Below, one piece after another: positions 1 to 64,000 of a stretch of DNA of 64,000 nt. The position numbers and the translations under genes are program-made. Source of the stretch: Xanthobacteraceae bacterium (GTDB lineage Bacteria; Pseudomonadota; Alphaproteobacteria; Rhizobiales; Xanthobacteraceae); the NCBI GenBank assembly GCA_022841625.1, contig JALHRD010000011.1, positions 62,001-126,000 on the forward strand, written 5' to 3'. The notes beneath the pieces were generated by a model. It made no database searches, had not been told where the DNA came from, and saw only the letters and a program-made list of their open reading frames with translations. Position 1 is the stretch's first letter, and every line of letters starts with the position of its first letter.

Positions 1-1272
1 CCGTACGAGGCGGATCAACCGCCCGTCGGCAAGCTGTTTAACCTGGATCGAAACTTCGTTCGACGACTGCCCTCGCAGCGCATTTTTTCTGCGGTCTGCG
101 GCGCCCCCGGCGTCTTTTTCGTCGGCAAAGATACCGTTTGCAATACGATGCGCGACGATGGCTTGGTGAGGTGTTCCGGTTTTCAGCAGTTCCGGCGGCA
201 GGCGATACAAAGTCGCATAATGGTTATTGCAGATAACGAGACGTTTATCCGCGTCAAACATGCACAGGCCATGCGTCATGTTTTCGAGCGCCGCTTTGAA
301 TCTGAGATTTGTCTGTTCGAGCGCTAGTTTAGAGTGTTCAATTGTCCGGTGGCGATAGATACCAGCGCTTGCGGCCATGAGAGCCAGCAGTGTCATGAGA
401 ACCGCTAAGCCGATGTAGATATTACGCTGGCGCTCGTAGTCCGCGAATACATGGTGTTTGGCGTTGCCAACGGCAACGACCAGGGGATAGCCGGCGACCT
501 TCCGATAGTTCGTCAGACGTGTGACGCCATCATTTCTGCCAACGACCCAATAATATCCCTCCGGGGCGCGGGTCAACGCGTTTGACATTTCCTTTGACAT
601 GCCGTCAGGCGGAGCTGGGATGCCATGGGAAGCGCGAACGACGCCGTCGAGTCCACGCAAGACGACGCCGCTGTGTGCACCGAGATTCACGGATCGCGCG
701 AATCGCTCGGCGAATACCGGATCGATGGATGTCACGATGACCCCGCCAAAGCCGCCGTCCGGTTTGCGCAGTCGGCGCGAGAGTTGGATCGATAATTTTC
801 CCGATGCACGCCCCATCACCGGCTTGCTGATAAACAACTCGTCTGATTTAGCGTTGACATGGACTAGGAAATGCTCGCGGTCGCCGAGATAAAGTGGCGG
901 CCCGCTGTATGCCGTCGTCGTCTGCGTCATGTATCCGTCGGAACCAATCATGCTGGTCTGGGTTGTCAGGTCGTCATGCAGCGAGGTCCCCTCGGTCCAG
1001 CCGCGCAAGACGAATTGTTCTGGATTTTTTTCATATGCGAGGCGCAGGAGCAGGAGCGTCTGATCGACGTCTTTAAGCAGCCGGATTGTGGTTTCCTCAA
1101 ATAGCCACGCCAAGCTACTTCCACGCTCAATCGCGGCATCCAGATCCCTGGTGCGCTCGGCAGACAATTGATAGGCGAGGCCGATCCAGCAAATGACGAC
1201 GACAGCCAGGCCGAATATCGTCGTGGGCAGCAGTAAAGCGCGGAGCCAAGGTATCGATCGGGGAGTTTTCAT
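1..1272 (-). CDS. Membrane sensor with dCache-like and PAS domains, C-terminus beyond window edge
   Basis: The frame is open from an ATG at 1272 to the window edge (424 codons, no stop). Residues about 10-30 form a membrane segment. A periplasmic sensor region of about 240 residues follows, then a second membrane segment (IYIGLAVLMTLLALMAAS). After it comes a PAS_7-type domain starting LRFKAALENMTHGLCMFDAD. In Hyphomicrobiales this architecture usually continues into GGDEF-EAL (cyclic-di-GMP turnover) or histidine kinase modules. The output domain lies outside the window, so the class is inference. It lies downstream of ispB on the same strand with a gap of about 220 bp, so it probably has its own promoter. 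The sensor role is fairly sure; the output is unknown. Confidence 0.75.
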   Translation of the reverse strand, partial: MKTPRSIPWLRALLLPTTIFGLAVVVICWIGLAYQLSAERTRDLDAAIERGSSLAWLFEETTIRLLKDVDQTLLLLRLAYEKNPEQFVLRGWTEGTSLHDDLTTQTSMIGSDGYMTQTTTAYSGPPLYLGDREHFLVHVNAKSDELFISKPVMGRASGKLSIQLSRRLRKPDGGFGGVIVTSIDPVFAERFARSVNLGAHSGVVLRGLDGVVRASHGIPAPPDGMSKEMSNALTRAPEGYYWVVGRNDGVTRLTNYRKVAGYPLVVAVGNAKHHVFADYERQRNIYIGLAVLMTLLALMAASAGIYRHRTIEHSKLALEQTNLRFKAALENMTHGLCMFDADKRLVICNNHYATLYRLPPELLKTGTPHQAIVAHRIANGIFADEKDAGGAADRRKNALRGQSSNEVSIQVKQLADGRLIRLVR

Positions 1273-1490
1273 CTTGGCAGGCCCGCCTGAATCGGGAGCC
1301 ACATTCTTGGTTAACGGTATTAAATTCTCGTAAAGCGCGAGCCGCCGGCGAAGCGAGATTGGGAGCGCGGTATTTACCGCTTGTTAACCTATCGGTTCGC
1401 AGCCGCGCCGGCGTTTCGCGCACTCTCCGGCTCGAACATCAAGCAGGCGGCGGCAACATTGCGCGGGTCGAAACGTCGGCTGGCGGCGTT

Positions 1491-2501
1491 CTAATTCGAC
1501 CGCGCGATGCAGAATTCGACCGCCTCTTCCAGTGCTTCCTTCATCGGCAAGGCCGGGAACAAGGCCAGCGCATCCTTGGCGATGGCGCCGTAGTGGCGGG
1601 CGCGCTGGACGGTGTCTTCCAGTGCCCGGTGTTTGACCATCAGCGCGACCGCTTGCTCAAGATCGGCATCGGTCGACACGCCATCCTCGAGCGCGCGCCG
1701 CCAGAAGCCGCGCTCGCTGTCGGAACCGCGACGGAACGACAGCACCACCGGCAGCGTGATCTTGCCCTCGCGGAAATCGTCGCCGACATTCTTGCCGAGC
1801 TTGGCGGCCTTGCCGCCATAATCGAGCGCATCGTCGACCAGTTGGAAGGCGATGCCAAGATTCATCCCGAACGAACGGCAGGCGGATTGTTCGTCTTTCG
1901 AGCCGCCGTTGAGCGCGGGGCCGACCTCGCAGGCGGCCGCGAACAGTTCGGCGGTCTTGGCGCGGATTACCGATAGATAATCGTCCTCGGTGGTGGCGGT
2001 GTTCTTGGCGGCGGTCAGCTGCATCACTTCGCCTTCGGCGATGATGGCGGCGGCCGAGGACAGGATTTCGAGCGCGCGCATCGAGCCGACCTCGACCATC
2101 ATCTTGAACGCCTGTCCGAGCAGGAAATCGCCGACCAGCACGCTCGCCTCGTTGCCCCACAGCAACCGGGCGGCGAGCTTGCCGCGCCGCATTTCGCTCT
2201 CGTCGACCACGTCGTCGTGCAGCAGCGTCGCGGTGTGCATGAATTCGACCGCGGCCGCGAGCTTGACGTGGCCGTCGCCGCGATAGCCGGCGAGTCGCGA
2301 CATGGCGAGTGTCAGCATTGGCCGCAGCCGCTTGCCGCCTGAGGCGATCAAATGGTTCGCCACCTCCGGGATCATGGTTACTTCCGATCCGGTGCGTGAC
2401 AGGATGGTGGCATTGACCCGCTCCATGTCGGCGGATACCAGGCCGGTCAGCCGCTCAACCGATGGCGATGCCGGACTTTCAAAAGGGACGATGACGGCCA
2501 A
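1491..2501 (-). CDS. ispB: Octaprenyl (polyprenyl) diphosphate synthase
   Basis: This trans-prenyltransferase condenses isopentenyl diphosphate units onto an allylic primer and makes the side chain of ubiquinone. At 336 aa it has the usual length. The substrate motif GGKRLRP is near residue 55, the first aspartate-rich motif is LLHDDVVDESEMRRG near residue 93, and the second is FQLVDDALDY near residue 220. Start at 2501 keeps the full N-terminal helix. The gene is divergent from the glycosyltransferase at 2572, with about 70 bp between the starts, so the two may share a promoter region. The exact chain length (C40 or C50) cannot be read from the sequence; octaprenyl or decaprenyl are the likely options in this order. 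Confidence 0.92.
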   Translation of the reverse strand: MAVIVPFESPASPSVERLTGLVSADMERVNATILSRTGSEVTMIPEVANHLIASGGKRLRPMLTLAMSRLAGYRGDGHVKLAAAVEFMHTATLLHDDVVDESEMRRGKLAARLLWGNEASVLVGDFLLGQAFKMMVEVGSMRALEILSSAAAIIAEGEVMQLTAAKNTATTEDDYLSVIRAKTAELFAAACEVGPALNGGSKDEQSACRSFGMNLGIAFQLVDDALDYGGKAAKLGKNVGDDFREGKITLPVVLSFRRGSDSERGFWRRALEDGVSTDADLEQAVALMVKHRALEDTVQRARHYGAIAKDALALFPALPMKEALEEAVEFCIARSN

Positions 2502-2571
2502 GACTTGCTCCCGGGAGAAGGACGCCGCACCATAGAAACGCTATTGTCGCCGAGCAAGGGCGGCATTCACT

Positions 2572-3591
2572 ATGACCACCGGGATTTACGATTTGGAAAC
2601 AGCAATGACCGATACCGGCGCCGGCGGGCGGGGCGCGGAAATGCCGGAAATGCGCCAGCGGATTGCGGTGCTGGTGCCGTGCTTCAATGAGGCTACGGCG
2701 ATTGCCCAGGTGGTTGCGGATTTCCGCGCTGCTTTGCCGCAGGCGCGCATCTATGTCTATGACAACAACTCGACCGACGGCACCGCCGACGCGGCGCGCG
2801 CCGCCGGCGCCGTGGTCCGGTGCGAAACCCGCCAAGGCAAGGGCCATGTGGTGCGGCGGATGTTTTCCGACATCGACGCCGACATCTATGTGCTGGTCGA
2901 TGGCGACGCCACCTATCATGCGCCGAGCGCGCCGGCGATGGTTGCGCGGCTTTGCGACGACCGCTTGGACATGGTGGTGGCGGCGCGCGTACACGAGGAC
3001 GCGGCCGCGTACCGGCGCGGCCATGTCATGGGTAACCGGCTGTTGACCGGCTTTGTCGATATCGTGTTCGGAGCCACGTTCAGCGACATCCTCTCCGGCT
3101 ATCGGGTGTTCTCGCGCCGCTTTGTCAAATCGTTTCCGGCGCTGTCGGGCGGCTTTGAAATCGAGACCGAGCTGACCGTGCATGCGCTTGAACTCGATCT
3201 GCCGGTTGCGGAAACCCGCACGCCTTATTACGCCCGCCAGGAGGGCTCGCAGTCGAAGCTTTCGACCTGGCGCGATGGATTCCGAATTCTCGGCACTATT
3301 TTCAAGCTCTATCGTTCGGAACGACCGTTGGCGTTTTTTTCCAGTATCGGAATTTTCGGCGCGCTGATTGCAATCGCGCTCGCTATTCCTGTGGTTGTGA
3401 CTTTTCTAGAGCGCGGCGTGGTGCCGCGGCTGCCGACCGCGATCCTGTCGACCGGGTTGATGCTGGCGGCATTGGTTGCAATCGCGGCCGGGCTGATCCT
3501 CGATACGGTGACGCGCGGCCGGCGCGAAATGAAGCGCATTGCCTATCTGCAACAGCGCGCGCCCGGTGAGAACTGGGACCGGCGCAATTAG
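2572..3591 (+). CDS. GT2 glycosyltransferase, dolichyl-phosphate-mannose-synthase-like
   Basis: The protein is 339 aa. An N-terminal GT2 fold starts at about residue 30 (IAVLVPCFNEATAIAQVV), has a nucleotide-sugar region (YDNNSTDGTADAARAAGA) and a DxD-type metal motif (VLVDGDATY). Two C-terminal membrane helices follow (about residues 255-280 and 290-315). This matches polyprenyl-phosphate sugar transferases that load a lipid carrier at the inner membrane. Sugar and acceptor are unknown. In-frame ATGs at 2572, 2605 and 2641 all precede the fold; 2572 is the longest and none has a strong ribosome site, so the start is uncertain. The gene leads a co-directional run with DUF2007 and the methyltransferase. 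Confidence 0.85.
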   Translation: MTTGIYDLETAMTDTGAGGRGAEMPEMRQRIAVLVPCFNEATAIAQVVADFRAALPQARIYVYDNNSTDGTADAARAAGAVVRCETRQGKGHVVRRMFSDIDADIYVLVDGDATYHAPSAPAMVARLCDDRLDMVVAARVHEDAAAYRRGHVMGNRLLTGFVDIVFGATFSDILSGYRVFSRRFVKSFPALSGGFEIETELTVHALELDLPVAETRTPYYARQEGSQSKLSTWRDGFRILGTIFKLYRSERPLAFFSSIGIFGALIAIALAIPVVVTFLERGVVPRLPTAILSTGLMLAALVAIAAGLILDTVTRGRREMKRIAYLQQRAPGENWDRRN

Positions 3592-3608
3592 GGCCGGGCA
3601 TCGCCGTC

Positions 3609-3839
3609 ATGCGTGAAATCGTCCGCACCAACGATCCCGTGCTGATCTCGGCGATCGCAGCGTTGTTGCAGGGCGCAGCTATTCCGCATTTTGTTTTCGA
3701 CCAGGACATGAGCGTGCTCGAAGGCTCGATCGGCATGCTGCCGCGCCGGGTGATGGTCGGCGACGACGACGTGGTGGCGGCGCGCCAGCTGCTCGCCGAT
3801 GCCGGCCTCGGTCATGAACTGCGCTCCGATGACAGCTAA
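3609..3839 (+). CDS. DUF2007 domain protein (putative signal-transducing protein)
   Basis: This is a 76-aa protein beginning MREIVRTNDPVLISAIAALL, with the short DUF2007 pattern: an alpha helix after a 'vrtnD' strand, and a conserved terminal segment (RVMVGDDDVVAARQLLADAG). Pfam calls the family a putative prokaryotic signal-transducing protein; its biochemical role is not established. It starts 17 bp after the glycosyltransferase stop and overlaps the methyltransferase start by 11 bp (ATG at 3829), so it is probably co-translated. In Hyphomicrobiales DUF2007 genes are commonly found next to this methyltransferase, which supports both calls. Confidence 0.85.
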   Translation: MREIVRTNDPVLISAIAALLQGAAIPHFVFDQDMSVLEGSIGMLPRRVMVGDDDVVAARQLLADAGLGHELRSDDS

Positions 3840-4599
3840 ACCTGACGGCATCACCGACGATGCGGCGCTCGGCGGGCGGCTGCGGTTGCGCCAGCCGCGG
3901 CGCGGGCATCGCTTCGGTCATGACGCGATTCTGCTGGCGGCGATCTGTCCGGCACAGGCTGGCGATACCGTGATCGATCTCGGCGCGGGTGTCGGCGCGG
4001 CGGGTCTTGCGCTTGCCATCCGGGTCGCCGATACGGCGGTGACTTTGGTTGAGATCGATCCGCGGCTGGCCGCGCTTGCCCAAGAGAACGCGCGCCTGAA
4101 CGGCATGGACGCGCGGGTGCGCGCGGTGACGCTCGATGTTGGCGCACCGGCGCGCGCCTTTGCGGCCGCGGGCCTCGCTGCGGACAGCCTCGACCATGTG
4201 CTGATGAATCCGCCGTTCAACGATCCGCACCGGCAGCGCATGTCGCCGGATGCGGCGCGGCGATTGGCGCATGCGGCGTCGCAATCGGTGCTGCCGTCAT
4301 GGTTGAAGACGGCGGCGCGGCTGATGCGCGCGCGCGGCACATTGAGCTTGATCTGGCGGGCGGACGGGCTCGCCGATGTGCTCGCCGCGCTTACGCCGAC
4401 GTTTGGCGGCGTCACGGTGCTGCCGGTCTATCCGGCGCCGAATAAGCCCGCGATCCGCGTCTTGGTGACCGCGATCAAAGCCAGCCGGGCGCCGCTCACG
4501 CTTGCGCCACCGCTCACGCTGGCCGATGCGGCGGGCCGTCCGACGGCGGCGGCCGCGGCGGTGCTGCGCGATGGCGCCGCGCTAGTGCCGCCGATTTGA
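3829..4599 (+). CDS. tRNA1(Val) adenine-N6-methyltransferase-like protein
   Basis: This is a class I SAM-dependent methyltransferase of about 256 aa. The SAM site is DLGAGVGAAGLALA and the catalytic NPPF motif is NPPFNDPHR, both typical of N6-adenine methyltransferases of the TrmN6/YfiC (COG4123) type that modify A37 of tRNA-Val. The ATG at 3829 overlaps the DUF2007 stop and is preferred over 3799, which would lengthen the overlap. The last six codons (ALVPPI) and the TGA stop lie inside a hairpin repeat (4582-4659), so the natural C-terminus has probably been replaced by repeat-encoded residues. The enzyme class is clear; the exact substrate is by family. Confidence 0.82.
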   Translation: MTAKPDGITDDAALGGRLRLRQPRRGHRFGHDAILLAAICPAQAGDTVIDLGAGVGAAGLALAIRVADTAVTLVEIDPRLAALAQENARLNGMDARVRAVTLDVGAPARAFAAAGLAADSLDHVLMNPPFNDPHRQRMSPDAARRLAHAASQSVLPSWLKTAARLMRARGTLSLIWRADGLADVLAALTPTFGGVTVLPVYPAPNKPAIRVLVTAIKASRAPLTLAPPLTLADAAGRPTAAAAAVLRDGAALVPPI

Positions 4600-4659
4600 A
4601 GTTCCTACAGCGCTTGCGGCAAATGCGGTTAGGAACTTCAAATCGAAAAGCGGCACTAG
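4582..4659. repeat. Hairpin repeat unit A (nested inverted repeat)
   Basis: The outer arms are CTAGTGCCGC (4582-4591) and GCGGCACTAG (4650-4659). The inner arms are CGATTTGAAGTTCCT (4592-4606) and AGGAACTTCAAATCG (4631-4645). An AAAA bulge separates inner and outer arms on the right, and the loop is about 24 nt. All arm bases pair perfectly. The unit begins inside the methyltransferase gene and contains its stop codon. It belongs to the five-member family described in the findings. Confidence 0.9.
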
Positions 4660-4672
4660 ATTCATAGAGGTG

Positions 4673-4748
4673 CCAGCGCCCCTTGGTTTCCGAAGTTCGT
4701 GTAAGCGGTTGCCGCGATGGTTCACGAACTTCGGAAACGGGGCGCTGG
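4673..4748. repeat. Hairpin repeat unit B (nested inverted repeat)
   Basis: The outer arms are CCAGCGCCCC (4673-4682) and GGGGCGCTGG (4739-4748). The inner arms are GTTTCCGAAGTTCGTG (4686-4701) and CACGAACTTCGGAAAC (4723-4738). Pairing is perfect and the loop is 21 nt. The core matches units C and E, while the outer arms differ from the CTAGTG type. It lies 13 bp from unit A and 50 bp before the S49 peptidase start, so it may act on the peptidase transcript leader. Confidence 0.9.
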
Positions 4749-4798
4749 TATGTCGTTCCCCAGGCGCTTAGATAGGTTGGGACTCAACAGAGAGCAGC

Positions 4799-5716
4799 AT
4801 GACCGATCAGCATAAGCCCGAACCGGGAATGTCCGAGCACCTGCGTCAATTGCTGGCGGGGGTCCGGGAATCGCTGCGTCGGTACTTGCCGAAGCGCTTC
4901 CGTGGCGGCGGCGCCATCGTGCCGGTGGTGCGGCTATCGGGTACGATCGGGCTGTCGACCCCGCTGCGGCCGGGGCTCACGCTTGCGAGTGTGGCGCGGC
5001 CGCTGGAGCGGGCGTTCACCAGACGAGGCGTCGTCGCGGTGGCATTGCTGATCAATTCGCCGGGCGGTTCGCCGGTACAGTCGCATTTCATTCATCAGCG
5101 CATCCGGGCGCTGGCGGCCGAGCACAAGGTATCGGTGATCGCGTTCGCGGAGGATGTCGCCGCCTCGGGCGGCTACATGATCGCTTGCGCCGCCGACGAG
5201 ATCATCTGCGACAATTCGACGATCATCGGCTCGATCGGTGTGATCGGCGGCTCGTTCGGCTTTTCCGGATTGTTGGAAAAACTCGGCATCGAACGGCGAC
5301 TTTACACTTCGGGCGAGCGCAAGGCCATGCTCGATCCGTTCCTGCCGGAGAAGCCGGACGATGTCGAGCGCCTGAAATCGGTGCAGCGCGACATTCACGA
5401 GGATTTTATCGCGCTGGTGAAGCAGAGTCGGGGCGCACGCCTGGTTGGTCCAGAAAATGACTTGTTCTCCGGCGAATTCTGGACCGGACGCAAGGCGGTG
5501 ACGCTGGGCGTCGCCGACGGCATCGGCGATCTGCGCACGGTGTTGCGTCAGCGCTATGGCGACGATGTGCGGATGCCGCTCATTGGGCCGGAGCGCAGCC
5601 TGTTCGGCCGCACGCGTCCGGGCTTGCGGGCGTGGCTTGCGGGCGATGCGAGTGTCGCTGAGGAATTGATCTCGACCCTGGAAGAGCGTGCGTTGTGGTC
5701 GCGTTACGGTTTATGA
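4799..5716 (+). CDS. S49 family serine peptidase (SppA/SohB-like)
   Basis: This 305-aa protein has the ClpP-like fold of signal-peptide peptidases. The nucleophile serine is in AEDVAASGGYM (S123) and the general-base lysine is in TSGERKAML (K175), the Ser-Lys dyad of bacterial short-form SppA. The motif INSPGG (residues 85-90) precedes the active site. There is no obvious N-terminal signal peptide or membrane helix, unlike E. coli SohB, so it may be membrane-associated or cytoplasmic. The family degrades cleaved signal peptides and misfolded membrane proteins. The ATG at 4799 follows GAGAGCAGC. It is the first gene after hairpin repeats A and B. Confidence 0.88.
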   Translation: MTDQHKPEPGMSEHLRQLLAGVRESLRRYLPKRFRGGGAIVPVVRLSGTIGLSTPLRPGLTLASVARPLERAFTRRGVVAVALLINSPGGSPVQSHFIHQRIRALAAEHKVSVIAFAEDVAASGGYMIACAADEIICDNSTIIGSIGVIGGSFGFSGLLEKLGIERRLYTSGERKAMLDPFLPEKPDDVERLKSVQRDIHEDFIALVKQSRGARLVGPENDLFSGEFWTGRKAVTLGVADGIGDLRTVLRQRYGDDVRMPLIGPERSLFGRTRPGLRAWLAGDASVAEELISTLEERALWSRYGL

Positions 5717-5775
5717 GCGCTGCGAAGCAGGCAGCGACAAGTAACACTTGAAAAGCAACTCAATAGGAGAGGGCA

Positions 5776-5982
5776 ATGCCGTTTGTGGTTCCGCCGCTGA
5801 TGAAATGGGCGCTGGCCGCTTTAGGCGGCGCTGCCGCGATCCACTGGGCGGTGCGCGAGGTCCGCCGCGTCAATGCGGAACTCGAGCGGGTCAAGGCCGC
5901 GCCGGCCATGGACCCGGCGGTGCGCCGTTCGCTGCCGACGCTGCGGCGCGATCCCGCGACCGGCGAGTGGCGCGTGATTTAG
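5776..5982 (+). CDS. Conserved small protein of unknown function
   Basis: This 68-aa product starts MPFVVPPLMKWALAALGGAA. One hydrophobic N-terminal helix is followed by a short amphipathic helix (VREVRRVNAELERVK) and a tail ending in RRDPATGEWRVI. A good ribosome site, AGGAGA, sits 8 bp before the ATG. Similar small proteins with a W-R-V-I/M ending are familiar to me from Bradyrhizobium-type genomes, where they have no function. It probably is a single-pass membrane protein. It lies about 60 bp after the S49 peptidase and overlaps the facing 36-aa gene by 4 bp at the stop codons. Confidence 0.7.
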   Translation: MPFVVPPLMKWALAALGGAAAIHWAVREVRRVNAELERVKAAPAMDPAVRRSLPTLRRDPATGEWRVI

Positions 5983-6086
5983 GCGTGCCGGTCCGGCGTC
6001 AGCATGGCCTTCGCCACCATGACGTGGCCGAGGATCGCGACGACCGCAAATGATGCAATCAGGCTGATGAGCAGGATTTCGAACAT
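5979..6086 (-). CDS. Very small membrane protein (35 aa)
   Basis: The short frame starts at an ATG at 6086 with GAGGG placed 4 bp upstream on the minus strand. It encodes MFEILLISLIASFAVVAILG followed by a short charged tail, that is, one membrane helix. A longer reading from 6182 adds a non-conserved, non-hydrophobic extension and has no ribosome site, so I prefer the short form. It converges with the 68-aa gene and overlaps it by 4 bp. Function is unknown. Confidence 0.5.
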   Translation of the reverse strand: MFEILLISLIASFAVVAILGHVMVAKAMLTPDRHA

Positions 6087-6335
6087 GGCACCCTCTGTCC
6101 CGTGAAGTGTTGTCCCGTTCATTAGACGGACGCGGCGGCCGGCCGGTTCATGGGCGGCTGCGAAAAATTGCAAAGGCCCCAAAATTTTGAAATAAATCCA
6201 ATTCTCTCAGATGTTTGGCGTCCGAAAACATCGGGGCCGTGGCCGCGATGCGCGACTGCGCCGCCGATTGCTTGACCGGTTGGGGGGTGGCCGATAGGGT
6301 CCGCGCCCAAAGTCCTTCCAAGAAAATCGCTGCAA

Positions 6336-7271
6336 ATGGCCGATCTTCCCGCCCATATGCGCCCGGAGCGGTCGTTTCAGGGTTTGATTCTGGCGCTTCA
6401 GCGCTATTGGGCGGACTATGGCTGCGTCATTCTCCAGCCCTATGACATGGAGGTCGGCGCCGGCACCTTCCACCCCGCCACCACATTGCGCGCGCTCGGG
6501 CCCAAGCCGTGGAATGCCGCCTATGTCCAGCCGTCGCGCCGCCCCAAGGACGGCCGCTATGGCGAGAACCCCAACCGGCTGCAGCACTATTACCAGTTCC
6601 AGGTGATCCTGAAGCCAAACCCGCCGGACCTTCAGGAACTCTATCTGAAGTCGCTTTACGCCATCGGCATCGACCCGGCGCTGCACGATATCCGCTTTGT
6701 CGAGGACGACTGGGAATCGCCGACGCTCGGCGCCTGGGGGCTTGGCTGGGAGTGCTGGTGCGACGGCATGGAAGTGTCGCAGTTCACTTATTTCCAGCAG
6801 GTCGCGGGTTTCGAATGCGCGCCGGTCTCGGGCGAACTGACCTATGGGCTTGAGCGGCTGGCGATGTATGTGCAGGGCGTCGAACGGGTCTACGATCTCA
6901 ATTTCAATGGCCGCGACGGTGCGCAGAAGGTCAGCTATGGCGACGTGTTCCTGCAGGCCGAACAGGAATATTCGCGGCACAATTTCGAGCATGCCGACAC
7001 CGACATGCTGTTCGAACAGTTCAAGATGGCGGAGGCTGCGTGCCGGAAATATCTGGCGGCTGGCTGGAGCACGGAAAGCGAAGTGAAGCGCCACTTGATG
7101 GCGCTGCCCGCCTATGACCAGTGCATCAAGGCAAGCCATGTGTTCAATCTGCTCGATGCGCGCGGCGTGATCTCGGTGACCGAGCGACAGAGTTATATCT
7201 TGCGCGTGCGCGAACTCGCCAAGGCTTGCGGCGAGGCGTGGCTTGCGACCGAAGCGGGAGGACTGGCATGA
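6336..7271 (+). CDS. glyQ: Glycine--tRNA ligase alpha subunit
   Basis: This is the catalytic alpha subunit (311 aa) of the bacterial alpha2-beta2 glycyl-tRNA synthetase, which activates glycine with ATP. Family hallmarks are [18 protein letters not shown] near the start, the block [19 protein letters not shown], and [20 protein letters not shown] around residues 130-150. Start at 6336 ([16 protein letters not shown]) gives the usual length. The stop overlaps the CDGSH gene start (ATGA), so the two are translationally coupled. glyS follows. Confidence 0.97.
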
Positions 7272-7510
7272 GCGACAAACCGGAAATCGGCGGCATGGAG
7301 CCGATCGTGGTCGATGTGGTGGCGGGCGAAAGCTATTGGTGGTGCGTCTGCGGCCGCTCCCAGAAACAGCCGTTTTGCGACGGCTCGCACAAGGGCACGT
7401 CGTTCTCGCCATTGGAATGGAAGGCCGAACGCGCGCGGCCGATGAGTTTTTGCACCTGCAAGCACACCAAATCGCCGCCGTTCTGCGACGACAGCCACGA
7501 CGAGCTGTAA
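7268..7510 (+). CDS. Dual CDGSH-type iron-sulfur protein
   Basis: This 80-aa protein holds two CDGSH-type 2Fe-2S sites with the pattern C-x-C...C-x-x-x-H. The first is [16 protein letters not shown] and the second is [16 protein letters not shown], in which G is replaced by D. Tandem CDGSH proteins bind two redox-active clusters; bacterial roles are poorly known, with iron/redox sensing or electron transfer proposed. The ATG at 7268 overlaps the glyQ stop by 4 bp and the preceding GGGAGGA is a good ribosome site. It sits between the two glycyl-tRNA synthetase subunits and is likely co-transcribed with them. Confidence 0.88.
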
Positions 7511-7594
7511 GACAACTTACTATTGGTTTGCTGCAAAGGTGCGGCAAATTCCGACCCCCTCCAGGGGAGGGTGACCGAGCAAACGGCGCGATCC

Positions 7595-9793
7595 ATGCCC
7601 GACCTTCTGATCGAACTGTTCTCCGAGGAAATTCCGGCGCGCATGCAGCCGCGTGCGGCCGAGGATCTGCGCAAGCTCGTCACCGACAGACTGGTTGCCG
7701 CGGGCCTGGTTTATGAAGGCGCCAAGGCCTTCGCGACGCCGCGGCGGCTGGCGCTCACCGTGCAGGGCGTGCCGGCGCGGCAACCCGACGTGAAGGAGGA
7801 GCGCAAGGGTCCGCGCGTCGGCGCGCCGGCCGGCGCGATCGGCGGCTTTCTCAAGGCGGCCGGGCTTGCCTCCATCGATCAAGCCACGGTGCAGCCGGAC
7901 AAGAAAGGCGATTTCTATGTCGCGGTGATCGACAAGAAGGGCCGCGCGGCGATCGACGTGATCGGCGAAATCGTGCCGGAGGTGGTGCGAAATTTTCCCT
8001 GGCCGAAGGCAATGCGCTGGGGCGAGGCCAAGCCCGGCGCGCTGTCCTGGGTGCGGCCGCTGCATGCGATGATCGCGACCTTTGGGCCCGACACCGAGGA
8101 GCCCGAGATCGTTCGATTTGAAATCGGTGGCATTGCGTCCGGCGACGCGACCCGCGGCCATCGCTTTCTGGCGCCGGAGCCGATCAAGGTTCGCCGCTTC
8201 GACGACTATGTCGCCAAGCTCGAAAAAGCCAAGGTCGTGCTCGATCCGGAGCGGCGCAAACACATCATTTTGACCGAGGCGCGCACGCTTGCCTTTGCGC
8301 AGGGTTTCGAACTGGTCGAGGATGAAGGGCTGCTCACCGAGGTCGCCGGCCTGGTGGAATGGCCGGTGGTGCTGATGGGGGCGTTCGACGCCGCGTTCCT
8401 CGCGATCCCCGCCGAGGTGATCCGCGCCACCATCCGCAACAACCAGAAATGCTTTGTGCTGCGCGATCCGCAGGCCGCCAAGCTGGTCAATCGCTTCATC
8501 CTGGTCGCCAACACCGAGGCCAAGGATGGCGGCAAGGCGATTGTCGCCGGCAATGAGCGCGTCATCCGCGCGCGGCTCTCCGATGCCAAGTTCTTCTACG
8601 ACACCGACCTCAAGGTGAAGCTTGAAGACCGGCTCGACAAGTTCAAGGGCATCGTATTTCACGAGAAACTGGGCACCCAGGCCGATCGCATTGCGCGCAT
8701 TGAAAAATTGGCGGCGGAACTGGCGCCGATGGTCGGCGCCGACAAAGCCAAAGCCCAGCGCGCCGCGCGGCTTTGCAAGGCCGATCTGTTGACCGAAATG
8801 GTCGGCGAATTCCCCGAAGTGCAAGGGCTGATGGGCCGCTACTACGCCGAGGCGCAGGGCGAGGACGAAGCGGTCGCCCACGCCATCGAGGATCACTACA
8901 AGCCGCAGGGCCCGACCGATCTGGTGCCGGCCGACCCGGTGTCGATCGCGGTCGCGCTCGCCGACAAGCTCGATATGCTGGTGGGATTTTGGGCCCAGGA
9001 TGATAAGCCGACGAGTAGTAGAGATCCTTACGGACTGCGTCGTGCGGCGTTGGGAGCAATTCGAATAGTTTTGGACAATCAGCTTCGCTTGCAGCTCCGG
9101 ACTATCTTCGTCCAAGAATTGAGCCACCATTTAGTTCAGAGAGCGATGCCGGACGACAAATGGCCAGTAGGGCACAGAGAGCTTTCTGTGATTCACCAAG
9201 GTGCTCAATTGCGAGAGCTAGTTGCCAAAGAACTATTGGAGTTCTTCGCCGACCGTCTCAAGGTCCAACTCCGTGAGCAGGGCGCGCGCTACGATCTCGT
9301 TGATGCTGTCTTCGCCCTGGAGCGGCAGGACGATGTTCTTCTTATCGTTCATCGGGTCAATGCCTTGGGAAACTTCCTCAACACCGAAGATGGCGTCAAT
9401 CTTTTGGCAGGCTATCGGCGAGCTGCAAATATTTTGAAGATAGAAGAGCGAAAGGACGGTGAAGGTGCATTCAATGAGCCGGCGAATCCGGAACTCATGT
9501 CGCATCCGCTAGAACGTCATTTATGGAACACCATCCAATCGACGCGCGATGAAGTGCTGGACCACGTCAGTTTGGCAGAGGAGCGCATCGGACGACCTGG
9601 GTTTGAGGATCAAAAACCCTTTGAAGAGGCGATGGAATCGCTATCCACGCTACGCACCGCCGTGGACGCATTCTTTGAGGAGGTGACGGTCAATGTCGAC
9701 GAAAAGCCGATCCGCGAGAATCGGCTGCGGCTGCTCAACGAAATCCGAGCCGCCACCCGCGCGGTTGCCGATTTTTCATGCATCGAGGGTTAG
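7595..9793 (+). CDS. glyS: Glycine--tRNA ligase beta subunit, with a low-GC 3' segment
   Basis: This is the tRNA-binding beta subunit (732 aa) of glycyl-tRNA synthetase. It starts [19 protein letters not shown], the classic GlyS N-terminus, and holds EEIPARM, an HD-like region and a C-terminal anticodon-binding segment ([19 protein letters not shown]). I chose ATG 7595 over the 5' extension from 7523, which is not conserved. From about 9000 to 9660 (residues 468-690) GC falls sharply and codon choice turns AT-tolerant, yet the frame is intact; 9061-9120 is about 45% GC by hand count, against about 65% around it. A small hairpin CCCTCC-agg-GGAGGG (7557-7571) lies in the leader. Confidence 0.95.
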
Positions 9794-9913
9794 CGATGCC
9801 TTCCGCCCACCGTGGCGGCGCGCTAAAATTAGGCGATTCTTGCTTTGCTGATGTGCGCAGCCAATCCGTGTCAATATTGTTTCATTGCGAATGCCGCTCC
9901 CAGGGAGGCCGCC

Positions 9914-10072
9914 ATGAAGCTTACCGACCCGCAAATTCAGCCTGCTATTGCCTTGGTCGCCGGCATTCTGGTTTTGGTGATGCCGCGGCTGTTGAGCTAT
10001 GTCGTCGCCTTTGCGCTGATCTTTTATGGCCTGATTGGGCTCAATGCGGTCCATAAAATTGTTGGCGGTTGA
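9914..10072 (+). CDS. DUF3096 small membrane protein
   Basis: This 52-aa protein (MKLTDPQIQPAIALVAGILV...) has two membrane helices joined by MPRLL, which is the DUF3096 pattern. GGGAGG lies 6 bp before the ATG at 9914, so I prefer this over the longer frame from 9845. Function is unknown; homologues are widespread small inner-membrane proteins. It stands alone between glyS and ppdK. Confidence 0.8.
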   Translation: MKLTDPQIQPAIALVAGILVLVMPRLLSYVVAFALIFYGLIGLNAVHKIVGG

Positions 10073-10156
10073 ACGGCGCACGCTTCCCAAGTAGTGAAGC
10101 CTAAAGTCACCCGGCTGCCGCGGGTTCGCGGCGGCGCTGCGAGCGCATTGAGTCCC

Positions 10157-12913
10157 ATGGCCAGAGCCTCCCCGAAAGCGAAGTCCGCGCGACCGTCAGC
10201 CAAACCGCGCCCGGCGCGCAAATCCGGCAAGGGGTCTCAGCGATGGGTCTATGCCTTTGGCGGCGGCAAGGCCGCGGGCAAGCCCGGCATGCGCGATCTC
10301 TTGGGCGGCAAGGGCGCGGGGCTGGCCGAAATGGCCAGTCTCGGGCTGCCGGTACCGCCCGGCTTCACCATCACCACCGCAGTCTGCACGCATTATTATG
10401 CCAATGGCGATGCTTATCCCAAGGAACTCGACCAACAGGTGACGGCGGCGCTGGCCGAAGTCGGCCGGCTAACCGGCAAGATTTTCGGCGACCAGACCAA
10501 TCCGCTGCTGGTGTCGGTGCGCTCGGGCGCGCGCGCTTCGATGCCGGGCATGATGGACACGGTGCTCAATCTCGGCCTCAACGATCAAACCGTCGAGGCG
10601 CTGGCGAAAAAATCCGGCGACCGCCGTTTCGCCTTCGACAGCTATCGCCGCTTCATCACCATGTATTCCGACGTGGTGCTCGGCGTCGGCCATCATCACT
10701 TCGAGGAGATCCTCGACGACCACAAGGATCGCCACGGCTACGCGCTCGATACCGACCTCACGGCGCGGGACTGGGAGGCGCTGATCGGCCGCTACAAGGA
10801 GCGCGTTGCGGAAGAGCATGGCGCGCCGTTCCCGCAGGATCCGGTGAAACAGCTCTGGGGCGCCATAAGCGCGGTGTTCGGCTCCTGGATGAACCAGCGC
10901 GCCGTCACCTATCGCAAGCTGCACAACATTCCCGCGAGTTGGGGCACCGCGGTCAATGTGCAGGCCATGGTGTTCGGCAATATGGGCGAGACCTCGGCAA
11001 CCGGCGTGGCTTTCACCCGCAATCCGTCAACCGGCGAGAAAAAACTTTACGGCGAATTTCTGATCAACGCCCAGGGCGAGGATGTGGTCGCCGGCATCCG
11101 CACGCCGCAGGAAATTACCGAAGCGGCGCGGCAAGAGTCCGGTTCCGACAAGCCGTCGATGGAGCACGCGATGCCGGCGGCGTTCGCCGAACTGACCCGC
11201 ATCTATCACGTGCTGGAAAAGCACTATCGCGACATGCAGGATCTCGAATTCACCGTCGAGCAAGGCCGGTTGTGGATGTTGCAGACCCGTTCCGGCAAAC
11301 GCACCGCCAAGGCGGCGCTACGGATTGCGGTCGAACTCGCCAATGAGGGTCTGATCAGCCGCAAGGAGGCGGTGACGCGGGTCGATCCGGCCGCGCTCGA
11401 TCAATTACTGCATCCGACCATCGATCCCGACGCCGCGCGCAAAATTATCGCCACCGGCCTGCCGGCGTCGCCGGGCGCCGCCGCCGGCGAGATCGTGTTC
11501 TCGGCCGACGAAGCCGAGGCCATGAAGGCGCAGGGCAAGCGGCTGATCCTGGTGCGGATCGAGACTTCGCCGGAAGACATCCACGGCATGCATGCCGCGC
11601 AAGGCATCTTGACCACCCGTGGCGGCATGACCTCGCATGCGGCGGTGGTTGCGCGCGGTATGGGCAAGCCATGCGTGTCGGGCGCGGGCGCGCTGCGGGT
11701 TGATTACGCGGCCGCCACCATGACCGTGGCCGGCCAGGTGTTCCGCAAGGGCGATCTCATCACCGTCGACGGCTCGACCGGACAGATCTTGGCCGGCCGC
11801 GTCGCGATGATCGAGCCGGCGCTGTCGGGTGAGTTCGGCACCTTGATGGGCTGGGCCGATCAGGTCCGCAAGCTTGGCGTGCGCGCCAATGCCGACACGC
11901 CCAACGATGCGCGGGTGGCGGTGAAGTTCGGCGCCGAGGGCATCGGGCTCTGTCGCACCGAGCACATGTTCTTTGACGCCGATCGCATCCGCGCGGTGCG
12001 CGAGATGATTCTTGCCGACACCGAGCCGCAGCGCCGCGCCGCGCTCGCCAAGCTGCTGCCGATGCAGCGCAACGACTTTGTCGAGCTGTTTACGATCATG
12101 GGCGGGCTGCCGGTGACGATCCGCCTGCTCGATCCGCCGCTGCACGAATTCCTGCCGCACAGCGATGCCGAGATCGCCGAGGTGGCGGCCGCCATGGACG
12201 CCGATCCGCGCAAATTGGCGGATCGCGCCAGGGAGCTGCACGAGTTCAATCCGATGCTGGGCTTTCGCGGCTGCCGGCTGGCGATTGCCTATCCGGAAAT
12301 CGCCGAGATGCAGGCGCGCGCGATCTTCGAGGCCGCGGTCGAGGCCGGCAAACGCACCGGCAAGCCGGTGGTGCCCGAGGTGATGGTGCCGCTGATCGCC
12401 AGCAAGGCCGAACTCGATCTGGTGAAAGGCCGGATCGACGCCATGGCGGCGGCGGTCGCCAAGGAGACCGGCGCCAAGCTCGCCTATCAGGTCGGCACCA
12501 TGATCGAACTGCCGCGCGCTTCGCTGATGGCCGGCGAGATCGCGCAGGCGGCGGAGTTCTTTTCGTTCGGCACCAACGACCTGACGCAGACCACGTTCGG
12601 CATCAGCCGCGACGATGCCGCGAGCTTTCTCGGCCCCTATATGGCGCGCGGTATTCTCGCCGTCGATCCGTTCGTGTCGATCGATCGCGAGGGCGTCGGC
12701 GAATTGATGCGGATCGGTATCGAACGCGGCCGCAAGGTTAAACCGAAACTCAAGATCGGTATCTGCGGCGAGCATGGCGGCGATCCCGCCTCGGTGGCAT
12801 TCTGCCACCAGCTTGACCTCGACTATGTGTCGTGCTCGCCGTTCCGGGTTCCCATTGCACGCTTGGCCGCCGCGCAAGCCGCGCTCGGCAAGGACGCCGC
12901 CAGCCAGGCGTAA
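10157..12913 (+). CDS. ppdK: Pyruvate, phosphate dikinase
   Basis: The enzyme interconverts pyruvate + ATP + Pi with phosphoenolpyruvate + AMP + PPi and links glycolysis and gluconeogenesis. The domains are complete. The ATP-grasp N-domain starts WVYAFGGGKAAGKPGMRDLLGGKGAGLAEM. The swivelling phospho-histidine domain carries TTRGGMTSHAAVVARGMGKPCV. The C-terminal PEP/pyruvate barrel includes GLCRTEHMFF and GTNDLTQTTFG. The frame is open from a GTG at 10094; I give the ATG at 10157 (918 aa) because the extra residues are basic and not family-like, but neither start has a good ribosome site. The gene is monocistronic here. Confidence 0.95.
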   Translation: MARASPKAKSARPSAKPRPARKSGKGSQRWVYAFGGGKAAGKPGMRDLLGGKGAGLAEMASLGLPVPPGFTITTAVCTHYYANGDAYPKELDQQVTAALAEVGRLTGKIFGDQTNPLLVSVRSGARASMPGMMDTVLNLGLNDQTVEALAKKSGDRRFAFDSYRRFITMYSDVVLGVGHHHFEEILDDHKDRHGYALDTDLTARDWEALIGRYKERVAEEHGAPFPQDPVKQLWGAISAVFGSWMNQRAVTYRKLHNIPASWGTAVNVQAMVFGNMGETSATGVAFTRNPSTGEKKLYGEFLINAQGEDVVAGIRTPQEITEAARQESGSDKPSMEHAMPAAFAELTRIYHVLEKHYRDMQDLEFTVEQGRLWMLQTRSGKRTAKAALRIAVELANEGLISRKEAVTRVDPAALDQLLHPTIDPDAARKIIATGLPASPGAAAGEIVFSADEAEAMKAQGKRLILVRIETSPEDIHGMHAAQGILTTRGGMTSHAAVVARGMGKPCVSGAGALRVDYAAATMTVAGQVFRKGDLITVDGSTGQILAGRVAMIEPALSGEFGTLMGWADQVRKLGVRANADTPNDARVAVKFGAEGIGLCRTEHMFFDADRIRAVREMILADTEPQRRAALAKLLPMQRNDFVELFTIMGGLPVTIRLLDPPLHEFLPHSDAEIAEVAAAMDADPRKLADRARELHEFNPMLGFRGCRLAIAYPEIAEMQARAIFEAAVEAGKRTGKPVVPEVMVPLIASKAELDLVKGRIDAMAAAVAKETGAKLAYQVGTMIELPRASLMAGEIAQAAEFFSFGTNDLTQTTFGISRDDAASFLGPYMARGILAVDPFVSIDREGVGELMRIGIERGRKVKPKLKIGICGEHGGDPASVAFCHQLDLDYVSCSPFRVPIARLAAAQAALGKDAASQA

Positions 12914-13072
12914 AAGTGGATGACGCTTCGTTCGACGGCGCTGACCGGTCGATTCACTTCCGCAATGCCCAGTTTGCGACCTTTCGCCGATGAAACCGTG
13001 ATTGCATACCGCACTTGTCGAACAACCTACAGAAAGCAGCGGCGCACCGATCCCACATCCCGCCACGGCACC

Positions 13073-14083
13073 TTAAAGTTCTGTCTCAAAGAACCGCTGC
13101 ACCTTTTCGAATTCAATAATGTCGTAACCGAATATGGAGCTAAGAGGACGACGAGATGCCCCGATCAAGCCCCTCTTGAACATTAACTCCAACGGATCCG
13201 ATACAATTTGTTTTCGATTGCGCATGGAACTCAGGGACATTGCTTGCTCGCTACCTTCTGGCGATATGTTGAAGAACTTTAGTTCGTGGGGGCCACTAAC
13301 TGCACGATTAATTGCATCGTTTATGTGCTCGTCGCGAAAACCGTACCCAATGATCATGAGCCGCGTATTGGGCTGCCGAAGAAAGCAATCAAATTTTTTC
13401 GAATACCAATCCAATATCGGATGTAGCTGGATTTCTGCAGGCTTATTGCCGCCAACTATCATTAGCTGATCGTCACGAGCATCGCTCCAATTTGATGACC
13501 CATGCAGTTTAAACAACGGCTGAGCTCCATCCTTAATCGTGAACGCTTCTGCGTTTGCGGGTGCCCATTTGTCGAGCGCCCACTTTTGATACCCATAAGA
13601 CTCCGAATGTGGGCGCATACCAGGTAGATCGTGCCATCTCCAATGTCGAAGGGGCGCTGGTCCTTCGGCAAGATTCGTTGTCAAATAATGACGCTCCAGC
13701 AATAGGTCCTGGTTGAGCGTGAAGATCGCGTCGAATTTCGACAGGAACGTAACTATGTTTCTCTCAAAATTTGTCGGTCTAAAATGAAATTGAAACCTAG
13801 GTTCTAAAAACGCACGATTCATGTCGTCGAACATTGTCGACACGCTGTTCTGAAATGCGTCAAGCTCGGCCTTGTGCCTAGTCGGTTCGCTTCGAAAAGA
13901 ATTTTGAACTTCCGCAAGAGCAGCTTCGAAGCCTCCCGAAGACTGATGCTTCCACAATAGGTCTCTGAGCGTTGCATTGTTTCTAATTGCAGGACATCCA
14001 AGGAGATATTCGAAAGCTTCCGCTCCAAGCCACCCTCCCCAATTTTTGCTGAATCCTGCGCCCAGAAGCAGCAGATAATTCAT
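13073..14083 (-). CDS. Stand-alone SIR2-like domain protein, candidate NAD-consuming defence effector
   Basis: This 336-aa product has the SIR2 signature. A nucleotide loop LLLGAGFSKNWGG is at residues 5-17. The catalytic Asn-Asp region is FTLNQDLLLE (N124, D126), the catalytic His lies in LFKLHGSSNW (H194), and the SIR2_2 block GYGFRDEHINDAI is at 246-258. Such proteins hydrolyse NAD in antiphage systems (ThsA, DSR, SIR2-HerA, pAgo-SIR2) and are distinct from lysine deacylases. Base composition is close to 50% GC, well below the neighbours, so recent acquisition is likely. No partner ATPase, Argonaute or sensor gene lies beside it; ppdK and the arsenic operon flank it. Biochemistry is inferred from motifs; a defence role is a hypothesis. 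Confidence 0.75.
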   Translation of the reverse strand: MNYLLLLGAGFSKNWGGWLGAEAFEYLLGCPAIRNNATLRDLLWKHQSSGGFEAALAEVQNSFRSEPTRHKAELDAFQNSVSTMFDDMNRAFLEPRFQFHFRPTNFERNIVTFLSKFDAIFTLNQDLLLERHYLTTNLAEGPAPLRHWRWHDLPGMRPHSESYGYQKWALDKWAPANAEAFTIKDGAQPLFKLHGSSNWSDARDDQLMIVGGNKPAEIQLHPILDWYSKKFDCFLRQPNTRLMIIGYGFRDEHINDAINRAVSGPHELKFFNISPEGSEQAMSLSSMRNRKQIVSDPLELMFKRGLIGASRRPLSSIFGYDIIEFEKVQRFFETEL

Positions 14084-14267
14084 TCAAATCTCCCAGGGTG
14101 CTTTGCGGCTTGGTATTGTCGGCACCCACCGTCATGTCTCGGATTTTTTGTTTTGTCGAGGCGGTCGCTGTCGCGCGCCCCTAGCTCGATCGAAAAGCGT
14201 AACGGCAAAAGGTCGCCTTCGGGTCATTCGTTCCAGGTGCATCGCAATACGTCTCGTGTGCGATGGA

Positions 14268-14966
14268 TCAAGAACGGTTCCGCTGAGCCGCTTCCCTGGA
14301 ATTGCCAAACAGCAGGATCGAGGCCAGGGCGCCGGCGGCGGCGCCCGCGAGCTGGGCGATGACAAAGCCGGGGACGTGATTGATGGCGATGCCGGAAAAC
14401 GTCGTCGTAAACCCGCGCGCCAGCGTGACCGCGGGATTGGCAAACGAGGTCGATGCGGTGAACCAATATGCCGCCGTGATGGTCAGGCCGACCAGCCACG
14501 GGATTGCCGCGGGCGCGTGGCGTTGTCCACCCAAGATGACCAGCACCAAAGTGAAAGTCGCGACCACCTCCGCGAACCACAGCGGCCATCCGGTTCGGGC
14601 GGTGGCCCCAATCAGCAGCGCGGAAAGGTCGAACATCAAATGCGCGACCGCCGCGCCCATAATGGCGCCGGCACACTGCGCCAGGATGTATGGCAGGCAT
14701 TCACGCCAAGGCAGTTCCCGGCGTGCGGCAAACACCAGACTGACGGCCGGATTGAAGTGAGCGCCTGAAATCCGGCCGAGGATCGTGATGATAACAACAA
14801 GGATAGCCCCGGTCGCAATTGTGTTTCCCAGCAACGCGACCGCCTGGTTTCCGCCGGCGAGACGCTCCGCCATGATGCCGGAGCCGATCACGGTCGCCAC
14901 CAGGATCGCCGTTCCCAGCGCCTCGGCAAGCAGCCGTCGCGCGAGCGGGTGGGGCATGACGCTCAT
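14268..14966 (-). CDS. aqpS: Aquaglyceroporin-family channel in arsenic operon
   Basis: This is a 232-aa major intrinsic protein with six predicted membrane helices and both NPA boxes intact: NPAVSL (residues 72-77) and NPAVTL (177-182). Its place directly after arsC (ATGA overlap) matches the arsR-arsC-aqpS arrangement studied in Sinorhizobium meliloti. There arsenite made by ArsC leaves the cell by downhill flow through AqpS rather than by an ArsB/Acr3 pump. No pump gene is present here. The export role follows from this context; glycerol or water transport alone is possible but less likely. Confidence 0.85.
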   Translation of the reverse strand: MSVMPHPLARRLLAEALGTAILVATVIGSGIMAERLAGGNQAVALLGNTIATGAILVVIITILGRISGAHFNPAVSLVFAARRELPWRECLPYILAQCAGAIMGAAVAHLMFDLSALLIGATARTGWPLWFAEVVATFTLVLVILGGQRHAPAAIPWLVGLTITAAYWFTASTSFANPAVTLARGFTTTFSGIAINHVPGFVIAQLAGAAAGALASILLFGNSREAAQRNRS

Positions 14967-15481
14967 TCCGCCGCTGCCGGAGATACGCCGCTCTTGCCGA
15001 TCGCGTCGATCTGCCGCTTCAACGCCAGCCGGTCGATCGACTCGATAGGGAGATTCGCAAAAATCGAAATCCGATTGTTCAGCATTCGGTACGCATCGGC
15101 AAAGGCCAGGCGGATCTCAGCCTCATGACCCCTGGCGGCGGCGGGGTCAGGAACGCCCCAATGGGCGGTCATCGGCTGGCCGGGCCAAATGGGACATGCC
15201 TCGCTCGCGGCACTGTCGCAGACCGTGAACACAAAATCCATCTTCGGTGCATCGCTCGCGGCGAATTCAAGCCAGCTCTTGGAGCGAAATTCGCCGACGT
15301 CGTGATTGAGCGTCTTCAGCAACTCGATTGCGCTGGGATGCACCTGTCCCTTGGGCTGGCTGCCAGCCGAAAATGCCTGAAAGCGTCCTTGACCAAGGCG
15401 ATTCAGGATCGCTTCAGCCATGATCGATCGCGCAGAGTTCCCCGTGCAAAGAAACAGGACATTATAGAGGCGCTTGGGCAC
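14963..15481 (-). CDS. arsC: Arsenate reductase, low-molecular-weight phosphatase type
   Basis: This 172-aa enzyme reduces arsenate to arsenite. The phosphatase-like P-loop CTGNSARS holds the nucleophile C12, and the pair in FVFTVCDSAASEACP supplies the resolving cysteines. This is the thioredoxin-coupled class (as in S. aureus pI258 ArsC). The start is a GTG at 15481 with AAGGAG 7 bp upstream; a longer frame from 15562 has no such site and adds an arginine-rich stretch. The start lies inside the 3' end of arsR and the stop overlaps aqpS by 4 bp, so the three genes are translationally coupled. Confidence 0.9.
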   Translation of the reverse strand: MPKRLYNVLFLCTGNSARSIMAEAILNRLGQGRFQAFSAGSQPKGQVHPSAIELLKTLNHDVGEFRSKSWLEFAASDAPKMDFVFTVCDSAASEACPIWPGQPMTAHWGVPDPAAARGHEAEIRLAFADAYRMLNNRISIFANLPIESIDRLALKRQIDAIGKSGVSPAAAE

Positions 15482-15836
15482 GCGAGGTCTCCTTCTTCTT
15501 GGCAGGCGGGCAGCAAGTCCATTCTTGCACGATCGGAGCGCACAGTTCGGCGCGGCCTCCACAGCAGTCCCGCATTAAAAACGTCATGAGCTTCCGAAAG
15601 CCATCAAAGTCGAGGCGGTAATTCATCGATCGTCCATCCCGGCGCACCGCCAAGAGACCCGCGCGCGTCAGGATCGAAAGATGCGTGGACATCGTGTTGT
15701 GCGGCACTTTGCAGAACCGTGCGATAGCCCCCGCGGGCCGTTCCTCGGGATAGGCCTTGATCAATTGCCGGAAGGCCCTGAGCCGGGTTGGCTGAGCCAA
15801 GGCCGCGAATGCGCCGGTTGCGGATGATAAGTCCAT
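15462..15836 (-). CDS. arsR: ArsR-family arsenic-responsive repressor
   Basis: This is a 124-aa winged-helix repressor (MDLSSATGAFAALAQPTRLR...). The DNA-recognition helix falls in VPHNTMSTHLSILTRAGLLAV. Instead of the CxC site of plasmid ArsR, cysteines cluster at the C-terminus (RDCCGGRAELC and WTCCPP). This resembles the relocated As(III) site described for Acidithiobacillus ferrooxidans ArsR. By family, arsenite binding releases the operator and induces arsR-arsC-aqpS. I use ATG 15836; the longer frame from 15956 adds 40 non-conserved residues. Confidence 0.85.
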   Translation of the reverse strand: MDLSSATGAFAALAQPTRLRAFRQLIKAYPEERPAGAIARFCKVPHNTMSTHLSILTRAGLLAVRRDGRSMNYRLDFDGFRKLMTFLMRDCCGGRAELCAPIVQEWTCCPPAKKKETSRAQAPL

Positions 15837-15984
15837 CTGTCGGGAATTACCGACGCAATATGACGCTTCGATGACAATGTCGATGACGCGTCCGCGACGA
15901 CGGGGTGCATGGACGGGGTGCATGGGTGACACCTGCGACACGCGCTTCCTCTCCATGAGGGGGCCGGCTTCGGCGTGTATCGGT

Positions 15985-16448
15985 ACGATTTATGTGCATA
16001 GCGCGCGACGCATGTGTTAGCCGCGCAATATCGGTACTTCTCATGGGTCTGTGCGGCGCGCGACGCCAAGTTATGCACCGCGGCGGTGCTGACACGTCCA
16101 CAGCGTTGCGCGGCGTTTCATTGACTCACCACTTTGCTGTGCAACGGTCTTTGTGTTCCGCATGGGCATCGACGCAGGGCGGGCAAAGCTTGCGTCCATG
16201 CCAGCGGAAGTGAGCTTGCCCGCGCCCGTATGTTCGCTGCGGTTGGCCTGGGCCCGGCGCGACTTTGGCCACCCTGCGGCTGCGTCCGGGACACGCACTG
16301 CGGAATCGTCGAATTTGCTGTAAGAGTGTAAGACTATTGAGCCAACTCTCTGGAAAATAGGACGAATTCATACTTTTTGCGGTCTTACAGCACGCTGTTG
16401 CGTGCTGTAAGACTGTAAGATCGTGCAAGATCGGCGGCACTAGCGTCG
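15985..16448. repeat. Composite repeat element, copy 1
   Basis: Positions 15985-16152 match 27111-27276 at roughly three-quarters identity. Shared blocks include CGATTTATGTGCATAGCGCG, CTTCTCATGGGT, ACGTCCACAGC, CGTTTCATTGAC and TGTGCAACGGT. Further along, both copies carry GTAAGACT direct repeats, a GTCTTACAGC...GCTGTAAGAC palindrome and a GCAAGATCG block, ending near TAGCGYCGCAG. No gene is supported in the roughly 660 bp between arsR and the TRAP permease; short frames here only translate the repeat. I do not recognise the element as a known insertion sequence. Confidence 0.75.
16382..16413. repeat. Perfect hairpin inside composite repeat copy 1
   Basis: A 14-bp stem (GTCTTACAGCACGC / GCGTGCTGTAAGAC) encloses a TGTT loop. 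The equivalent in copy 2 is at 27399-27420 with 10-bp arms. It could act as a terminator-like or protein-binding structure 80 bp upstream of the TRAP permease, but there is no T-run after it, so intrinsic termination on the plus strand is unlikely. Confidence 0.9.
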
Positions 16449-16494
16449 CAGCCCGCGCGCGCCGGCAAGAGCGCGTGACGCAGGGGGGGGAATA

Positions 16495-18555
16495 ATGGCA
16501 GGGAACGACAAGTCGCCCGCGCAGCAATCGGATCGTTCCTTGCCGGTCGAGGTTTCCGACGAGGTGTTGCGCAAGGCCAAAGTCTATATCGAGGCCGAGG
16601 AGGGGGCGACCAACCGGCTGGTCGGTGTCGCCGCGGTATTGGTCACCGCGATCGCGGTCGGCATGTCGCTGTTTCATCTCTTCACTGCGATTGCCGGCGT
16701 GCCGCCGCTGTTCTCGGAACTGCCAATCGTGGCAACGCAGCCGTTGCGCTACACCCATGTCGCGTTCGTGCTGGTGCTGTGCTTCCTGCTGTTTCCCATG
16801 GCGCAGCGCTTCCGCGACCGCATTCAATGGTTCGATGTTGCGCTGGCCGCCGGCGCCGTTGCGATTCTCGTCTATGCGCTGGTCGGCGGCGACGATTTCA
16901 CCGATCGCGCGACCATTCCGAACCAGACCGACATCATCCTCGGCATTGCGTTTATCGTCATTCTGCTGGAAGCGACCCGCCGCACCATCGGTTGGATCGT
17001 TCCCGCGGTCGCAATCGCTTTTATTGTCTATGCGATGGCGGGGCCCTATCTGCCGTCGCCCTGGACGCACCGCGGTTACGGCGTCGATCAGCTGGTTGGG
17101 CATTTGTTCATTACGCTCGAAGGCATCTTCGGGATTCCGGTCGATGTTTCGTCTTCGCTGATCATCCTGTTCACGATCTATGGCGCGATTCTGCAGCACT
17201 CAGGCGCCGGCAAGTTCTTCATCGATTTCTCGCTCAAGTTGATGGGTAACAAACCGAACGCCGCCGGCCGCACTGTTGTGCTGTCGTCGTTCCTGCTGGG
17301 CGGGCCGTCGGGCTCAGGCGTCGCTACCACCGTCACGGTCGGCGCCGTCGCCTATCCGATGATGCAGAAGGCCGGCTTTGAGAAGAACGCCGCCGGCGGG
17401 CTGCTGGCGGCCGGCGGTCTTGGCGCGGTCATCTCGCCGCCGGTGCTGGGCGCCGCCGCCTTCCTGATCGCGGAGTTCCTCAAGATCAGCTATCTCGACG
17501 TGATCTGGATGGCGATCATCCCGACCTGCCTCTATTATTTGTCGCTGCTGTTCATGGTCGAGCTCGACGGCCGCCGGTTCGGCGCTGGCGGCAGTGTGAC
17601 GGTCAGCGACTTCTCCTGGTGGCAGTCGTTCCACTTCATTTCATTGGTCGCGGTCATCGCATTCATGATGCTCGGACGTTCGCCGGCTCTATCGGTGTTC
17701 TATGCGACGGTGCTGGCGTTTGCGCTGAGTTTTCTCACCCGCGCCACCGCGCTGACGCCCAAGCGGCTGGTGCGGGCGCTGTCGGATGGCTCGACCAGCG
17801 TACTCACCGCCGCCGTCACCTGCGCCGTTGCCGGCATCATTGTCGGCGTGGTGACGCTGACCGGCCTCGGCCAGAAATTCGCCGATATCGTCATCAGCTA
17901 TGCCGGAGGCAGCCTGTTGTTGACCGCGCTGTTCACCGCGCTGGTGGTCTGGATCGTTGGGCTCGCGGTGCCGGTGACCGCGTCCTACATCATCTGCGCG
18001 GTGATCGCGGTGCCGGCATTGATCAAGCTCGATGTACCGCCGATCGCCGCCCATATGTTCGTGTTCTATTACTCGGTTCTGTCCGAAGTCTCGCCGCCAA
18101 CCGCGCTGTCGCCGTTCGCCGCCGCCGCGATTACCGGCGGGGATCCCTACAAGACGACGCTGCAGGCGTGGAAATACACCTTGCCGGCGTTCCTGGTGCC
18201 GTTTGTGTTTGTGCTCGATCCGCAGGGCGTTGGGCTGCTGTTGCAGATTCCCAAAAACGGCGGGGTCCTCGACATCGTCATGATCACGATCAAGACCGGC
18301 CTCGGATTGGGCGCACTGGCCGCCGCGGCGCAAGGCTGGGCGATCCGCAAGACCACGCGGCCCGAGCGCTTGCTGCTGCTGCTCGCGGGGCTGCTGCTGA
18401 CGTTCCCCAGCTTGCTCGAAGGCCTGATTGAAGCCATCATCGGTCGGGATATCGACCACACCGCGGCATTTGGCACACTGATTGCCGCGGTGGTTCTGCT
18501 AAAACAATGGTGGTTACCGGCGCCGCCGGGCGTAGCAACCAAGGGCTCGGGTTAA
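16495..18555 (+). CDS. TRAP transporter fused permease (DctQM type, TAXI class)
   Basis: This 686-aa polytopic inner-membrane protein has a four-helix DctQ-like part fused before a large DctM-like part. The DctM domain contains GGPSGSGVATTVTVGAVAYP and LAAGGLGAVISPPVLGAAAF, typical of TRAP large subunits, and the C-terminal helices extend to residue 680. With the TAXI receptor 76 bp downstream it forms a Na+-coupled uptake system for an organic anion, probably a dicarboxylate or amino acid; the substrate is not readable. The ATG at 16495 follows a run of eight G residues (16483-16490) that acts as the ribosome site. The upstream region is composite repeat copy 1. Confidence 0.93.
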   Translation: MAGNDKSPAQQSDRSLPVEVSDEVLRKAKVYIEAEEGATNRLVGVAAVLVTAIAVGMSLFHLFTAIAGVPPLFSELPIVATQPLRYTHVAFVLVLCFLLFPMAQRFRDRIQWFDVALAAGAVAILVYALVGGDDFTDRATIPNQTDIILGIAFIVILLEATRRTIGWIVPAVAIAFIVYAMAGPYLPSPWTHRGYGVDQLVGHLFITLEGIFGIPVDVSSSLIILFTIYGAILQHSGAGKFFIDFSLKLMGNKPNAAGRTVVLSSFLLGGPSGSGVATTVTVGAVAYPMMQKAGFEKNAAGGLLAAGGLGAVISPPVLGAAAFLIAEFLKISYLDVIWMAIIPTCLYYLSLLFMVELDGRRFGAGGSVTVSDFSWWQSFHFISLVAVIAFMMLGRSPALSVFYATVLAFALSFLTRATALTPKRLVRALSDGSTSVLTAAVTCAVAGIIVGVVTLTGLGQKFADIVISYAGGSLLLTALFTALVVWIVGLAVPVTASYIICAVIAVPALIKLDVPPIAAHMFVFYYSVLSEVSPPTALSPFAAAAITGGDPYKTTLQAWKYTLPAFLVPFVFVLDPQGVGLLLQIPKNGGVLDIVMITIKTGLGLGALAAAAQGWAIRKTTRPERLLLLLAGLLLTFPSLLEGLIEAIIGRDIDHTAAFGTLIAAVVLLKQWWLPAPPGVATKGSG

Positions 18556-18631
18556 CAAGCAGCCACGTTAACAAGAGCCGTGCGAAAGAGAGCCACGTTA
18601 AAGAGAGTAACCTCAGGGAGGATTGCTGGTC

Positions 18632-19600
18632 ATGGCATGGAACAAATTAACGGTTTCCGCAGTGGCGCTGACGGCTGTTGCGCTCGCTGGCGCGGCGCTC
18701 GCCCAGGCCGTGAATAATATTGCCATCGCCACCGGCGGCACCGGCGGCGTGTATTATCCGCTCGGCGGCGGTATGGCGAACATCCTGTCGAAATACGTGC
18801 CCGGCATGCAGGCGACCGCGCGCGTGACCGGTGGTTCGGTCGACAACCTGCGGCTCATCCACAGCGGTCAGAGCGAAGTCGGGTTGGTGATGGTGGACGT
18901 CGCGCTCGATGCGCTTAAAGGCGAAGACAAATTCAAGGGATCGCCGGTCGCGGTGCGCACGCTGATGGTGCTCTACCCCAACCGCATGCATGTGGTGTCG
19001 GTGGAAGGCACCGGCGTCATCAATATGGCGACGCTGAAGGGCAAGCGCGTGTCGACCGGTTCGCCCGGCAGCGCCACCGAAGTGATGGCGTTCCGTGTGA
19101 TCGAAGCGGCCGGTCTCGATCGCGACAAGGACATGCGGCGCGAACGGCTCGGCGTCGCCGAGTCGGTCAATGCGCTGAAGGATCGCCGGATTGACGCGTT
19201 CTTCTGGGTCGGCGGATTGCCGACCGCCGCGGTCACCGATCTCGGCGCGACGCCGGGCGTGAAGATTGCGATGATCGATCACGCCGAAGTGGTCGATAAA
19301 ATGAACGCCACCTATGGCGGGATCTATTCGAGTGGCATCATTCCGGCCAAGACTTATCCCGGCCAGCTCAAGGACAATCCGATCGCGGTGGTGCAGAATA
19401 TCCTGGTGGCCAACGCCAAGATGGCAGATCAAGTGGCGTATGACATCGTCAAGACCTTCATTGAGAAGCGCGACGAGTTGATCGCCGCGCATGGCGAGGC
19501 TGCCAGCATCTTGCTTGAAAACCAGCTGCGCAAGAACTCGACCATCCCGTGGCATCCGGGCGCGGAGCGTTACTTCAAAGAACGCGGCGTAAAAATGTAA
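18632..19600 (+). CDS. TAXI-family TRAP solute-binding protein
   Basis: This 322-aa periplasmic receptor has a signal peptide (MAWNKLTVSAVALTAVALAG, cleavage near ALA-QA). The mature part begins with the TAXI signature IAIATGGTGGVYYPLGGGMA and keeps STGSPGSATEV. It captures the ligand and delivers it to the fused permease upstream. AGGGAGGA ends 9 bp before the ATG at 18632; the TTG at 18623 is an unlikely alternative. The 76-bp gap to the permease holds two AGCCACGTTAA direct repeats. Confidence 0.93.
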   Translation: MAWNKLTVSAVALTAVALAGAALAQAVNNIAIATGGTGGVYYPLGGGMANILSKYVPGMQATARVTGGSVDNLRLIHSGQSEVGLVMVDVALDALKGEDKFKGSPVAVRTLMVLYPNRMHVVSVEGTGVINMATLKGKRVSTGSPGSATEVMAFRVIEAAGLDRDKDMRRERLGVAESVNALKDRRIDAFFWVGGLPTAAVTDLGATPGVKIAMIDHAEVVDKMNATYGGIYSSGIIPAKTYPGQLKDNPIAVVQNILVANAKMADQVAYDIVKTFIEKRDELIAAHGEAASILLENQLRKNSTIPWHPGAERYFKERGVKM

Positions 19601-19624
19601 CGCGTCGCCGCGGAGCGCGGGCGC

Positions 19625-19909
19625 ATGCGCAACGGCATCTTGTTGTGGTGGCACGTGCTGATGGTCGCCGGCGGATTTGGGTTCGGCCTGTTCGCCAATC
19701 GGCGGCCGTTCGGCGAGTCATTTCTTGCGACGCCGGTAGTGGTGTATGCGGCGGCGGCCGGTGTTGGGCTGCTGGTGCTGCGCGCGGCGCTGGCGCGGCC
19801 GGTCCCCGAGGTTATTCCGGAACGCGCGCTGGTTGTCGGGTTCGCGATTGGGATCGCTGCGTTCCTGGCCGGCAACTGGGTCGGCGTTCACTTGATGGCG
19901 AGCCGTTGA
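19625..19909 (+). CDS. Small three-helix membrane protein in TRAP operon
   Basis: This 94-aa protein has hydrophobic segments at about residues 5-25, 34-55 and 67-90. It starts 25 bp after the TAXI receptor on the same strand and so probably belongs to the TRAP operon. No family is recognised. Codon use matches the neighbours and the frame is GC-typical, which supports a real gene. It could be an accessory subunit or an unrelated membrane protein. Confidence 0.6.
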   Translation: MRNGILLWWHVLMVAGGFGFGLFANRRPFGESFLATPVVVYAAAAGVGLLVLRAALARPVPEVIPERALVVGFAIGIAAFLAGNWVGVHLMASR

Positions 19910-20076
19910 CGGACCGTTTACCACGCTTGACATGCGTGTCGCTGTGACAGTGCATTGCGGCGCCGTTTAACATCTTCGCAACGTTAATCGGGCCATAAGA
20001 CAATCGCTCGCATTTGCGCGATTCCACGCGCATAGCGGCGGGTGCTCGGTCTTAATTGGTGCGGTGAGTTGCGTTG

Positions 20077-21222
20077 ATGGTTGCGTCATGTCGCCGGCCG
20101 AGGCGCTTGAAGGCCTTTGGTCTTGGCTTTCTGACATTCATCGTTGCGCCGAATGCCATCGGATCGCAGGAACTTGCGGCGCTGGTGGCGCAAAAACATG
20201 TCATCGTCGAGCGGGCGCCGTCGCGGTTTTCGTTGTTCGACGCCGGCGCGACCTTCACTTTGCCGCGACCGATCAGCATGGCGATGCCGCCATCGCTGAG
20301 CTATACGCTGGCCGGTCTCGACTCCAGTCATGCCGAGATCACCGGTTCGCTGCGCGAACGTCTGCTGGACGATCGCTACGAACATGCGGCGATTCCCGAT
20401 CGTGCACGCAAGGGCGATCGGTTGCCGCTGCCGGACATTATGGGCGAACAACGCGCATCGGCTGAATTCGATTCATCGGCCGGCGGCAATGTCATTTTCA
20501 GCAAAGGGCTCGATGCATCCGTTGTCGTAGCGCGACTTTATTTCAGTACCGAACCGATGGGCGAAACATTGGCGGCGATCGAGCCGTGGCTGGATGGCGA
20601 AGCGCCCAATATCGAGATACTCGCGGTCGCGGTCGGTTCCAACGGACCGCTGGCGGCGCCGCCCGACGAATCCGTCGCCAGCAAAGGCGAGGTCACCGGC
20701 GAGGGCCGTCGTCCGATGTCGCCGGCCGAGCGGCTCGGGCTCACCGCGGCGACGCGCGCCAAGCAGGAACAATGCCTGGCGCAAGGCATTTATTTCGAAG
20801 CGCGCGGCGAACCGGTGCGCGGCCAGATCGCGGTCGCGCAGGTGATTTTGAACCGCGCTTTCTCGGGCCACTATCCGGCGACGGTCTGCGGCGTGGTCTA
20901 TCAAAATGCACACCGCTATCTCGCCTGTCAGTTCACCTTCGCCTGCGACCGCCATCCGGACGTGGTGCGCGACCAGGCGGCGTGGCGGCGTGCGCTGACC
21001 ATTGCGGCGGGCACGCTCGACGGCAAGCTATGGCTGCCGGAAGTCGGTAAGGCGACGCATTATCACGCCCACTGGGTCCGGCCGGGCTGGGTGCGGATGA
21101 TGCACCAATTGAACCGCATCGGCGTGCATACGTTCTATCGGCCGCGTCGCTGGGGCGACGGCGCCGACGCGCCGGAATGGGGCGATCCGGTTGTAACCGC
21201 CGAAGCAACGCGCGCGCTGTAA
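20077..21222 (+). CDS. SleB-type cell wall hydrolase
   Basis: The protein is about 381 aa. An N-terminal hydrophobic stretch (LKAFGLGFLTFIVAP) is a signal peptide or anchor. A poorly conserved central region of about 220 residues follows, then the Hydrolase_2/SleB domain at about 230-360 (EQCLAQGIYFEARGEPVRGQ, VAQVILNRAFSGHYPATVCG). The glutamate of YFEARGE is the predicted catalytic acid. The family cleaves peptidoglycan glycan strands, in spore formers during germination and in alphaproteobacteria in an unknown envelope role. The ATG at 20077 is used; a TTG directly before it is equally possible. Confidence 0.85.
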   Translation: MVASCRRPRRLKAFGLGFLTFIVAPNAIGSQELAALVAQKHVIVERAPSRFSLFDAGATFTLPRPISMAMPPSLSYTLAGLDSSHAEITGSLRERLLDDRYEHAAIPDRARKGDRLPLPDIMGEQRASAEFDSSAGGNVIFSKGLDASVVVARLYFSTEPMGETLAAIEPWLDGEAPNIEILAVAVGSNGPLAAPPDESVASKGEVTGEGRRPMSPAERLGLTAATRAKQEQCLAQGIYFEARGEPVRGQIAVAQVILNRAFSGHYPATVCGVVYQNAHRYLACQFTFACDRHPDVVRDQAAWRRALTIAAGTLDGKLWLPEVGKATHYHAHWVRPGWVRMMHQLNRIGVHTFYRPRRWGDGADAPEWGDPVVTAEATRAL

Positions 21223-21249
21223 TGCCGCGGTTTGACGTTCCGACCAGCG

Positions 21250-22122
21250 CTACATCGCGATGTCGAGCGCGACATCGAGCGACGGCGCGGAATGGGTGAT
21301 CCATCCCGATGACGCGTAATCGACCCCGGTTGCCGCCACCGCGGCGATGGTGTCGAGGGTGATGCCGCCGGAGGCTTCCAAGACCGCGCGGCCGGCGGTC
21401 ATGGTGACGGCCGCGCGCATGGCGGCGACGTCCATATTGTCGAGCAGCACCACATCGGCGAGGCCGGTTTCCAAAACCTGCTTGAGCTGGTCGAGGGTGT
21501 CGACCTCGATCTCGATCTTGACCAGATGGCCGGCGCTGGCGCGGGCGCGTTCGAGCACGGCGCGCACGCCGCCCGCCACCGCGATGTGGTTGTCCTTGAT
21601 CAGCATGGCGTCGTCGAGGCCGAAGCGATGATTGAATCCGCCGCCGCAGCGCACCGCGTATTTCTCAAGCGAGCGCAGTCCCGGCGTGGTCTTGCGGGTG
21701 CAGCAGATGCGCGTCTTTGTTCCCTTGGTGAGGCGCACGAATTCCGCGGTGGCGGTGGCGATGCCGGACAGGTGGCCGAGCAGGTTGAGCGCGGCGCGTT
21801 CCGCCGATAACACCGCGCGCGCATCGCCGGCAATCGCCATCAATTCGGTCCTGGTCGCGACGCTGTCGCCGTCGCGGGCCTTGGCTGTGATCGCGATGTC
21901 GGGTGAAAGCCTGCGCAGCGCCGCGGCGACCAAGGGCAGGCCCGCGATCACGCCGGCCTTGCGCGCGACCACGATGGCGCGCGCCTGCGTGTCGGCGGGA
22001 ATGGTGGCGATCGAGGTGACATCGCCGGCGCGGCCAAGGTCTTCGGCGAGCGCGCGCTCGACCGCGGCGTCGATCTCCAGCGGTGACAGAAAGCCCTCGG
22101 GGTAGAGCAGGGACGTGGTCAT
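21250..22122 (-). CDS. nadC: Nicotinate-nucleotide pyrophosphorylase (quinolinate phosphoribosyltransferase)
   Basis: This 290-aa enzyme converts quinolinate and PRPP to nicotinate mononucleotide, CO2 and PPi in de novo NAD synthesis. Family motifs include [50 protein letters not shown] and [12 protein letters not shown]. It lies 21 bp after nadA on the same strand and is certainly co-transcribed. nadB, normally between or beside these genes, is absent. Confidence 0.95.
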
Positions 22123-22143
22123 CGGTGTATCAGCCTTTGCCGA

Positions 22144-23244
22144 TCAGTGGTTCAGGTTCACCATCCGCTCGACCGAGCGCCGCGCGCGTGCGGCGATGGC
22201 GGGATCGATGACGATCTCCTCCTTGAGATAGACCAGGCTATCGAGAATGTTCGGCAGGGTGATCCGCTTCATATGCGGGCAGAAATTGCACGGCCGCACG
22301 AATTCGATGTCGGGCAGTTCGGCCTTGACGTTGTCGGCCATCGAGCATTCGGTGACCATCACCACGCGCTTGGGATTGCGCTTGCGCACCCAGTCGATCA
22401 TGCCGGCGGTCGAGCCGGTGTAATCGGCTTCCGCCAGGACATCGGGCGGGCATTCCGGATGGGCGATGATCTGCACGCCCGGTTCGTTTGCGCGCACGCG
22501 GCGCAGTTCCTCGCCGGTAAAACGCTCATGCACTTCGCAGGCGCCTTGCCAGGCAATGATCTTCTTGTGGCTCTGCGAAGCGACGTATTTTGCGAGATAT
22601 TGATCGGGCAAAAAGATCACGGTGTCGGAGTCTAAGCTCTCGACCACGGCGAGCGCGTTCGACGATGTGCAGCAGATGTCGACTTCGGCTTTCACCGCGG
22701 CCGAGGTGTTGACATAGGCGACGACCGGCACGCCGGGGAATTTCTGGCGCAACAGCCGCACGTCTTCGCCGGTGATCGAAGCCGCCAGCGAGCAGCCGGC
22801 GCGCCGGTCGGGGATCAGGACGGTCTTGTCGGGATTGAGGATCTTTGAGGTCTCGGCCATGAAGTGGACGCCGCCTTGCACGATGATATCGGCATCGACC
22901 TTGGCGGCCTCGCGCGCGAGCTGGAGCGAATCGCCGACAAAATCGGCGACGCAATTGTAGATCTCCGGCGTCTGGTAATTGTGCGCCAGGATCACCGCGT
23001 TGCGCTCCTTCTTGAGCGCATTGATCGCTTTGACATAGGGCGCAAAGAACGGCCATTCGACCGGGGGAATCACCGCCTTGACGCGCTCATAGAGATGCGC
23101 GGTCTCGCGGCCGACCTGCTCGTTCCATTCAAGCGACGGCATCGGCCGCACGCCGAACCGGTGGGCGGCCGCCGAAAGGCCCGGGGATGGCGGTGGCGGG
23201 ACCTCGGAAACTGTCGTCGGACCAAAGGCTTGCAGGATTGGCAT
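22144..23244 (-). CDS. nadA: Quinolinate synthase
   Basis: This is a 366-aa 4Fe-4S enzyme that condenses iminoaspartate with dihydroxyacetone phosphate into quinolinate. The three cluster ligands expected by spacing are C151 (RAGCSLA), C236 (WQGACEVHE) and C322 (CNFCPHM), about 85 residues apart as in Thermotoga NadA. The substrate loop [21 protein letters not shown] is intact. GGAGGAAAG lies just upstream of the ATG at 23244, fixing the start. The palindrome 23258-23284 lies 13 bp upstream of the start, next to the ribosome site, where a bound repressor would block transcription. Confidence 0.96.
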
Positions 23245-23257
23245 GGCTTTCCTCCAT

Positions 23258-23284
23258 CTAATATACTCAATATGAGTATATTAG
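23258..23284. promoter_or_regulatory. Palindromic operator upstream of nadA (probable NadQ site)
   Basis: A perfect 11-bp inverted repeat, CTAATATACTC and GAGTATATTAG, is separated by AATAT. It is strikingly AT-rich in GC-rich DNA and sits directly before the nadA ribosome site. nadABC operons in Hyphomicrobiales are controlled by the Nudix-related repressor NadQ, and a NadQ-like gene is present at 34546-35526. The palindrome is seen directly; its assignment to NadQ is inference. Confidence 0.75.
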
Positions 23285-23515
23285 GGGACAAAAACATCCG
23301 GCATGCGCCGGCTTAATAGATGGGAACAGCGGCCAATCGGGCCATTATCCTCAATTAGAGCAAAACACATATAGCATGTTCGTTTCCGATCTGCCAGTCC
23401 CCGGCAATCCAATCTTCCGAGGGCTGCTATGCACCGGCGGGATGCGGCTGCGGCCAAGTTTTCGATTGGGACGATTAGCTTGCGGCCCTATGTTGGCGGC
23501 ACATCGGAGACCGCC

Positions 23516-24757
23516 ATGACCGAAACCACCGCCAGCGCCGCCAAGGGATTTTCCTGGCGGCTGCCGATCATCATTGCGCTGTGCGGCTGCACGATCTCGG
23601 TCCTCACTTTCGGGCCACGTTCATCGCTCGGCTTCTTTCTCACGCCATTGTCGCAGGCCAATGGGTGGGGGCGCGACGTGTTTGCGCTGTCACTCGCATT
23701 GCAGAACCTGATCTGGGGATTGGGCCAGCCGTTCGCCGGCGCGATTGCCGATAAATTCGGTGCGCCGCGGGTGCTGAGCGTCGGCGTCGTGCTCTATGCG
23801 CTCGGGCTCTATCTGACCGCGAGTGCGACCACGCCGATGATGTCGCATCTTTCCGCCGGCGTGCTGATTGGTTTGGGCTTGTCGGGATCGGCGGTTCCGA
23901 TGGTGATCGGCGCGCTTGGCAAGCTGCTGCCTGAGAGCTGGCGCTATATCGCCTTCGGCGCGGTGACGGCGGCGGGCTCGTTCGGCCAATTCCTGTTCTC
24001 GCCGATCGCCGTCTATATGATGGTCGACTATGGCTGGCAGCAGACCTTGGTGGTGTTTTCAGGCATTCTGCTTCTGGTCATTCCGCTGTCGATGATGCTG
24101 ATAGCGCCGCGCAAGCCCGCCGGCGCGCCAGCAACATTGGCGCCGCAATCGCTGAAGCATGCATTGTCGGAAGCGTTCAGCCATCGCTCCTATGTGCTCT
24201 TGGTGATTGGCTTTTTTACCTGCGGGTTCCAGCTCGCTTTCGTCACCGTGCACCTGCCGAGCTATCTCGCCGATCGCGGCCTGTCGGCGGAGGTCGGCGG
24301 CTGGACCCTGGCGATCATCGGCCTGTTCAACATCGTGGGTTCGCTCGGTTCCGGCTGGCTCGCGACGTTTCTGCCGAAGCGCTACATCCTGTCGTTCATC
24401 TATTTCGGACGCGCGATTTCGATTGCGGTGTTCATATTGGTGCCGGCTTCACCGGCCGCGACGCTACTGTTCGGCGCCGTCACCGGAATTCTGTGGCTGT
24501 CCACGGTGCCGCCAACCTCCGGCCTGGTGGCGGTGATGTTCGGCACGCGCTGGCTCACAATGCTGTTTGGCTTTGCATTCTTCAGCCATCAGGTCGGCGG
24601 CTTCCTCGGCGTCTGGCTTGGCGGCGTCCTGTTCGAGAGCACCGGCTCATATGACATCGTCTGGTGGCTCTCGGTGCTGTTCGGCGTGCTATCGGCCATT
24701 ATCAATCTTCCGATCGTGGAAAAGCCGGTGCAGCGTCTTGCACCGGCGGTGAGCTGA
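23516..24757 (+). CDS. MFS transporter (OFA/MCT-like), first of a tandem pair
   Basis: This 413-aa protein has 12 predicted membrane helices. Major-facilitator features include the loop AGAIADKFGAPRVL after helix 2 and the repeated block LSAEVGGWTLAIIGLFNIVGSLGSGWLA in the second half. The closest known types are oxalate/formate or monocarboxylate antiporter-like carriers; the substrate is unknown. The ATG at 23516 follows CGGAGACC; the longer frame from 23429 lacks a ribosome site. The next gene, 10 bp on, is a close paralogue. Confidence 0.88.
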   Translation: MTETTASAAKGFSWRLPIIIALCGCTISVLTFGPRSSLGFFLTPLSQANGWGRDVFALSLALQNLIWGLGQPFAGAIADKFGAPRVLSVGVVLYALGLYLTASATTPMMSHLSAGVLIGLGLSGSAVPMVIGALGKLLPESWRYIAFGAVTAAGSFGQFLFSPIAVYMMVDYGWQQTLVVFSGILLLVIPLSMMLIAPRKPAGAPATLAPQSLKHALSEAFSHRSYVLLVIGFFTCGFQLAFVTVHLPSYLADRGLSAEVGGWTLAIIGLFNIVGSLGSGWLATFLPKRYILSFIYFGRAISIAVFILVPASPAATLLFGAVTGILWLSTVPPTSGLVAVMFGTRWLTMLFGFAFFSHQVGGFLGVWLGGVLFESTGSYDIVWWLSVLFGVLSAIINLPIVEKPVQRLAPAVS

Positions 24758-24767
24758 TCGAAAGCCG

Positions 24768-26015
24768 ATGCAGCCGGGCTCAAGCGCACCCGCGGTATCC
24801 TGGCGCACGCCCGCGATCATCGTCATCTGCGGCTGTTTGATCGCCACGCTCAGTTACGGACCGCGTTCTTCGTTCGGCTTCTTCATGGCGCCGATGACCG
24901 CCGACCAAGGCTGGGGCCGGGACGTCTTCGCGCTGTCGGTGGCGATGCAGACCTTGATCTACGGCATGGTGCAGCCGTTTTCCGGCGCAATCGCCGACAA
25001 GTTCGGCACCATCCGGGTGGTCATTACCGGCGCCATCCTCTACGCCGCCGGTGTTTACATGATGGCGCATGCGACCACGCCGGGGCAGCTCTATCTCACA
25101 TCCGGCGTGCTGATCGGTTTCGGGCTCACCGGCTGCTCGTTCAATCTCATCATCTCGTCGTTCGGAAAATTGTTGCCGGAGAGCTGGCGCTCGATCTCCT
25201 ATGGCGCCGGCACCGCCGCCGGTTCGTTCGGACAATTTCTGTTCTCGCCGCTGGGTGTGAGCCTGATCGACAAGTTCGGGTGGCAGGCGACATTGGAAAT
25301 CTTCGCCGGCATCCTGCTGTTGATCGTTCCCTTATCGCTGGCGATTGCTACATCGGGACAAGACGCACCCGGCAAGCGCGGCGCCGCGGCTGCCAACACC
25401 GTTCCCGGCCAAACCTACCGGCAGGCGCTCAGGGAAGCGTTCGGGCACCGCTCGTTCGTCCTTCTGGTGATCGGCTATTTCACCTGCGGCTTCCAGCTCA
25501 ATTTCGTGACGCTGCATTTGCCGTCCTACCTGGTCGATCGCGGCTTGTCGGCGGAAGTCGGTGGCTGGACGCTGGGCATCATCGGCCTGTTCAATGTCAT
25601 CGGCGCGCTGCTGTCGGGTTATCTCGCAAGCCGGATGCCGAAACGTTACATCCTGGCGTTTATCTACTCGATGCGTTCCTTGGCGGTGATCTTCCTCATC
25701 ACCATGCCGGCCTCGCCAGCGGTTGCGCTGATCTACGGCGCGGTCACCGGATTGCTATGGTTGTCGTCGGTGCCGCCGACCTCCGGTCTGGTCGGGGTGA
25801 TGTTCGGCACGCGCTGGCTTGCGATGCTGATCGGCATCACCTTCCTCAGCCATCAGATCGGCGGTTCGCTGGGCGTCTATCTCGGCGGCGTGCTCTACGA
25901 GGCAACCGGCTCGTATAATGTGATCTGGTGGCTTGGCGTCGCCTTCGGCTTTGCCTCCGCCTTGATCAACCTGCCGATTGTCGAGAAGCCGGTGCCGCGT
26001 CCGGCGGTGGCTTGA
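24768..26015 (+). CDS. MFS transporter (OFA/MCT-like), second of a tandem pair
   Basis: This 415-aa, 12-helix protein is similar to the preceding gene throughout: both share WGRDVFALS, FSGAIADKFG or FAGAIADKFG, KLLPESWR, GSFGQFLFSP, FFTCGFQL or YFTCGFQL, and NLPIVEKPV near the end. It starts 10 bp after the first stop, so the pair is one operon that arose by duplication. It carries a longer central loop (TSGQDAPGKRGAAAANTVPG). The two carriers may have related substrates or form a redundant pair. Confidence 0.88.
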   Translation: MQPGSSAPAVSWRTPAIIVICGCLIATLSYGPRSSFGFFMAPMTADQGWGRDVFALSVAMQTLIYGMVQPFSGAIADKFGTIRVVITGAILYAAGVYMMAHATTPGQLYLTSGVLIGFGLTGCSFNLIISSFGKLLPESWRSISYGAGTAAGSFGQFLFSPLGVSLIDKFGWQATLEIFAGILLLIVPLSLAIATSGQDAPGKRGAAAANTVPGQTYRQALREAFGHRSFVLLVIGYFTCGFQLNFVTLHLPSYLVDRGLSAEVGGWTLGIIGLFNVIGALLSGYLASRMPKRYILAFIYSMRSLAVIFLITMPASPAVALIYGAVTGLLWLSSVPPTSGLVGVMFGTRWLAMLIGITFLSHQIGGSLGVYLGGVLYEATGSYNVIWWLGVAFGFASALINLPIVEKPVPRPAVA

Positions 26016-26180
26016 GCGCGGCGGCAGCCGCCGCGATCGGCCGGCGTGCGAGATCGTCGGTGGCGTGCGTGGGGCCAGGAAATCGGTGCAATGGGTTAGG
26101 TGTCACGGTAATTCCACATTTCAAAGAAAGCCACGCCACGGTAGGTTCGGATGACACCCACTTAAGCTAGTCGCGAGTAG

Positions 26181-26234
26181 CCCGCATGAGCGAAGCGATA
26201 TGCGGGCCGCCCGTCCCGGATGCGCTCATCCGGG
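26181..26234. repeat. REP-like repeat, left of vapBC
   Basis: CCCGCAT and ATGCGGG (26181-26187 and 26200-26206) enclose GAGCGAAGCGAT. A second hairpin, CCCGGATG-cgct-CATCCGGG, follows at 26215-26234. The GAGCGAAGCGA loop is a common intergenic repeat motif in Bradyrhizobium-type genomes. A near-identical first half lies at 27022-27058 on the other side of vapBC. The rest of 26016-26324 holds no gene that I can support. Confidence 0.85.
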
Positions 26235-26324
26235 CTGCACTCGCTGCGATAGGGGCGCCTCGCTTGGATTGCCTGACGCAACGACTTTGTCTACATTTCA
26301 AGCGGTTGAAAGCGGAGGCGCGCG

Positions 26325-26573
26325 ATGACCGACATCACAATCCGCGATATCGCCGACGATTTGAAGCAGCGGCTTAAACAGCGCGCCGCCATGCATGGGC
26401 ACTCGATGGAGGCCGAGGCACGCGATATTTTGCAGGATGCGCTTGCCACCGAACCACCCGCGGCTGTGCCGGGCAATCTTGCCGAAGCGATCCGGGCTAT
26501 TGTCGAGCCCTTCGGCGGCATCGAACTGGAGCCATTTCCGCGCCAACCCGTCCGCGAACCGCCGACCTTCTAG
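26325..26573 (+). CDS. vapB: FitA/VapB-like ribbon-helix-helix antitoxin
   Basis: This 82-aa antitoxin begins MTDITIRDIADDLKQRLKQR, the FitA-like ribbon-helix-helix DNA-binding domain. Its C-terminal half (AEAIRAIVEPFGGIELEPFP) would wrap the toxin. It binds and neutralises the downstream PIN toxin and represses its own operon. GCGGAGGCGCGCG provides the ribosome site. The stop is 9 bp before the toxin start, the usual coupled arrangement. Confidence 0.88.
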   Translation: MTDITIRDIADDLKQRLKQRAAMHGHSMEAEARDILQDALATEPPAAVPGNLAEAIRAIVEPFGGIELEPFPRQPVREPPTF

Positions 26574-26582
26574 TAGGCGGCA

Positions 26583-26999
26583 ATGATTGTCCTCGATACC
26601 AATCTGCTGTCCGAGGAGATGAGGTCGGTTCCGGCTCCGGCCATGCACACATGGTTGTCACGCCAAAACCCGCTGGACCTGTTCACAACTATGGTCACAG
26701 AAGCCGAGATCATCTACGGCGTTACAATCCTGCCGGATGGCAAGCGAAAGCGCGACCTCGACACGGCTGCGCAGCGTATCCTCGCGCTGTTCGCAGGGCG
26801 CATCTTGCCATTCGACAGCGCCGCAGCGCGTGAGTTTGCGCTGATCGTTGCAGGTCGCCGGCGAGCAGGTCGGCCGATCAAGGACTTCGATGCCCAGATA
26901 GCCGCGATCACGCGGTCGCGTGGCATGACTCTGGCGACGCGGAACGTCCAAGACTTCGAAGCCACCGGTGTGCAAGTCATTGATCCGTGGCAATCTTGA
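26583..26999 (+). CDS. vapC: PIN-domain toxin (VapC/FitB-like)
   Basis: This 138-aa PIN-domain ribonuclease carries the acidic active site D5 (VLDTN), E42 (TEAEI) and D101/D103 (KDFDAQIAA), with the conserved end LATRNVQDF. All catalytic residues are present, so the toxin looks functional. VapC-type toxins cleave tRNA or rRNA and slow growth when the antitoxin is lost. Together with vapB it forms an intact module of about 675 bp lying between direct copies of a REP-like repeat. Confidence 0.9.
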   Translation: MIVLDTNLLSEEMRSVPAPAMHTWLSRQNPLDLFTTMVTEAEIIYGVTILPDGKRKRDLDTAAQRILALFAGRILPFDSAAAREFALIVAGRRRAGRPIKDFDAQIAAITRSRGMTLATRNVQDFEATGVQVIDPWQS

Positions 27000-27021
27000 T
27001 TGGCGGGATGGCGGCACGTCG

Positions 27022-27058
27022 CCGCATGAGCGAAGCGACATGCGGGGCCGTCCGTCCC
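27022..27058. repeat. REP-like repeat, right of vapBC
   Basis: The core CCGCATGAGCGAAGCGA plus CATGCGG, then CCGTCCGTCCC, repeats 26182-26217 in the same orientation with only a few differences. The second hairpin of the left copy is missing here. It lies 23 bp after the vapC stop. Confidence 0.85.
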
Positions 27059-27110
27059 ATCACCGTAATGGAACACATCGGCCTTGGTCGTCAGCCTCGG
27101 CACCGCTCCG

Positions 27111-27531
27111 CACGATTTATGTGCATAGCGCGCGGCATGCGCGTGAGCCGTGCCGCATCGGCGCTTCTCATGGGTGCGCCGCGCTCGCTGCGCGACGTTA
27201 TGCACCAAGGTGGTGCGCGCACGTCCACAGCCTCGCGCGCCGTTTCATTGACCCACCATTTTTTTGTGCAACGGTTTTTTCGCGCGTCGCCGGCGGCGCG
27301 CGCGGGGCGGTGCGCCGGCGCCGCGGCAGCAAAAACGTCAGAACTGTAAGACTGGATGAGTAAGTATATGATTCATCGAATGAAATTGCCAAAAATCGGT
27401 CTTACAGCGTGCTGTAAGACGGTGAAAGATATCTGGCTCAAGCATTTGACAAAACGAATGAATTCGGCGGTTTGCGGTTTTGCAGTAAGATGTAAGACTG
27501 CGCAAGATCGCGTGGCCAGGCGCCTAGCGCC
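27111..27531. repeat. Composite repeat element, copy 2
   Basis: The left part (27111-27276) matches 15985-16152. The right part has GTAAGACT (near 27346), the palindrome GTCTTACAGC-gt-GCTGTAAGAC at 27399-27420, and a second related unit running to GTAAGACTGCGCAAGATCG near 27492-27510. Internal units of about 70 bp resemble each other (compare AAATTGCC...GGTCTTACAG with AATTCGGC...GGTTTTGCAG). It is in the same orientation as copy 1, about 11 kb away. No gene is supported between vapC and the EamA remnant. Confidence 0.75.
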
Positions 27532-27706
27532 GCAGCGCCAGCCAGAATCCCAGCGTCACCACGGCAAGGCCGGCGCGTTGCGCCAGTGTCGGAACCACGC
27601 CGGAGGTTGCGAATGCGATCAGCAGCGTCAGGCCTGGCACCAGCAAAGGAAAGATCGCTGCGCGGCCGGCGCCGAGCGTGACGACGGCGCGGGAATAAAG
27701 ATCCAT
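27524..27706 (-). pseudogene. C-terminal remnant of an EamA/DMT-family transporter
   Basis: The 60-codon frame (MDLYSRAVVTLGAGRAAIFP...) reads like the last two membrane helices of an EamA permease: the block 'LGAGRAAIFPLLVP' is the family's repeated motif, and the protein ends LGFWLALRR. A TAA stops the frame upstream of the ATG (before GVPEILA), and no further EamA helices are found, so the first eight helices are missing. The stop codon is inside the end of composite repeat copy 2. It is either a decayed transporter or a small membrane protein; I favour decay. Confidence 0.5.
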
Positions 27707-27956
27707 CGCCAGAATTTCGGGGACACCTTACTCATTTCCAATTGTGCGCGGGTCTCGAGGGACGGGGTGGCCACATGCTTCAAGACGCATCGCAGCGCTT
27801 TGCACGGCTCCCCAGCGTGAGTCCGCGCGTCATCTGCGATAGCTCTGCCTGCCAAAGGGGCGTGGAGCCGATAGACCGAGGCTTGCGCCGGTTTGGTTCT
27901 CGGTTCACAAACGCTGGTCTTTGGAACCGGAAATTGCGTGCGCGCGGGGAGGCGAA

Positions 27957-28943
27957 GTGCCGACATTCAAAGCCATTGTGATCGAAAAAGCCGACAGCGG
28001 GCAGACCGTTGCGCTCAAGGATTTTGACAACGCCGATCTGATGGAGGGCGATGTCGACGTTCGGGTCGCGTGGTCGACTCTCAACTATAAAGACGGGCTT
28101 GCCGTCACCGGCAAGGCGCCGGTGGTGCGCCGCTGGCCAATGATCGGCGGTATCGATTTTGCCGGCACGGTCGAGCAGTCGTCGCATCCGGATTGGAAGG
28201 CGGGCGACAAAGTAATCCTCAACGGCTGGGGCATCGGCGAAACCCATCTCGGCGCCTATGGCGAAAAAGCCCGCGTGAAGGGCGAATGGCTGGTGCGGCT
28301 GCCGGCAACCATGAGCGCGCGCGATGCGATGGCGATCGGCACCGCCGGCTACACCGCGATGCTCGCGGTGATGGCGCTGGAGAAACACGGCATCACGCCC
28401 GATCGCGGACCGCAGATCGTGACCGGCGCCGCCGGTGGCGTCGGTTCGGTCGCGGTCGCGCTGTTGGCGCGGCTCGGCTACGACGTCACGGCGTCGACCG
28501 GCCGCCCGGAGGAGACCGGCTATCTCAAACGGCTCGGCGCGAAGGAGATCATTGAGCGCAAGGAACTGTCCGCGCCACCGCGTCCGCTGGCGAAGGAGCG
28601 GTGGGCGGGCGGCGTCGACTCGGTCGGTTCGACCACGCTCGCCAATGTGCTGTCGATGCTGCGCTATCGCGGCGCGGTGGCGGCCTGCGGCCTGGCCGGT
28701 GGTATGGATTTGCCGGCGTCGGTCGCGCCGTTTATTTTGCGTGGGGTGTCACTTTTGGGCATCGACTCGGTGTATCGGCCGCGTTCGGATCGCGAATCCG
28801 CCTGGAAACGCCTGGAATCCGATCTCGATCGTGCAAAACTGGCCGAAATGACGACCGAAATCGGCCTGTCGGATGTGGTTGAGGCGGGGCGGCAGATCGT
28901 CGAAGGTCGCATTCGCGGTCGAATCGTGGTCAAGATTGGGTAA
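27957..28943 (+). CDS. acuI: Acryloyl-CoA reductase / MDR-family quinone oxidoreductase
   Basis: This 328-aa medium-chain reductase is of the YhdH/AcuI type, which reduces acryloyl-CoA to propionyl-CoA with NADPH. Features are [11 protein letters not shown]-like substrate residues ([16 protein letters not shown]), the GGIDFAGTV block, and the nucleotide motif [20 protein letters not shown]. The tail RGRIVVKIG is typical. The start is GTG 27957 with GGGGAGG 4 bp upstream; the longer frame from 27921 breaks the family N-terminus ([11 protein letters not shown]). Quinone oxidoreductase activity of the older annotation is less likely. Confidence 0.88.
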
Positions 28944-29051
28944 ACTTGTTCACGATTTGGCGACGATCATCAGGCAGGATCGTCGCGGGTTGCATGGTTA
29001 CCTGCGGGTTAATGCGGTGTTAGCATCAGTTGCGTGCGAGGGGGACTTTTT

Positions 29052-29522
29052 ATGTCAGTGCGCGTTGTAACAGTCGCGATGGCTTTGCTGGCGTCGTCGC
29101 CGGCGCTGGCCGAGATACTGAATGTCGATGCCGCGCGGCGTTTCGTTGTCGGCAAGACGTTTGCCTATAGTTGTTTTGACGGCACCCGTGGCGCCGGGCG
29201 CATTCAGGGTGATCTTTCGGTCGCGGGCACCATCCAGATTCGCGGTGACGGACCGGTTCGTTTCGTCCAGCTGCCGCCGGGCACGTTGAAGGTCAAAGGC
29301 GATTCAGTCTGCGCATCCTTGCGCGGCATTCCATTCGAACCTTGCTTCAATGTCGATCGCACCGACGAGCGTAGCTTCCGCGGTTCGGTGATGGGTTTTG
29401 GTTTTGCCTATTGCGATTTCACCCGCCGTGGCCCCGCCGCTCCGTCGGTGCGGGCGCCGACCCCGCAGCAGAAATCGCAGCCGCTGGCGATCCACGCCAC
29501 GACCGCGACCACCGGCGACTAA
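29052..29522 (+). CDS. Secreted hypothetical protein
   Basis: This 156-aa protein has a clean signal peptide (MSVRVVTVAMALLASSPALA, cut before EILN). The mature part has four cysteines (SCFDG, SVCAS, PCFNV, AYCDF) that could form two disulphides in the periplasm, and a proline/threonine-rich tail. GAGGGGGA precedes the ATG at 29052. No family is recognised with certainty. It faces the LysR gene tail to tail. Confidence 0.7.
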   Translation: MSVRVVTVAMALLASSPALAEILNVDAARRFVVGKTFAYSCFDGTRGAGRIQGDLSVAGTIQIRGDGPVRFVQLPPGTLKVKGDSVCASLRGIPFEPCFNVDRTDERSFRGSVMGFGFAYCDFTRRGPAAPSVRAPTPQQKSQPLAIHATTATTGD

Positions 29523-29528
29523 GCGCGT

Positions 29529-30425
29529 TTATCGGTTGCGGCATTCCAAAATGTTCCGTTGCTTGGCAATTTCCTTGGCGCAATAATCGACAAAGGCGCG
29601 TACGCGCGCCGACGTGCTCAAATCAGGATGGGTGACAATCCAGAGCGCGGCCTCCAGTTCCGGCAATGGTTTTGTCAAGCGTTTCAGGCCGGGAACCGAG
29701 CGGCCGATGAAGCAAGGCAGCACCGCGAGGCCCGCGCCGCCGGCAGCCGCTTCGGCGACGCCGAGCATGGTGTCGATCTTGTAGACAATGCGTTCGGCAG
29801 GAACTCCGTGCGATTTGAACCAGGTCGCGACTTTGGCAAGCCCAATGTGCTCGGAGAATCCGACCCAATTAAGCCGCGCCGCGTCGCGCTCGGCTTTGAA
29901 AGCCTGCTTGTGCTGCTTCGCGGCGCCATGCACCGCCCAGGCAATCTTTGCGACCCGGCGCCCGCTCATGGTCTCGGGCGGCGTATAGCCGGCACGCACC
30001 GCGACATCGGCATCGCGTCGCGACAGGTTGAGCCGATCGTTGGACACGACAACCTCAATGGAGATTTCCGGATAGGCTTTGCGGAAGCCGACCAATATGT
30101 CGGTCAGAAAGCGCATCAGCACCATGTCGCTGGTGGTGATGCGCAGGTCGCCGGACGGCCGTAGATCCTGTCCGGTGATCTTGCGCTCGAAGGCAACAAT
30201 GTCCTCGCCGAGGCGCGCCGCGAGTTGGACCATATTCTCGCCATTGGGCGTCAGGGCGTAGCCGCCGCGACCGCGATCGAACAGCCGTGAGCCAAGTTGC
30301 CGTTCGATCTGCCCAAGTCGGCGGAACATCGTGGAGTGATTGACATTAAGCTTCGCGGCTGCACCGTTGAGGGAGCGCGTATCGGCGATGGCCTTGACGT
30401 AACGAAAATCGTCCCAGGAGAGCAT
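29529..30425 (-). CDS. LysR-family transcriptional regulator
   Basis: This 298-aa regulator has an N-terminal winged helix (MLSWDDFRYVKAIADTRSLNGAAAKLNVNHSTMFRRLGQIE) and a type 2 periplasmic-binding-fold effector domain. It is of the Bradyrhizobium 'DFRYV' subgroup. The start at 30425 gives the canonical N-terminus; ATG 30446 is a possible extension, since the GGAGGGG motif falls between them. A perfect 14-bp palindrome lies just upstream. The target genes and effector are unknown. Confidence 0.88.
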   Translation of the reverse strand: MLSWDDFRYVKAIADTRSLNGAAAKLNVNHSTMFRRLGQIERQLGSRLFDRGRGGYALTPNGENMVQLAARLGEDIVAFERKITGQDLRPSGDLRITTSDMVLMRFLTDILVGFRKAYPEISIEVVVSNDRLNLSRRDADVAVRAGYTPPETMSGRRVAKIAWAVHGAAKQHKQAFKAERDAARLNWVGFSEHIGLAKVATWFKSHGVPAERIVYKIDTMLGVAEAAAGGAGLAVLPCFIGRSVPGLKRLTKPLPELEAALWIVTHPDLSTSARVRAFVDYCAKEIAKQRNILECRNR

Positions 30426-30446
30426 CGCGCGGCGTCGCCCCTCCAT

Positions 30447-30460
30447 TTGCAAATTTGCAA
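30447..30460. promoter_or_regulatory. Palindrome at LysR gene start, possible autoregulatory site
   Basis: TTGCAAATTTGCAA is a perfect 14-bp palindrome ending 21 bp upstream of the chosen LysR start codon. LysR proteins commonly bind dyad sites near their own promoters. A role in autoregulation is inference from position only. Confidence 0.5.
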
Positions 30461-30575
30461 GAATCGTCGATTAATTCCAGCCGATATTTGCATTGGGGGC
30501 AAGCCGTGCCAGGGGGATGGCACGTCAGTCTTAAGTCTAATGTTCACCTTCCGCCTATTTACGCCGCGTCTATTT

Positions 30576-33272
30576 TTACGTTGTGGTTGGCGGCGCCGCG
30601 GCGCGGGTTATGCGTCGCGGGAACAGCAAGCGCTGGTAGAGCAGTCCGATGCCCATCAGTACTGCGCCCAGTCCGATAAACGAGATCGCCTGGTAGAAGC
30701 CGGTCAGGTCGCGCATGTCGGCAAAAAACACCTTGAACACGGTCAGGATTACGACAGCGGCGGACGCCAGCCGCACTGCTTGCGATTTCAACCCGACTCC
30801 CACCATCAGCAGCGCGACGCCAAAGGTGAGCCAAACCGCCGAATAGGCGTATTGCTCGGCATCCGTGGTCGGTCCGATGGTGAGCGCCGGCCCGTGGAAA
30901 TATAGCCGGACCTGCAGAGACAGATAGGCGAGCGCCAGCGCGACCGCGACCACGGCGGCGGTCTGGCTGTAGGCCGCCGGCCGGTGGCCGCGGCTCACCA
31001 GGGCCAGCGCTGCGGCGAGCACCGCCGGCAGGCCATAGCCAAGCAGGATCAGGTTGAAGAATCCGCCGCCGACGTAGGACCACTGCATCATTGGATTGCC
31101 GGCGAAGCCAAGGCCGAACACGATCCCGGCAAGCGTCAGGCCGGCGACCACCAGCGCGCCGGCATTGTGGATGAGACTGTTGGTGCGGCGGCGCAGCCAT
31201 TCGAGGCCAATAGTCAGTGCAAGACCGACATTCACCTGCAGGGCGATTTCATTGAGGACGGTCGAAGCGCGGTAGATATTGCCGCCGGTCATGTAATGGC
31301 GGATTTCGAGGAAGGCGAGCAGCACGGTGAACAATATCGCGGCGGCATCCGCCATCCGCGCCGGCACATCGTCGGCGCGCCGCCGCAGAAGATAGCCGCC
31401 CAGCCAGAACGCCGCCGCCGGCACGCCATAGCCCCACAGCAGCCAATTGAAGATCGGCGTAACGCCGAGATCGGTTCCGGCGATCACAGGATCCCATGCG
31501 ACGCGCGCCATGACGCCGGCGACCAGCGCGCCGACGAGAATGCGCAGCGCTGGCAGCGGACGCTTATCGGCAACCCAGGCGACACCCGGCACCATCAGTG
31601 CGAGCGCGATGGTGAGCCAGCCTTTTTCCAGAGCCAAAGTCAGCGCCAGCGCCAGCGCGGCCACTGCGCCGGTTGCGAAAATAGCCGCCGCCGCGGCGCT
31701 GCCGGGTCGTGGTGTATTGCGGCTGAGGGTTTCGGTCGCGAGCGCAAACAATGCGGCAAGCAGGAGCGCAATTCCGGCAAATGGCAGCGATTGCTCGAAC
31801 CGGTAGATCCGAAAATAGAGCGCGCTCAGGATTGCGAGCGGCACGAACACCGCGGACGCGGACCACAGTGTCGGGACGAGCGGTTTAGTCGAACGTCCCT
31901 GCGCCAGGAAGCCGGCGCCGCCGAACAGCGCCGCCAATCCGACGCCGAGCAGCAGATTAGTTCCGTAGAAAAAACGCTGCGGCTCCGGCACCGCGCCGGC
32001 GGCTGGGCCGGACGGCATAACAAGCCGCGCGACATTCACATCGATTGCATATTGCAGGAACATCAGCGCGACCATAACGCCGGCCAATGGCACCGCCGCG
32101 ATCGCGGCTTCGGTGCGCCACGCGATCGCCACCACTGCCGTTGTGAGCGCGACAAAGATCATCAGCGCCAGCGGGTCGTGCCGGCTCGCCAATACGATCA
32201 AGAGTGCGCCGAACAAATAGGCGGCGAGCGCCGCCGACGATACGCCGTCGATTTTGCCTGGCACGGCGTCGGGACCGAGCGCCAAGCCGGAGACGATCAA
32301 GACCGCGACCAAGGCAAAGCCCACAGTGACATGGAAGGCATGCGCCGTAACCCCGATCTGGATCAGCGAGGCGAGGCCGGGCAATGTCCAAAGCACGCCG
32401 AACGTTACGGCCGTGATTGCAAGCCAGCGCCACATGCGCGCCCGCGCCAACACGAAGGCGGCGGCGGTCACGATCGCGAGGAACAGATAGAGCGCCCAGA
32501 AATTCGGTCGGTCGGTCGATACCAGCAGTGGCGTGACATAGGCGCCGACGAGTCCAAGCCCCGCCAGCGCCGGACCGTGCAATAGCGCCGCCGCAAGTGT
32601 CGCCAGCGCAACAATGCCGAGCAGGAAGAAGGCGATGGCCGGTCCAATGAAATTGTACAGCGCGAAGGCGGCCCAGACATCGGCATAGGCGACCGCGGTG
32701 CCGGCGGCTGCGAGCATGCTGGGAATATGCGCGGCCGACACGCCGCCAATGCCAGAGAGATTTTCGTTGCGGCGCGCCCATTCGCCGGCGGCGATCAGCG
32801 CGAGCGCAAGCAAGCCGCCAAGCAATACGCGCATGGCCGGGCCGAACCAGCCTTGCTCGATGGAATAGCGCACCAGAAAAAATCCGCCGAGCGCAAGCGC
32901 GAGGCCGCCGACCCAGACGGCCCATTGGGTGCCGAGCCGCTCTTCGAAACCCATCGCCGGCGCAGCCGTGGCTGGCGGCGGCGAAAGTGGCGGCGAAGAC
33001 GGAACCGCGGCGACAGCCGGTTTGGGCGTGGCGATCTCTTCCGGTGGCGGCGCAGCCGCCGGCTGCCGGTATTCAGCGACCGGCGCGGAAGGCGACTCAC
33101 GCGTCGCCGCGACTGCTGCTGGCGTGGCCGAAGTGGGGCGAGACTTCTGGAATTCGGCAAAACGTTGTTCGAGAATGCGCGCGCGGTTGCGCGCATCGAT
33201 CGCAATCACCAGGCCGGCGAGTGCGGCAACCGGTATCGACAGCACCAGCAGCACGAGCAAAACAATTTCCAT
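30576..33272 (-). CDS. DUF2339 polytopic membrane protein
   Basis: This 898-aa protein starts with one helix (MEIVLLVLLVLSIPVAALAG), a short coiled segment, and a proline/alanine-rich linker (residues 45-105). The DUF2339 membrane domain follows from about 110 (ERLGTQWAVWVGGLALALGGFFLVRYSIEQGW), with more than 20 hydrophobic segments to the end. The family is a predicted membrane protein with no established function. Length and architecture are typical. It ends 150 bp upstream of the LysR gene; they are co-directional. Confidence 0.88.
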   Translation of the reverse strand: MEIVLLVLLVLSIPVAALAGLVIAIDARNRARILEQRFAEFQKSRPTSATPAAVAATRESPSAPVAEYRQPAAAPPPEEIATPKPAVAAVPSSPPLSPPPATAAPAMGFEERLGTQWAVWVGGLALALGGFFLVRYSIEQGWFGPAMRVLLGGLLALALIAAGEWARRNENLSGIGGVSAAHIPSMLAAAGTAVAYADVWAAFALYNFIGPAIAFFLLGIVALATLAAALLHGPALAGLGLVGAYVTPLLVSTDRPNFWALYLFLAIVTAAAFVLARARMWRWLAITAVTFGVLWTLPGLASLIQIGVTAHAFHVTVGFALVAVLIVSGLALGPDAVPGKIDGVSSAALAAYLFGALLIVLASRHDPLALMIFVALTTAVVAIAWRTEAAIAAVPLAGVMVALMFLQYAIDVNVARLVMPSGPAAGAVPEPQRFFYGTNLLLGVGLAALFGGAGFLAQGRSTKPLVPTLWSASAVFVPLAILSALYFRIYRFEQSLPFAGIALLLAALFALATETLSRNTPRPGSAAAAAIFATGAVAALALALTLALEKGWLTIALALMVPGVAWVADKRPLPALRILVGALVAGVMARVAWDPVIAGTDLGVTPIFNWLLWGYGVPAAAFWLGGYLLRRRADDVPARMADAAAILFTVLLAFLEIRHYMTGGNIYRASTVLNEIALQVNVGLALTIGLEWLRRRTNSLIHNAGALVVAGLTLAGIVFGLGFAGNPMMQWSYVGGGFFNLILLGYGLPAVLAAALALVSRGHRPAAYSQTAAVVAVALALAYLSLQVRLYFHGPALTIGPTTDAEQYAYSAVWLTFGVALLMVGVGLKSQAVRLASAAVVILTVFKVFFADMRDLTGFYQAISFIGLGAVLMGIGLLYQRLLFPRRITRAAAPPTTT

Positions 33273-34025
33273 GGCTGCGCGCCCCAGGCGTTCGAATCGG
33301 TAAAATGTTAGTGGATTGAGCGTCCGGCCGATAGTTTGGTCGCCATGATTTCAGAAGTCGTTCGAACGGTTTGGATGAACTCTTTTTAATGTCACAACAG
33401 CGGCAGCGGATTTTGAGCACTGCAACCGCTGCGGGCATCGTCATCGCCGCGGCGGGTCCCCGACCGGTTACCAACGGCAATAAAACCGTCGTTAAAAAGA
33501 TCACCTAAGGTCGGATCGATACATCCCACAATGAGCAAATTCGGACCACATCGGGGACAAACTTGTTGCCAAGCATTGGTCGTCGCCGGTGGGGTGCGCG
33601 GGGGGTCCATGTACGCACACCGGCGAGGGTCGTGGTGATCAAGTACGGGCCTGCTGCGTAGAGTACAGTTGCGTCACGTTTCGGTGCTGTCTCGTAGCGT
33701 AGTTCGGCCCTCTGCGTGGGGGGTGTAACATGTGGGAAATATTGCGTTTGCCAGATGGGCCGGTCAATGTAATCCGGATCTGGTCCTCGACATTTCGGGC
33801 CATTGTTGTTTTTGTGACACCAAATCCCGCGCACCAGGATAGGGAGCGCCGGTCGATATGGGCGACTTTCGGTCGCTAATCATGAATCCAAAGTTCGCTA
33901 ACCCTACCATCCGATCGGCCAACAGCATCTCGCTGATCTCGTTTATCTATCGTTCGACCGCTGCGGATTTCCATTGGCGACAAGCTTCACGCGATTGACG
34001 ACTGTATCGATTAATTTCGGAGACC
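33273..34025. other. Long intergenic region without a convincing gene
   Basis: This 750-bp stretch between DUF2339 and YbjN has patchy composition and no frame with clear coding character. A 39-codon plus-strand frame at 33389-33508 (MSQQRQRILSTATAAGIVIA...) has a hydrophobic middle but only a weak ribosome site. The DUF2339 promoter must be near its right-hand start at 33272, and the YbjN promoter near 34000. No repeat of the families described elsewhere was found here. Confidence 0.5.
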
Positions 34026-34538
34026 ATGCCTATGACAATGTCACACGGTAACGAAACCGAACCGACGCGAAAAAGCCCGCTCGATATTGCCGAGCATATG
34101 GCGCGTTCAAATGAATGGCCGTTCGAGCGGACCGGTGAGAGCGAAGTCACATTGCTGGTGCGCGGCAAGTGGGCCGATTACCGGGTGTCGTTCTCTTGGA
34201 TGAGCAACATCGAGGCGCTGCATATCGCTTGCGGCTTCGACGTCAAGGTGCCAGAGCGCTCACAGGCCGAAGTGCAGAAGCTGATCGCCATGATTAATGC
34301 GCGGCTGTGGGTTGGCCACTTCGACCTGTGGTCGGAGGAGGGCATGGTGCTGCATCGCCATTCGCTGGTGCTGTCGGGCGGGACGGAAGCGTCCAAGAGC
34401 CAGTGCGAGGTGTTGCTGTCCAGCGCGCTCGATGCGTGCGAGCGTTATTACCCGGCGTTCCAATTTGTGGTGTGGGCCGGCGAGGGCGCCAAGGAGGCGA
34501 TGGAGGCTGCGATGTTCGAAACCTCGGGGCAAGCCTAG
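34026..34538 (+). CDS. YbjN domain-containing protein
   Basis: This 170-aa protein is of the YbjN family: LDIAEHMARSNEWPFERTGESEV at the front and the strand-rich core WADYRVSFSWMSNIEALHIACGFD. The family has a chaperone-like fold of the type III secretion chaperone/YbjN superfamily and affects motility and stress in E. coli; its role in alphaproteobacteria is unknown. Three closely spaced ATGs (34026, 34032, 34038) are possible starts. It converges with the nadQ gene, 7 bp away. Confidence 0.85.
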   Translation: MPMTMSHGNETEPTRKSPLDIAEHMARSNEWPFERTGESEVTLLVRGKWADYRVSFSWMSNIEALHIACGFDVKVPERSQAEVQKLIAMINARLWVGHFDLWSEEGMVLHRHSLVLSGGTEASKSQCEVLLSSALDACERYYPAFQFVVWAGEGAKEAMEAAMFETSGQA

Positions 34539-34545
34539 CAAAGCT

Positions 34546-35526
34546 TTATCCGCGACCGCCAAGGCGCAATCCGGCCGCTGGTCGCTCCGCCAATACGTCA
34601 CGGCGAAAACGGAACAGTGCGGCCGGCCGCCCGCCGGTCGCGGTCGACATCTCTCCGGTTGGCTCCACCAGTGCCGCGGTCTCCACCAGACGCCGGAAGT
34701 TTTGCTTGTGCAGACGCCGGCCTGAGATCGCTTCGACGGTGCGCTGCAATTCCGTCAAGGTGAATTCACGCGGCATCAGTTCGAATACCACCGGGCGATA
34801 TTTCAGCTTGGCGCGCAACCGCGCGATGGCGGTTGCAAGAATCCGACGGTGATCGAAACGCATCGGCTCGCCCAGCGTCGGCAGGCTTGGCCGCGCCAGT
34901 GCCGCCTCGCGTCCGTCGCGGCGCGCTTCCTCGATCAAGCCCGCTTCATAGAGCAATTCGTAGCGATCGAGGACGCGCTCCTCGTCCCATGGGCTGCCGC
35001 CGGCGCCGAAGGTAAAGCGCAACCGCTCACGCCGCCCGGCTGCAAGCGTTGCATCGGCGGTGCCGTCGACCCAGGCGTTGAGCAGCGGCAGAATGGTCTT
35101 GTCGAGAATCGTCGGTCGCAGCTCGCGCCAATCCTCCCACGGGAAAAATCGATACCATGGTTGGAAGCCCGCGCCAGGAACGCGCAGCGCATTGTTCGAC
35201 ATGCGCGTGAGCGCGAGATAGCCGACCGAGACCATATGCGCGCCGGTATCGCCGGGGCGTGCGTGGCGGCCGCGGTCGCCGAAGGTGTAGAGCTGTTCGA
35301 CATAACCGACGGCCAGGCCGGTTTGCGCTTCGACCCAGGAGCGCAAGCCGATCTCGAATGTGCGGTGGGTCAACGGATCGAACGGGCCGAACGGCAAGCC
35401 AGTGCGCTCGGCCTCGGGTGCGCCGCGGGTTTCGCCGGCCACGAGAATCGCCGGCTCATCGTCGCCGATCGTCACGATGGCGGCGGTGAGGCCGATCTCG
35501 ATGGGCGTTAGGAGTGCGTCGGGCAT
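34546..35526 (-). CDS. nadQ: Nudix-related NAD-biosynthesis repressor (NadQ, COG4111)
   Basis: This 326-aa protein fits the 'NAD regulator in Alphaproteobacteria' family. A Nudix-like N-terminal domain (IGLTAAIVTIGDDEPAILVAGETR...) lacks a working Nudix box, so it should bind rather than hydrolyse a nucleotide ligand. A C-terminal winged-helix domain of the NrtR type follows (FELMPREFTLTELQRTVEAISGRRLHKQNFRRLVETAALVEPTGE). NadQ represses nadABC in Hyphomicrobiales. The window also carries the matching candidate operator at nadA, 11 kb away. Identity rests on recognition of the two-domain layout and sequence style. Confidence 0.75.
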   Translation of the reverse strand: MPDALLTPIEIGLTAAIVTIGDDEPAILVAGETRGAPEAERTGLPFGPFDPLTHRTFEIGLRSWVEAQTGLAVGYVEQLYTFGDRGRHARPGDTGAHMVSVGYLALTRMSNNALRVPGAGFQPWYRFFPWEDWRELRPTILDKTILPLLNAWVDGTADATLAAGRRERLRFTFGAGGSPWDEERVLDRYELLYEAGLIEEARRDGREAALARPSLPTLGEPMRFDHRRILATAIARLRAKLKYRPVVFELMPREFTLTELQRTVEAISGRRLHKQNFRRLVETAALVEPTGEMSTATGGRPAALFRFRRDVLAERPAAGLRLGGRG

Positions 35527-35565
35527 GCCGGGAACATAGCAAACATCGCTGCCGGGCGATGCCCG

Positions 35566-36603
35566 CTATTCGTAGATCGCGCGCGCCTTATTCAGCACAT
35601 CGGGCGATGCGGCCGACATCCTTGCGACGATTGCCTCTGCTTGCTCGCCGGACAATGGCTGCACCGGATGCCCGAGCTTCTCCATGTCGGCTAGGAACGC
35701 GGGGTCCTTCATGGTGGCCATGAAGGCTTGGCGCAGGATAGCGAGCCGATCGGCGGGAACGTGCTTCGACAGGATGAACGGCCGACCGATTTCGTCGCCG
35801 CCGCTGAGCACGCGGAGCAGCGCGCGTTGCTCGTCGGTCTTCGCGAAGGTACCGACATAAACTGCGCTCTCCGGTATCTCGGCGCTGCGATGCTCGGAGA
35901 ACCGCACGAAGGGATGAATCTTCTTTTCGTTGACCCACGCTACCGGGATCGACGCAAAGGCGCCGCAGTCGCCGTCGAGTTCGCCGCGCTCAATGGCGAT
36001 GCGCTGCTCGGCGCTGCCGGGGAAGCCGAGGATCTGGCGCACCGGCGCATTGAACACCTGGCGTAGTGTCGCGCCGTTGATGTAATTGCCGGCGGCGCGC
36101 GCGGTTGAGCCGAGGATGAATTCCTTGCGGCTCATCATGTCAGCCCAGGTCTTCACGCCGTTGGGACCGAAGCCGTAGCAAACCCGGTAGTCGGCGGCGA
36201 CCACGCCGAGCCAGGCGATGTTGCGGAAATCGACCTTGACGGTCTCCGGCTGCACAATCGATTGCGTCACCAGACCGGGATTGAATGTGACGATCGCCGT
36301 GCCGTCGCGCGGCAGCGTGGCTTCGAGATTGCGCACCGCCGAGAGCGAGCCGGCGCCGGGTGCGTTCTGCACGATCACCGACGGGTTGCCCGGAATATGC
36401 CGGCCGATGTGACGCGCCACCGCGCGGCCGTTGATGTCGTAACCGCCGGCCGGGGTGAACCCGACGATGATGTTAACGGTCTTGCCCTTGTAGAAATCCG
36501 GCTGCGCCTGGGCCGGACCCACGAGGCTCCAAGACAGCGCCAATGACAATGCCCATGACAGCGCGCAGGCGCTCATAGGCAGGTTAAAGCGGCTATGGTT
36601 CAA
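35566..36603 (-). CDS. TctC/Bug-family periplasmic solute receptor
   Basis: This 345-aa protein has a signal peptide ending AQAQ, then the receptor fold (DFYKGKTVNIIVGFTPAGGYDINGRAVARHIGRHIPGNPSVIVQN). The tripartite tricarboxylate transporter receptors bind carboxylates and feed a TctAB permease; no permease is nearby, so it is an orphan. The start is TTG 36603, which has GAGGGAG 8 bp upstream; ATG 36576 is the alternative. It resembles the receptor at 51484 in the PAGGYD / HIPGNP blocks. Confidence 0.85.
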   Translation of the reverse strand: MNHSRFNLPMSACALSWALSLALSWSLVGPAQAQPDFYKGKTVNIIVGFTPAGGYDINGRAVARHIGRHIPGNPSVIVQNAPGAGSLSAVRNLEATLPRDGTAIVTFNPGLVTQSIVQPETVKVDFRNIAWLGVVAADYRVCYGFGPNGVKTWADMMSRKEFILGSTARAAGNYINGATLRQVFNAPVRQILGFPGSAEQRIAIERGELDGDCGAFASIPVAWVNEKKIHPFVRFSEHRSAEIPESAVYVGTFAKTDEQRALLRVLSGGDEIGRPFILSKHVPADRLAILRQAFMATMKDPAFLADMEKLGHPVQPLSGEQAEAIVARMSAASPDVLNKARAIYE

Positions 36604-36690
36604 GACAATAACTCCCTCAAGTCGGAAACGTGAAAATGAAAATAGAGTGCGGCGTCGCGTCAAACAATAGGTCGTATTGGGTGCACGATT

Positions 36691-37329
36691 TCAAGTTGGC
36701 GTCTGGCCGCGGGACAGCCAAGCAAATCGTTCGAGAAAACGCGCCTGGGCGGTCTCGGCCGGCCACGGGGTCAGGTATTCGCGCAGGGTGGTTGCTGGCA
36801 GCGTCGGCGCCTTGCCGAAAAAGCGTCCGGCTTCAGTTGCCGTAAAGCCGGCAAGCCGGGTGGCCTCAAGGTAGGCCGCCGCTTGATCCGCCGTTTTGAT
36901 CAGCGCAACCAGTTCGCTTGCCGGTGCTGCCGGCAGGCCGAAGCGGATGTGGATCGCAGCGAGCAGGCGCGCCTCGACGGCTTTGTAGTTGTCGCCGATG
37001 ATGGTTTTGAACGGCGCAATCATATCGCCGATGACATATTCGGGGGCATCGTGCAGCAGCGCGGCCAGCCGGCCCTTGCGATCGAGGCGCGAACGCTGGC
37101 GCGCAATGGTCTCGACCAGCAAGGAATGCTGCGCCACCGAATAAATATGCGCGCCCATGGTCTGGCCGTTCCAGCGCGCCACCCGCGCCAGCCCATGCGC
37201 AATGTCCTCCATTTCGACGTCGAGCGGGGAAGGATCGAGCAGGTCAAGCCGGCGTCCAGACAGCATGCGCTGCCAGGCGCGGGGCTTGTCATTGGACTTG
37301 GTGCTGGCCGGTGGCGACTTCCGCGGCAT
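36691..37329 (-). CDS. HD-domain phosphohydrolase (YfbR-like)
   Basis: This 212-aa HD-superfamily protein has metal ligands H68 (SVAQHSLLV) and H93-D94 (LLHDAPEYVIGDM), and a later conserved Asp in TADQAAAYLEA. The YfbR-type group dephosphorylates deoxynucleoside monophosphates. It lies 39 bp after tag on the same strand, in a likely ygfZ-tag-HD operon. The specific substrate is uncertain. Confidence 0.78.
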   Translation of the reverse strand: MPRKSPPASTKSNDKPRAWQRMLSGRRLDLLDPSPLDVEMEDIAHGLARVARWNGQTMGAHIYSVAQHSLLVETIARQRSRLDRKGRLAALLHDAPEYVIGDMIAPFKTIIGDNYKAVEARLLAAIHIRFGLPAAPASELVALIKTADQAAAYLEATRLAGFTATEAGRFFGKAPTLPATTLREYLTPWPAETAQARFLERFAWLSRGQTPT

Positions 37330-37368
37330 GAAGAATCGGTCTCACATTGGTTTAATTGAATACGCCGA

Positions 37369-37965
37369 CTACAACGCCAGCTTCTTGCATGCGGCATGAC
37401 GGTGGCAGGTCACGAGATGGTCGTTGACCATGCCGACCGCCTGCATGAAGGCGTAAACGATGGTCGGCCCGCAAAATTTGAAGCCGCGGGCCGCCAGTTC
37501 TTTCGATAGCGCGCGCGATACCGCGGTCTCGGCCGGCACTTGCTTCATAGTGCGGAAATTGTTGACCTTCGGTTTGCCGTCGCAAAAATCCCACAGCAGC
37601 GGGGAGAAGCCGGGACCTTTTTCCATAATCGCTAGCCAGGCGCGCGCCGAGAGAACAGCGCCTTCGATCTTCAAGCGGTTGCGCACGATGCCGGCGTCCT
37701 GCATCAATCGTTCGATCTTCTTGGGCGTGTAGCGCGCGATCTTTTCCGGCGCAAAGCCGTCGAATGCGCGCCGAAAGTTATCGCGCTTGCGCAAGATGGT
37801 GATCCAGGACAGCCCAGCCTGGAAGCCGTCGAGCACCAATTTTTCATAGAGCACGCGGTCGTCGAATTCCGGAACCCCCCATTCGTTGTCGTGATAGGCG
37901 ACATAAAGCGGATCGTCTTTTGGCCACGGACAGCGCCCGTCGGCATGTTTGATCGACGTGGTCAT
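37369..37965 (-). CDS. tag: DNA-3-methyladenine glycosylase I
   Basis: This 198-aa base-excision repair enzyme removes 3-methyladenine from alkylated DNA. Hallmarks are the zinc-site region CPWPKDDPLYVAYHDNEWG at the start, GFQAGLSWITILRKR, and the C-terminal CHRHAAC. The helix-hairpin-helix lies around residues 80-110. The start codon overlaps the ygfZ stop (ATGA), so they are translationally coupled. Confidence 0.95.
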   Translation of the reverse strand: MTTSIKHADGRCPWPKDDPLYVAYHDNEWGVPEFDDRVLYEKLVLDGFQAGLSWITILRKRDNFRRAFDGFAPEKIARYTPKKIERLMQDAGIVRNRLKIEGAVLSARAWLAIMEKGPGFSPLLWDFCDGKPKVNNFRTMKQVPAETAVSRALSKELAARGFKFCGPTIVYAFMQAVGMVNDHLVTCHRHAACKKLAL

Positions 37966-38840
37966 TCGGCGGCCTTGGTTTCACCCGGCCACGCAAACCG
38001 CGCCCAAGCCGGCTTTACCGGGCGGATCGCGATGCCGTCGGCGACGATCGGCGCCGCGCCGGCGATCGCGTCGGCGACCCGGTCCAGGCGCAGCACAGCG
38101 AGTCCGCGGCCGCGCGCGGCTGAGCCCATGGTGCCAAGCGTGACATTGCCGGCCGTTACGGCGACGCCGGTTTGCGGCGGTGGACCGTCGAAGGCAACCG
38201 GCACGACCCGATTGCGCGCGGTGCCGCGATGCTCGATGCGCGACACGACTTCCTGACCGACGAAGCAGCCCTTGTCGAAATCGACGCCGCCGAGTTGGTC
38301 CATGTCGGCCTCGTGCGGAAACGCATCGTCATAGAGGAAATCGCTGCCGCCGCGCGGCACGCCCAGCGCGATGCGATGCGTTTCATAATCGGCGGCATCG
38401 ACCTGGGCGATCCCAAGCGCCGGGTCGGAACCGCGATGCGCCGCCATCAGGCACCGCGCGCCGAGCGCCGGGAGGCGTGGATCGCCGTAGCACAGGCCGA
38501 GGCCGCTCGGAGCAGCGCCGTCCCAGATTGCCAGCACGCCGAGGATTTCCGACAGGTCTTCGACCAATACCTTGGCCCGCAGCTTGTAAAAATTCAGACG
38601 CTGCACCAGGGTCGACGCCAGCGCGCGCGGACAGTCCAGAAAATAGTGATTGTCCTCATTCGCCTTGACGATGATGAAATCGGCAATGATCTTGCCTTGC
38701 GGCGTCAGCAGTGCCGCATAGCGGGCTTTGCCTACCACGACCTTGTCGAGGTCGGAGGTGACCAGCCCGTCAAGGAACTTGGCCGCGTCGGCGCCGGCTA
38801 CTTTCACCACGCCACGGTCGGGAAGAAGCGCTGCTTTCAT
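37962..38840 (-). CDS. ygfZ: Folate-binding protein YgfZ (GcvT-like), Fe-S cluster factor
   Basis: This 292-aa protein of the GcvT/YgfZ superfamily has the diagnostic DKGCFVGQEVVSR motif near residue 195. YgfZ uses tetrahydrofolate to help maintain or assemble Fe-S clusters in certain enzymes such as MiaB. I start at ATG 38840 (MKAALLPDRGVVKV); the longer frame from 38906 is not conserved. It heads a minus-strand operon with tag and the HD hydrolase and is divergent from pyrC, 83 bp away. Confidence 0.9.
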   Translation of the reverse strand: MKAALLPDRGVVKVAGADAAKFLDGLVTSDLDKVVVGKARYAALLTPQGKIIADFIIVKANEDNHYFLDCPRALASTLVQRLNFYKLRAKVLVEDLSEILGVLAIWDGAAPSGLGLCYGDPRLPALGARCLMAAHRGSDPALGIAQVDAADYETHRIALGVPRGGSDFLYDDAFPHEADMDQLGGVDFDKGCFVGQEVVSRIEHRGTARNRVVPVAFDGPPPQTGVAVTAGNVTLGTMGSAARGRGLAVLRLDRVADAIAGAAPIVADGIAIRPVKPAWARFAWPGETKAAE

Positions 38841-38923
38841 GATACCTTCACCGGCAGTACTTGCCAGATATCGCCGGGGAACGTAAGGCGCTGTAGCCAG
38901 CCTCACAAGAGTGTGTCGCCGAT

Positions 38924-40261
38924 ATGACCCAGATCTTCGACCTGATCCTCAAGGGCGGCGCCGTCGTCAATCATGATGGCGAGATAGTGCGTGACATTGG
39001 CATTGTCGGCGGCCGGGTCGCCGGGCTTGGCGACTTTTCGTCGGCCACGGCGGCGCGCACCGTCGATTGCCATGGCTTGCATGTCCTGCCGGGCGTCATC
39101 GACACCCAGGTGCATTTCCGCGAGCCCGGTCTGACCCACAAGGAGGACCTGGAAACCGGCTCGCGCAGCGCGGTGATGGGCGGCGTGACCGCGGTGTTCG
39201 AAATGCCGAACACCAATCCGACCACCACCAGCGCCGAGGCGATGGCCGACAAGGTGAAACGCGCCCACCACCGGATGCATTGCGATTTTGCGTTCTTTAT
39301 CGGCGGCACGCGCGAGAACACCCGCGATCTGCCTGAATTTGAGCGGCTGCCGGGCTGCGCCGGGGTCAAGGTCTTCATGGGCTCCTCGACCGGCTCGCTT
39401 TTGGTCGAGGACGATGCTGGCGTCCGCGATATTCTCAAAGCGATCCGGCGGCGCGCCTCATTTCATTCCGAAGACGAATATCGCCTCAATGAGCGCAAGC
39501 ATCTGCGGATTGAAGGCGATCCGCGCTCGCATCCGGTGTGGCGCGACGAAGTCGCGGCGCTGCAATGCACCCAGCGCCTGGTGCGGCTCGCGCACGAGAC
39601 CGGCAAACGCATTCATGTGCTTCACATCTCCACGGCCCAGGAGATGGATTTCCTGAAGGACCACAAGGATGTCGCCTCGGTCGAGGTGCTGCCGCATCAT
39701 CTGACTTTGGAGGCGCCCGGCTGCTACGAGCGCCTCGGCGCCATGGCGCAGATGAACCCGCCGGTGCGCGACCGCGCACATAAGGAGGGGATCTGGCGTG
39801 GCCTCCAGCAGGGCATCGTCGACGTGCTCGGTTCCGACCACGCGCCGCACACCCTCGATGAGAAATCGAAAACCTATCCGGCGACTCCCTCCGGCATGAC
39901 CGGCGTGCAGACATTGGTTCCGATCATGCTCGACCATGTCAATGCCGGGCGATTATCGCTCGCCCGGTTGGTCGATCTCACCAGCGCGGGGCCAGCGCGG
40001 CTGTTCGGCATCGCCGGCAAGGGTCGGATTGCGGTCGGTTTTGATGCCGATTTTACCGTGGTCGACCTCAAACGACGGCAAACCATCACCAATCGCTGGG
40101 TTGCCTCGCGGGTCGGTTGGACGCCCTATGATGGTGTGACCGTCACGGGCTGGCCGGTCGGAACATTCGTTCGCGGCTCGCAGGTGATGTGGGAGGGTGA
40201 ACTGGTCACACAGGCGGGCGGCGAAACCGTTCGGTTCCACGAAACCATGCCGGCCGCTTGA
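38924..40261 (+). CDS. pyrC: Dihydroorotase-family amidohydrolase
   Basis: This 445-aa amidohydrolase is of the class I dihydroorotase family, which cyclises carbamoyl-aspartate in pyrimidine synthesis. The carboxylated lysine region GVKVFMGSSTGSL, the histidine segments ASFHSEDEYR and HVLHISTAQ, and the aspartate in GSDHAPHT are present. The first metal motif reads DTQVHFREPG, so the usual first His of D-x-H-x-H is replaced by Gln. Such Gln variants occur in alphaproteobacterial proteins annotated as dihydroorotase, so the assignment may need a check against a bona fide pyrC elsewhere. Confidence 0.82.
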   Translation: MTQIFDLILKGGAVVNHDGEIVRDIGIVGGRVAGLGDFSSATAARTVDCHGLHVLPGVIDTQVHFREPGLTHKEDLETGSRSAVMGGVTAVFEMPNTNPTTTSAEAMADKVKRAHHRMHCDFAFFIGGTRENTRDLPEFERLPGCAGVKVFMGSSTGSLLVEDDAGVRDILKAIRRRASFHSEDEYRLNERKHLRIEGDPRSHPVWRDEVAALQCTQRLVRLAHETGKRIHVLHISTAQEMDFLKDHKDVASVEVLPHHLTLEAPGCYERLGAMAQMNPPVRDRAHKEGIWRGLQQGIVDVLGSDHAPHTLDEKSKTYPATPSGMTGVQTLVPIMLDHVNAGRLSLARLVDLTSAGPARLFGIAGKGRIAVGFDADFTVVDLKRRQTITNRWVASRVGWTPYDGVTVTGWPVGTFVRGSQVMWEGELVTQAGGETVRFHETMPAA

Positions 40262-40355
40262 TTGATGTTTGGATGATCAACCAATTCGAATCTTCCGATT
40301 GGCTTGCTATCCACAGAATCGGAAAGCACAATCCGGCGAAATCAGTGGAGCGAGC

Positions 40356-41114
40356 ATGATCGGCGATTTCATATCGTTGCGAATTCTATTGCTGTCTGAA
40401 GCGGTCATGGAGCGCAACCTGATCAGGCGCGGCGCGGCGCTGGCGTCGTTTCCGGTCGACTTCACCGAAACCGGGAATCCTGACGAGGCATGCCAGAAAA
40501 TCGCGCGCGACCAAATTGATATGATCTTTGTCGACGCGGCCCTGCCGCAGGCGGCGCGCGCCATGGTCATCACCCAGGCGCGCGCCGCGAAGCGCCGGCC
40601 ATTTGTCTTCCTGGTGGCGGCAAACCGCGAAGCCGCGTCGACTTTGGCGGGCAATGAGGTCGATGGCGTCGTTGCCTGGCCGCTGAACCTGCGGGACGCG
40701 GAAGTATTGTTTGGGCGCTGCAGCCGGACTTGCATTCCGCATCGGGTGCTGGTGGTCGATGACTCGCTCACCGTGCGCAATATCGTCCGCAAGGTTCTGG
40801 AAGCGAGCCGCTACTGGATTGCTTATTCCGAGGCTGCGGAAGGCGTCGCCGCGGTTCGGCAGATCGAGGGTGGTCGGATCGAGCTGGTATTCCTCGACTA
40901 TCACATGCCGGGGCTCAACGGGATTGAGACGCTACAGGCGATCAAGCACGATCACCAGAATTTGCATGTGGTCATCATGACATCGGCGACCGACAGCGCG
41001 GTCGCCGAACTCGCCCACCGCGCCGGCGCAACGGCTTTTCTGAAGAAGCCGTTCTATCCGGCCGACATCGATGCGATCCTGCATCGCCTTTTCGGCTTGC
41101 AGGCGATGCATTAA
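40356..41114 (+). CDS. Two-receiver response regulator
   Basis: This 252-aa protein has two receiver-like domains. The first (residues 8-120) keeps an acceptor-position D60 (MIFVDAALP) but lacks the acidic pair and the conserved lysine, so it is degenerate. The second (129-250) is complete: DD135-136 (VLVVDDS), acceptor D181 (LVFLDYHMPG), T/S and lysine (ATAFLKKPF). No output domain follows. It should act by protein contact, for example in chemotaxis or a phosphorelay. GGAG lies 6 bp before ATG 40356. The TAA stop is shared with the facing gene. Confidence 0.8.
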   Translation: MIGDFISLRILLLSEAVMERNLIRRGAALASFPVDFTETGNPDEACQKIARDQIDMIFVDAALPQAARAMVITQARAAKRRPFVFLVAANREAASTLAGNEVDGVVAWPLNLRDAEVLFGRCSRTCIPHRVLVVDDSLTVRNIVRKVLEASRYWIAYSEAAEGVAAVRQIEGGRIELVFLDYHMPGLNGIETLQAIKHDHQNLHVVIMTSATDSAVAELAHRAGATAFLKKPFYPADIDAILHRLFGLQAMH

Positions 41115-41773
41115 TCCCCGGCCACGAAGAACTGCCAGGCGCCGTCGGGCGAAATGCCGAGGCGGTAGAACGAGTAGACATTGTCCTCCACCATATCCTT
41201 GTAGTCGGCGCCGGTGACAATCCGGAATAATTCCACTTTCTGCTCGCGCGTGAGGGTCTTGAGCGGCAAACGCGCGAAATAAGGCCACAAATAAACTTCC
41301 TGCGGCGTGCCGACATCGACATGGACGAAGGCCGCTTCAAGCACATTGATCAGGATTGCGAGCGCTTCGATGCCATCGGAGTCCGGATAATTGGCTTTCC
41401 AGAATCCGATCGGATCTTTCTCGTCCGCGAACGAGAAGATCGGCAGCGCCGGCGCTTCCTTCATGACGGTGTAGAGCTTCAGCAACTCTCCGGAACGGGC
41501 GGCGGCGAGAATCCGGTCGCGCGTGCGCGCGACTGCTGCCGGTAGCCGCGCCGGATCGGTGACGATCTCGGGCAGTTTGCCGGCGATCGCATCGGGCGCG
41601 GCGACGTGCCCCTCGTTACGGAATTTCTGCTGGCCCGCCGCTGGCGGCCGGATCGTCTCGGTGCGGACTTTGTTCTGCGCAAGCAGGGTGCTTGGCGCAA
41701 GGTCCTGCGCGGGCGCCACGCCGCCTGCCAGGAAGATCGTGAGCAACAGGGTTGGGCCGAGACGTATGGTCAT
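41111..41773 (-). CDS. Secreted hypothetical protein
   Basis: This 220-aa protein has a signal peptide (MTIRLGPTLLLTIFLAGGVA) and an all-alpha/beta mature part with a conserved-looking end (FYRLGISPDGAWQFFVAGD). I use ATG 41773; the longer frame from 42106 runs through unrelated sequence. Its stop overlaps the response regulator stop in a TTAA palindrome. Homologues of this kind are common in Bradyrhizobium-type genomes without assigned function. Confidence 0.7.
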   Translation of the reverse strand: MTIRLGPTLLLTIFLAGGVAPAQDLAPSTLLAQNKVRTETIRPPAAGQQKFRNEGHVAAPDAIAGKLPEIVTDPARLPAAVARTRDRILAAARSGELLKLYTVMKEAPALPIFSFADEKDPIGFWKANYPDSDGIEALAILINVLEAAFVHVDVGTPQEVYLWPYFARLPLKTLTREQKVELFRIVTGADYKDMVEDNVYSFYRLGISPDGAWQFFVAGD

Positions 41774-41885
41774 GGCTCGCCGCGTGAAAACCGCGGCGAT
41801 TGTACAAACTATTGTGGCGAGAAGCGAACGCCGATTTTGAAAGAAATCTGGGTGGCGCGACCGGCGATGCGATGGGGCGGCGCGG

Positions 41886-42140
41886 TTATTGCCGTGCCGG
41901 CGCGAGCGAGAATTCGCCGCTGCGGATGCGCTTGGCCAGGCCCTCGGCAAAACGGGCTGCGGGTTCCTCGCCGTAAGTCGATACAAATTCGGCAAAGGCG
42001 GAGAATATGCAGGCCTGCGCCAGGCAGTCGCCGTCAATGCCTTCGAGCAGCGCTTCCGCCCAGGCCTCGCGCAAATAGCCGAGCGCCGCGCGCTTCTGAT
42101 CGACATCGGTTGCGCAGGCGGTGGCCTGAAGAGCCGTCAT
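41886..42140 (-). CDS. Small cytoplasmic hypothetical protein
   Basis: This 84-aa product (MTALQATACATDVDQKRAAL...) is predicted to be helical, with no signal or membrane segment. AAGGGGA 8 bp before ATG 42140 supports that start over 42188. It ends in LAKRIRSGEFSLAPARQ. It resembles short conserved proteins in this order; no function is known. Confidence 0.6.
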   Translation of the reverse strand: MTALQATACATDVDQKRAALGYLREAWAEALLEGIDGDCLAQACIFSAFAEFVSTYGEEPAARFAEGLAKRIRSGEFSLAPARQ

Positions 42141-42264
42141 TCGTAATTCCCCTTTGCCGAGCTTGTACGCGTCCGTCCCCGAACGCATTGCGAGGTTACC
42201 ATGCGGAATTTGGCGAACCAGCGCAGAGTTTAGAATAGGTTAATGCGACCGGCCGGTTGCGTCG

Positions 42265-42648
42265 TCAGTTGCTGTAGCGGGCGGTGACCTCACGGGCGAT
42301 CCGCGAGCCTTCCTCCAGATAGCGGCGAATCACGAGGTCGGCCGCCGGAGTACAGGTCCGGTAACTCTGTTGAAAACCGCGGTAACCACGATTGAAACTG
42401 GCAATCATCCGGGTGCGGCGTTCGCCGGTCGGCGCCTCGGCGTCGATCAGGGCCTGTACCTCAGTGCGCCATTTGTCACCGTCCTTGGCGCCGCACAGGC
42501 CGCGCAGGTAGTGCAGGGCGCCCATGATTTCGGCGAGCCGCTGCAAATTGCCGTCATAGGGCGCTTGCGCTTGCGCGTGCAGGGGGGAACTGGCGAGCAT
42601 AAACGCCAGAAATATTGCGACAAAAGCGGCTGCGCGCGGTCGTTGCAT
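42265..42648 (-). CDS. TIGR02301 family secreted protein
   Basis: This 127-aa protein has a signal peptide (MQRPRAAAFVAIFLAFMLAS, cut near AQA). The mature part matches the TIGR02301 pattern: LQRLAEIMGALHYLRGLCG, then RTRMIASFNRGYRGFQQSYRTC with paired cysteines, and a final REVTARY. The family is restricted to alphaproteobacteria and is unassigned. The ATG at 42648 gives a proper signal peptide; a GTG at 42693 is possible. It lies in a run with the Nudix gene upstream. Confidence 0.82.
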   Translation of the reverse strand: MQRPRAAAFVAIFLAFMLASSPLHAQAQAPYDGNLQRLAEIMGALHYLRGLCGAKDGDKWRTEVQALIDAEAPTGERRTRMIASFNRGYRGFQQSYRTCTPAADLVIRRYLEEGSRIAREVTARYSN

Positions 42649-42714
42649 GCGGCCATCGGCATAAGCCCGTGGCGCTCCGCCCGCAAGGGTCACGGGCGGG
42701 GGCAGCAGGGCCGG

Positions 42715-43158
42715 TCAATCCGCGCCTTTGATCTGCTCCACCGCCCTGGCCACGATCTCGGCGAGGCCTGCGGTGGTGGGCATCGACGCGATGTCCGAAG
42801 GCTCGACCCAGAGCCATTCGCTGAGTTCCTCGTTGAGCTTGGGCTCGCCGGCGATCCAGCGGGCCGCGAACGGCAAAATCACGAAATGGCGTTCCACCTT
42901 GTCGTCGGCGTCGCGCGCCACCACCTCCCGGTAGCCCGCGAGCGCGATGGGTTCGACGACCAGCGCGGTTTCTTCGTCGACTTCGCGTTTGACCGCCTCA
43001 ATCAACGTCTCGCCTGCCTCGACCACGCCGCCCGGCAGGCTATAGAGCCCGCCGGCCGGATTGCGCGCGCGGCGCACCACCAACACCTTGCCGTCCCGCA
43101 GGATGGCGGCGCTGACCGCGAGAAAGGGACGGTCGGGATAGGTTCTTCCATCGGTCAC
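42715..43158 (-). CDS. Nudix hydrolase (MutT-like)
   Basis: This 147-aa hydrolase has the Nudix box GGVVEAGETLIEAVKREVDEE, which fits the GX5EX7REUXEE pattern. It cleaves nucleoside diphosphate-linked substrates; the position in the genome gives no substrate. The start is GTG 43158 (MTDGRTYPDRPFLAVSA), with TTG 43176 possible. The sequence around this start (43138-43174) recurs at 43661-43697, beyond a toxin-antitoxin remnant, so the promoter region was displaced by an insertion. Confidence 0.85.
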   Translation of the reverse strand: MTDGRTYPDRPFLAVSAAILRDGKVLVVRRARNPAGGLYSLPGGVVEAGETLIEAVKREVDEETALVVEPIALAGYREVVARDADDKVERHFVILPFAARWIAGEPKLNEELSEWLWVEPSDIASMPTTAGLAEIVARAVEQIKGAD

Positions 43159-43174
43159 GTCGGTCGGGCTCCGC
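43138..43174. repeat. 37-bp direct repeat, left copy
   Basis: The copy begins ATAGGTTCTTCCATCGGTCA and continues to GGGCTCCGC. It covers the 5' end of the Nudix gene. It matches 43661-43697 with two mismatches in 37 bp, in the same orientation, on either side of the antitoxin and truncated-toxin genes. Confidence 0.95.
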
Positions 43175-43224
43175 AAAAGGTCAAGCGAAACGGATCATGT
43201 TGAGCATCCTAATCTCTCCGGTCC

Positions 43225-43362
43225 TCAAGGTCGCGCCAGCACCATGACCTTTTGCTCGATTCGCGCGATCAGTTGCGCCGCCGCACGGGGGCTCTCCTTC
43301 GCAATCCAGAAGAAAATGCGATCGAGCTCGTCGCGCGCCGCAGGCTCAAACGCAACATTCAC
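43225..43362 (-). pseudogene. Truncated RelE/ParE-type toxin
   Basis: A GTG at 43362 overlaps the antitoxin stop (GTGA) and opens a 45-codon frame: VNVAFEPAARDELDRIFFWI, then AKESPRAAAQLIARIEQKVM and VLARP-stop. This is the N-terminal half of a ParE/RelE toxin (helices alpha1-alpha2); the strands that hold the active or binding residues are missing. After the TGA no other frame continues the family pattern. The toxin is therefore dead, leaving the antitoxin without a target in this module. Confidence 0.75.
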
Positions 43363-43586
43363 TCGCCGGACGTGCGATAGCGTTTGAAGACGTCATCTGC
43401 GGGAATTCTGTCGGGACTGGGATTAGCGAGCCGCCGCCGAACTTCAGCGGCCTGCTCTTCGGTAAGTCGAAGCTCGCTCCGATCCTGTTGCTCGATGATC
43501 TCGACCATGTGCGCAATATCTGCCTGCCGCTCTGGCGGCCAGCTTAGTACGCGGTCGAGAATAACCTTCACCTGCTCTTTCGTCAT
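43359..43586 (-). CDS. Orphaned antitoxin of a type II toxin-antitoxin pair
   Basis: This 75-aa protein (MTKEQVKVILDRVLSWPPER...) is highly charged and predicted helical, with a downstream linker LTEEQAAEVRRRLANPSPDR. It matches small antitoxins paired with ParE/RelE toxins. Its partner, 43225-43362, is truncated. It may remain as a harmless relic or neutralise related toxins elsewhere. It sits inside the insert bounded by the 37-bp direct repeats. Confidence 0.7.
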   Translation of the reverse strand: MTKEQVKVILDRVLSWPPERQADIAHMVEIIEQQDRSELRLTEEQAAEVRRRLANPSPDRIPADDVFKRYRTSGE

Positions 43587-43660
43587 GTTATTCGTATAAC
43601 ATATTTGCGCACTGAATGCACTGGCCGATGGCTCAACGGTCGCCGCCGTGGGTCCTTGAT

Positions 43661-43697
43661 ATAGGTTCTTCCATCTGTCACCTCGGTCGGGCTCCGC
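43661..43697. repeat. 37-bp direct repeat, right copy
   Basis: The copy begins ATAGGTTCTTCCATCTGTCA and ends GGGCTCCGC. It is 36 bp before the SRAP start codon. Read on the minus strand it keeps the first codons of the Nudix gene (GTGACAGATGGAAGAACC) before the sequence diverges, so it is a duplicated stub of that gene's start. Confidence 0.95.
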
Positions 43698-43733
43698 TAT
43701 GATGACCCCTCAAGATCCACAACAGACCATAGC

Positions 43734-44513
43734 ATGTGCGGACGCTATCTCATCATCTCAACGCCGGAAGCAATGCGGCGGCTGTTTGGCTATCCCGAGC
43801 AGCCGAATTTTCCGGCGCGCTATAATGTGGCGCCAACCCAGCCGATTCCGATCGTGCGATTGGCGGATGGCAAGCGCCAGTTCGCGCTGGTGCGCTGGGG
43901 CTTGATCCCGGCCTGGGTGAAGGATCCGCGAACGTTCTCGCTGGTGTTGCAGGCGCGCAGCGATTCCGTGCTCGACAAGCCCTCGTTCCGCAATGCAATG
44001 AAACGCCGGCGCTGCCTGATTCCGGCCGACGGCTTCTATGAGTGGAACGAGGCGACCAAGCCGCGCCGGCCCTATGTGGTGCGGCCGCGCGACGGCGGCC
44101 CGGTGGCGTTCGCCGGGTTGTGGGAATGCTGGATCGGCCCCAATGGCGAGGAGATGGAAACCGCCGCCATCATCACTACCGACGCCAACAAGACGCTGCA
44201 TCCGATCCATCACCGCATGCCGGTGGTGGTGCCGCCCGAGGCGTTCGATGTCTGGCTCGATTGCCTGAATTTCGATGCCAATGCCGCAGCCGATTTGCTG
44301 GTGCCTGCGCCGGAGGATCTGTTCGAAGCCTACGAAATTTCCCTCGCGGTCAACCGCGTCGCCAACGATCATCCCGGATTGCTGGAGCCGGTGCGTCCCC
44401 GCGAACATGCCCTGGAGCAGACCAGCGCGCCCGCTCCGCCCGAACCAACCGCGGCGCCGGCCAAGCGTGCAAGGAAACCCAAGAAGGACGACCGGCAATC
44501 GTCGCTGTTTTAG
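43734..44513 (+). CDS. SOS response-associated peptidase, YedK/HMCES-like (SRAP)
   Basis: This 259-aa protein forms covalent thiazolidine links to abasic sites in single-stranded DNA and protects them. The catalytic Cys2 follows the initiator methionine (MCGRYL). N31 (RYNVAPTQ), E103 (DGFYEW) and the histidine of HHRMP are all present. The C-terminal 40 residues are a lysine/proline-rich tail. It starts 36 bp after the right 37-bp repeat and is divergent from the antitoxin. Confidence 0.92.
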   Translation: MCGRYLIISTPEAMRRLFGYPEQPNFPARYNVAPTQPIPIVRLADGKRQFALVRWGLIPAWVKDPRTFSLVLQARSDSVLDKPSFRNAMKRRRCLIPADGFYEWNEATKPRRPYVVRPRDGGPVAFAGLWECWIGPNGEEMETAAIITTDANKTLHPIHHRMPVVVPPEAFDVWLDCLNFDANAAADLLVPAPEDLFEAYEISLAVNRVANDHPGLLEPVRPREHALEQTSAPAPPEPTAAPAKRARKPKKDDRQSSLF

Positions 44514-44544
44514 CGCGTAGACCGGGTTTTCGCGTGCGCGCGCG

Positions 44545-45975
44545 TCACAGCACCTTGCCGGGATTGAGGATCCCGTTCGGGTCGAACATCCGCTTGAAGC
44601 CGCGCATCAGCTCATAGGCGACCGGGTCCTTCACCGACGGCAAGAGCGCGCGCTTCATGACGCCGATGCCGTGTTCGGCGGAGATCGAGCCGGCATGCTT
44701 GGCGACCACCGCGAACACCGCGTCGTTGACCGCGTCCCAATGCTTGAGGAATTCCGCCCGGTCGGCGCCGACCGGCTGAGAGACGTTGTAGTGGATGTTG
44801 CCGTCGCCGAGATGGCCGAACGGCACCGGCCGGCAGCCGGGGATCATGGCCTCGACCTTGGCGGTCGCTTCCGCGATGAAATCGGGCACCGCGTTCACCG
44901 GCACCGACACATCCTGCTTGATCGAGCCGCCTTCGTATTTCTGCGTGTCGGCGATGTGATGGCGCAGAAGCCACATTGCCTTGGTCTGGTCGAGGCTTTC
45001 GGCGATGGTGGCGTCTTCGATCAGCTTGCGCTCGGCGCCGGTCGCCAGGATGTCTTCCAGTATTGCGCGCAGGCCCTCGCGCGCCTGGGTCGATAATTCC
45101 ATCAGCACATACCAGCGGTGCTTGCGGGTGAGCGGATCGCGGCACATCGGTGCGTGCCTGACCGCGAATTCGAGCGCGACGCGCGGGATCAGCTCAAAGC
45201 CGGTGACGCTGCCGCCGGCGCGCTCATAGGCAAGCTTGAGCAGCGTAAGCGCTTCATGCGGCGAGGGCAGCCCGATAAACGCGGTCTCGACCGAACGCGG
45301 TCGCGGAAACAGCCGCAGCACCGCGGCGGTGATAATGCCAAGCGTGCCTTCGGCGCCGATAAAAATGTGGCGGAGGTCGTAGCCGGTATTGTCCTTCTTG
45401 AGCTTGCGCAGATTGTTGAGCACGCGCCCGTCGGCCAGCACCACTTCGAGCCCCATCACCAATTCGCGCGCGACGCCATAGGCCAACGCGCCGGTGCCAC
45501 CGGCATTGGTCGAGAGGTTGCCGCCGATGGTGCAACTGCCCTCGGCGCCGAGCGACAGCGGGAACAGCCGGTTCTCGGCGGCGGCGGCTTCCTGCGCCTT
45601 GATCAGCACCACGCCGGCTTCGCAGGTCATGGTGTTGGAGGTGGCGTCGACTTCGCGGATCCGGTCGAGCCGCTTGAGCGACAGCAGCATCTCGCCATTG
45701 TGCGGCGTCTGTCCGCCGACCAGTCCGGTGTTGCCGCCCTGCGGCACGATCGGCGTGCCGGTTTCGTTGGCGAGCTTCAAGATCGCCGACACTTCCGCCA
45801 CTGAGCCGGGCCGCAGCACCATTGGCGAGCGGCCGCGATAGAGCCCGCGATCCTCGATCATATAGGGCTCGATATCGTTGGCCTGGGTCAGCGCATAGCG
45901 ATCGCCGACAATGGCCGCGAAGCGGGCCAGCAACTCGGGTGAGGGGGCTTTGACCGGACGTTCGAGAATATTCAT
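44545..45975 (-). CDS. FAD-linked 2-hydroxyacid dehydrogenase (GlcD/D2HGDH-like)
   Basis: This 476-aa VAO-type flavoprotein has the FAD-binding block PIVPQGGNTGLVGGQTP and GAEGTLGIITAAVLRLFP. The substrate half contains GHLGDGNIHYNVSQP and AEHGIGVMKR, the D-2-hydroxyglutarate / D-lactate dehydrogenase signature with metal-binding histidines. It oxidises a D-2-hydroxyacid and passes electrons to ETF or quinone. The exact substrate is undecided. It lies 73 bp downstream of sua5 on the same strand. Confidence 0.88.
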   Translation of the reverse strand: MNILERPVKAPSPELLARFAAIVGDRYALTQANDIEPYMIEDRGLYRGRSPMVLRPGSVAEVSAILKLANETGTPIVPQGGNTGLVGGQTPHNGEMLLSLKRLDRIREVDATSNTMTCEAGVVLIKAQEAAAAENRLFPLSLGAEGSCTIGGNLSTNAGGTGALAYGVARELVMGLEVVLADGRVLNNLRKLKKDNTGYDLRHIFIGAEGTLGIITAAVLRLFPRPRSVETAFIGLPSPHEALTLLKLAYERAGGSVTGFELIPRVALEFAVRHAPMCRDPLTRKHRWYVLMELSTQAREGLRAILEDILATGAERKLIEDATIAESLDQTKAMWLLRHHIADTQKYEGGSIKQDVSVPVNAVPDFIAEATAKVEAMIPGCRPVPFGHLGDGNIHYNVSQPVGADRAEFLKHWDAVNDAVFAVVAKHAGSISAEHGIGVMKRALLPSVKDPVAYELMRGFKRMFDPNGILNPGKVL

Positions 45976-46048
45976 GCGATGCTCACGATAACAAAGAATG
46001 CGCGGACTATAGCGCGTCGCGGCGCGATATTCACGTCATCGCGCAACG

Positions 46049-47035
46049 TTACGGTCGGGGCGCGGCGGCGCGGCGGAGCCGGTCGTTGATCGCCTCGCCC
46101 AGCCCCTCATGGGGCACCGGCATGACCGCAATGGCGCTGGCGCCCACGGCGTCGAGCGCGCGCAGGTGCGAGAACAGGTTGGCGGCCGCCTCAATCAGAT
46201 CGCCGTGCGCGGACAGGTTCAGCATGTGCGCCGCGCCACCCGGCGGTTTTGGGCCGAACGCCAGCAGCGCCTCGCCGGCGGCGACGTTGCGCGCATCGAG
46301 CCGCAGCGGACTGCGCGGCGCATAATGCGACGCAAGCTGGCCGGGCGCGAGCGGCGCCTCGCCTTCGTCGGTGAGGTCCTGATGCGGTGCTTCGCTGAGC
46401 GCATGCCCAAGCACGCGCTCGATCGCGGCGCGCGGCACGCCACCCGGCCGCAGCAGCGTGGGCGCGCCGAGGCAGGCGACAATGGTCGACTCGACCCCGA
46501 CCGGCGTTGCACCACCATCGACGATCAGGTCGATGCGGCCGCGCAGATCGGCCAGCACATGCTGGGCGGCGGTTGGCGAAACGTGGCCGGAGCGGTTGGC
46601 CGATGGCGCGACCACCGGCCGTCCGAACGCCACCAGGATGTCACGCGCCACCGCATGGTCCGGCACGCGCACCGCGATGCTGTCGAGCCCGCCGGTGGCG
46701 AGTTCGGCCACCGGGCAGCCTTCCGCCTTGGGCAGCACCAGGGTCAGCGGCCCCGGCCACAGCGCGGCGGCCAGCCGCTCGGCCGCCGGGTCAAACCGCG
46801 CCAGCCGGCGGGCCGCCGCCAGGTCCGGCACATGGGCGATTAGCGGGTTGAACGCCGGCCGGCCCTTGGCGGCGTAAAGCCGCGCCACCGCGATACCATC
46901 GGCCGCGTCGGCGCCCAGGCCATAGACGGTCTCGGTCGGAAAGGCGACCAGCCCGCCGCGCGCCAGGCAGCCCGCCGCAGCGTCAATGGCCGCGGCATCG
47001 GCCTTAATAACACGCGTTGTCAGCTCGATGGCCAC
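46049..47035 (-). CDS. sua5: L-threonylcarbamoyladenylate synthase (Sua5 form)
   Basis: This 328-aa enzyme uses threonine, bicarbonate and ATP for the t6A37 modification of ANN-decoding tRNAs. The YrdC domain has FPTETVYGLGADA, KGRPAFNPLIAH and SANRSGHVSPT; a C-terminal Sua5 domain (residues about 215-325) distinguishes it from short TsaC. Its start (ATG 47035) is 55 bp from the tRNA-Pro gene on the other strand. Confidence 0.93.
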   Translation of the reverse strand: MAIELTTRVIKADAAAIDAAAGCLARGGLVAFPTETVYGLGADAADGIAVARLYAAKGRPAFNPLIAHVPDLAAARRLARFDPAAERLAAALWPGPLTLVLPKAEGCPVAELATGGLDSIAVRVPDHAVARDILVAFGRPVVAPSANRSGHVSPTAAQHVLADLRGRIDLIVDGGATPVGVESTIVACLGAPTLLRPGGVPRAAIERVLGHALSEAPHQDLTDEGEAPLAPGQLASHYAPRSPLRLDARNVAAGEALLAFGPKPPGGAAHMLNLSAHGDLIEAAANLFSHLRALDAVGASAIAVMPVPHEGLGEAINDRLRRAAAPRP

Positions 47036-47090
47036 GTTCTACCTCGTGCTTGCAGCCCCCGTGGGCCGTCGTTATAACCCAGCCCAATGT

Positions 47091-47167
47091 CGGAGTGTGG
47101 CTCAGCCTGGTAGAGCACCTCGTTCGGGACGAGGGGGTCGTAGGTTCAAATCCTATCACTCCGACCA
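47091..47167 (+). tRNA. tRNA-Pro (anticodon CGG)
   Basis: This is a 77-nt cloverleaf with acceptor stem CGGAGTG / CACTCCG, D-arm GGCTCAGCCTGGTAGAGC, anticodon stem CCTCG / CGAGG around the loop TTCGGGA (anticodon CGG), and T-arm with GGTTCAAATCC. ACCA is encoded at the 3' end. It decodes CCG proline codons, frequent in this GC-rich genome. No integrase lies next to it, so I see no sign of an integrated element. Confidence 0.97.
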
Positions 47168-47296
47168 GCCTTCGCTCATCGAGCTTAGGCCCTTCGGCGA
47201 GTTCGACCAGGACGAAGGGTTTCCCGCGCCACAGCGCGCCGGTCCCTGCCAAATATGCGGGGGTAATCACGATTATCCCTGACGCCGCCGATCAGT

Positions 47297-48028
47297 TCAC
47301 CGCACCCGGGCGCGCCGGTCTGATCCGAACATCTCCTGCTCGCGCGCATTGATCGGCGCCGCCGGGGCGACGGTGCCGTCATCGGCGACAAACACCATCG
47401 GGCCGACGCGGCGCTCCTCGAATACGGCCGCGACCAGCGGATGGCCGCGCCACGCCAGCGTGTCGAGATTGAGCCGGTTGTGGCGGACCTCGGGCGATCC
47501 GGTTTCGGTTGGCGTGTGGCCATGCACGATATAGGGGCCGTGGTCGCTTTGGTCGGAGAGGAACGGCTCGCGAATCCACAGCAGGTCGGCCTTGCTCTGC
47601 TGGGCGAGCGGGATGCCGGGCATGATGCCGGCATGAACGAAAAAGCGCCGCTGATCGTTCGTCGATAGCGGCAGGCTTGCGAACCATGTCAGGTGCTCGG
47701 CCGGAATGTCCCGCGGGTCGCGCACATTGTAGCTGTCAAGCGTGGCGTCGCCGCCATTGGCGCGCCACATGTCTTCGTTTTCGCGGTTCACGGCGCCCAG
47801 CAGCATTTCTTCGTGATTGCCCCGGAGACAAACCATCTCGGCGGTTCGCTGGGCCTCGATCAACAGCGCGACTACTTCGCGGCTGCGCGCGCCGCGATCG
47901 ATGTAATCGCCGAGCAACACAAAGCGCGCGGGGTTGTCGCCGCAGTGGTTGCGGCAATGGCGCAAAAGATTGGCAAGCTTGGTGAAGCTGCCATGGATAT
48001 CGCCGATCGTGTAGGTCAGCAGTGGCAT
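47297..48028 (-). CDS. Serine/threonine-type metallophosphatase
   Basis: This 243-aa calcineurin-like phosphatase has the three family motifs GDIHGSFTKL, GDYIDRGARS and RGNHEEML, plus the later HGHTPT. The bacterial PrpA/PP1-like group cleaves phosphoserine, phosphothreonine or nucleotide tetraphosphates (Ap4A). The start is ATG 48028 (MPLLTYTIGDIHG); ATG 48040 adds four residues. Which substrate it uses is unknown. Confidence 0.9.
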   Translation of the reverse strand: MPLLTYTIGDIHGSFTKLANLLRHCRNHCGDNPARFVLLGDYIDRGARSREVVALLIEAQRTAEMVCLRGNHEEMLLGAVNRENEDMWRANGGDATLDSYNVRDPRDIPAEHLTWFASLPLSTNDQRRFFVHAGIMPGIPLAQQSKADLLWIREPFLSDQSDHGPYIVHGHTPTETGSPEVRHNRLNLDTLAWRGHPLVAAVFEERRVGPMVFVADDGTVAPAAPINAREQEMFGSDRRARVR

Positions 48029-48146
48029 CGAATTTTCCAAGCCGCGAATAGCGGCGGTCGCTTACATGGCCCGCTAAGTGGTCAAAATTTCGGCGGGTGG
48101 CGTCGCTTGGGCGTGTCGTTTTGGCGCGCCCGGTCGGTTTTGGCCG

Positions 48147-48221
48147 CTAGTGTCCCGATTCCGAAGTTCGTATCATTTTGCAGCACCCCCGTTTACGAAC
48201 TTCGGAATCGAAGGACACTAG
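48147..48221. repeat. Hairpin repeat unit C
   Basis: The outer arms are CTAGTGTCC (48147-48155) and GGACACTAG (48213-48221). The inner arms are CGATTCCGAAGTTCGTA (48156-48172) and TACGAACTTCGGAATCG (48194-48210). All are perfect; the right side has an AA bulge. The core is nearly the same as unit B, and the CTAGTG ends match units A and D. Confidence 0.93.
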
Positions 48222-48234
48222 CAACTCATTGAGT

Positions 48235-48312
48235 CTAGTGTGGCTTTGGTTCAGAAGTCCGCTATCCGGACTTGCCGCGAGAATGTAGCGGACTTCTGAA
48301 CCGCCACACTAG
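48235..48312. repeat. Hairpin repeat unit D
   Basis: The outer arms are CTAGTGTGGC (48235-48244) and GCCACACTAG (48303-48312). The inner arms are GGTTCAGAAGTCCGCTA (48248-48264) and TAGCGGACTTCTGAACC (48286-48302). All pair perfectly. The ends fit the family but the inner core is diverged (CAGAAGTCCGC for CCGAAGTTCGT), with pairing preserved by compensating changes. It is 13 bp from unit C, the same spacing as between units A and B. The rest of 48041-48450 holds no gene. Confidence 0.93.
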
Positions 48313-48450
48313 CGGCGGCCTTGTGCCGGCAGGTTAGGGACGCTTTACTTTGACGTGGCGGTCCTGGACGGCGCCGACTCAAGCTCAGAGTCCCAAGACA
48401 TTGCCTCAAGACATAAGCCCGGGATACCGGCAGACCAAGGAGGGACTAGC

Positions 48451-49437
48451 ATGATTTCAAGGCGAAGACTGCTCCGGGCGACCGCGCTGGGGTCGATTTC
48501 AGCAATTTCGTTAAAAACGCTCGGGGGCGCCGCGCATGGGCAAGCCTATCCGACCCGGCCGCTGCGCTGGATTGTCGGTTATCCACCGGGCGGGGCGACC
48601 GATATCGTCGCGCGTATTGTCGGAGCCTATCTGAGCGACGCGCTCGGCCAACAGGTGATCATCGAGAACCGGCCGGGCGCCGGCAATAATCTCGGCACCG
48701 AGGCGGTGGTGAGCGCCGCGCCCGATGGCTACACGCTACTGCTGGTCAATCCGGCCAATGCGATCAATACGACGCTCTACAAGAAACTGTCGTTCAACTA
48801 TCTGCAGGACACCATCCAGGTGGCCGGCATCATCCGGGTGCCGAATGTCATGGAAGTGAATCCATCGGTTCCGGCCACGACCGTCGCCGAGTTTATTGCC
48901 TATGCCAAAGCCAATCCCGGCAAGATCAATTGGGCGACCTCGGGCAACGGTACCTCGGTGCATTTGTCGGGCGAATTGTTCAAGATGATGACCGGCGTCC
49001 AACTGCAACACGTTCCCTATCGCGGTTCCGCGCCCGCATTGACCGACATGCTGTCGGGTCAGGTGCAAGTGATGTTCGACAACATGCCGCCGTCGCTGCC
49101 GCACATTAAGGCCGGCAAGCTGCGGGCGCTTGCCGTGACGACGGCGCAGCGTTCCGAAGCATTGCCGGATGTGCCGACCGTGGGCGAGACCGTGCCCGGC
49201 TACGAGGCCAGCGCGTTTTTTGGCGTGGCGGTGCCTAAGGGTACGCCGTCGAACATCGTCGAGCGGCTCAATCGTGAGGTCAATGCGGCGCTGAAGGATC
49301 CGAAAGTGCGGACGCGCCTTGCCGAACTCGGCGGCATTCAGATCGGCGGTACGCCGGCGGACTTCACCCGGCTGGTGACCGATGAAACCGCGAAGTGGGA
49401 AAAAGTCATCCGGGTTGGAAAAGTGACGCTGGAATGA
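48451..49437 (+). CDS. TctC/Bug-family solute receptor with twin-arginine-like signal
   Basis: This 328-aa TTT-system receptor starts MISRRRLLRATALGSISAIS, which fits a Tat-type signal (S-R-R-x-L-L). The mature protein has the family blocks YPTRPLRWIVGYPPGGATDIVAR and ENRPGAGNNLGTEAV. AAGGAGG lies 5 to 8 bp before ATG 48451. No TctA/TctB permease is adjacent. The ligand is unknown, probably a carboxylate. Confidence 0.9.
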   Translation: MISRRRLLRATALGSISAISLKTLGGAAHGQAYPTRPLRWIVGYPPGGATDIVARIVGAYLSDALGQQVIIENRPGAGNNLGTEAVVSAAPDGYTLLLVNPANAINTTLYKKLSFNYLQDTIQVAGIIRVPNVMEVNPSVPATTVAEFIAYAKANPGKINWATSGNGTSVHLSGELFKMMTGVQLQHVPYRGSAPALTDMLSGQVQVMFDNMPPSLPHIKAGKLRALAVTTAQRSEALPDVPTVGETVPGYEASAFFGVAVPKGTPSNIVERLNREVNAALKDPKVRTRLAELGGIQIGGTPADFTRLVTDETAKWEKVIRVGKVTLE

Positions 49438-49511
49438 TCGCAGCCGCGGCTGAAGCGGTATTGACCATGGCGGCGGGAACCCGCATGGCGTTGGTTCATG
49501 GGCGATGACAC

Positions 49512-50429
49512 ATGAGCGACGACATTCCCTTCGATAAGCGCTTCGACCTCGCGCCCGGCAAAGCCGAGGCGGTGGCGCCGGGCATCCGCCGCATTCTCTG
49601 CAATAATCCCGGGCCGTTCACATTCAAGGGAACGGTCAGCTATATTGTCGGCCATGGCAGCGTTGCCATCGTCGATCCAGGGCCGCTCGACGAAGCGCAT
49701 ATCGCGGCGCTGCTTGACACCGTGCGCGGCGAGACGGTGACGCATATCTTCGTTACCCACACCCATCGCGATCATTCGCCGGCGGCGGCGCGGATCAAGG
49801 CCGCGACCGGGGCGCCGACTTACGCCGAAGGGCCGCATCGGCGGGCGCGCCCGATCGATATCGGCGAAACGCGGCCGCTCGATTCCGGCGGCGATACCGA
49901 CTTCCGCCCCGATCGCATTTTGAAGGATGGCGATGTCGTCGAAGGCGCGGGCTGGGCGCTGGAGGCGATGACTACGCCCGGCCATTGCGCCAACCACATG
50001 GCCTTCGCGCTCAAGGCCACCGATTTCCTGTTTGTGGGCGATCATGTGATGGCGTGGTCAACGCCAGTGGTGGCGCCGCCCGACGGCGCGATGAGCGATT
50101 ACATGGCATCGCTCGACAAGCTCGCACGACGGCCGGAAACCACCTATTATCCGGGCCACGGCGCCGCCGTGCGCGACGCGCCGAATTATGTGCAGCACTT
50201 CATCCGTCACCGCCGCGCCCGCGAGCGGGCGATCCTCGACCGGCTGAAGGCGGGCGAAACCGACATCCCGGCGCTGGTGCGTGACATTTACATCGGTCTC
50301 GATCCGCGGCTCACCAAGGCGGCGGGCCTTTCGGTACTTGCCCATCTTGAGGATCTGGTGGCGCGCGGCCAGGTTCGAACCGAAGGCACGCCGGCGGTCG
50401 GCGGTCGCTACCGGTTGGCGGTCGGCTGA
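49512..50429 (+). CDS. MBL-fold metallo-hydrolase (LACTB2-like)
   Basis: This 305-aa metallo-beta-lactamase-fold hydrolase has the zinc motif THTHRDHSP, a second ligand TPGHCANH and GDHVM, and a C-terminal winged helix (residues about 235-305), the LACTB2/BLACT_WH layout. The relatives cleave RNA or thioesters; the substrate here is unknown. It overlaps the facing DUF1499 gene by 22 bp. It is 75 bp after the receptor gene. Confidence 0.88.
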   Translation: MSDDIPFDKRFDLAPGKAEAVAPGIRRILCNNPGPFTFKGTVSYIVGHGSVAIVDPGPLDEAHIAALLDTVRGETVTHIFVTHTHRDHSPAAARIKAATGAPTYAEGPHRRARPIDIGETRPLDSGGDTDFRPDRILKDGDVVEGAGWALEAMTTPGHCANHMAFALKATDFLFVGDHVMAWSTPVVAPPDGAMSDYMASLDKLARRPETTYYPGHGAAVRDAPNYVQHFIRHRRARERAILDRLKAGETDIPALVRDIYIGLDPRLTKAAGLSVLAHLEDLVARGQVRTEGTPAVGGRYRLAVG

Positions 50430-51304
50430 GCTTTGGGCGCCGCTTTGGGCGGCGGCGATTTCTGCTGACCCTTGGGTGGCGCTTTGGCCGGGCCCTTCGG
50501 GCGGGCGACCGGCGGCGGCTCGTCTGGCGCCTGGTTGGCGAACTCATTCTCGATGTCTTCGAGCAACTGCCGAACCCTTGCGGCATTGGTGCCAAAATCG
50601 AACAGACCGTAACGCGACGATGAGCGGACATCGACACGGGCGCCGCCTTCGAACGCGCGGACTCGCACAATCACGTCGTCGCGGAAACCCATGATCGGCG
50701 TGCGCGCCACCGCTTCGATGCGACCTTCTGGCCGGCCCTGATCGGGTGCGCGCGCTTCGACGACACGCCATCGGCGACTGTTCACGACCGCCAGTGCGGC
50801 GTCGTAGGCCGCGCGCGTACTAATATCGCCATCGAGCGGCTCGATGTCGGGATAGAATTCGATCTGCTGTTCCGCTGCGGCTAGGCCGGCATAGGCGATC
50901 GGGTTGGCATCGCGCGGCCGTGCTTTGGCGAGAGTGTCGAAGCGCGGCGGGTCGATCGGATCGGTGGTGATGTCGTAGATCCAGGGCAGATTGCGCGCCT
51001 TGATCACGATATAGGCGGGATAGGCGAGCAGCAAAGTTGCGATGCCGACCGCGGTCAGCGCGGCGCCGATGCCGATATGGCCGTCCTTCCAGATTGTTGC
51101 AAAGGAGGCGAATGCGAACAGCAGGGCCAAGATCGCGAGTACGAGTGCCGCGCCAAACGTCGCCAGCGCCGGGCGAATTTCCAGGAAACCGGAATGCACA
51201 ATGATGATCGACAGCACGGCGGCCGCCAGCGAGAACAGCGCAATGCGCCGTGCCCACAGCGCCAGCCGTGAGGTACCTTGGTGTATTGTGATGCGCCGCG
51301 CCAT
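50408..51304 (-). CDS. DUF1499 membrane-anchored protein
   Basis: This 298-aa protein has three N-terminal membrane helices (residues about 15-100). A DUF1499 domain follows (AYDAALAVVNSRRWRVVEAR ... IMGFRDDVIVRVR), with a proline/lysine-rich tail (PKGPAKAPPKGQQK). The function of DUF1499 is unknown. ATG 51304 is preferred over 51340. Its last 22 bp overlap the MBL hydrolase. Confidence 0.85.
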   Translation of the reverse strand: MARRITIHQGTSRLALWARRIALFSLAAAVLSIIIVHSGFLEIRPALATFGAALVLAILALLFAFASFATIWKDGHIGIGAALTAVGIATLLLAYPAYIVIKARNLPWIYDITTDPIDPPRFDTLAKARPRDANPIAYAGLAAAEQQIEFYPDIEPLDGDISTRAAYDAALAVVNSRRWRVVEARAPDQGRPEGRIEAVARTPIMGFRDDVIVRVRAFEGGARVDVRSSSRYGLFDFGTNAARVRQLLEDIENEFANQAPDEPPPVARPKGPAKAPPKGQQKSPPPKAAPKAQPTANR

Positions 51305-51483
51305 CCCGCGACCGATAATGCGATCCGACCGCGGTGGCAATAAGGCGCTGGGGCGTGTCCAACGGGGTGACAGTCACCGTGCAAAGCCGTTGCGGTAGGT
51401 TTCGCCACGGCCTACGAATCCGCCAGGAACGACCGTTCGGGGGTCCGCCGCCGAGCGTTCGAAAGCGTTGGGGGATTTGGAAA

Positions 51484-52530
51484 ATGCACGATCTTAAGCG
51501 TCGGGACGTTCGCGCGGCGTGTTGCGCCGCCTTGTTTGCCACCGCCGTCACAACCGTCATATCTCCGGCGGCGGCCCAGCAGGATTTCTATGCCGGCAAG
51601 CAGATCACGTTCGTGGTCGGCGCTGGCGTCGGCGGCGGTTATGACCTGCAGGCGCGCACCACCGCGCGGCATCTTGGACGGCATATTCCCGGCAATCCGA
51701 CGGTCGTGGTGCAGAATATGCCGGCCGCCGGCAGCATTGCCGCCACCAATTTTATGGCCGCCACCGCGCCAAAGGACGGCACCACGATCGCGCTGATCCA
51801 GCGCGGCATGCTGCTTGCCAAATTGACCAATCCCGCTGGCACGCGCTTCGATCTCGAACAATTTGGCTGGGTTGGCAGTCTCAACAGTGAGACCGCGGTG
51901 ACTTTGTCGTGGAATGCGACGTCGCCGCATCGCACGGCGAAAGATCTGTTCGAGCGCGAATTGATCGTCGGCGGCATTGTCGGCGTCGATCCCGAGACCA
52001 CGCCGCGGCTTTACAACTCGTTGATCGGGACCAAGTTCAGGATCGTGTCGGGCTACAACAGCACGGCGCAGATCGCGCTCGCCATCGAGCGCGGCGAAGT
52101 GCAGGGTATTGGCGACTGGTCATGGTCGAGCTTCAAGGCGGTGCGGCCCGATTGGATTCGCGACAAGAAAGTCGAGATTTTGATGCAGGGCGCGCTGCAA
52201 AACGATCCGGAACTGGCTGGTGTTCCCAACGCGCTCGACTTCATCAAGAGTCAGGCCGATCGCCAGGTGATGGAACTGCATTTCACCCAAAAGACCGCGG
52301 CGCGCCCCGTGATTGTTCCCCCGGGCGTACCAGCGGAACGGCTTGCGATGCTGCGGCGCGCATTCGCGGCGCTCGGCCAGGACAAGGAATTCCTCGCCGA
52401 GGCGGCCAAGAGCAAGGTCGAGTTTAATTTCGTTCCGGGCGAAACCGTCGATAAGGTGGTGGCGCTGATTGTCGCAACGCCGCCCAGTATTGCCGAACGC
52501 TACGCCAAGGCATTTGCGCCCGCGCAATGA
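51484..52530 (+). CDS. TctC/Bug-family solute receptor
   Basis: This 348-aa receptor has a signal peptide (AACCAALFATAVTTVISPAA, cut near AAAQQ) and begins DFYAGKQITFVVGAGVGGGYDLQARTTARHLGRHIPGNP, very like the receptor at 35566. ATG 51484 is used. It is the third orphan TTT-type receptor in the window. It is divergent from DUF1499 and convergent with the sarcosine-oxidase-like gene. Confidence 0.87.
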   Translation: MHDLKRRDVRAACCAALFATAVTTVISPAAAQQDFYAGKQITFVVGAGVGGGYDLQARTTARHLGRHIPGNPTVVVQNMPAAGSIAATNFMAATAPKDGTTIALIQRGMLLAKLTNPAGTRFDLEQFGWVGSLNSETAVTLSWNATSPHRTAKDLFERELIVGGIVGVDPETTPRLYNSLIGTKFRIVSGYNSTAQIALAIERGEVQGIGDWSWSSFKAVRPDWIRDKKVEILMQGALQNDPELAGVPNALDFIKSQADRQVMELHFTQKTAARPVIVPPGVPAERLAMLRRAFAALGQDKEFLAEAAKSKVEFNFVPGETVDKVVALIVATPPSIAERYAKAFAPAQ

Positions 52531-52566
52531 GGCTTGGCCGCGGTGTCGCGGCCAATGTCTGTCCTG

Positions 52567-53694
52567 TCATCGAAACCGTGCGATCCGGAAGCGCGCAATG
52601 TCGAGCTTCGGGTCGGAACCGTCGGCGAGATCGGCAAGAATTTCACCGACCGCCGGCGCAAATTTGAAGCCGTGACCGGAGCAGGCCGATGCGACCAGAA
52701 TTGACGGTGCGTCGGGCAGCCGGTCGACGATGAAATCGCCATCGGGCGTGACCGTGTAGAGGCAGGTCTTGGCATGCGTGAGCGCGCCGTTGGCCCCCGG
52801 CAGATGGTCGGCGACTGCGGCGCGGATCAAGGCCTCGTCCTCGGCCGAGACGTGGCGATCGTAGCGGTCGGGATCGACCGTTTGATCGCAATGATGGTGC
52901 TTGGCGACCTTGACGCCCGCGCCATGCAACGGAAAGCCGTAATGAACGCCGTGCGGGCTTTCGATCAGGAACACTGGAAATTTCTTGGATGAGAAACGAT
53001 CCGGCTCCTGGGACGCAAACCAGCCCATCACTTGCCGCGTGACGCGCAGCGGCAACCTGGCGCGCGGCAGCAGCGACGATGTCCACGGTCCGGCCGCGAC
53101 GATGGCGGTGCCGGCCGCGATGGTTGCATTGTCGGTGGTGATTTGCGCGCCCGCGGCCGTTGGCGCAATCGTGCGGACGGCCTCGCCGGTGCGGATCGTG
53201 GCGCCGTGCTGGCGCGCCAATGCCAGCAATGAGCGAACGCAGCTCTCCGCTTCCAGAAAGCCGCCGTCGCGCTGCACCACGCCAACGTAATGCGGTGGCA
53301 GGTGGAACGCTGGGTATCGCCGCATCAGTTCGGCGGCGGCAAGCATTTCGTGCGGAATGTCATGCAAGCGCGCCGCCGCCAGTGTCCCGGCGACCAATTC
53401 GCCGTCGGGTGGGCCGATCTCGGCGACGCCGGTGATATGGAGCAAGGGCTGCGCGGCTTCGGCCGCGAGTTCGCGCCACAATTCATAGGAGCGGCGGACC
53501 AGCGGCACATAGCTCGGATGTTCGAAATAAGCGAGCCGGATCACGCGGGTTTCGCCGTGCGAGGATCCGCGATCGTGGCCGGGCGCCAAGCGATCGATCC
53601 CGAGCACGCGTCGGCCGCGGCGGGCAAGATGGTACAGCGCCGCGCAGCCCATGACGCCGAGCCCGCACACCACGGCATCGTATTTTTCGGTCAT
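52567..53694 (-). CDS. solA: Monomeric sarcosine oxidase / N-methyltryptophan oxidase-like flavoprotein
   Basis: This 375-aa flavoprotein has the Rossmann motif VVCGLGVMGCAALYHLA at the start, SHGETRVIR, and the covalent-flavin cysteine block ACSGHGFKF near residue 330. These are the monomeric sarcosine oxidase and SolA hallmarks. It should oxidise an N-methyl amino acid to the amino acid with formaldehyde and H2O2. ATG 53694 (MTEKYDAVVCGLG) is used. It is divergent from the epimerase gene. Confidence 0.88.
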   Translation of the reverse strand: MTEKYDAVVCGLGVMGCAALYHLARRGRRVLGIDRLAPGHDRGSSHGETRVIRLAYFEHPSYVPLVRRSYELWRELAAEAAQPLLHITGVAEIGPPDGELVAGTLAAARLHDIPHEMLAAAELMRRYPAFHLPPHYVGVVQRDGGFLEAESCVRSLLALARQHGATIRTGEAVRTIAPTAAGAQITTDNATIAAGTAIVAAGPWTSSLLPRARLPLRVTRQVMGWFASQEPDRFSSKKFPVFLIESPHGVHYGFPLHGAGVKVAKHHHCDQTVDPDRYDRHVSAEDEALIRAAVADHLPGANGALTHAKTCLYTVTPDGDFIVDRLPDAPSILVASACSGHGFKFAPAVGEILADLADGSDPKLDIARFRIARFR

Positions 53695-53798
53695 GGCGGT
53701 GCTGCTTCTCCCGCGGTCGGTGACGGTCGGCATCAATTCCATTGTATCGGAACATCGTCTAGTTTGCCGGCCCGAACCACACACAACCGGCGAAACCA

Positions 53799-54734
53799 GT
53801 GGCGGACGCATTCGGTGATGAATCCCGGCCGGTGGTCGCGCTGACCGGCGCGACCGGCTTCATCGGTCGCTATCTGCTCAAGGTGCTGCCGCGGCGCGGC
53901 TATCGTCTGCGCGTGCTGCTGCGTCGCCCGAGCGCAACGCCGCTTGAATCCGCCAGCGCTGTGATCGGCGACCTTGTACATGCGCAGAACCTGTCGCAGG
54001 CGCTTGCCGGGGTCGATGCGGTGATTCATTCGGCCGGGCTGGCACACGCCATGTCCGGGACGCCGGACAACGATTACCGGCTCATCAACACCGAGGCCAC
54101 AATCCGTCTCGCGCAGGCGGCGCAGCGCGCTGGCGCGCGGCGGTTTGTGTTTTTGTCGTCGATCCGCGCGCAATGCGGCCCTGTAGACGATGTGGTCCAA
54201 ACCGAACGCTTGGCGCCGCGGCCGGTCGATGCCTATGGCCGCTCCAAGCTTGCGGCCGAGCAGGGGCTTGCGGCGCTCGATTTTGATTGGGTGGCGTTGC
54301 GGCCGGTGCTGGTCTATGGGCCTGGCGTCGAAGGCAACATGGCGGCGCTTGTTCACCTTGCGCAATCGCGCCTGCCGCTGCCGTTCGGCAGCCTGACAGC
54401 GCGCCGGTCGCTTTTGTCGCTCGAAAATCTCGCGCAAGCCATCGATTGCGTGCTGCGAGCACCGGCGCCGCTGCGGCGGCCGCTCATTGTTGCGGATCCG
54501 GAACCATTGTCGCTGCCAGAAATGATCGCTGCCATCCGCCGTGGCCTTGGGCGAAGGCCGGGTCTCTTTCCGTTGCCACCGTCAATGCTTGCGGCGATAT
54601 GCCGGATGGTCGGTCGCGAGGAAGCTTTTCGACGGATTGCCGGCGCGCTGGTCGCTGATGTGGCGGAACTCCGGCGGCTCGGTTGGGCGCCTTCGGTTAC
54701 TGCACAGGAAGGTTTGGAAAGGCTTGTTCGGTGA
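53799..54734 (+). CDS. NAD-dependent epimerase/dehydratase (extended SDR)
   Basis: This 311-aa sugar-nucleotide-type SDR has the binding motif TGATGFIGRYLLKVLP and the catalytic YGRSK. The start is GTG at 53799; no ATG is available before the motif. Similar proteins act on UDP- or GDP-sugars in polysaccharide synthesis or on other substrates. The neighbouring genes (extensin-like, L,D-transpeptidase) suggest an envelope role, but this is weak evidence. Confidence 0.8.
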   Translation: MADAFGDESRPVVALTGATGFIGRYLLKVLPRRGYRLRVLLRRPSATPLESASAVIGDLVHAQNLSQALAGVDAVIHSAGLAHAMSGTPDNDYRLINTEATIRLAQAAQRAGARRFVFLSSIRAQCGPVDDVVQTERLAPRPVDAYGRSKLAAEQGLAALDFDWVALRPVLVYGPGVEGNMAALVHLAQSRLPLPFGSLTARRSLLSLENLAQAIDCVLRAPAPLRRPLIVADPEPLSLPEMIAAIRRGLGRRPGLFPLPPSMLAAICRMVGREEAFRRIAGALVADVAELRRLGWAPSVTAQEGLERLVR

Positions 54735-54797
54735 GCTATGCATGCCGCGCCGGATCGGCATGGCGATTGGGATGGCGATCGGAATGGAGCGGGTCAG

Positions 54798-55568
54798 GTG
54801 AAACGCGGCGGCGCCATTATCATGTTAACGGCCTTGATCGAAGTCGCGGCGGCGCAGGATGTCCCGCTGCCGCGTCCGCGTCCGAATGTCGACGCGGCTC
54901 CCGCAGCGAAAATTGCGGCGCCCGCCGTGCTTTCGGCCTGCCGCATGCGGCTGACACCGGAGCTTGCCATTGCGCCTTCGATCGATGCCGTCGAGGGGTC
55001 CGGCGAATGCGGCGGCGCTGACATGGTGAGGCTTGAGGCGGTGGTGCTGCCCAATAAGGTTCGAGTCGAGATCAATCCGCCGGCCGTGCTCCGCTGCGGA
55101 ATGGCCGAAGCAGTCGTCGATTGGGTGCGGGACGACCTGGCGCAGCTCACTGCGTTCAATCTGGGGTCGCACTTACACTCGGTCAGAAATTTTGCCGCTT
55201 ATCACTGCCGGACCCGCAACAACGTCATCGGCGCGGCGATGAGCGAACACGGCAGGGGCAATGCGTTGGATGTGCGCGGGATCACGTTGGTTGGCGGCCG
55301 AACGGTCGATCCGACCGACCCGCAAGTGTCGCGGGAGTTTCGCGAGGGCTGGAAAAAGAGCGTATGCGCACGTTTCTCCACGGTGCTGGGCCCCGGCTCC
55401 GACGGCTATCATGAGAATCACATCCATGTGGACCTCATGGAGCGGCGCAGCGGCTATCGCGGCATGTGCCAATGGGACGTACGTTTACCGGAGGCGGCAT
55501 CGCCGGAGATTGCGGTGCCGTTGCCAAGGCCACGACCGAATTTCGAACTGTCGACGGCGCGCCAATAG
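54798..55568 (+). CDS. Extensin-like family secreted protein
   Basis: This protein of about 256 aa has a short signal peptide (KRGGAIIMLTALIEVAAAQD), a proline-rich segment (PLPRPRPNVD), and the extensin-like C-terminal domain with CRMRLTPE, HGRGNALDVRG and GYHENHIHVDL. The His/Asp pattern resembles D-Ala-D-Ala peptidase folds (M15-like). GTG 54798 is the preferred start; a longer frame begins at 54738. It probably acts on peptidoglycan in the periplasm. Confidence 0.78.
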   Translation: MKRGGAIIMLTALIEVAAAQDVPLPRPRPNVDAAPAAKIAAPAVLSACRMRLTPELAIAPSIDAVEGSGECGGADMVRLEAVVLPNKVRVEINPPAVLRCGMAEAVVDWVRDDLAQLTAFNLGSHLHSVRNFAAYHCRTRNNVIGAAMSEHGRGNALDVRGITLVGGRTVDPTDPQVSREFREGWKKSVCARFSTVLGPGSDGYHENHIHVDLMERRSGYRGMCQWDVRLPEAASPEIAVPLPRPRPNFELSTARQ

Positions 55569-55612
55569 CGGCTGCTTGTCGGCAGGATCAATCTTAGAAC
55601 TGAAAATTCAGA

Positions 55613-56281
55613 CTACTGGCCGGAGGTGCTGGTCATCGCCATGCGCGGGCTTACTGGCGAATCGCCCTGCCGTGGAGCCAGCACCACAACGATCGCCCCC
55701 ATCTTTACCCGATTGTACAGGTCGATGACATCCTCATTGGTCATGCGGATGCAGCCGGATGAAATCGCCTGCCCGATATGTTCGGGTTGGTTGGTGCCGT
55801 GAATACGGAACAGGGTATCGCGATTGCCCTGGAACAGATAAATTCCACGGGCGCCGAGCGGATTATGCGCGCCGCCCTCGACGCGGTCCGGCACATCCGG
55901 AATGCGCCGCTTGATGTCGGCGGTCGGAACCCAGGCAGGCCACTCTTCCTTACGGCCGACCTTTGCCACCCCCCAGAACGACAGGGCATCCTCGCCGACG
56001 GTGACGCCGTAGCGGATCGCCTTTCGATCGGGCAACACGTAATAAAGGTAGCGGGCATCGGAATCGACCACGATCGAGCCAGGCGCCTCGGAGCGGTGAT
56101 AGGCGACAATGTGGCGCTGATAGGCCTGGGGAATCGTCGCCGGCGCATAGGGTGCATTGGCGAGCAATTTACGGTCGCGCGGCGTAAAGTTGGCGTCGGT
56201 TGAAGGCTCGAGCGTAGCCTGCATACAGCCGCCCAGCACCAGGCCGATGAAGCAAAGAACCGTGCTGCTACGCACTGCCAT
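55613..56281 (-). CDS. L,D-transpeptidase lipoprotein (YkuD domain)
   Basis: This 222-aa lipoprotein has a lipobox (VLGGC, acylated C19). The YkuD domain runs from about residue 70 (IVVDSDARYLYYVLPDRKA) to the active site HGTNQPEHIGQAISSGCIRM, where the cysteine is catalytic. The enzyme makes 3-3 peptidoglycan crosslinks or anchors proteins to the wall. Such enzymes are numerous in Hyphomicrobiales. It converges with the extensin-like gene. Confidence 0.92.
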   Translation of the reverse strand: MAVRSSTVLCFIGLVLGGCMQATLEPSTDANFTPRDRKLLANAPYAPATIPQAYQRHIVAYHRSEAPGSIVVDSDARYLYYVLPDRKAIRYGVTVGEDALSFWGVAKVGRKEEWPAWVPTADIKRRIPDVPDRVEGGAHNPLGARGIYLFQGNRDTLFRIHGTNQPEHIGQAISSGCIRMTNEDVIDLYNRVKMGAIVVVLAPRQGDSPVSPRMAMTSTSGQ

Positions 56282-56923
56282 GACAAACCCTATCCCGCGA
56301 TATGGCGCGGCCCGAACCTGCGATCCCGACTCGTCTTAAACAAAATAACTTAAAATCACCCAATAGTTCCAGTGCTTTTGGGCAATCATAGGGCGTTGTT
56401 CCGGTGCCTGTGGCAGGAATGCCGCAGTTAGGGTATCTCGATGGGGCATGTGGAATCAAAATTTATCGCCGGAGTTGAACTTTTGGTGTTGGTGCGTCCG
56501 GGGCGCAACCTGCCAGCGTCGCGCGCCAGATTTTGATTTGGCCGATCGACGTCGCTAGGAATCCTTATAACCATTTAGTATTTAAAGATAATTTACGAAA
56601 AATCGGCCCACAAAATGCGCCCTGGGAGGTTTTCGTTCGTCCGGCATTTGTCAAAGTGATGCCGGGACGCTTGCTGGCGTCAAAGCGCAAGAGCTCCATC
56701 TTTAAGGCGACATAATCCGGCCTTGGACGCCCCGCACCAGTCGGAACGGCGGGGAGAACCATTTTTGGCTGCCCGGGGAACGCGCGGTGCAATCAAATCG
56801 CCTTGCGCGACTCGCGGTTCATGAGCCATCAAATGGCTAGGCATTTGGGCCGGCCCTGGTCCAATCCGGTCGGCCCGACGGCGCCGCCCGCCAAACGTGG
56901 GGTCTTTAGTTGGGGGAGGGTTC
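56282..56923. other. Intergenic region between the L,D-transpeptidase and corA
   Basis: This 640-bp region has an AT-rich stretch (about 56560-56610, with runs such as AGTATTTAAAGATAATTTAC), which could hold promoter signals. Short frames here have no coding character and no family signal. I found no hairpin family member, tRNA or recognisable riboswitch. The corA ribosome site GGGGGAGGG is at its right end. Confidence 0.5.
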
Positions 56924-57901
56924 ATGCTCTCGGTCTATGTGCCCCATGGAGCGTGCCTTGAGCGCGTCAAGGTCGATGCCGACGCCACGCTCCCGGAAAA
57001 CGGCATCTGGTTTGACCTCTTCAGCCCCACGCTGGCCGAGGACAAGCTGCTTGAGCGCCACCTCGGCATCGCGGTGCCCACCCGCGAAGAGATGCAGGAA
57101 ATCGAGGTCACCAGCCGCCTCTATGTCGAAAACGGCGCGCGCTACATGACCGCGACCATGATGTGCCAGTCCGATACCGACACGCCGAAAACCACGGCGG
57201 TTACCTTTATCCTGTCGGGGCATCGGCTGGTTACCGTTCGCTATGACGAGCCGAGGCCATTCACGATCGTTGGCAACAAGCTCTGCCGGACCTCGCCCGG
57301 CGGCGCGACTGGCGAAACCGTGCTGATGGAACTGCTCGATGCGGTCATTGATCGTGCCGCCGATATTCTGGAGCGGATTGGCGTCAACGTGGACCAAGTC
57401 TCACACGATATCTTCGAGCCGGAGGATACGGGAACATCGAGCGCGCGCAATTATCGGAATATTCTCAGGGCGATCGGCCGCAGGGGGGATCTGACCTCCA
57501 AGGTGCGCGAGAGCCTGGTGTCGATCGGCCGCGTGTTGCTCTATCTTGCTAACGAAGCCGACAGTATGAAATGGGCAAAGGACACCCGAGGCGAGCTTCG
57601 CGGCATGCAGCGCGACGTCCAATCGCTGTCCGACCACGCCGCTTATTTGTCCAACAAGATCACCTTCCTGCTCGACGCCATGCTGGGTGTGGTCAATCTG
57701 GAGCAGAACAACATCATCAAGCTGTTCTCGGTGGTTGCGGTCGTGTTCATGCCGCCGACGCTGATCGCGTCAATCTACGGCATGAACTTCAAGCACATGC
57801 CGGAACTGCAATGGGAATACGGGTACCTCATGGCGGTCATCCTTATGGTCTGTGTCGCGATCGGACCCCTGGCGTACTTCCGATGGAAGAAATGGTTTTG
57901 A
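56924..57901 (+). CDS. corA: CorA-family magnesium/cobalt channel
   Basis: This 325-aa protein has a large cytoplasmic N-terminal domain and two membrane helices at the C-terminus, joined by the CorA signature YGMNFKHMPEL. It forms a pentameric divalent-cation channel gated by cytosolic Mg2+. The basic tail RWKKWF is typical. The ATG at 56924 follows GGGGGAGGG. The longer frame from 56897 would add residues of no family character. Confidence 0.93.
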   Translation: MLSVYVPHGACLERVKVDADATLPENGIWFDLFSPTLAEDKLLERHLGIAVPTREEMQEIEVTSRLYVENGARYMTATMMCQSDTDTPKTTAVTFILSGHRLVTVRYDEPRPFTIVGNKLCRTSPGGATGETVLMELLDAVIDRAADILERIGVNVDQVSHDIFEPEDTGTSSARNYRNILRAIGRRGDLTSKVRESLVSIGRVLLYLANEADSMKWAKDTRGELRGMQRDVQSLSDHAAYLSNKITFLLDAMLGVVNLEQNNIIKLFSVVAVVFMPPTLIASIYGMNFKHMPELQWEYGYLMAVILMVCVAIGPLAYFRWKKWF

Positions 57902-57939
57902 CGCAGACGTAAGCCTCAAACCGGCGCCACCGCGTGGGT

Positions 57940-58578
57940 TCAAGGATAAAGCCGCGTCTTGCGCCATGGCTCGTTAGGGGTCGTGCGCCGGAACTCGACC
58001 CGGTCATGCAGCCGGTACGGGCGGTCGTGCCAGAATTCCATGACCAGGGGTTTAAGCCGGAAGCCGGACCAGTTCGGCGGCCGTGGCACGGTTCCGACAG
58101 CGTATTTCGCCATGGTCAGCGCAATCGCTTTTTCGAATGCCATGCGGCTTTCGAGCGGCGCCGACTGCTTGCTCGCCCAGGCGCCAATCTGCGCTAGCCG
58201 CGGCCGGGTCGCGAAATAAGCATCGGCCTCGGCCGCATCGACCGGCGCGACGATGCCGCGCAAGCGCACCTGGCGGCTGAGCGATTTCCAATGAAACACC
58301 AGCGCGGCCTTGGGACGGTGGCTGAGCTCCTGGCCCTTCGGGCTCTCCAAGTTGGTGTAGAAGACGAATCCGTTCTCGTCATGACCCTTAAGCAGGACCA
58401 TTCTGACGTTCGGTAGATCGTCGGCATCGACGGTCGCCAACGCCATGGCGCTGGCGTCGGAAGGCTCCGTCCGCTGGGCTTCCGCGTACCACGCCGTAAA
58501 CAGCTGCAATGGCGCGTCGGCTTCGGTGAAATCACCGCCTGTTAACTCATTTCTGTCTTGTATCGGCGAATCTGCCAT
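57940..58578 (-). CDS. pdxH: Pyridoxamine 5'-phosphate oxidase
   Basis: This 212-aa FMN enzyme oxidises pyridoxine or pyridoxamine phosphate to pyridoxal phosphate. Hallmarks are [42 protein letters not shown] and the C-terminal WKKTRLYP-like end ([10 protein letters not shown]). Length is normal. It converges with corA and is divergent from the RT0821-like gene 85 bp away. Confidence 0.96.
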
Positions 58579-58663
58579 CCGGGAGTACCTATTGGTGCCT
58601 TGTTCCTGGTTGCGGCCGCCTACTTATAGAGGAAGCGATTTCGCCCGGCCATGCGGCCGCGCG

Positions 58664-59113
58664 ATGCGAGGCTGGTTGTTAATGGGTTACGCCGTGCTGG
58701 CGCCGGCCTTGGGTGGCTGCAGTTTCTCCTATCAGCTTGACGCCATGTTCGCGCGCGAGCGCGAGCTTGAGACGGCATCGATCCGGTCGGCCGCTACGCT
58801 TCCAAAACCGCCGCGCGGGAGCGGCGCTGCCGCGCTTGAGGAGCGCGATCTTGCCGCTGCCCGCGCGGCGGTGAGCGAGGCGCTCGGCAACGAGGGGCGT
58901 GACGCCAGCATTCCTTGGGACAATCCGGTCACCGGCGCGCGCGGTACGGTCACGCCGCTTTCGAGCGCCTACAGCCTGGACGGGGCGACTTGCCGCGACT
59001 TCCTGGCGAGCTATGTTCGCAAGGGATCGGAGGATTGGCTGCAGGGTGAAGCCTGCCGCGGCGCCCAAGGCCGGTGGGAAGTGCGCGCCATGCGTCCCTG
59101 GCAGCGGTCATAG
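58664..59113 (+). CDS. RT0821/Lpp0805-type surface lipoprotein
   Basis: This 149-aa lipoprotein has a signal with lipobox LAPALGGC. The mature part carries the motif ALGNEGRDASIPWDNPVTGARGTVTPLSS and a C-terminal CRDFLASYVRKG region, as in the RT0821/Lpp0805 family described from Rickettsia and Legionella. Function is unknown; it may be an envelope component. The ATG at 58664 is used; ATG 58682 is an alternative. It lies about 100 bp before the DnaJ gene. Confidence 0.8.
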   Translation: MRGWLLMGYAVLAPALGGCSFSYQLDAMFARERELETASIRSAATLPKPPRGSGAAALEERDLAAARAAVSEALGNEGRDASIPWDNPVTGARGTVTPLSSAYSLDGATCRDFLASYVRKGSEDWLQGEACRGAQGRWEVRAMRPWQRS

Positions 59114-59213
59114 CGTATGTACGGTTGGATCGAAGCGTTGCGCGCTGCCGCGGGGCTCCCCACATCTGAAATCAGGCTGATACCCGCCGTGAGCGGGGCT
59201 GGAGGGCAAGAGG

Positions 59214-60191
59214 ATGCGCGACCCCTATAGCGTCTTGGGGGTGTCCCGGAGCGCGAGCGCCGCGGACATCAAGAGCGCATATCGCAAGCTTGCCAAGAAG
59301 CTTCATCCGGATGCCAATAAACACGATCCTAAGGCGGCCTCGCGGTTCTCCGAGCTGAATGCTGCCTATGAAATCGTCGGCGACGACGACAAGCGCAAAG
59401 CATTTGACAGCGGCGCGATCGACGCCGAGGGCAAACCGCGCTTTCAGGGGTTTGGCGGCATGCGCGGTGGGGCGGGTGGACCGTCTGCCGGTCACGAAGG
59501 CGCGTTCGAAACCTTCTCCTGGGGGCCGGACGGTGCGCGTCGCTCGGGGCGGCGTGGCGGCGGCTTTGAAGAAGTATTGCGTGACATGTTCGGCGGTGTT
59601 GGCGGCGCCGCGCGTGGCCGGCGCGGCGGTGGAATGCAGTTTGAAGATGAAGATCCCGCCCAAGCGCCGGGCCGCGACATCGCCGCAACCGCCACCATTT
59701 CGCTTGAAGAGGCGGCGAACGGTACCACCCGCCGCGTCGGACTGCCGACCGGCAAGGAACTTGAAGTAAAAATCCCGGCTGGGCTTACCGATGGTCAGCA
59801 GATCAGGCTCAAGGGACAGGGCTTGGCGCTGCCCGGCGGCCGCGCTGGCGACGTGTTGATCACGGTTGAAATCGCACCGCACCACCAATTCGAGCGCGCA
59901 GGCAACGATCTGCGGATCGAGCTTCCGGTGACGCTTTACGAGGCGGTGCTGGGCGCGAAGGTGCGGGTGCCGACTTTGGGTGGCGCGGTCGAGCTATCGA
60001 TCCCGGCCAACACCAGCTCCGGCCGTACCTTCCGCCTCAAAGGCAAGGGGTTTCCCGCCAAGAACGGCGCCGGCGATCTGATGGCAACCGTGCGCATCGT
60101 GCTGCCGGAGAAGGGCGACCAGTCTCTCGACGAACTGATGGAGTCATGGCGCGCGCTGCGACCCTATGACCCCCGCAAGGACATCGGTTGA
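59214..60191 (+). CDS. DnaJ-family co-chaperone, CbpA-like without zinc finger
   Basis: This 325-aa protein has a J-domain (MRDPYSVLGVSRSAS...) with the HPD triad at residues 31-33. A Gly-rich linker follows (residues 80-145: GFGGMRGGAGG ... GRRGGGMQFEDED), then the DnaJ C-terminal substrate-binding domain (about 165-315) without the CxxCxGxG zinc finger. It stimulates DnaK ATPase and is like CbpA or DnaJ2. It faces the anti-sigma gene with 11 bp between the stops. Confidence 0.9.
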   Translation: MRDPYSVLGVSRSASAADIKSAYRKLAKKLHPDANKHDPKAASRFSELNAAYEIVGDDDKRKAFDSGAIDAEGKPRFQGFGGMRGGAGGPSAGHEGAFETFSWGPDGARRSGRRGGGFEEVLRDMFGGVGGAARGRRGGGMQFEDEDPAQAPGRDIAATATISLEEAANGTTRRVGLPTGKELEVKIPAGLTDGQQIRLKGQGLALPGGRAGDVLITVEIAPHHQFERAGNDLRIELPVTLYEAVLGAKVRVPTLGGAVELSIPANTSSGRTFRLKGKGFPAKNGAGDLMATVRIVLPEKGDQSLDELMESWRALRPYDPRKDIG

Positions 60192-60202
60192 CCGCGTCTG
60201 AT

Positions 60203-61009
60203 TTAGGAGCCCTTGCGCGAAATCAACGGGACGGCTGCGCCGCGCCTGGGCGGGTTCTCGATCTGCTCGTAGACCGTGCGCGCAATCTTGGCGAGCTGCT
60301 CGCGGTCATCCGGCCCGCTGACCACATAACCGATCTCGCTCTCGACCCAATGCATCGCCGCGACATCGCCGCCGGATTGATAGCGCAGTGCGGTGCGGGC
60401 CTTTTTTGAGCGTGAGCAGTAGAACGTATAGCGTTCGCCGCTCGGGCCTTCATACATGAACAGCGCCGCTGGCCCGATCGGGCCGGGCAGCAGCCGGCCG
60501 CCTAGCAGCTTGAGCGAATACTCTTTCAGGTCGGGCGCCCGGAGTTCGGCGCCGACACGTTTCGAAAGCCAGGGAACAAGGTGCTGCTCGGCGGCACGCA
60601 CTTCGACCGGATGCCGGACTTCCGCAACATAGAGCTTATGCGCGCCAAGCGCTTCGGTGGTCATGATCTCAAGCGCGGTTGGTGCGGGCGCGGTCGCGGC
60701 CCGTCCAACCCAGCCGGCAACGATGCCGGCGGTGGCCGCGAGCAATGCCGCCGCTGCGATCATGCGCCACGGCGTGCGCGGTCGCGCCAGTTTGGAGATG
60801 TCAAACCGCGCTGGCATAGGCTCTTCCGCCACCGCGCCGTAGCGGTTGCGTACCGCCGCCGCCAACGCGCGCCACGCTGCGACCTGCGCGGCGTCGTCGG
60901 GATGGGCGGCGAGCCACGCCTCGACTGCCGCTTGGCGATCGTCCGGCAGCATGCCGTCGACATAGGCGTGAAGTTCGTCGACGGTCACCGGTGAATTATG
61001 GTCGGTCAT
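60203..61009 (-). CDS. Anti-sigma factor partner of the adjacent ECF sigma gene
   Basis: This 268-aa protein has a cytoplasmic N-terminal anti-sigma domain (VDELHAYVDGMLPDDRQAAV...), one membrane helix at about 85-105 (MIAAAALLAATAGIVAGWVG) and a periplasmic part of about 160 residues. There is no HxxxCxxC zinc motif in the N-terminal domain. It should hold the sigma factor at the membrane until a stress signal triggers release. It begins 68 bp after the sigma stop. Confidence 0.85.
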   Translation of the reverse strand: MTDHNSPVTVDELHAYVDGMLPDDRQAAVEAWLAAHPDDAAQVAAWRALAAAVRNRYGAVAEEPMPARFDISKLARPRTPWRMIAAAALLAATAGIVAGWVGRAATAPAPTALEIMTTEALGAHKLYVAEVRHPVEVRAAEQHLVPWLSKRVGAELRAPDLKEYSLKLLGGRLLPGPIGPAALFMYEGPSGERYTFYCSRSKKARTALRYQSGGDVAAMHWVESEIGYVVSGPDDREQLAKIARTVYEQIENPPRRGAAVPLISRKGS

Positions 61010-61077
61010 TGTGACGTCCCTCGACGTTCGCTCGTTTCATTTTCATGCAATGGGTACATCTTGGTCTGCTGCATCAT

Positions 61078-61569
61078 TTACTTGACGCGCCGCAGCGTCG
61101 GGCGCGCGCCGTCGAGAAAGGACTTGATCTGCATGCGCGCGCGGGCCAGCCGCGACATCACTGTGCCGATCGGAACACCCTGGATCTCGGCGACTTCGCG
61201 ATAGCTCATTCCTTCAAGCACCACTAACAACAGCGTGATGCGTTGGTCCTCCGCCAGTGACGCCAGCGCACGTTCGATGTCGCGTCCGCCGGCTTCCGGG
61301 CCCATTGTGCCGGGCGCATCATTGTCCTCGATTGAGGTGTGCGTTGGCCGGCGCGCCAGCGAGCGCAGCCGGTTGCGATTGAGATTGGTCAGGATGGTGT
61401 ATAGCCAACTGCGGATTTCTCCACCATGAAACAAATGTTCCGAACGCAATGCGCGCACCAGCGTGTCCTGCACCAGATCGTCCGCCAGTTCGGCGTTGTG
61501 GGTGAGCGCCCGTGCATAGCGCCGCAAGGACGGAATTGCCGCCTCGATGCTCGGTCGGAATCCACTCAC
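61078..61569 (-). CDS. ECF RNA polymerase sigma factor
   Basis: This 163-aa sigma-70-family ECF factor has region 2 (ALTHNAELADDLVQDTLVRAL) and region 4 (YREVAEIQGVPIGTVMSRLARAR) but no region 3. The GTG start at 61569 has GGAGGA about 5 bp upstream and gives the family N-terminus; the longer frame from 61902 runs into fabI's leader. It pairs with the anti-sigma factor downstream. The group and target promoters are not assignable from this window. Confidence 0.9.
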   Translation of the reverse strand: MSGFRPSIEAAIPSLRRYARALTHNAELADDLVQDTLVRALRSEHLFHGGEIRSWLYTILTNLNRNRLRSLARRPTHTSIEDNDAPGTMGPEAGGRDIERALASLAEDQRITLLLVVLEGMSYREVAEIQGVPIGTVMSRLARARMQIKSFLDGARPTLRRVK

Positions 61570-61773
61570 CCCATCCTCCGCTGACTGGTCGACGCGGCCT
61601 CGCCGGCGGCCGCACCTGTAGGATGCTAGGCTATGCGGCATTGCTTCAATGGAAAACCCGCCTGGGCGGCCGCTATTCCCGGACCGATGGGCTCGTTCGC
61701 ATTCCACGGCTGCTTGAAGGGCCAGTGACCCTATGCCATACGAGGCCGCTCTCCGGGGCGGAGCGAGGAAACC

Positions 61774-62589
61774 ATGGATGCGTCTGGTCTGATGCGCGGC
61801 AAGCGCGGCCTGATATTGGGGGTCGCCAACAACCGCTCGATTGCCTGGGGCATCGCCAAGTCCTGCCGGGCGCAAGGCGCCGAACTGGCCTTTACCTACC
61901 AAGGTGAGGCGCTAAAGAAGCGGGTTGAGCCGTTGGCCGCGGAGGTCGGCGGGCTTGTCGTCGGCCACTGCGATGTGACCGATCCCGCGACCATCGATGC
62001 GGTGTTCGCAGAGCTGGCCGCGCGCTGGGGGAGCCTCGACTTCCTGGTGCACGCGATTGCGTTTTCCGACAAGGATCAACTCACCGGCCGTTACGTGGAC
62101 TGTACCGAGGAGAACTTTTCGCGCACGATGTTGATCAGCTGCTACTCGTTCACGGCGGTCGCCCAGCGCGCCGAAAAAATGATGCCGAACGGCGGCTCAC
62201 TGCTCACGCTGACTTATTATGGCGCCGAGAAATGGATGCCCCATTACAATGTGATGGGCGTCGCTAAAGCCGGACTGGAAGCATCGGTGCGCTATCTTGC
62301 CGCCGACCTCGGTGAAAAGAACATCCGCGTCAACGCTTTGTCGGCCGGTCCGATCCGCACCTTGGCGGCTGCGGGCATTGGCGATTTTCGCTACATCCTC
62401 AAATGGAACGAATTGAATTCGCCGTTGCGGCGGACCGTGTCGATCGAGGAGGTCGGCGATGCGGCGTTGTATTTTCTTTCAGATCTCGCGCGCGGGGTGA
62501 CCGGTGAAATTCACCATGTCGACGCCGGGTATCATGTGGTCGGCATGAAGCATCCCGACGCGCCGGATATCAGCGTCGTAAAGGATTAG
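61774..62589 (+). CDS. fabI: Enoyl-[acyl-carrier-protein] reductase (NADH), FabI type
   Basis: This 271-aa short-chain reductase carries out the last step of fatty-acid elongation. The nucleotide segment GLILGVANNRSIAWGIA and the catalytic Y158-x6-K165 (YNVMGVAK) are FabI hallmarks. The C-terminal tail ends SVVKD. Its TAG stop is inside a hairpin repeat (62586-62658). It is divergent from the ECF sigma gene with about 200 bp between. Confidence 0.95.
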   Translation: MDASGLMRGKRGLILGVANNRSIAWGIAKSCRAQGAELAFTYQGEALKKRVEPLAAEVGGLVVGHCDVTDPATIDAVFAELAARWGSLDFLVHAIAFSDKDQLTGRYVDCTEENFSRTMLISCYSFTAVAQRAEKMMPNGGSLLTLTYYGAEKWMPHYNVMGVAKAGLEASVRYLAADLGEKNIRVNALSAGPIRTLAAAGIGDFRYILKWNELNSPLRRTVSIEEVGDAALYFLSDLARGVTGEIHHVDAGYHVVGMKHPDAPDISVVKD

Positions 62590-62658
62590 TGCGCCGTTTC
62601 CGGAGTTCGCGTAGAGGGCCGCTGCAAAATGGTACGAACTTCGGAATCGAGACATTAG
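62586..62658. repeat. Hairpin repeat unit E (degenerate)
   Basis: Ends TTAGTG (62586-62591) and CATTAG (62653-62658) correspond to CTAGTG/CACTAG with one change each. The core arms are TTCCGGAGTTCG and CGAACTTCGGAA, with one mismatch. Length is about 73 nt, as in the other units. The unit supplies the fabI stop codon (TAG at 62587-62589) and ends just before the GTG start of the phosphatase gene. Confidence 0.8.
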
Positions 62659-62659
62659 C

Positions 62660-63259
62660 GTGACTCGCCACACGCTCTATTACATTCGGCACGGCTTGAC
62701 CGATTGGAATGCCGAAGGCCGCTTGCAGGGCGGTCGCGACATTCCACTCAATGATCACGGTCGCGCCCAGGCAGCCGCGTGCGCGGAGATCTTGCGCGAT
62801 CTATTGACGCGCGATGGCCGCGGCGTGGCGGATTTTCACTACGTTTCGAGCCCGCTGGTGCGCGCCAGTGAGACCATGGACATCGTTCGAAAGGCGCTTG
62901 GCTTGCCGGCGGGCGCATATGCCCGGGATGAGCGGCTCAAGGAAATCGCGTTTGGCGATTGGGAAGGGCTGACTTATCGCGATGTGCTGGATCGCGACAA
63001 GGCGGTTGTGGACCACCGTGAGTCGGCGAAGTGGTTGTTCCGCCCGCCTGGTGGCGAGACCTATGAGGAGGTTGCCCGCCGCGTCGGCGCCTGGCACGCG
63101 AGTCTCGACCGCGATACTGTGGTGACCGCCCATGGCGGCACTGGCCGGGCGCTGGTGGGTTACCTGGGCGTCGCGCCGCCCGAGGAAGCCGCGCACCATC
63201 CGATCGAACAAGGTGTGGTTTACGTGTTTTCCGAAGGGCGCATTATCAAATACGCTTAA
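62660..63259 (+). CDS. Histidine phosphatase family protein
   Basis: This 199-aa phosphoglycerate-mutase-like protein has the active-site RHGLTDWNAEGRLQG with the nucleophile histidine near residue 9, the EIAFGDWEG block and TAHGGTGRAL with the second histidine. The start is GTG 62660, immediately after hairpin E. Relatives act on various phosphates (phosphoserine, alpha-ribazole, others); the substrate is unknown. Confidence 0.87.
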   Translation: MTRHTLYYIRHGLTDWNAEGRLQGGRDIPLNDHGRAQAAACAEILRDLLTRDGRGVADFHYVSSPLVRASETMDIVRKALGLPAGAYARDERLKEIAFGDWEGLTYRDVLDRDKAVVDHRESAKWLFRPPGGETYEEVARRVGAWHASLDRDTVVTAHGGTGRALVGYLGVAPPEEAAHHPIEQGVVYVFSEGRIIKYA

Positions 63260-63348
63260 TGCCTGCATGCCTGTGTCCCATTTGACCGCGCCGCCCTGGG
63301 CGGGTACCACCACTGCGCTGCGGGCTGAAGTCCAGAGCGTTCAACAAC

Positions 63349-64000
63349 ATGTCGTTCAATACGTTCGGCCATATGTTTCGGGTGACGACCTTTGGCGAGA
63401 GCCACGGGCCGGCGATCGGCTGTGTGGTCGATGGCTGCCCGCCCGGCATTCCGCTGACCGAGGCTGACATTCAGCCCTATCTCGACAAGCGCCGGCCGGG
63501 GCAGTCGCGCTTCACGACCCAGCGGGCGGAGCCGGACGTCGTGCGGATCCTGTCCGGCGTGTTCAAGGATGAGCGGATGGGCGCGCAAGTGACCACCGGC
63601 ACCCCGATCGGGTTGCTGATCGACAATGTCGATCAGCGCTCCAAGGATTATTCCGACATCCGCGACAAGTATCGGCCGGGCCACGCCGACTACACCTATG
63701 ACGTCAAATATGGGCTGCGCGATTATCGCGGCGGCGGGCGTCAGTCGGCGCGCGAAACCGCCATGCGAGTTGCCGCGGGGGCGATTGCGCGAAAGATCGT
63801 GCCGGGCATGACAGTGCGTGCCGCGCTTATTCAGATCGGTCCGGAGACGATCGATCGCAAGCGTTGGGATTGGAACGAGGTGGAGCGCAATCCGTTCTTC
63901 TGTCCGGATGCACAAAAGGCGAAATTCTTCGAAACCTATCTCGACGGCATCCGCAAGCAGGGTTCCTCGGTTGGCGCGTTGATCGAAGTCGTGGCCGAAG
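63349..64000 (+). CDS. aroC: Chorismate synthase, 5' part (runs off window)
   Basis: The open frame starts at ATG 63349 ([30 protein letters not shown]) and continues to the window edge (217 codons seen). The FMN-binding FGESHG signature, the [10 protein letters not shown] block and the [15 protein letters not shown] motif identify chorismate synthase, the last step of the shikimate pathway. The C-terminal third is outside the window. Confidence 0.96.

Follow-up and report, generated by a model that had tools for sequence, protein, structure and literature searches.

The glyS locus and its product

The window analysed here is a stretch of 64,000 nucleotides from a 152 kb contig (JALHRD010000011.1) of a Xanthobacteraceae bacterium (assembly GCA_022841625.1), and the features discussed below lie within or beside its glyS gene (Table 1). 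In profile searches the glyS product is recognised as the beta subunit of glycyl-tRNA synthetase (GlyRS), scoring 747.1 bits against TIGR00211 (cut-off 300) and 630 bits against PF02092 (cut-off 29.2), with the C terminus falling just below the cut-off of the DALR-type anticodon-binding domain PF05746 (21.6 bits; cut-off 22.3). The reading frame is open over its full length and is the sole match to PF02092 in the genome (one copy). The predicted structure is confident (pLDDT 91.5), less so at residues 511–540 (block means 73, 54 and 66), and finds its structural counterparts in E. coli GlyRS beta (7yse, chain C, Z 32.9) and in plastid GlyRS, its fold resembling the anticodon domains of both GlyRS and ArgRS (1f7u, Z 9.6). 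Neighbouring glyQ is most similar to its counterparts in two genomes of the same genus (G001, 94%; G003, 93%; partial alignments), followed by L016 at 93% over the full length. Elsewhere in the window, an open reading frame (ORF) directly after ppdK (13073–14083, minus strand, GC 47–52%) starts with MNYLLLLGAGFSKNWGGWLG, a motif that we take to resemble a SIR2-type protein; this ORF is perhaps part of a defence island.

Table 1. Features of the glyS region, with positions in the window.
Feature	Position	Strand	Basis
glyQ, GlyRS alpha subunit	6336..7271	+	Best identity to same-genus G001/G003
glyS, GlyRS beta subunit, 732 aa	7595..9793	+	TIGR00211, PF02092, model match to 7yse chain C
AT-richer tract, codons 464–692	8984..9670	+	Changepoint, codon shuffles, segment GC, informative sites
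Acceptor-stem loop, residues 470–480, counterpart of E. coli H18-19	9002..9034	+	Alignment
Exchange slot 1, about residues 481–560, HD domain	9035..9274	+	Homology with identity trough of close relative pairs
Linker, residues 505–545	9107..9229	+	Linker family in G000 and G267 only (2/266 family genomes searched)
R609 and N612, counterparts of E. coli R585 and N588 (anticodon-loop contact)	9419..9430	+	Alignment
Exchange slot 2, HLW-type block of anticodon-binding domain, residues 623–692	9461..9670	+	Profile, trees, triplets, identity troughs
Diagnostic HLW motif, residues 633–650	9491..9544	+	Alignment and three-copy profile
13-codon insertion, residues 659–671, between two anticodon-domain helices	9569..9607	+	Alignment, model
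C-terminal 40 residues, host type again, with F694, V697 and V699	9671..9790	+	Identity, triplets

A step in base composition inside glyS

An initial annotation of this DNA described a fall in GC within glyS from about 65% to about 50%, with recovery near position 9660, and both segment GC and a GC3 changepoint confirm it: GC is 65.2% (GC3 82.7%) over residues 1–463, 50–55% (GC3 49–58%) over residues 464–692, and 58.3% (GC3 72.5%) over residues 693–732. Within the AT-richer tract GC3 is lowest at residues 464–545 (48.8%) and stands at 57–58% over residues 546–692, and the reported 45% GC at 9061–9120 proved exact on recount. The best two-breakpoint model of GC3 places the drop at codons 464–686 (8984–9652; lnL gain 29.9), and not one of 10,000 codon-order shuffles equalled it. 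Ranked against ORFs of its own genome (taken from the window and 20 contig-start stretches of 20 kb), the drop is second of 127 when measured over 225 codons and eighth of 252 when measured over 100; a low-GC3 tract of such length is rare in this genome, a shorter drop of equal depth less so. As to the change in codon choice that had also been claimed, comparison of residues 468–692 with the rest of the gene upholds it for AGT (3 versus 0) and AGA (3 versus 1), and adds CTA (5 versus 0), TTA (2 versus 0) and TTG (10 versus 3). CTT is higher per codon (2.2% versus 1.0%) but equal in count (5 versus 5), and the GAA detail is weak, because 4.4% versus 3.6% amounts to no clear enrichment. An ORF on contig C10 of this genome (L167:4762–6786, minus strand) has a larger internal GC3 drop than glyS, of -33 points over codons about 50–275 of 674.

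A divergent anticodon-domain allele and its discordant history

Among the relatives searched first, 28 of 31 genomes had a match. Residues 1–467 are nearest to G001 and G003, at 79–91% identity by segment, and the last 40 residues are again 90% identical to G001; residues 611–692 are only 18–41% identical to 26 of the 27 aligned relatives and 54% identical to the other, G002. We name this divergent form of the anticodon domain HLW, after a motif common to its copies (ELM..P.E.HLW.TIQST, then SLSTLR). Its amino-acid signal in the window runs to about residue 692–695, and in the model the block covers helices 638–663 and most of 673–696, with an insertion at 659–671 that the window sequence alone carries among those aligned. 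A profile built from three HLW copies and run on 391 genomes of the family matched 363, five of which (G002, G178, G000, G671 and G054, from genera g1, g36 and g48) scored 131–158 bits, the next best reaching 86. The genome of the window is 99.99% complete with 0.58% contamination, the HLW allele occurs without internal stops in separately listed genomes, and a chimeric assembly is a very unlikely source of the glyS mosaic.

The two halves of the gene tell different histories. In a tree of the N-terminal half (50 rows, quick method) the window groups with L007 and L009 (SH-aLRT 97) and L015 with L008 (100), and L066 and L119 lie inside g36, where standard-type L138 is the sister of L119. By contrast, in a tree of the anticodon-domain segment, built on only 68 columns with long branches (51 rows), the five HLW rows form one clade (100/100), set apart from standard alleles by a branch of 2.0, with a long branch to the window itself (1.39). 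Approximately unbiased (AU) tests on the N-terminal half reject both a clade of HLW rows (p 7.6e-05) and a pairing of the window with L015 (p 3e-04); on the C-terminal segment they reject the window with L007/L009 at p 0.033, a modest result for so short a segment with long branches. Nine triplet comparisons, not independent of one another, all show the balance of residue sharing reversed between the N-terminal half and residues 625–692 (Fisher p 5e-08 to 4e-15) and restored past residue 693. Mapped on the N-half tree (49 rows), HLW requires four changes for four carriers, the fifth, G054, being a partial gene that lacks the N-half and is absent from this count. The claim in the initial annotation that a diverged allele had replaced part of the gene by homologous recombination is thus supported by a significant conflict between segments, and its statement that frame and conserved motifs cross both borders holds, with an open frame and conserved anchors on either side. 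The combination named in that annotation as refuting replacement, close relatives with the same step and congruent trees for both segments, is not observed: G002 shares the composition step but its trees disagree, and the step is missing in the sisters G001 and G003.

The extent of any single import is less simple. At residues 546–610 the few informative amino acids of the window are even or host-leaning (4:4, 5:2, 5:1 and 5:0) despite low GC3, which disfavours one uninterrupted imported tract; in G002 the corresponding residues favour HLW (3:7 and 4:11). Fast evolution adds to the divergence of the window's HLW block, since it is 57–61% identical to two other copies and its branch is long.

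Two slots of exchange in relatives

Identity mapped in 20-codon steps along 24 chosen pairs of glyS revealed that most pairs with different linkers are 80–100% identical over much of the gene and 24–50% identical at residues 501–540, identity being largely regained from about residue 561. Three pairs with L066 or L119, the carriers from g36, show a second trough at residues 621–700, with 73–92% identity between the troughs (92, 85 and 85 for L119 against L145), so that the two slots are separate in these genes. For G002 (comparison of L008 with L015) and for the window (comparison with L007), identity is lowered right through both slots, and a single longer exchanged tract is possible in each. 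A further trough at residues 341–400 in the pairs L148/L150 and L043/L074, with an insertion in L008 near residue 381, suggests a third variable place in glyS, also in the HD domain. As a control, the lowest identity over 25 codons, with gaps counted as mismatches, was compared between glyS and ppdK in 34 pairs, the ppdK sequences coming partly from cut-off loci: the median was 0.53 for ppdK versus 0.00 for glyS, and values below 0.5 occurred in 33 of 34 pairs for glyS, all near the linker, versus 14 of 34 for ppdK.

The linker in slot 1 varies from 3 to 140 aa among 103 distinct glyS genes, a sample that is not random, many having entered it because they best matched the window segment or the HLW profile, or because they were picked from near-complete genomes. 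L052 and L146 belong to the same genome; one was removed here, whereas both are counted in the 104-row figures given below and in the comparison that yields the 97–98% cases. With four rows lacking a full N-half and ten with linkers below 15 aa left out, 77 genes have a nearest relative whose N-half identity reaches 80%, and 57 of these carry a linker unrelated to that relative's, in some cases at N-half amino-acid identities of 97–98%; at identities of at least 95% linkers are unrelated in 8 of 17 (p 0.036). The median difference in GC3 between linker and gene is -26.6 points for unrelated linkers versus -4.8 for shared ones (p 2.4e-05), and 40 of the 89 linkers of at least 15 aa lie more than 20 GC3 points below their gene. 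Newly arrived linkers are AT-rich. The five HLW carriers have longer linkers (41, 65, 71, 127 and 140 residues) than the other genes (n=98, median 38; p 0.0075), which, from five carriers in all, is a hint only.

Several linkers recur across genera. That of the window is 60% identical to one in G267, of another genus, over 52 aa including conserved flank (21 of 41 residues in the linker itself, counted by eye), and further families join G002 with G116, G671 with G210 and G004 with G666 (loci chosen for long open frames were used only for finding such families, not for rates). Eleven linker rows from ten genomes (e.g. L146 and L044) share a peptide read from a palindromic repeat, and four such REP-type linkers fold into strong hairpins (-0.43 to -0.49 kcal/mol per nt). 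Searched with blast, a 93-base copy gives 58 matches for G181 (L194) and 45 for the genome of the window (L195), counts in which both strands of one place often appear; one copy is read in frame within the G181 glyS, and on our reading of its ends the repeat would belong to the CGTC class. The window linker was itself considered as an intragenic REP or Rickettsia palindromic element and rejected, as it folds at -0.30 kcal/mol per nt, lacks long perfect arms and represents a protein family found once in G000; a Pfam search of its 41 aa for an intein, homing-type or other domain gave no match.

A family of 140 aa occurs in glyS of seven genomes from six genera (L206, L201, L207, L199, L204, L119 and L147), with GC3 of 44–57% versus 81–90% for the genes. 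Its members are all AT-rich despite differing by 32–75%, and for this reason low GC may be maintained and not merely recent. A seven-row profile of the family matched 7 of 20 chosen genomes, once each and always at the known glyS places; an earlier two-row profile matched none of 269 genomes of the order, an uninformative result as known carriers were not among the genomes seen in its output. Five of the seven members were scanned against Pfam and gave nothing over cut-off or better than E 0.08, and the family has one weak match to a phage family (phrog_19809, E 0.0033) and none in PADLOC, plasmids, phages or viral contigs (the last scanned by a conserved-flank pattern). A single, moderately confident model of the domain (pLDDT 70.6) had no match in the PDB at E <0.001. 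On a partial contig of G054 (L120:517–1605, minus strand), a 127-aa linker within glyS bears an RPD...ELK motif and weak matches to nucleases (PDDEXK_3, E 0.0026, below cut-off; PDC-M15A, 8e-05; Cas4, 0.026); no other linker tested had a nuclease match.

Origin of the mosaic

The window glyS is a mosaic that shares its linker and its anticodon-domain block with other genera, and we consider it probable, at about 0.85, that both were imported by homologous recombination, the same slots having been exchanged in relatives across the order. Codons 1–463 and 693–732 would be the lineage's own, and at least the HD-domain linker and the HLW-type block (about 623–692) would have been brought in by recombination anchored on conserved stretches; the imported DNA perhaps spans all of codons 464–692, in one tract or two. 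On this view glyS acts as a cassette-accepting gene, both of its slots being used repeatedly. The source was presumably an unsampled, less GC-rich lineage. No donor-type genome was found among 391 family genomes, 385 class genomes, viral contigs, plasmids and phages: the HLW profile matched 268 of the class genomes, the window alone exceeding 81 bits; no HLW-type block was found in viral contigs; and tblastn of the C-terminal 265 aa against plasmids and phages returned glyS copies all below 60% identity. A contig scan with residues 513–692 found four loci, two from Parvibaculum and one from an Alphaproteobacterium at 50–67% and one from Rhizobiales at 44%, and residues 611–692 alone matched 28 of 297 genomes of the order, the best besides the window being G178.

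Two explanations dispense with import. HLW might be an old polymorphism of the family, passed on vertically in few lineages and lost elsewhere, as its deep divergence from standard alleles and the differences among its copies would allow; however, since just five of the 363 genomes with a match carry it, the allele would have had to be lost a great many times, its block has sharp edges in comparisons with close g36 relatives, and low GC3 stops at residue 692 with the last 40 residues at host level, all of which leaves this history very improbable. Slightly less credible still is that the C-terminal half simply evolved fast and drifted towards AT under relaxed or positive selection: the long branch, the acceptor-stem loop substitutions seen in almost no other row, the private 13-residue insertion and the host-leaning residues at 546–610 fit such a course, but the window linker is common to G267, and many HLW residues are identical in four other genomes (three genera in all), so many that convergence is very unlikely.

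Why the slots are exchanged

Granted import by recombination, its cause is a separate matter. Even odds seem right for the view that slot 1 is a permissive surface loop in which frame-keeping DNA survives and from which homologous recombination spreads the results without selection. The group of linkers formed by a palindromic repeat that is multi-copy in G181 and in the window's genome agrees with this, as does the near absence of Pfam matches among linkers, and intragenic REPs, including some in tRNA synthetase genes, are described in PMC3733652. Against it stands the pace of replacement, documented above by the 57 of 77 unrelated linkers, together with the several linkers that are homologous protein families across genera and the milder troughs in ppdK of the same genomes. 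To selection that repeatedly favours a new surface, as a defence for instance against some phage or toxin factor binding to the beta subunit, we would give about one chance in three. A stronger version is more speculative and on balance unlikely: alphaproteobacterial glyS might be a dedicated cassette-exchange locus whose linker and block are under recurrent selection for novelty, and whose exchangeable, partly enzyme-like domains (the nuclease-like linker and the 140-aa family) would act against phages or competitors and leave translation untouched. It is more doubtful again that elements of homing or nuclease type insert themselves in frame at slot 1, cut empty alleles and co-convert the flanks, with short linkers as their remnants; the flanks are indeed exchanged along with the linker, and the G054 linker has its PD...ELK motif and weak nuclease matches, but the other linkers tested have none, that of the window (41 aa) matches nothing, and slot 2 would need a cause of its own.

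tRNA contacts and function of the mosaic enzyme

In PMC9908026 the anticodon contacts of E. coli GlyRS are given as R585, N588, F652, V655, V657 and M658, N588 touching A37, a neighbour of the anticodon. Their counterparts by alignment in the window are R609, N612, F694, V697, V699 and N700. The first five, taken as the set that contacts C35 and C36 of the anticodon, keep the E. coli residues (position 609 is R in 104 of 104 rows and 612 is N in 100 of 104), and N700, although different from M658, is the usual residue in relatives (101 of 104 rows). As these residues are conserved and sit at or beyond the edges of the HLW block, the block probably alters the scaffold and not the residues that read the anticodon; the earlier suggestion of altered tRNA specificity or drug response is not supported. 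The acceptor-stem loop is unusual: in place of EKPTGSKDPYA it has a sequence that contains TSSRD, in which S474 is found in one of 103 sequences, the other 102 having G. In E. coli the corresponding loop H18-19 grips the acceptor stem of the tRNA through backbone contacts, according to PMC9908026. With fold, frame and anticodon contacts kept, and as the sole glyS found in the genome, the mosaic enzyme most likely still charges tRNA-Gly.

Significance and comparison with known systems

Informational genes that are essential are normally regarded as stable markers, whereas here a synthetase subunit swaps unrelated segments between genera at fixed places, and such repeated swapping is unusual for an essential enzyme. 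Among the matches listed in the open-licence literature there is no published account of exchange at glyS. If selection drives the swapping, GlyRS would be a target in a conflict without description among those open-licence papers; if it does not, glyS illustrates the extent of foreign sequence that an essential enzyme can accommodate. In either case trees inferred from whole glyS may be misleading for this group, and the slot offers a natural laboratory for domain insertion.

Mosaic genes formed by homologous recombination with divergent alleles, such as mosaic penA, are a known class, which glyS resembles in its sharp borders, preserved frame, discordant trees and foreign composition. It differs in being an essential cytoplasmic enzyme without known drug selection, and in that two fixed slots are reused across genera, one of them swapping unrelated protein segments and not just alleles. 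With E. coli GlyS, the beta subunit of the heterotetrameric GlyRS (7yse, 7eiv), the window's GlyS shares the fold, the HD domain, the all-helical anticodon domain and the contact residues; the hypervariable linker in the HD domain, the HLW-type block and the TSSRD of the acceptor-stem loop set it apart. PMC3733652 covers CGTC-tagged repeats in alphaproteobacteria as well as REPs within some tRNA synthetase genes, and REPs in glyS may already be listed in its supplement; one linker group (L146, L044) is likewise an in-frame palindromic repeat, comparable with the intragenic REP/CGTC palindromes and Rickettsia palindromic elements treated there. Unlike these, the window linker is no long palindrome and its protein family occurs once in the genome, and most linkers are not such repeats. 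Finally, the mosaic evolution that PMC12175518 reports for outer-membrane proteins of E. coli is close in kind to the exchange at glyS, recombination acting locally on defined stretches of conserved proteins in both, although those proteins are exposed at the surface whereas GlyS is intracellular.
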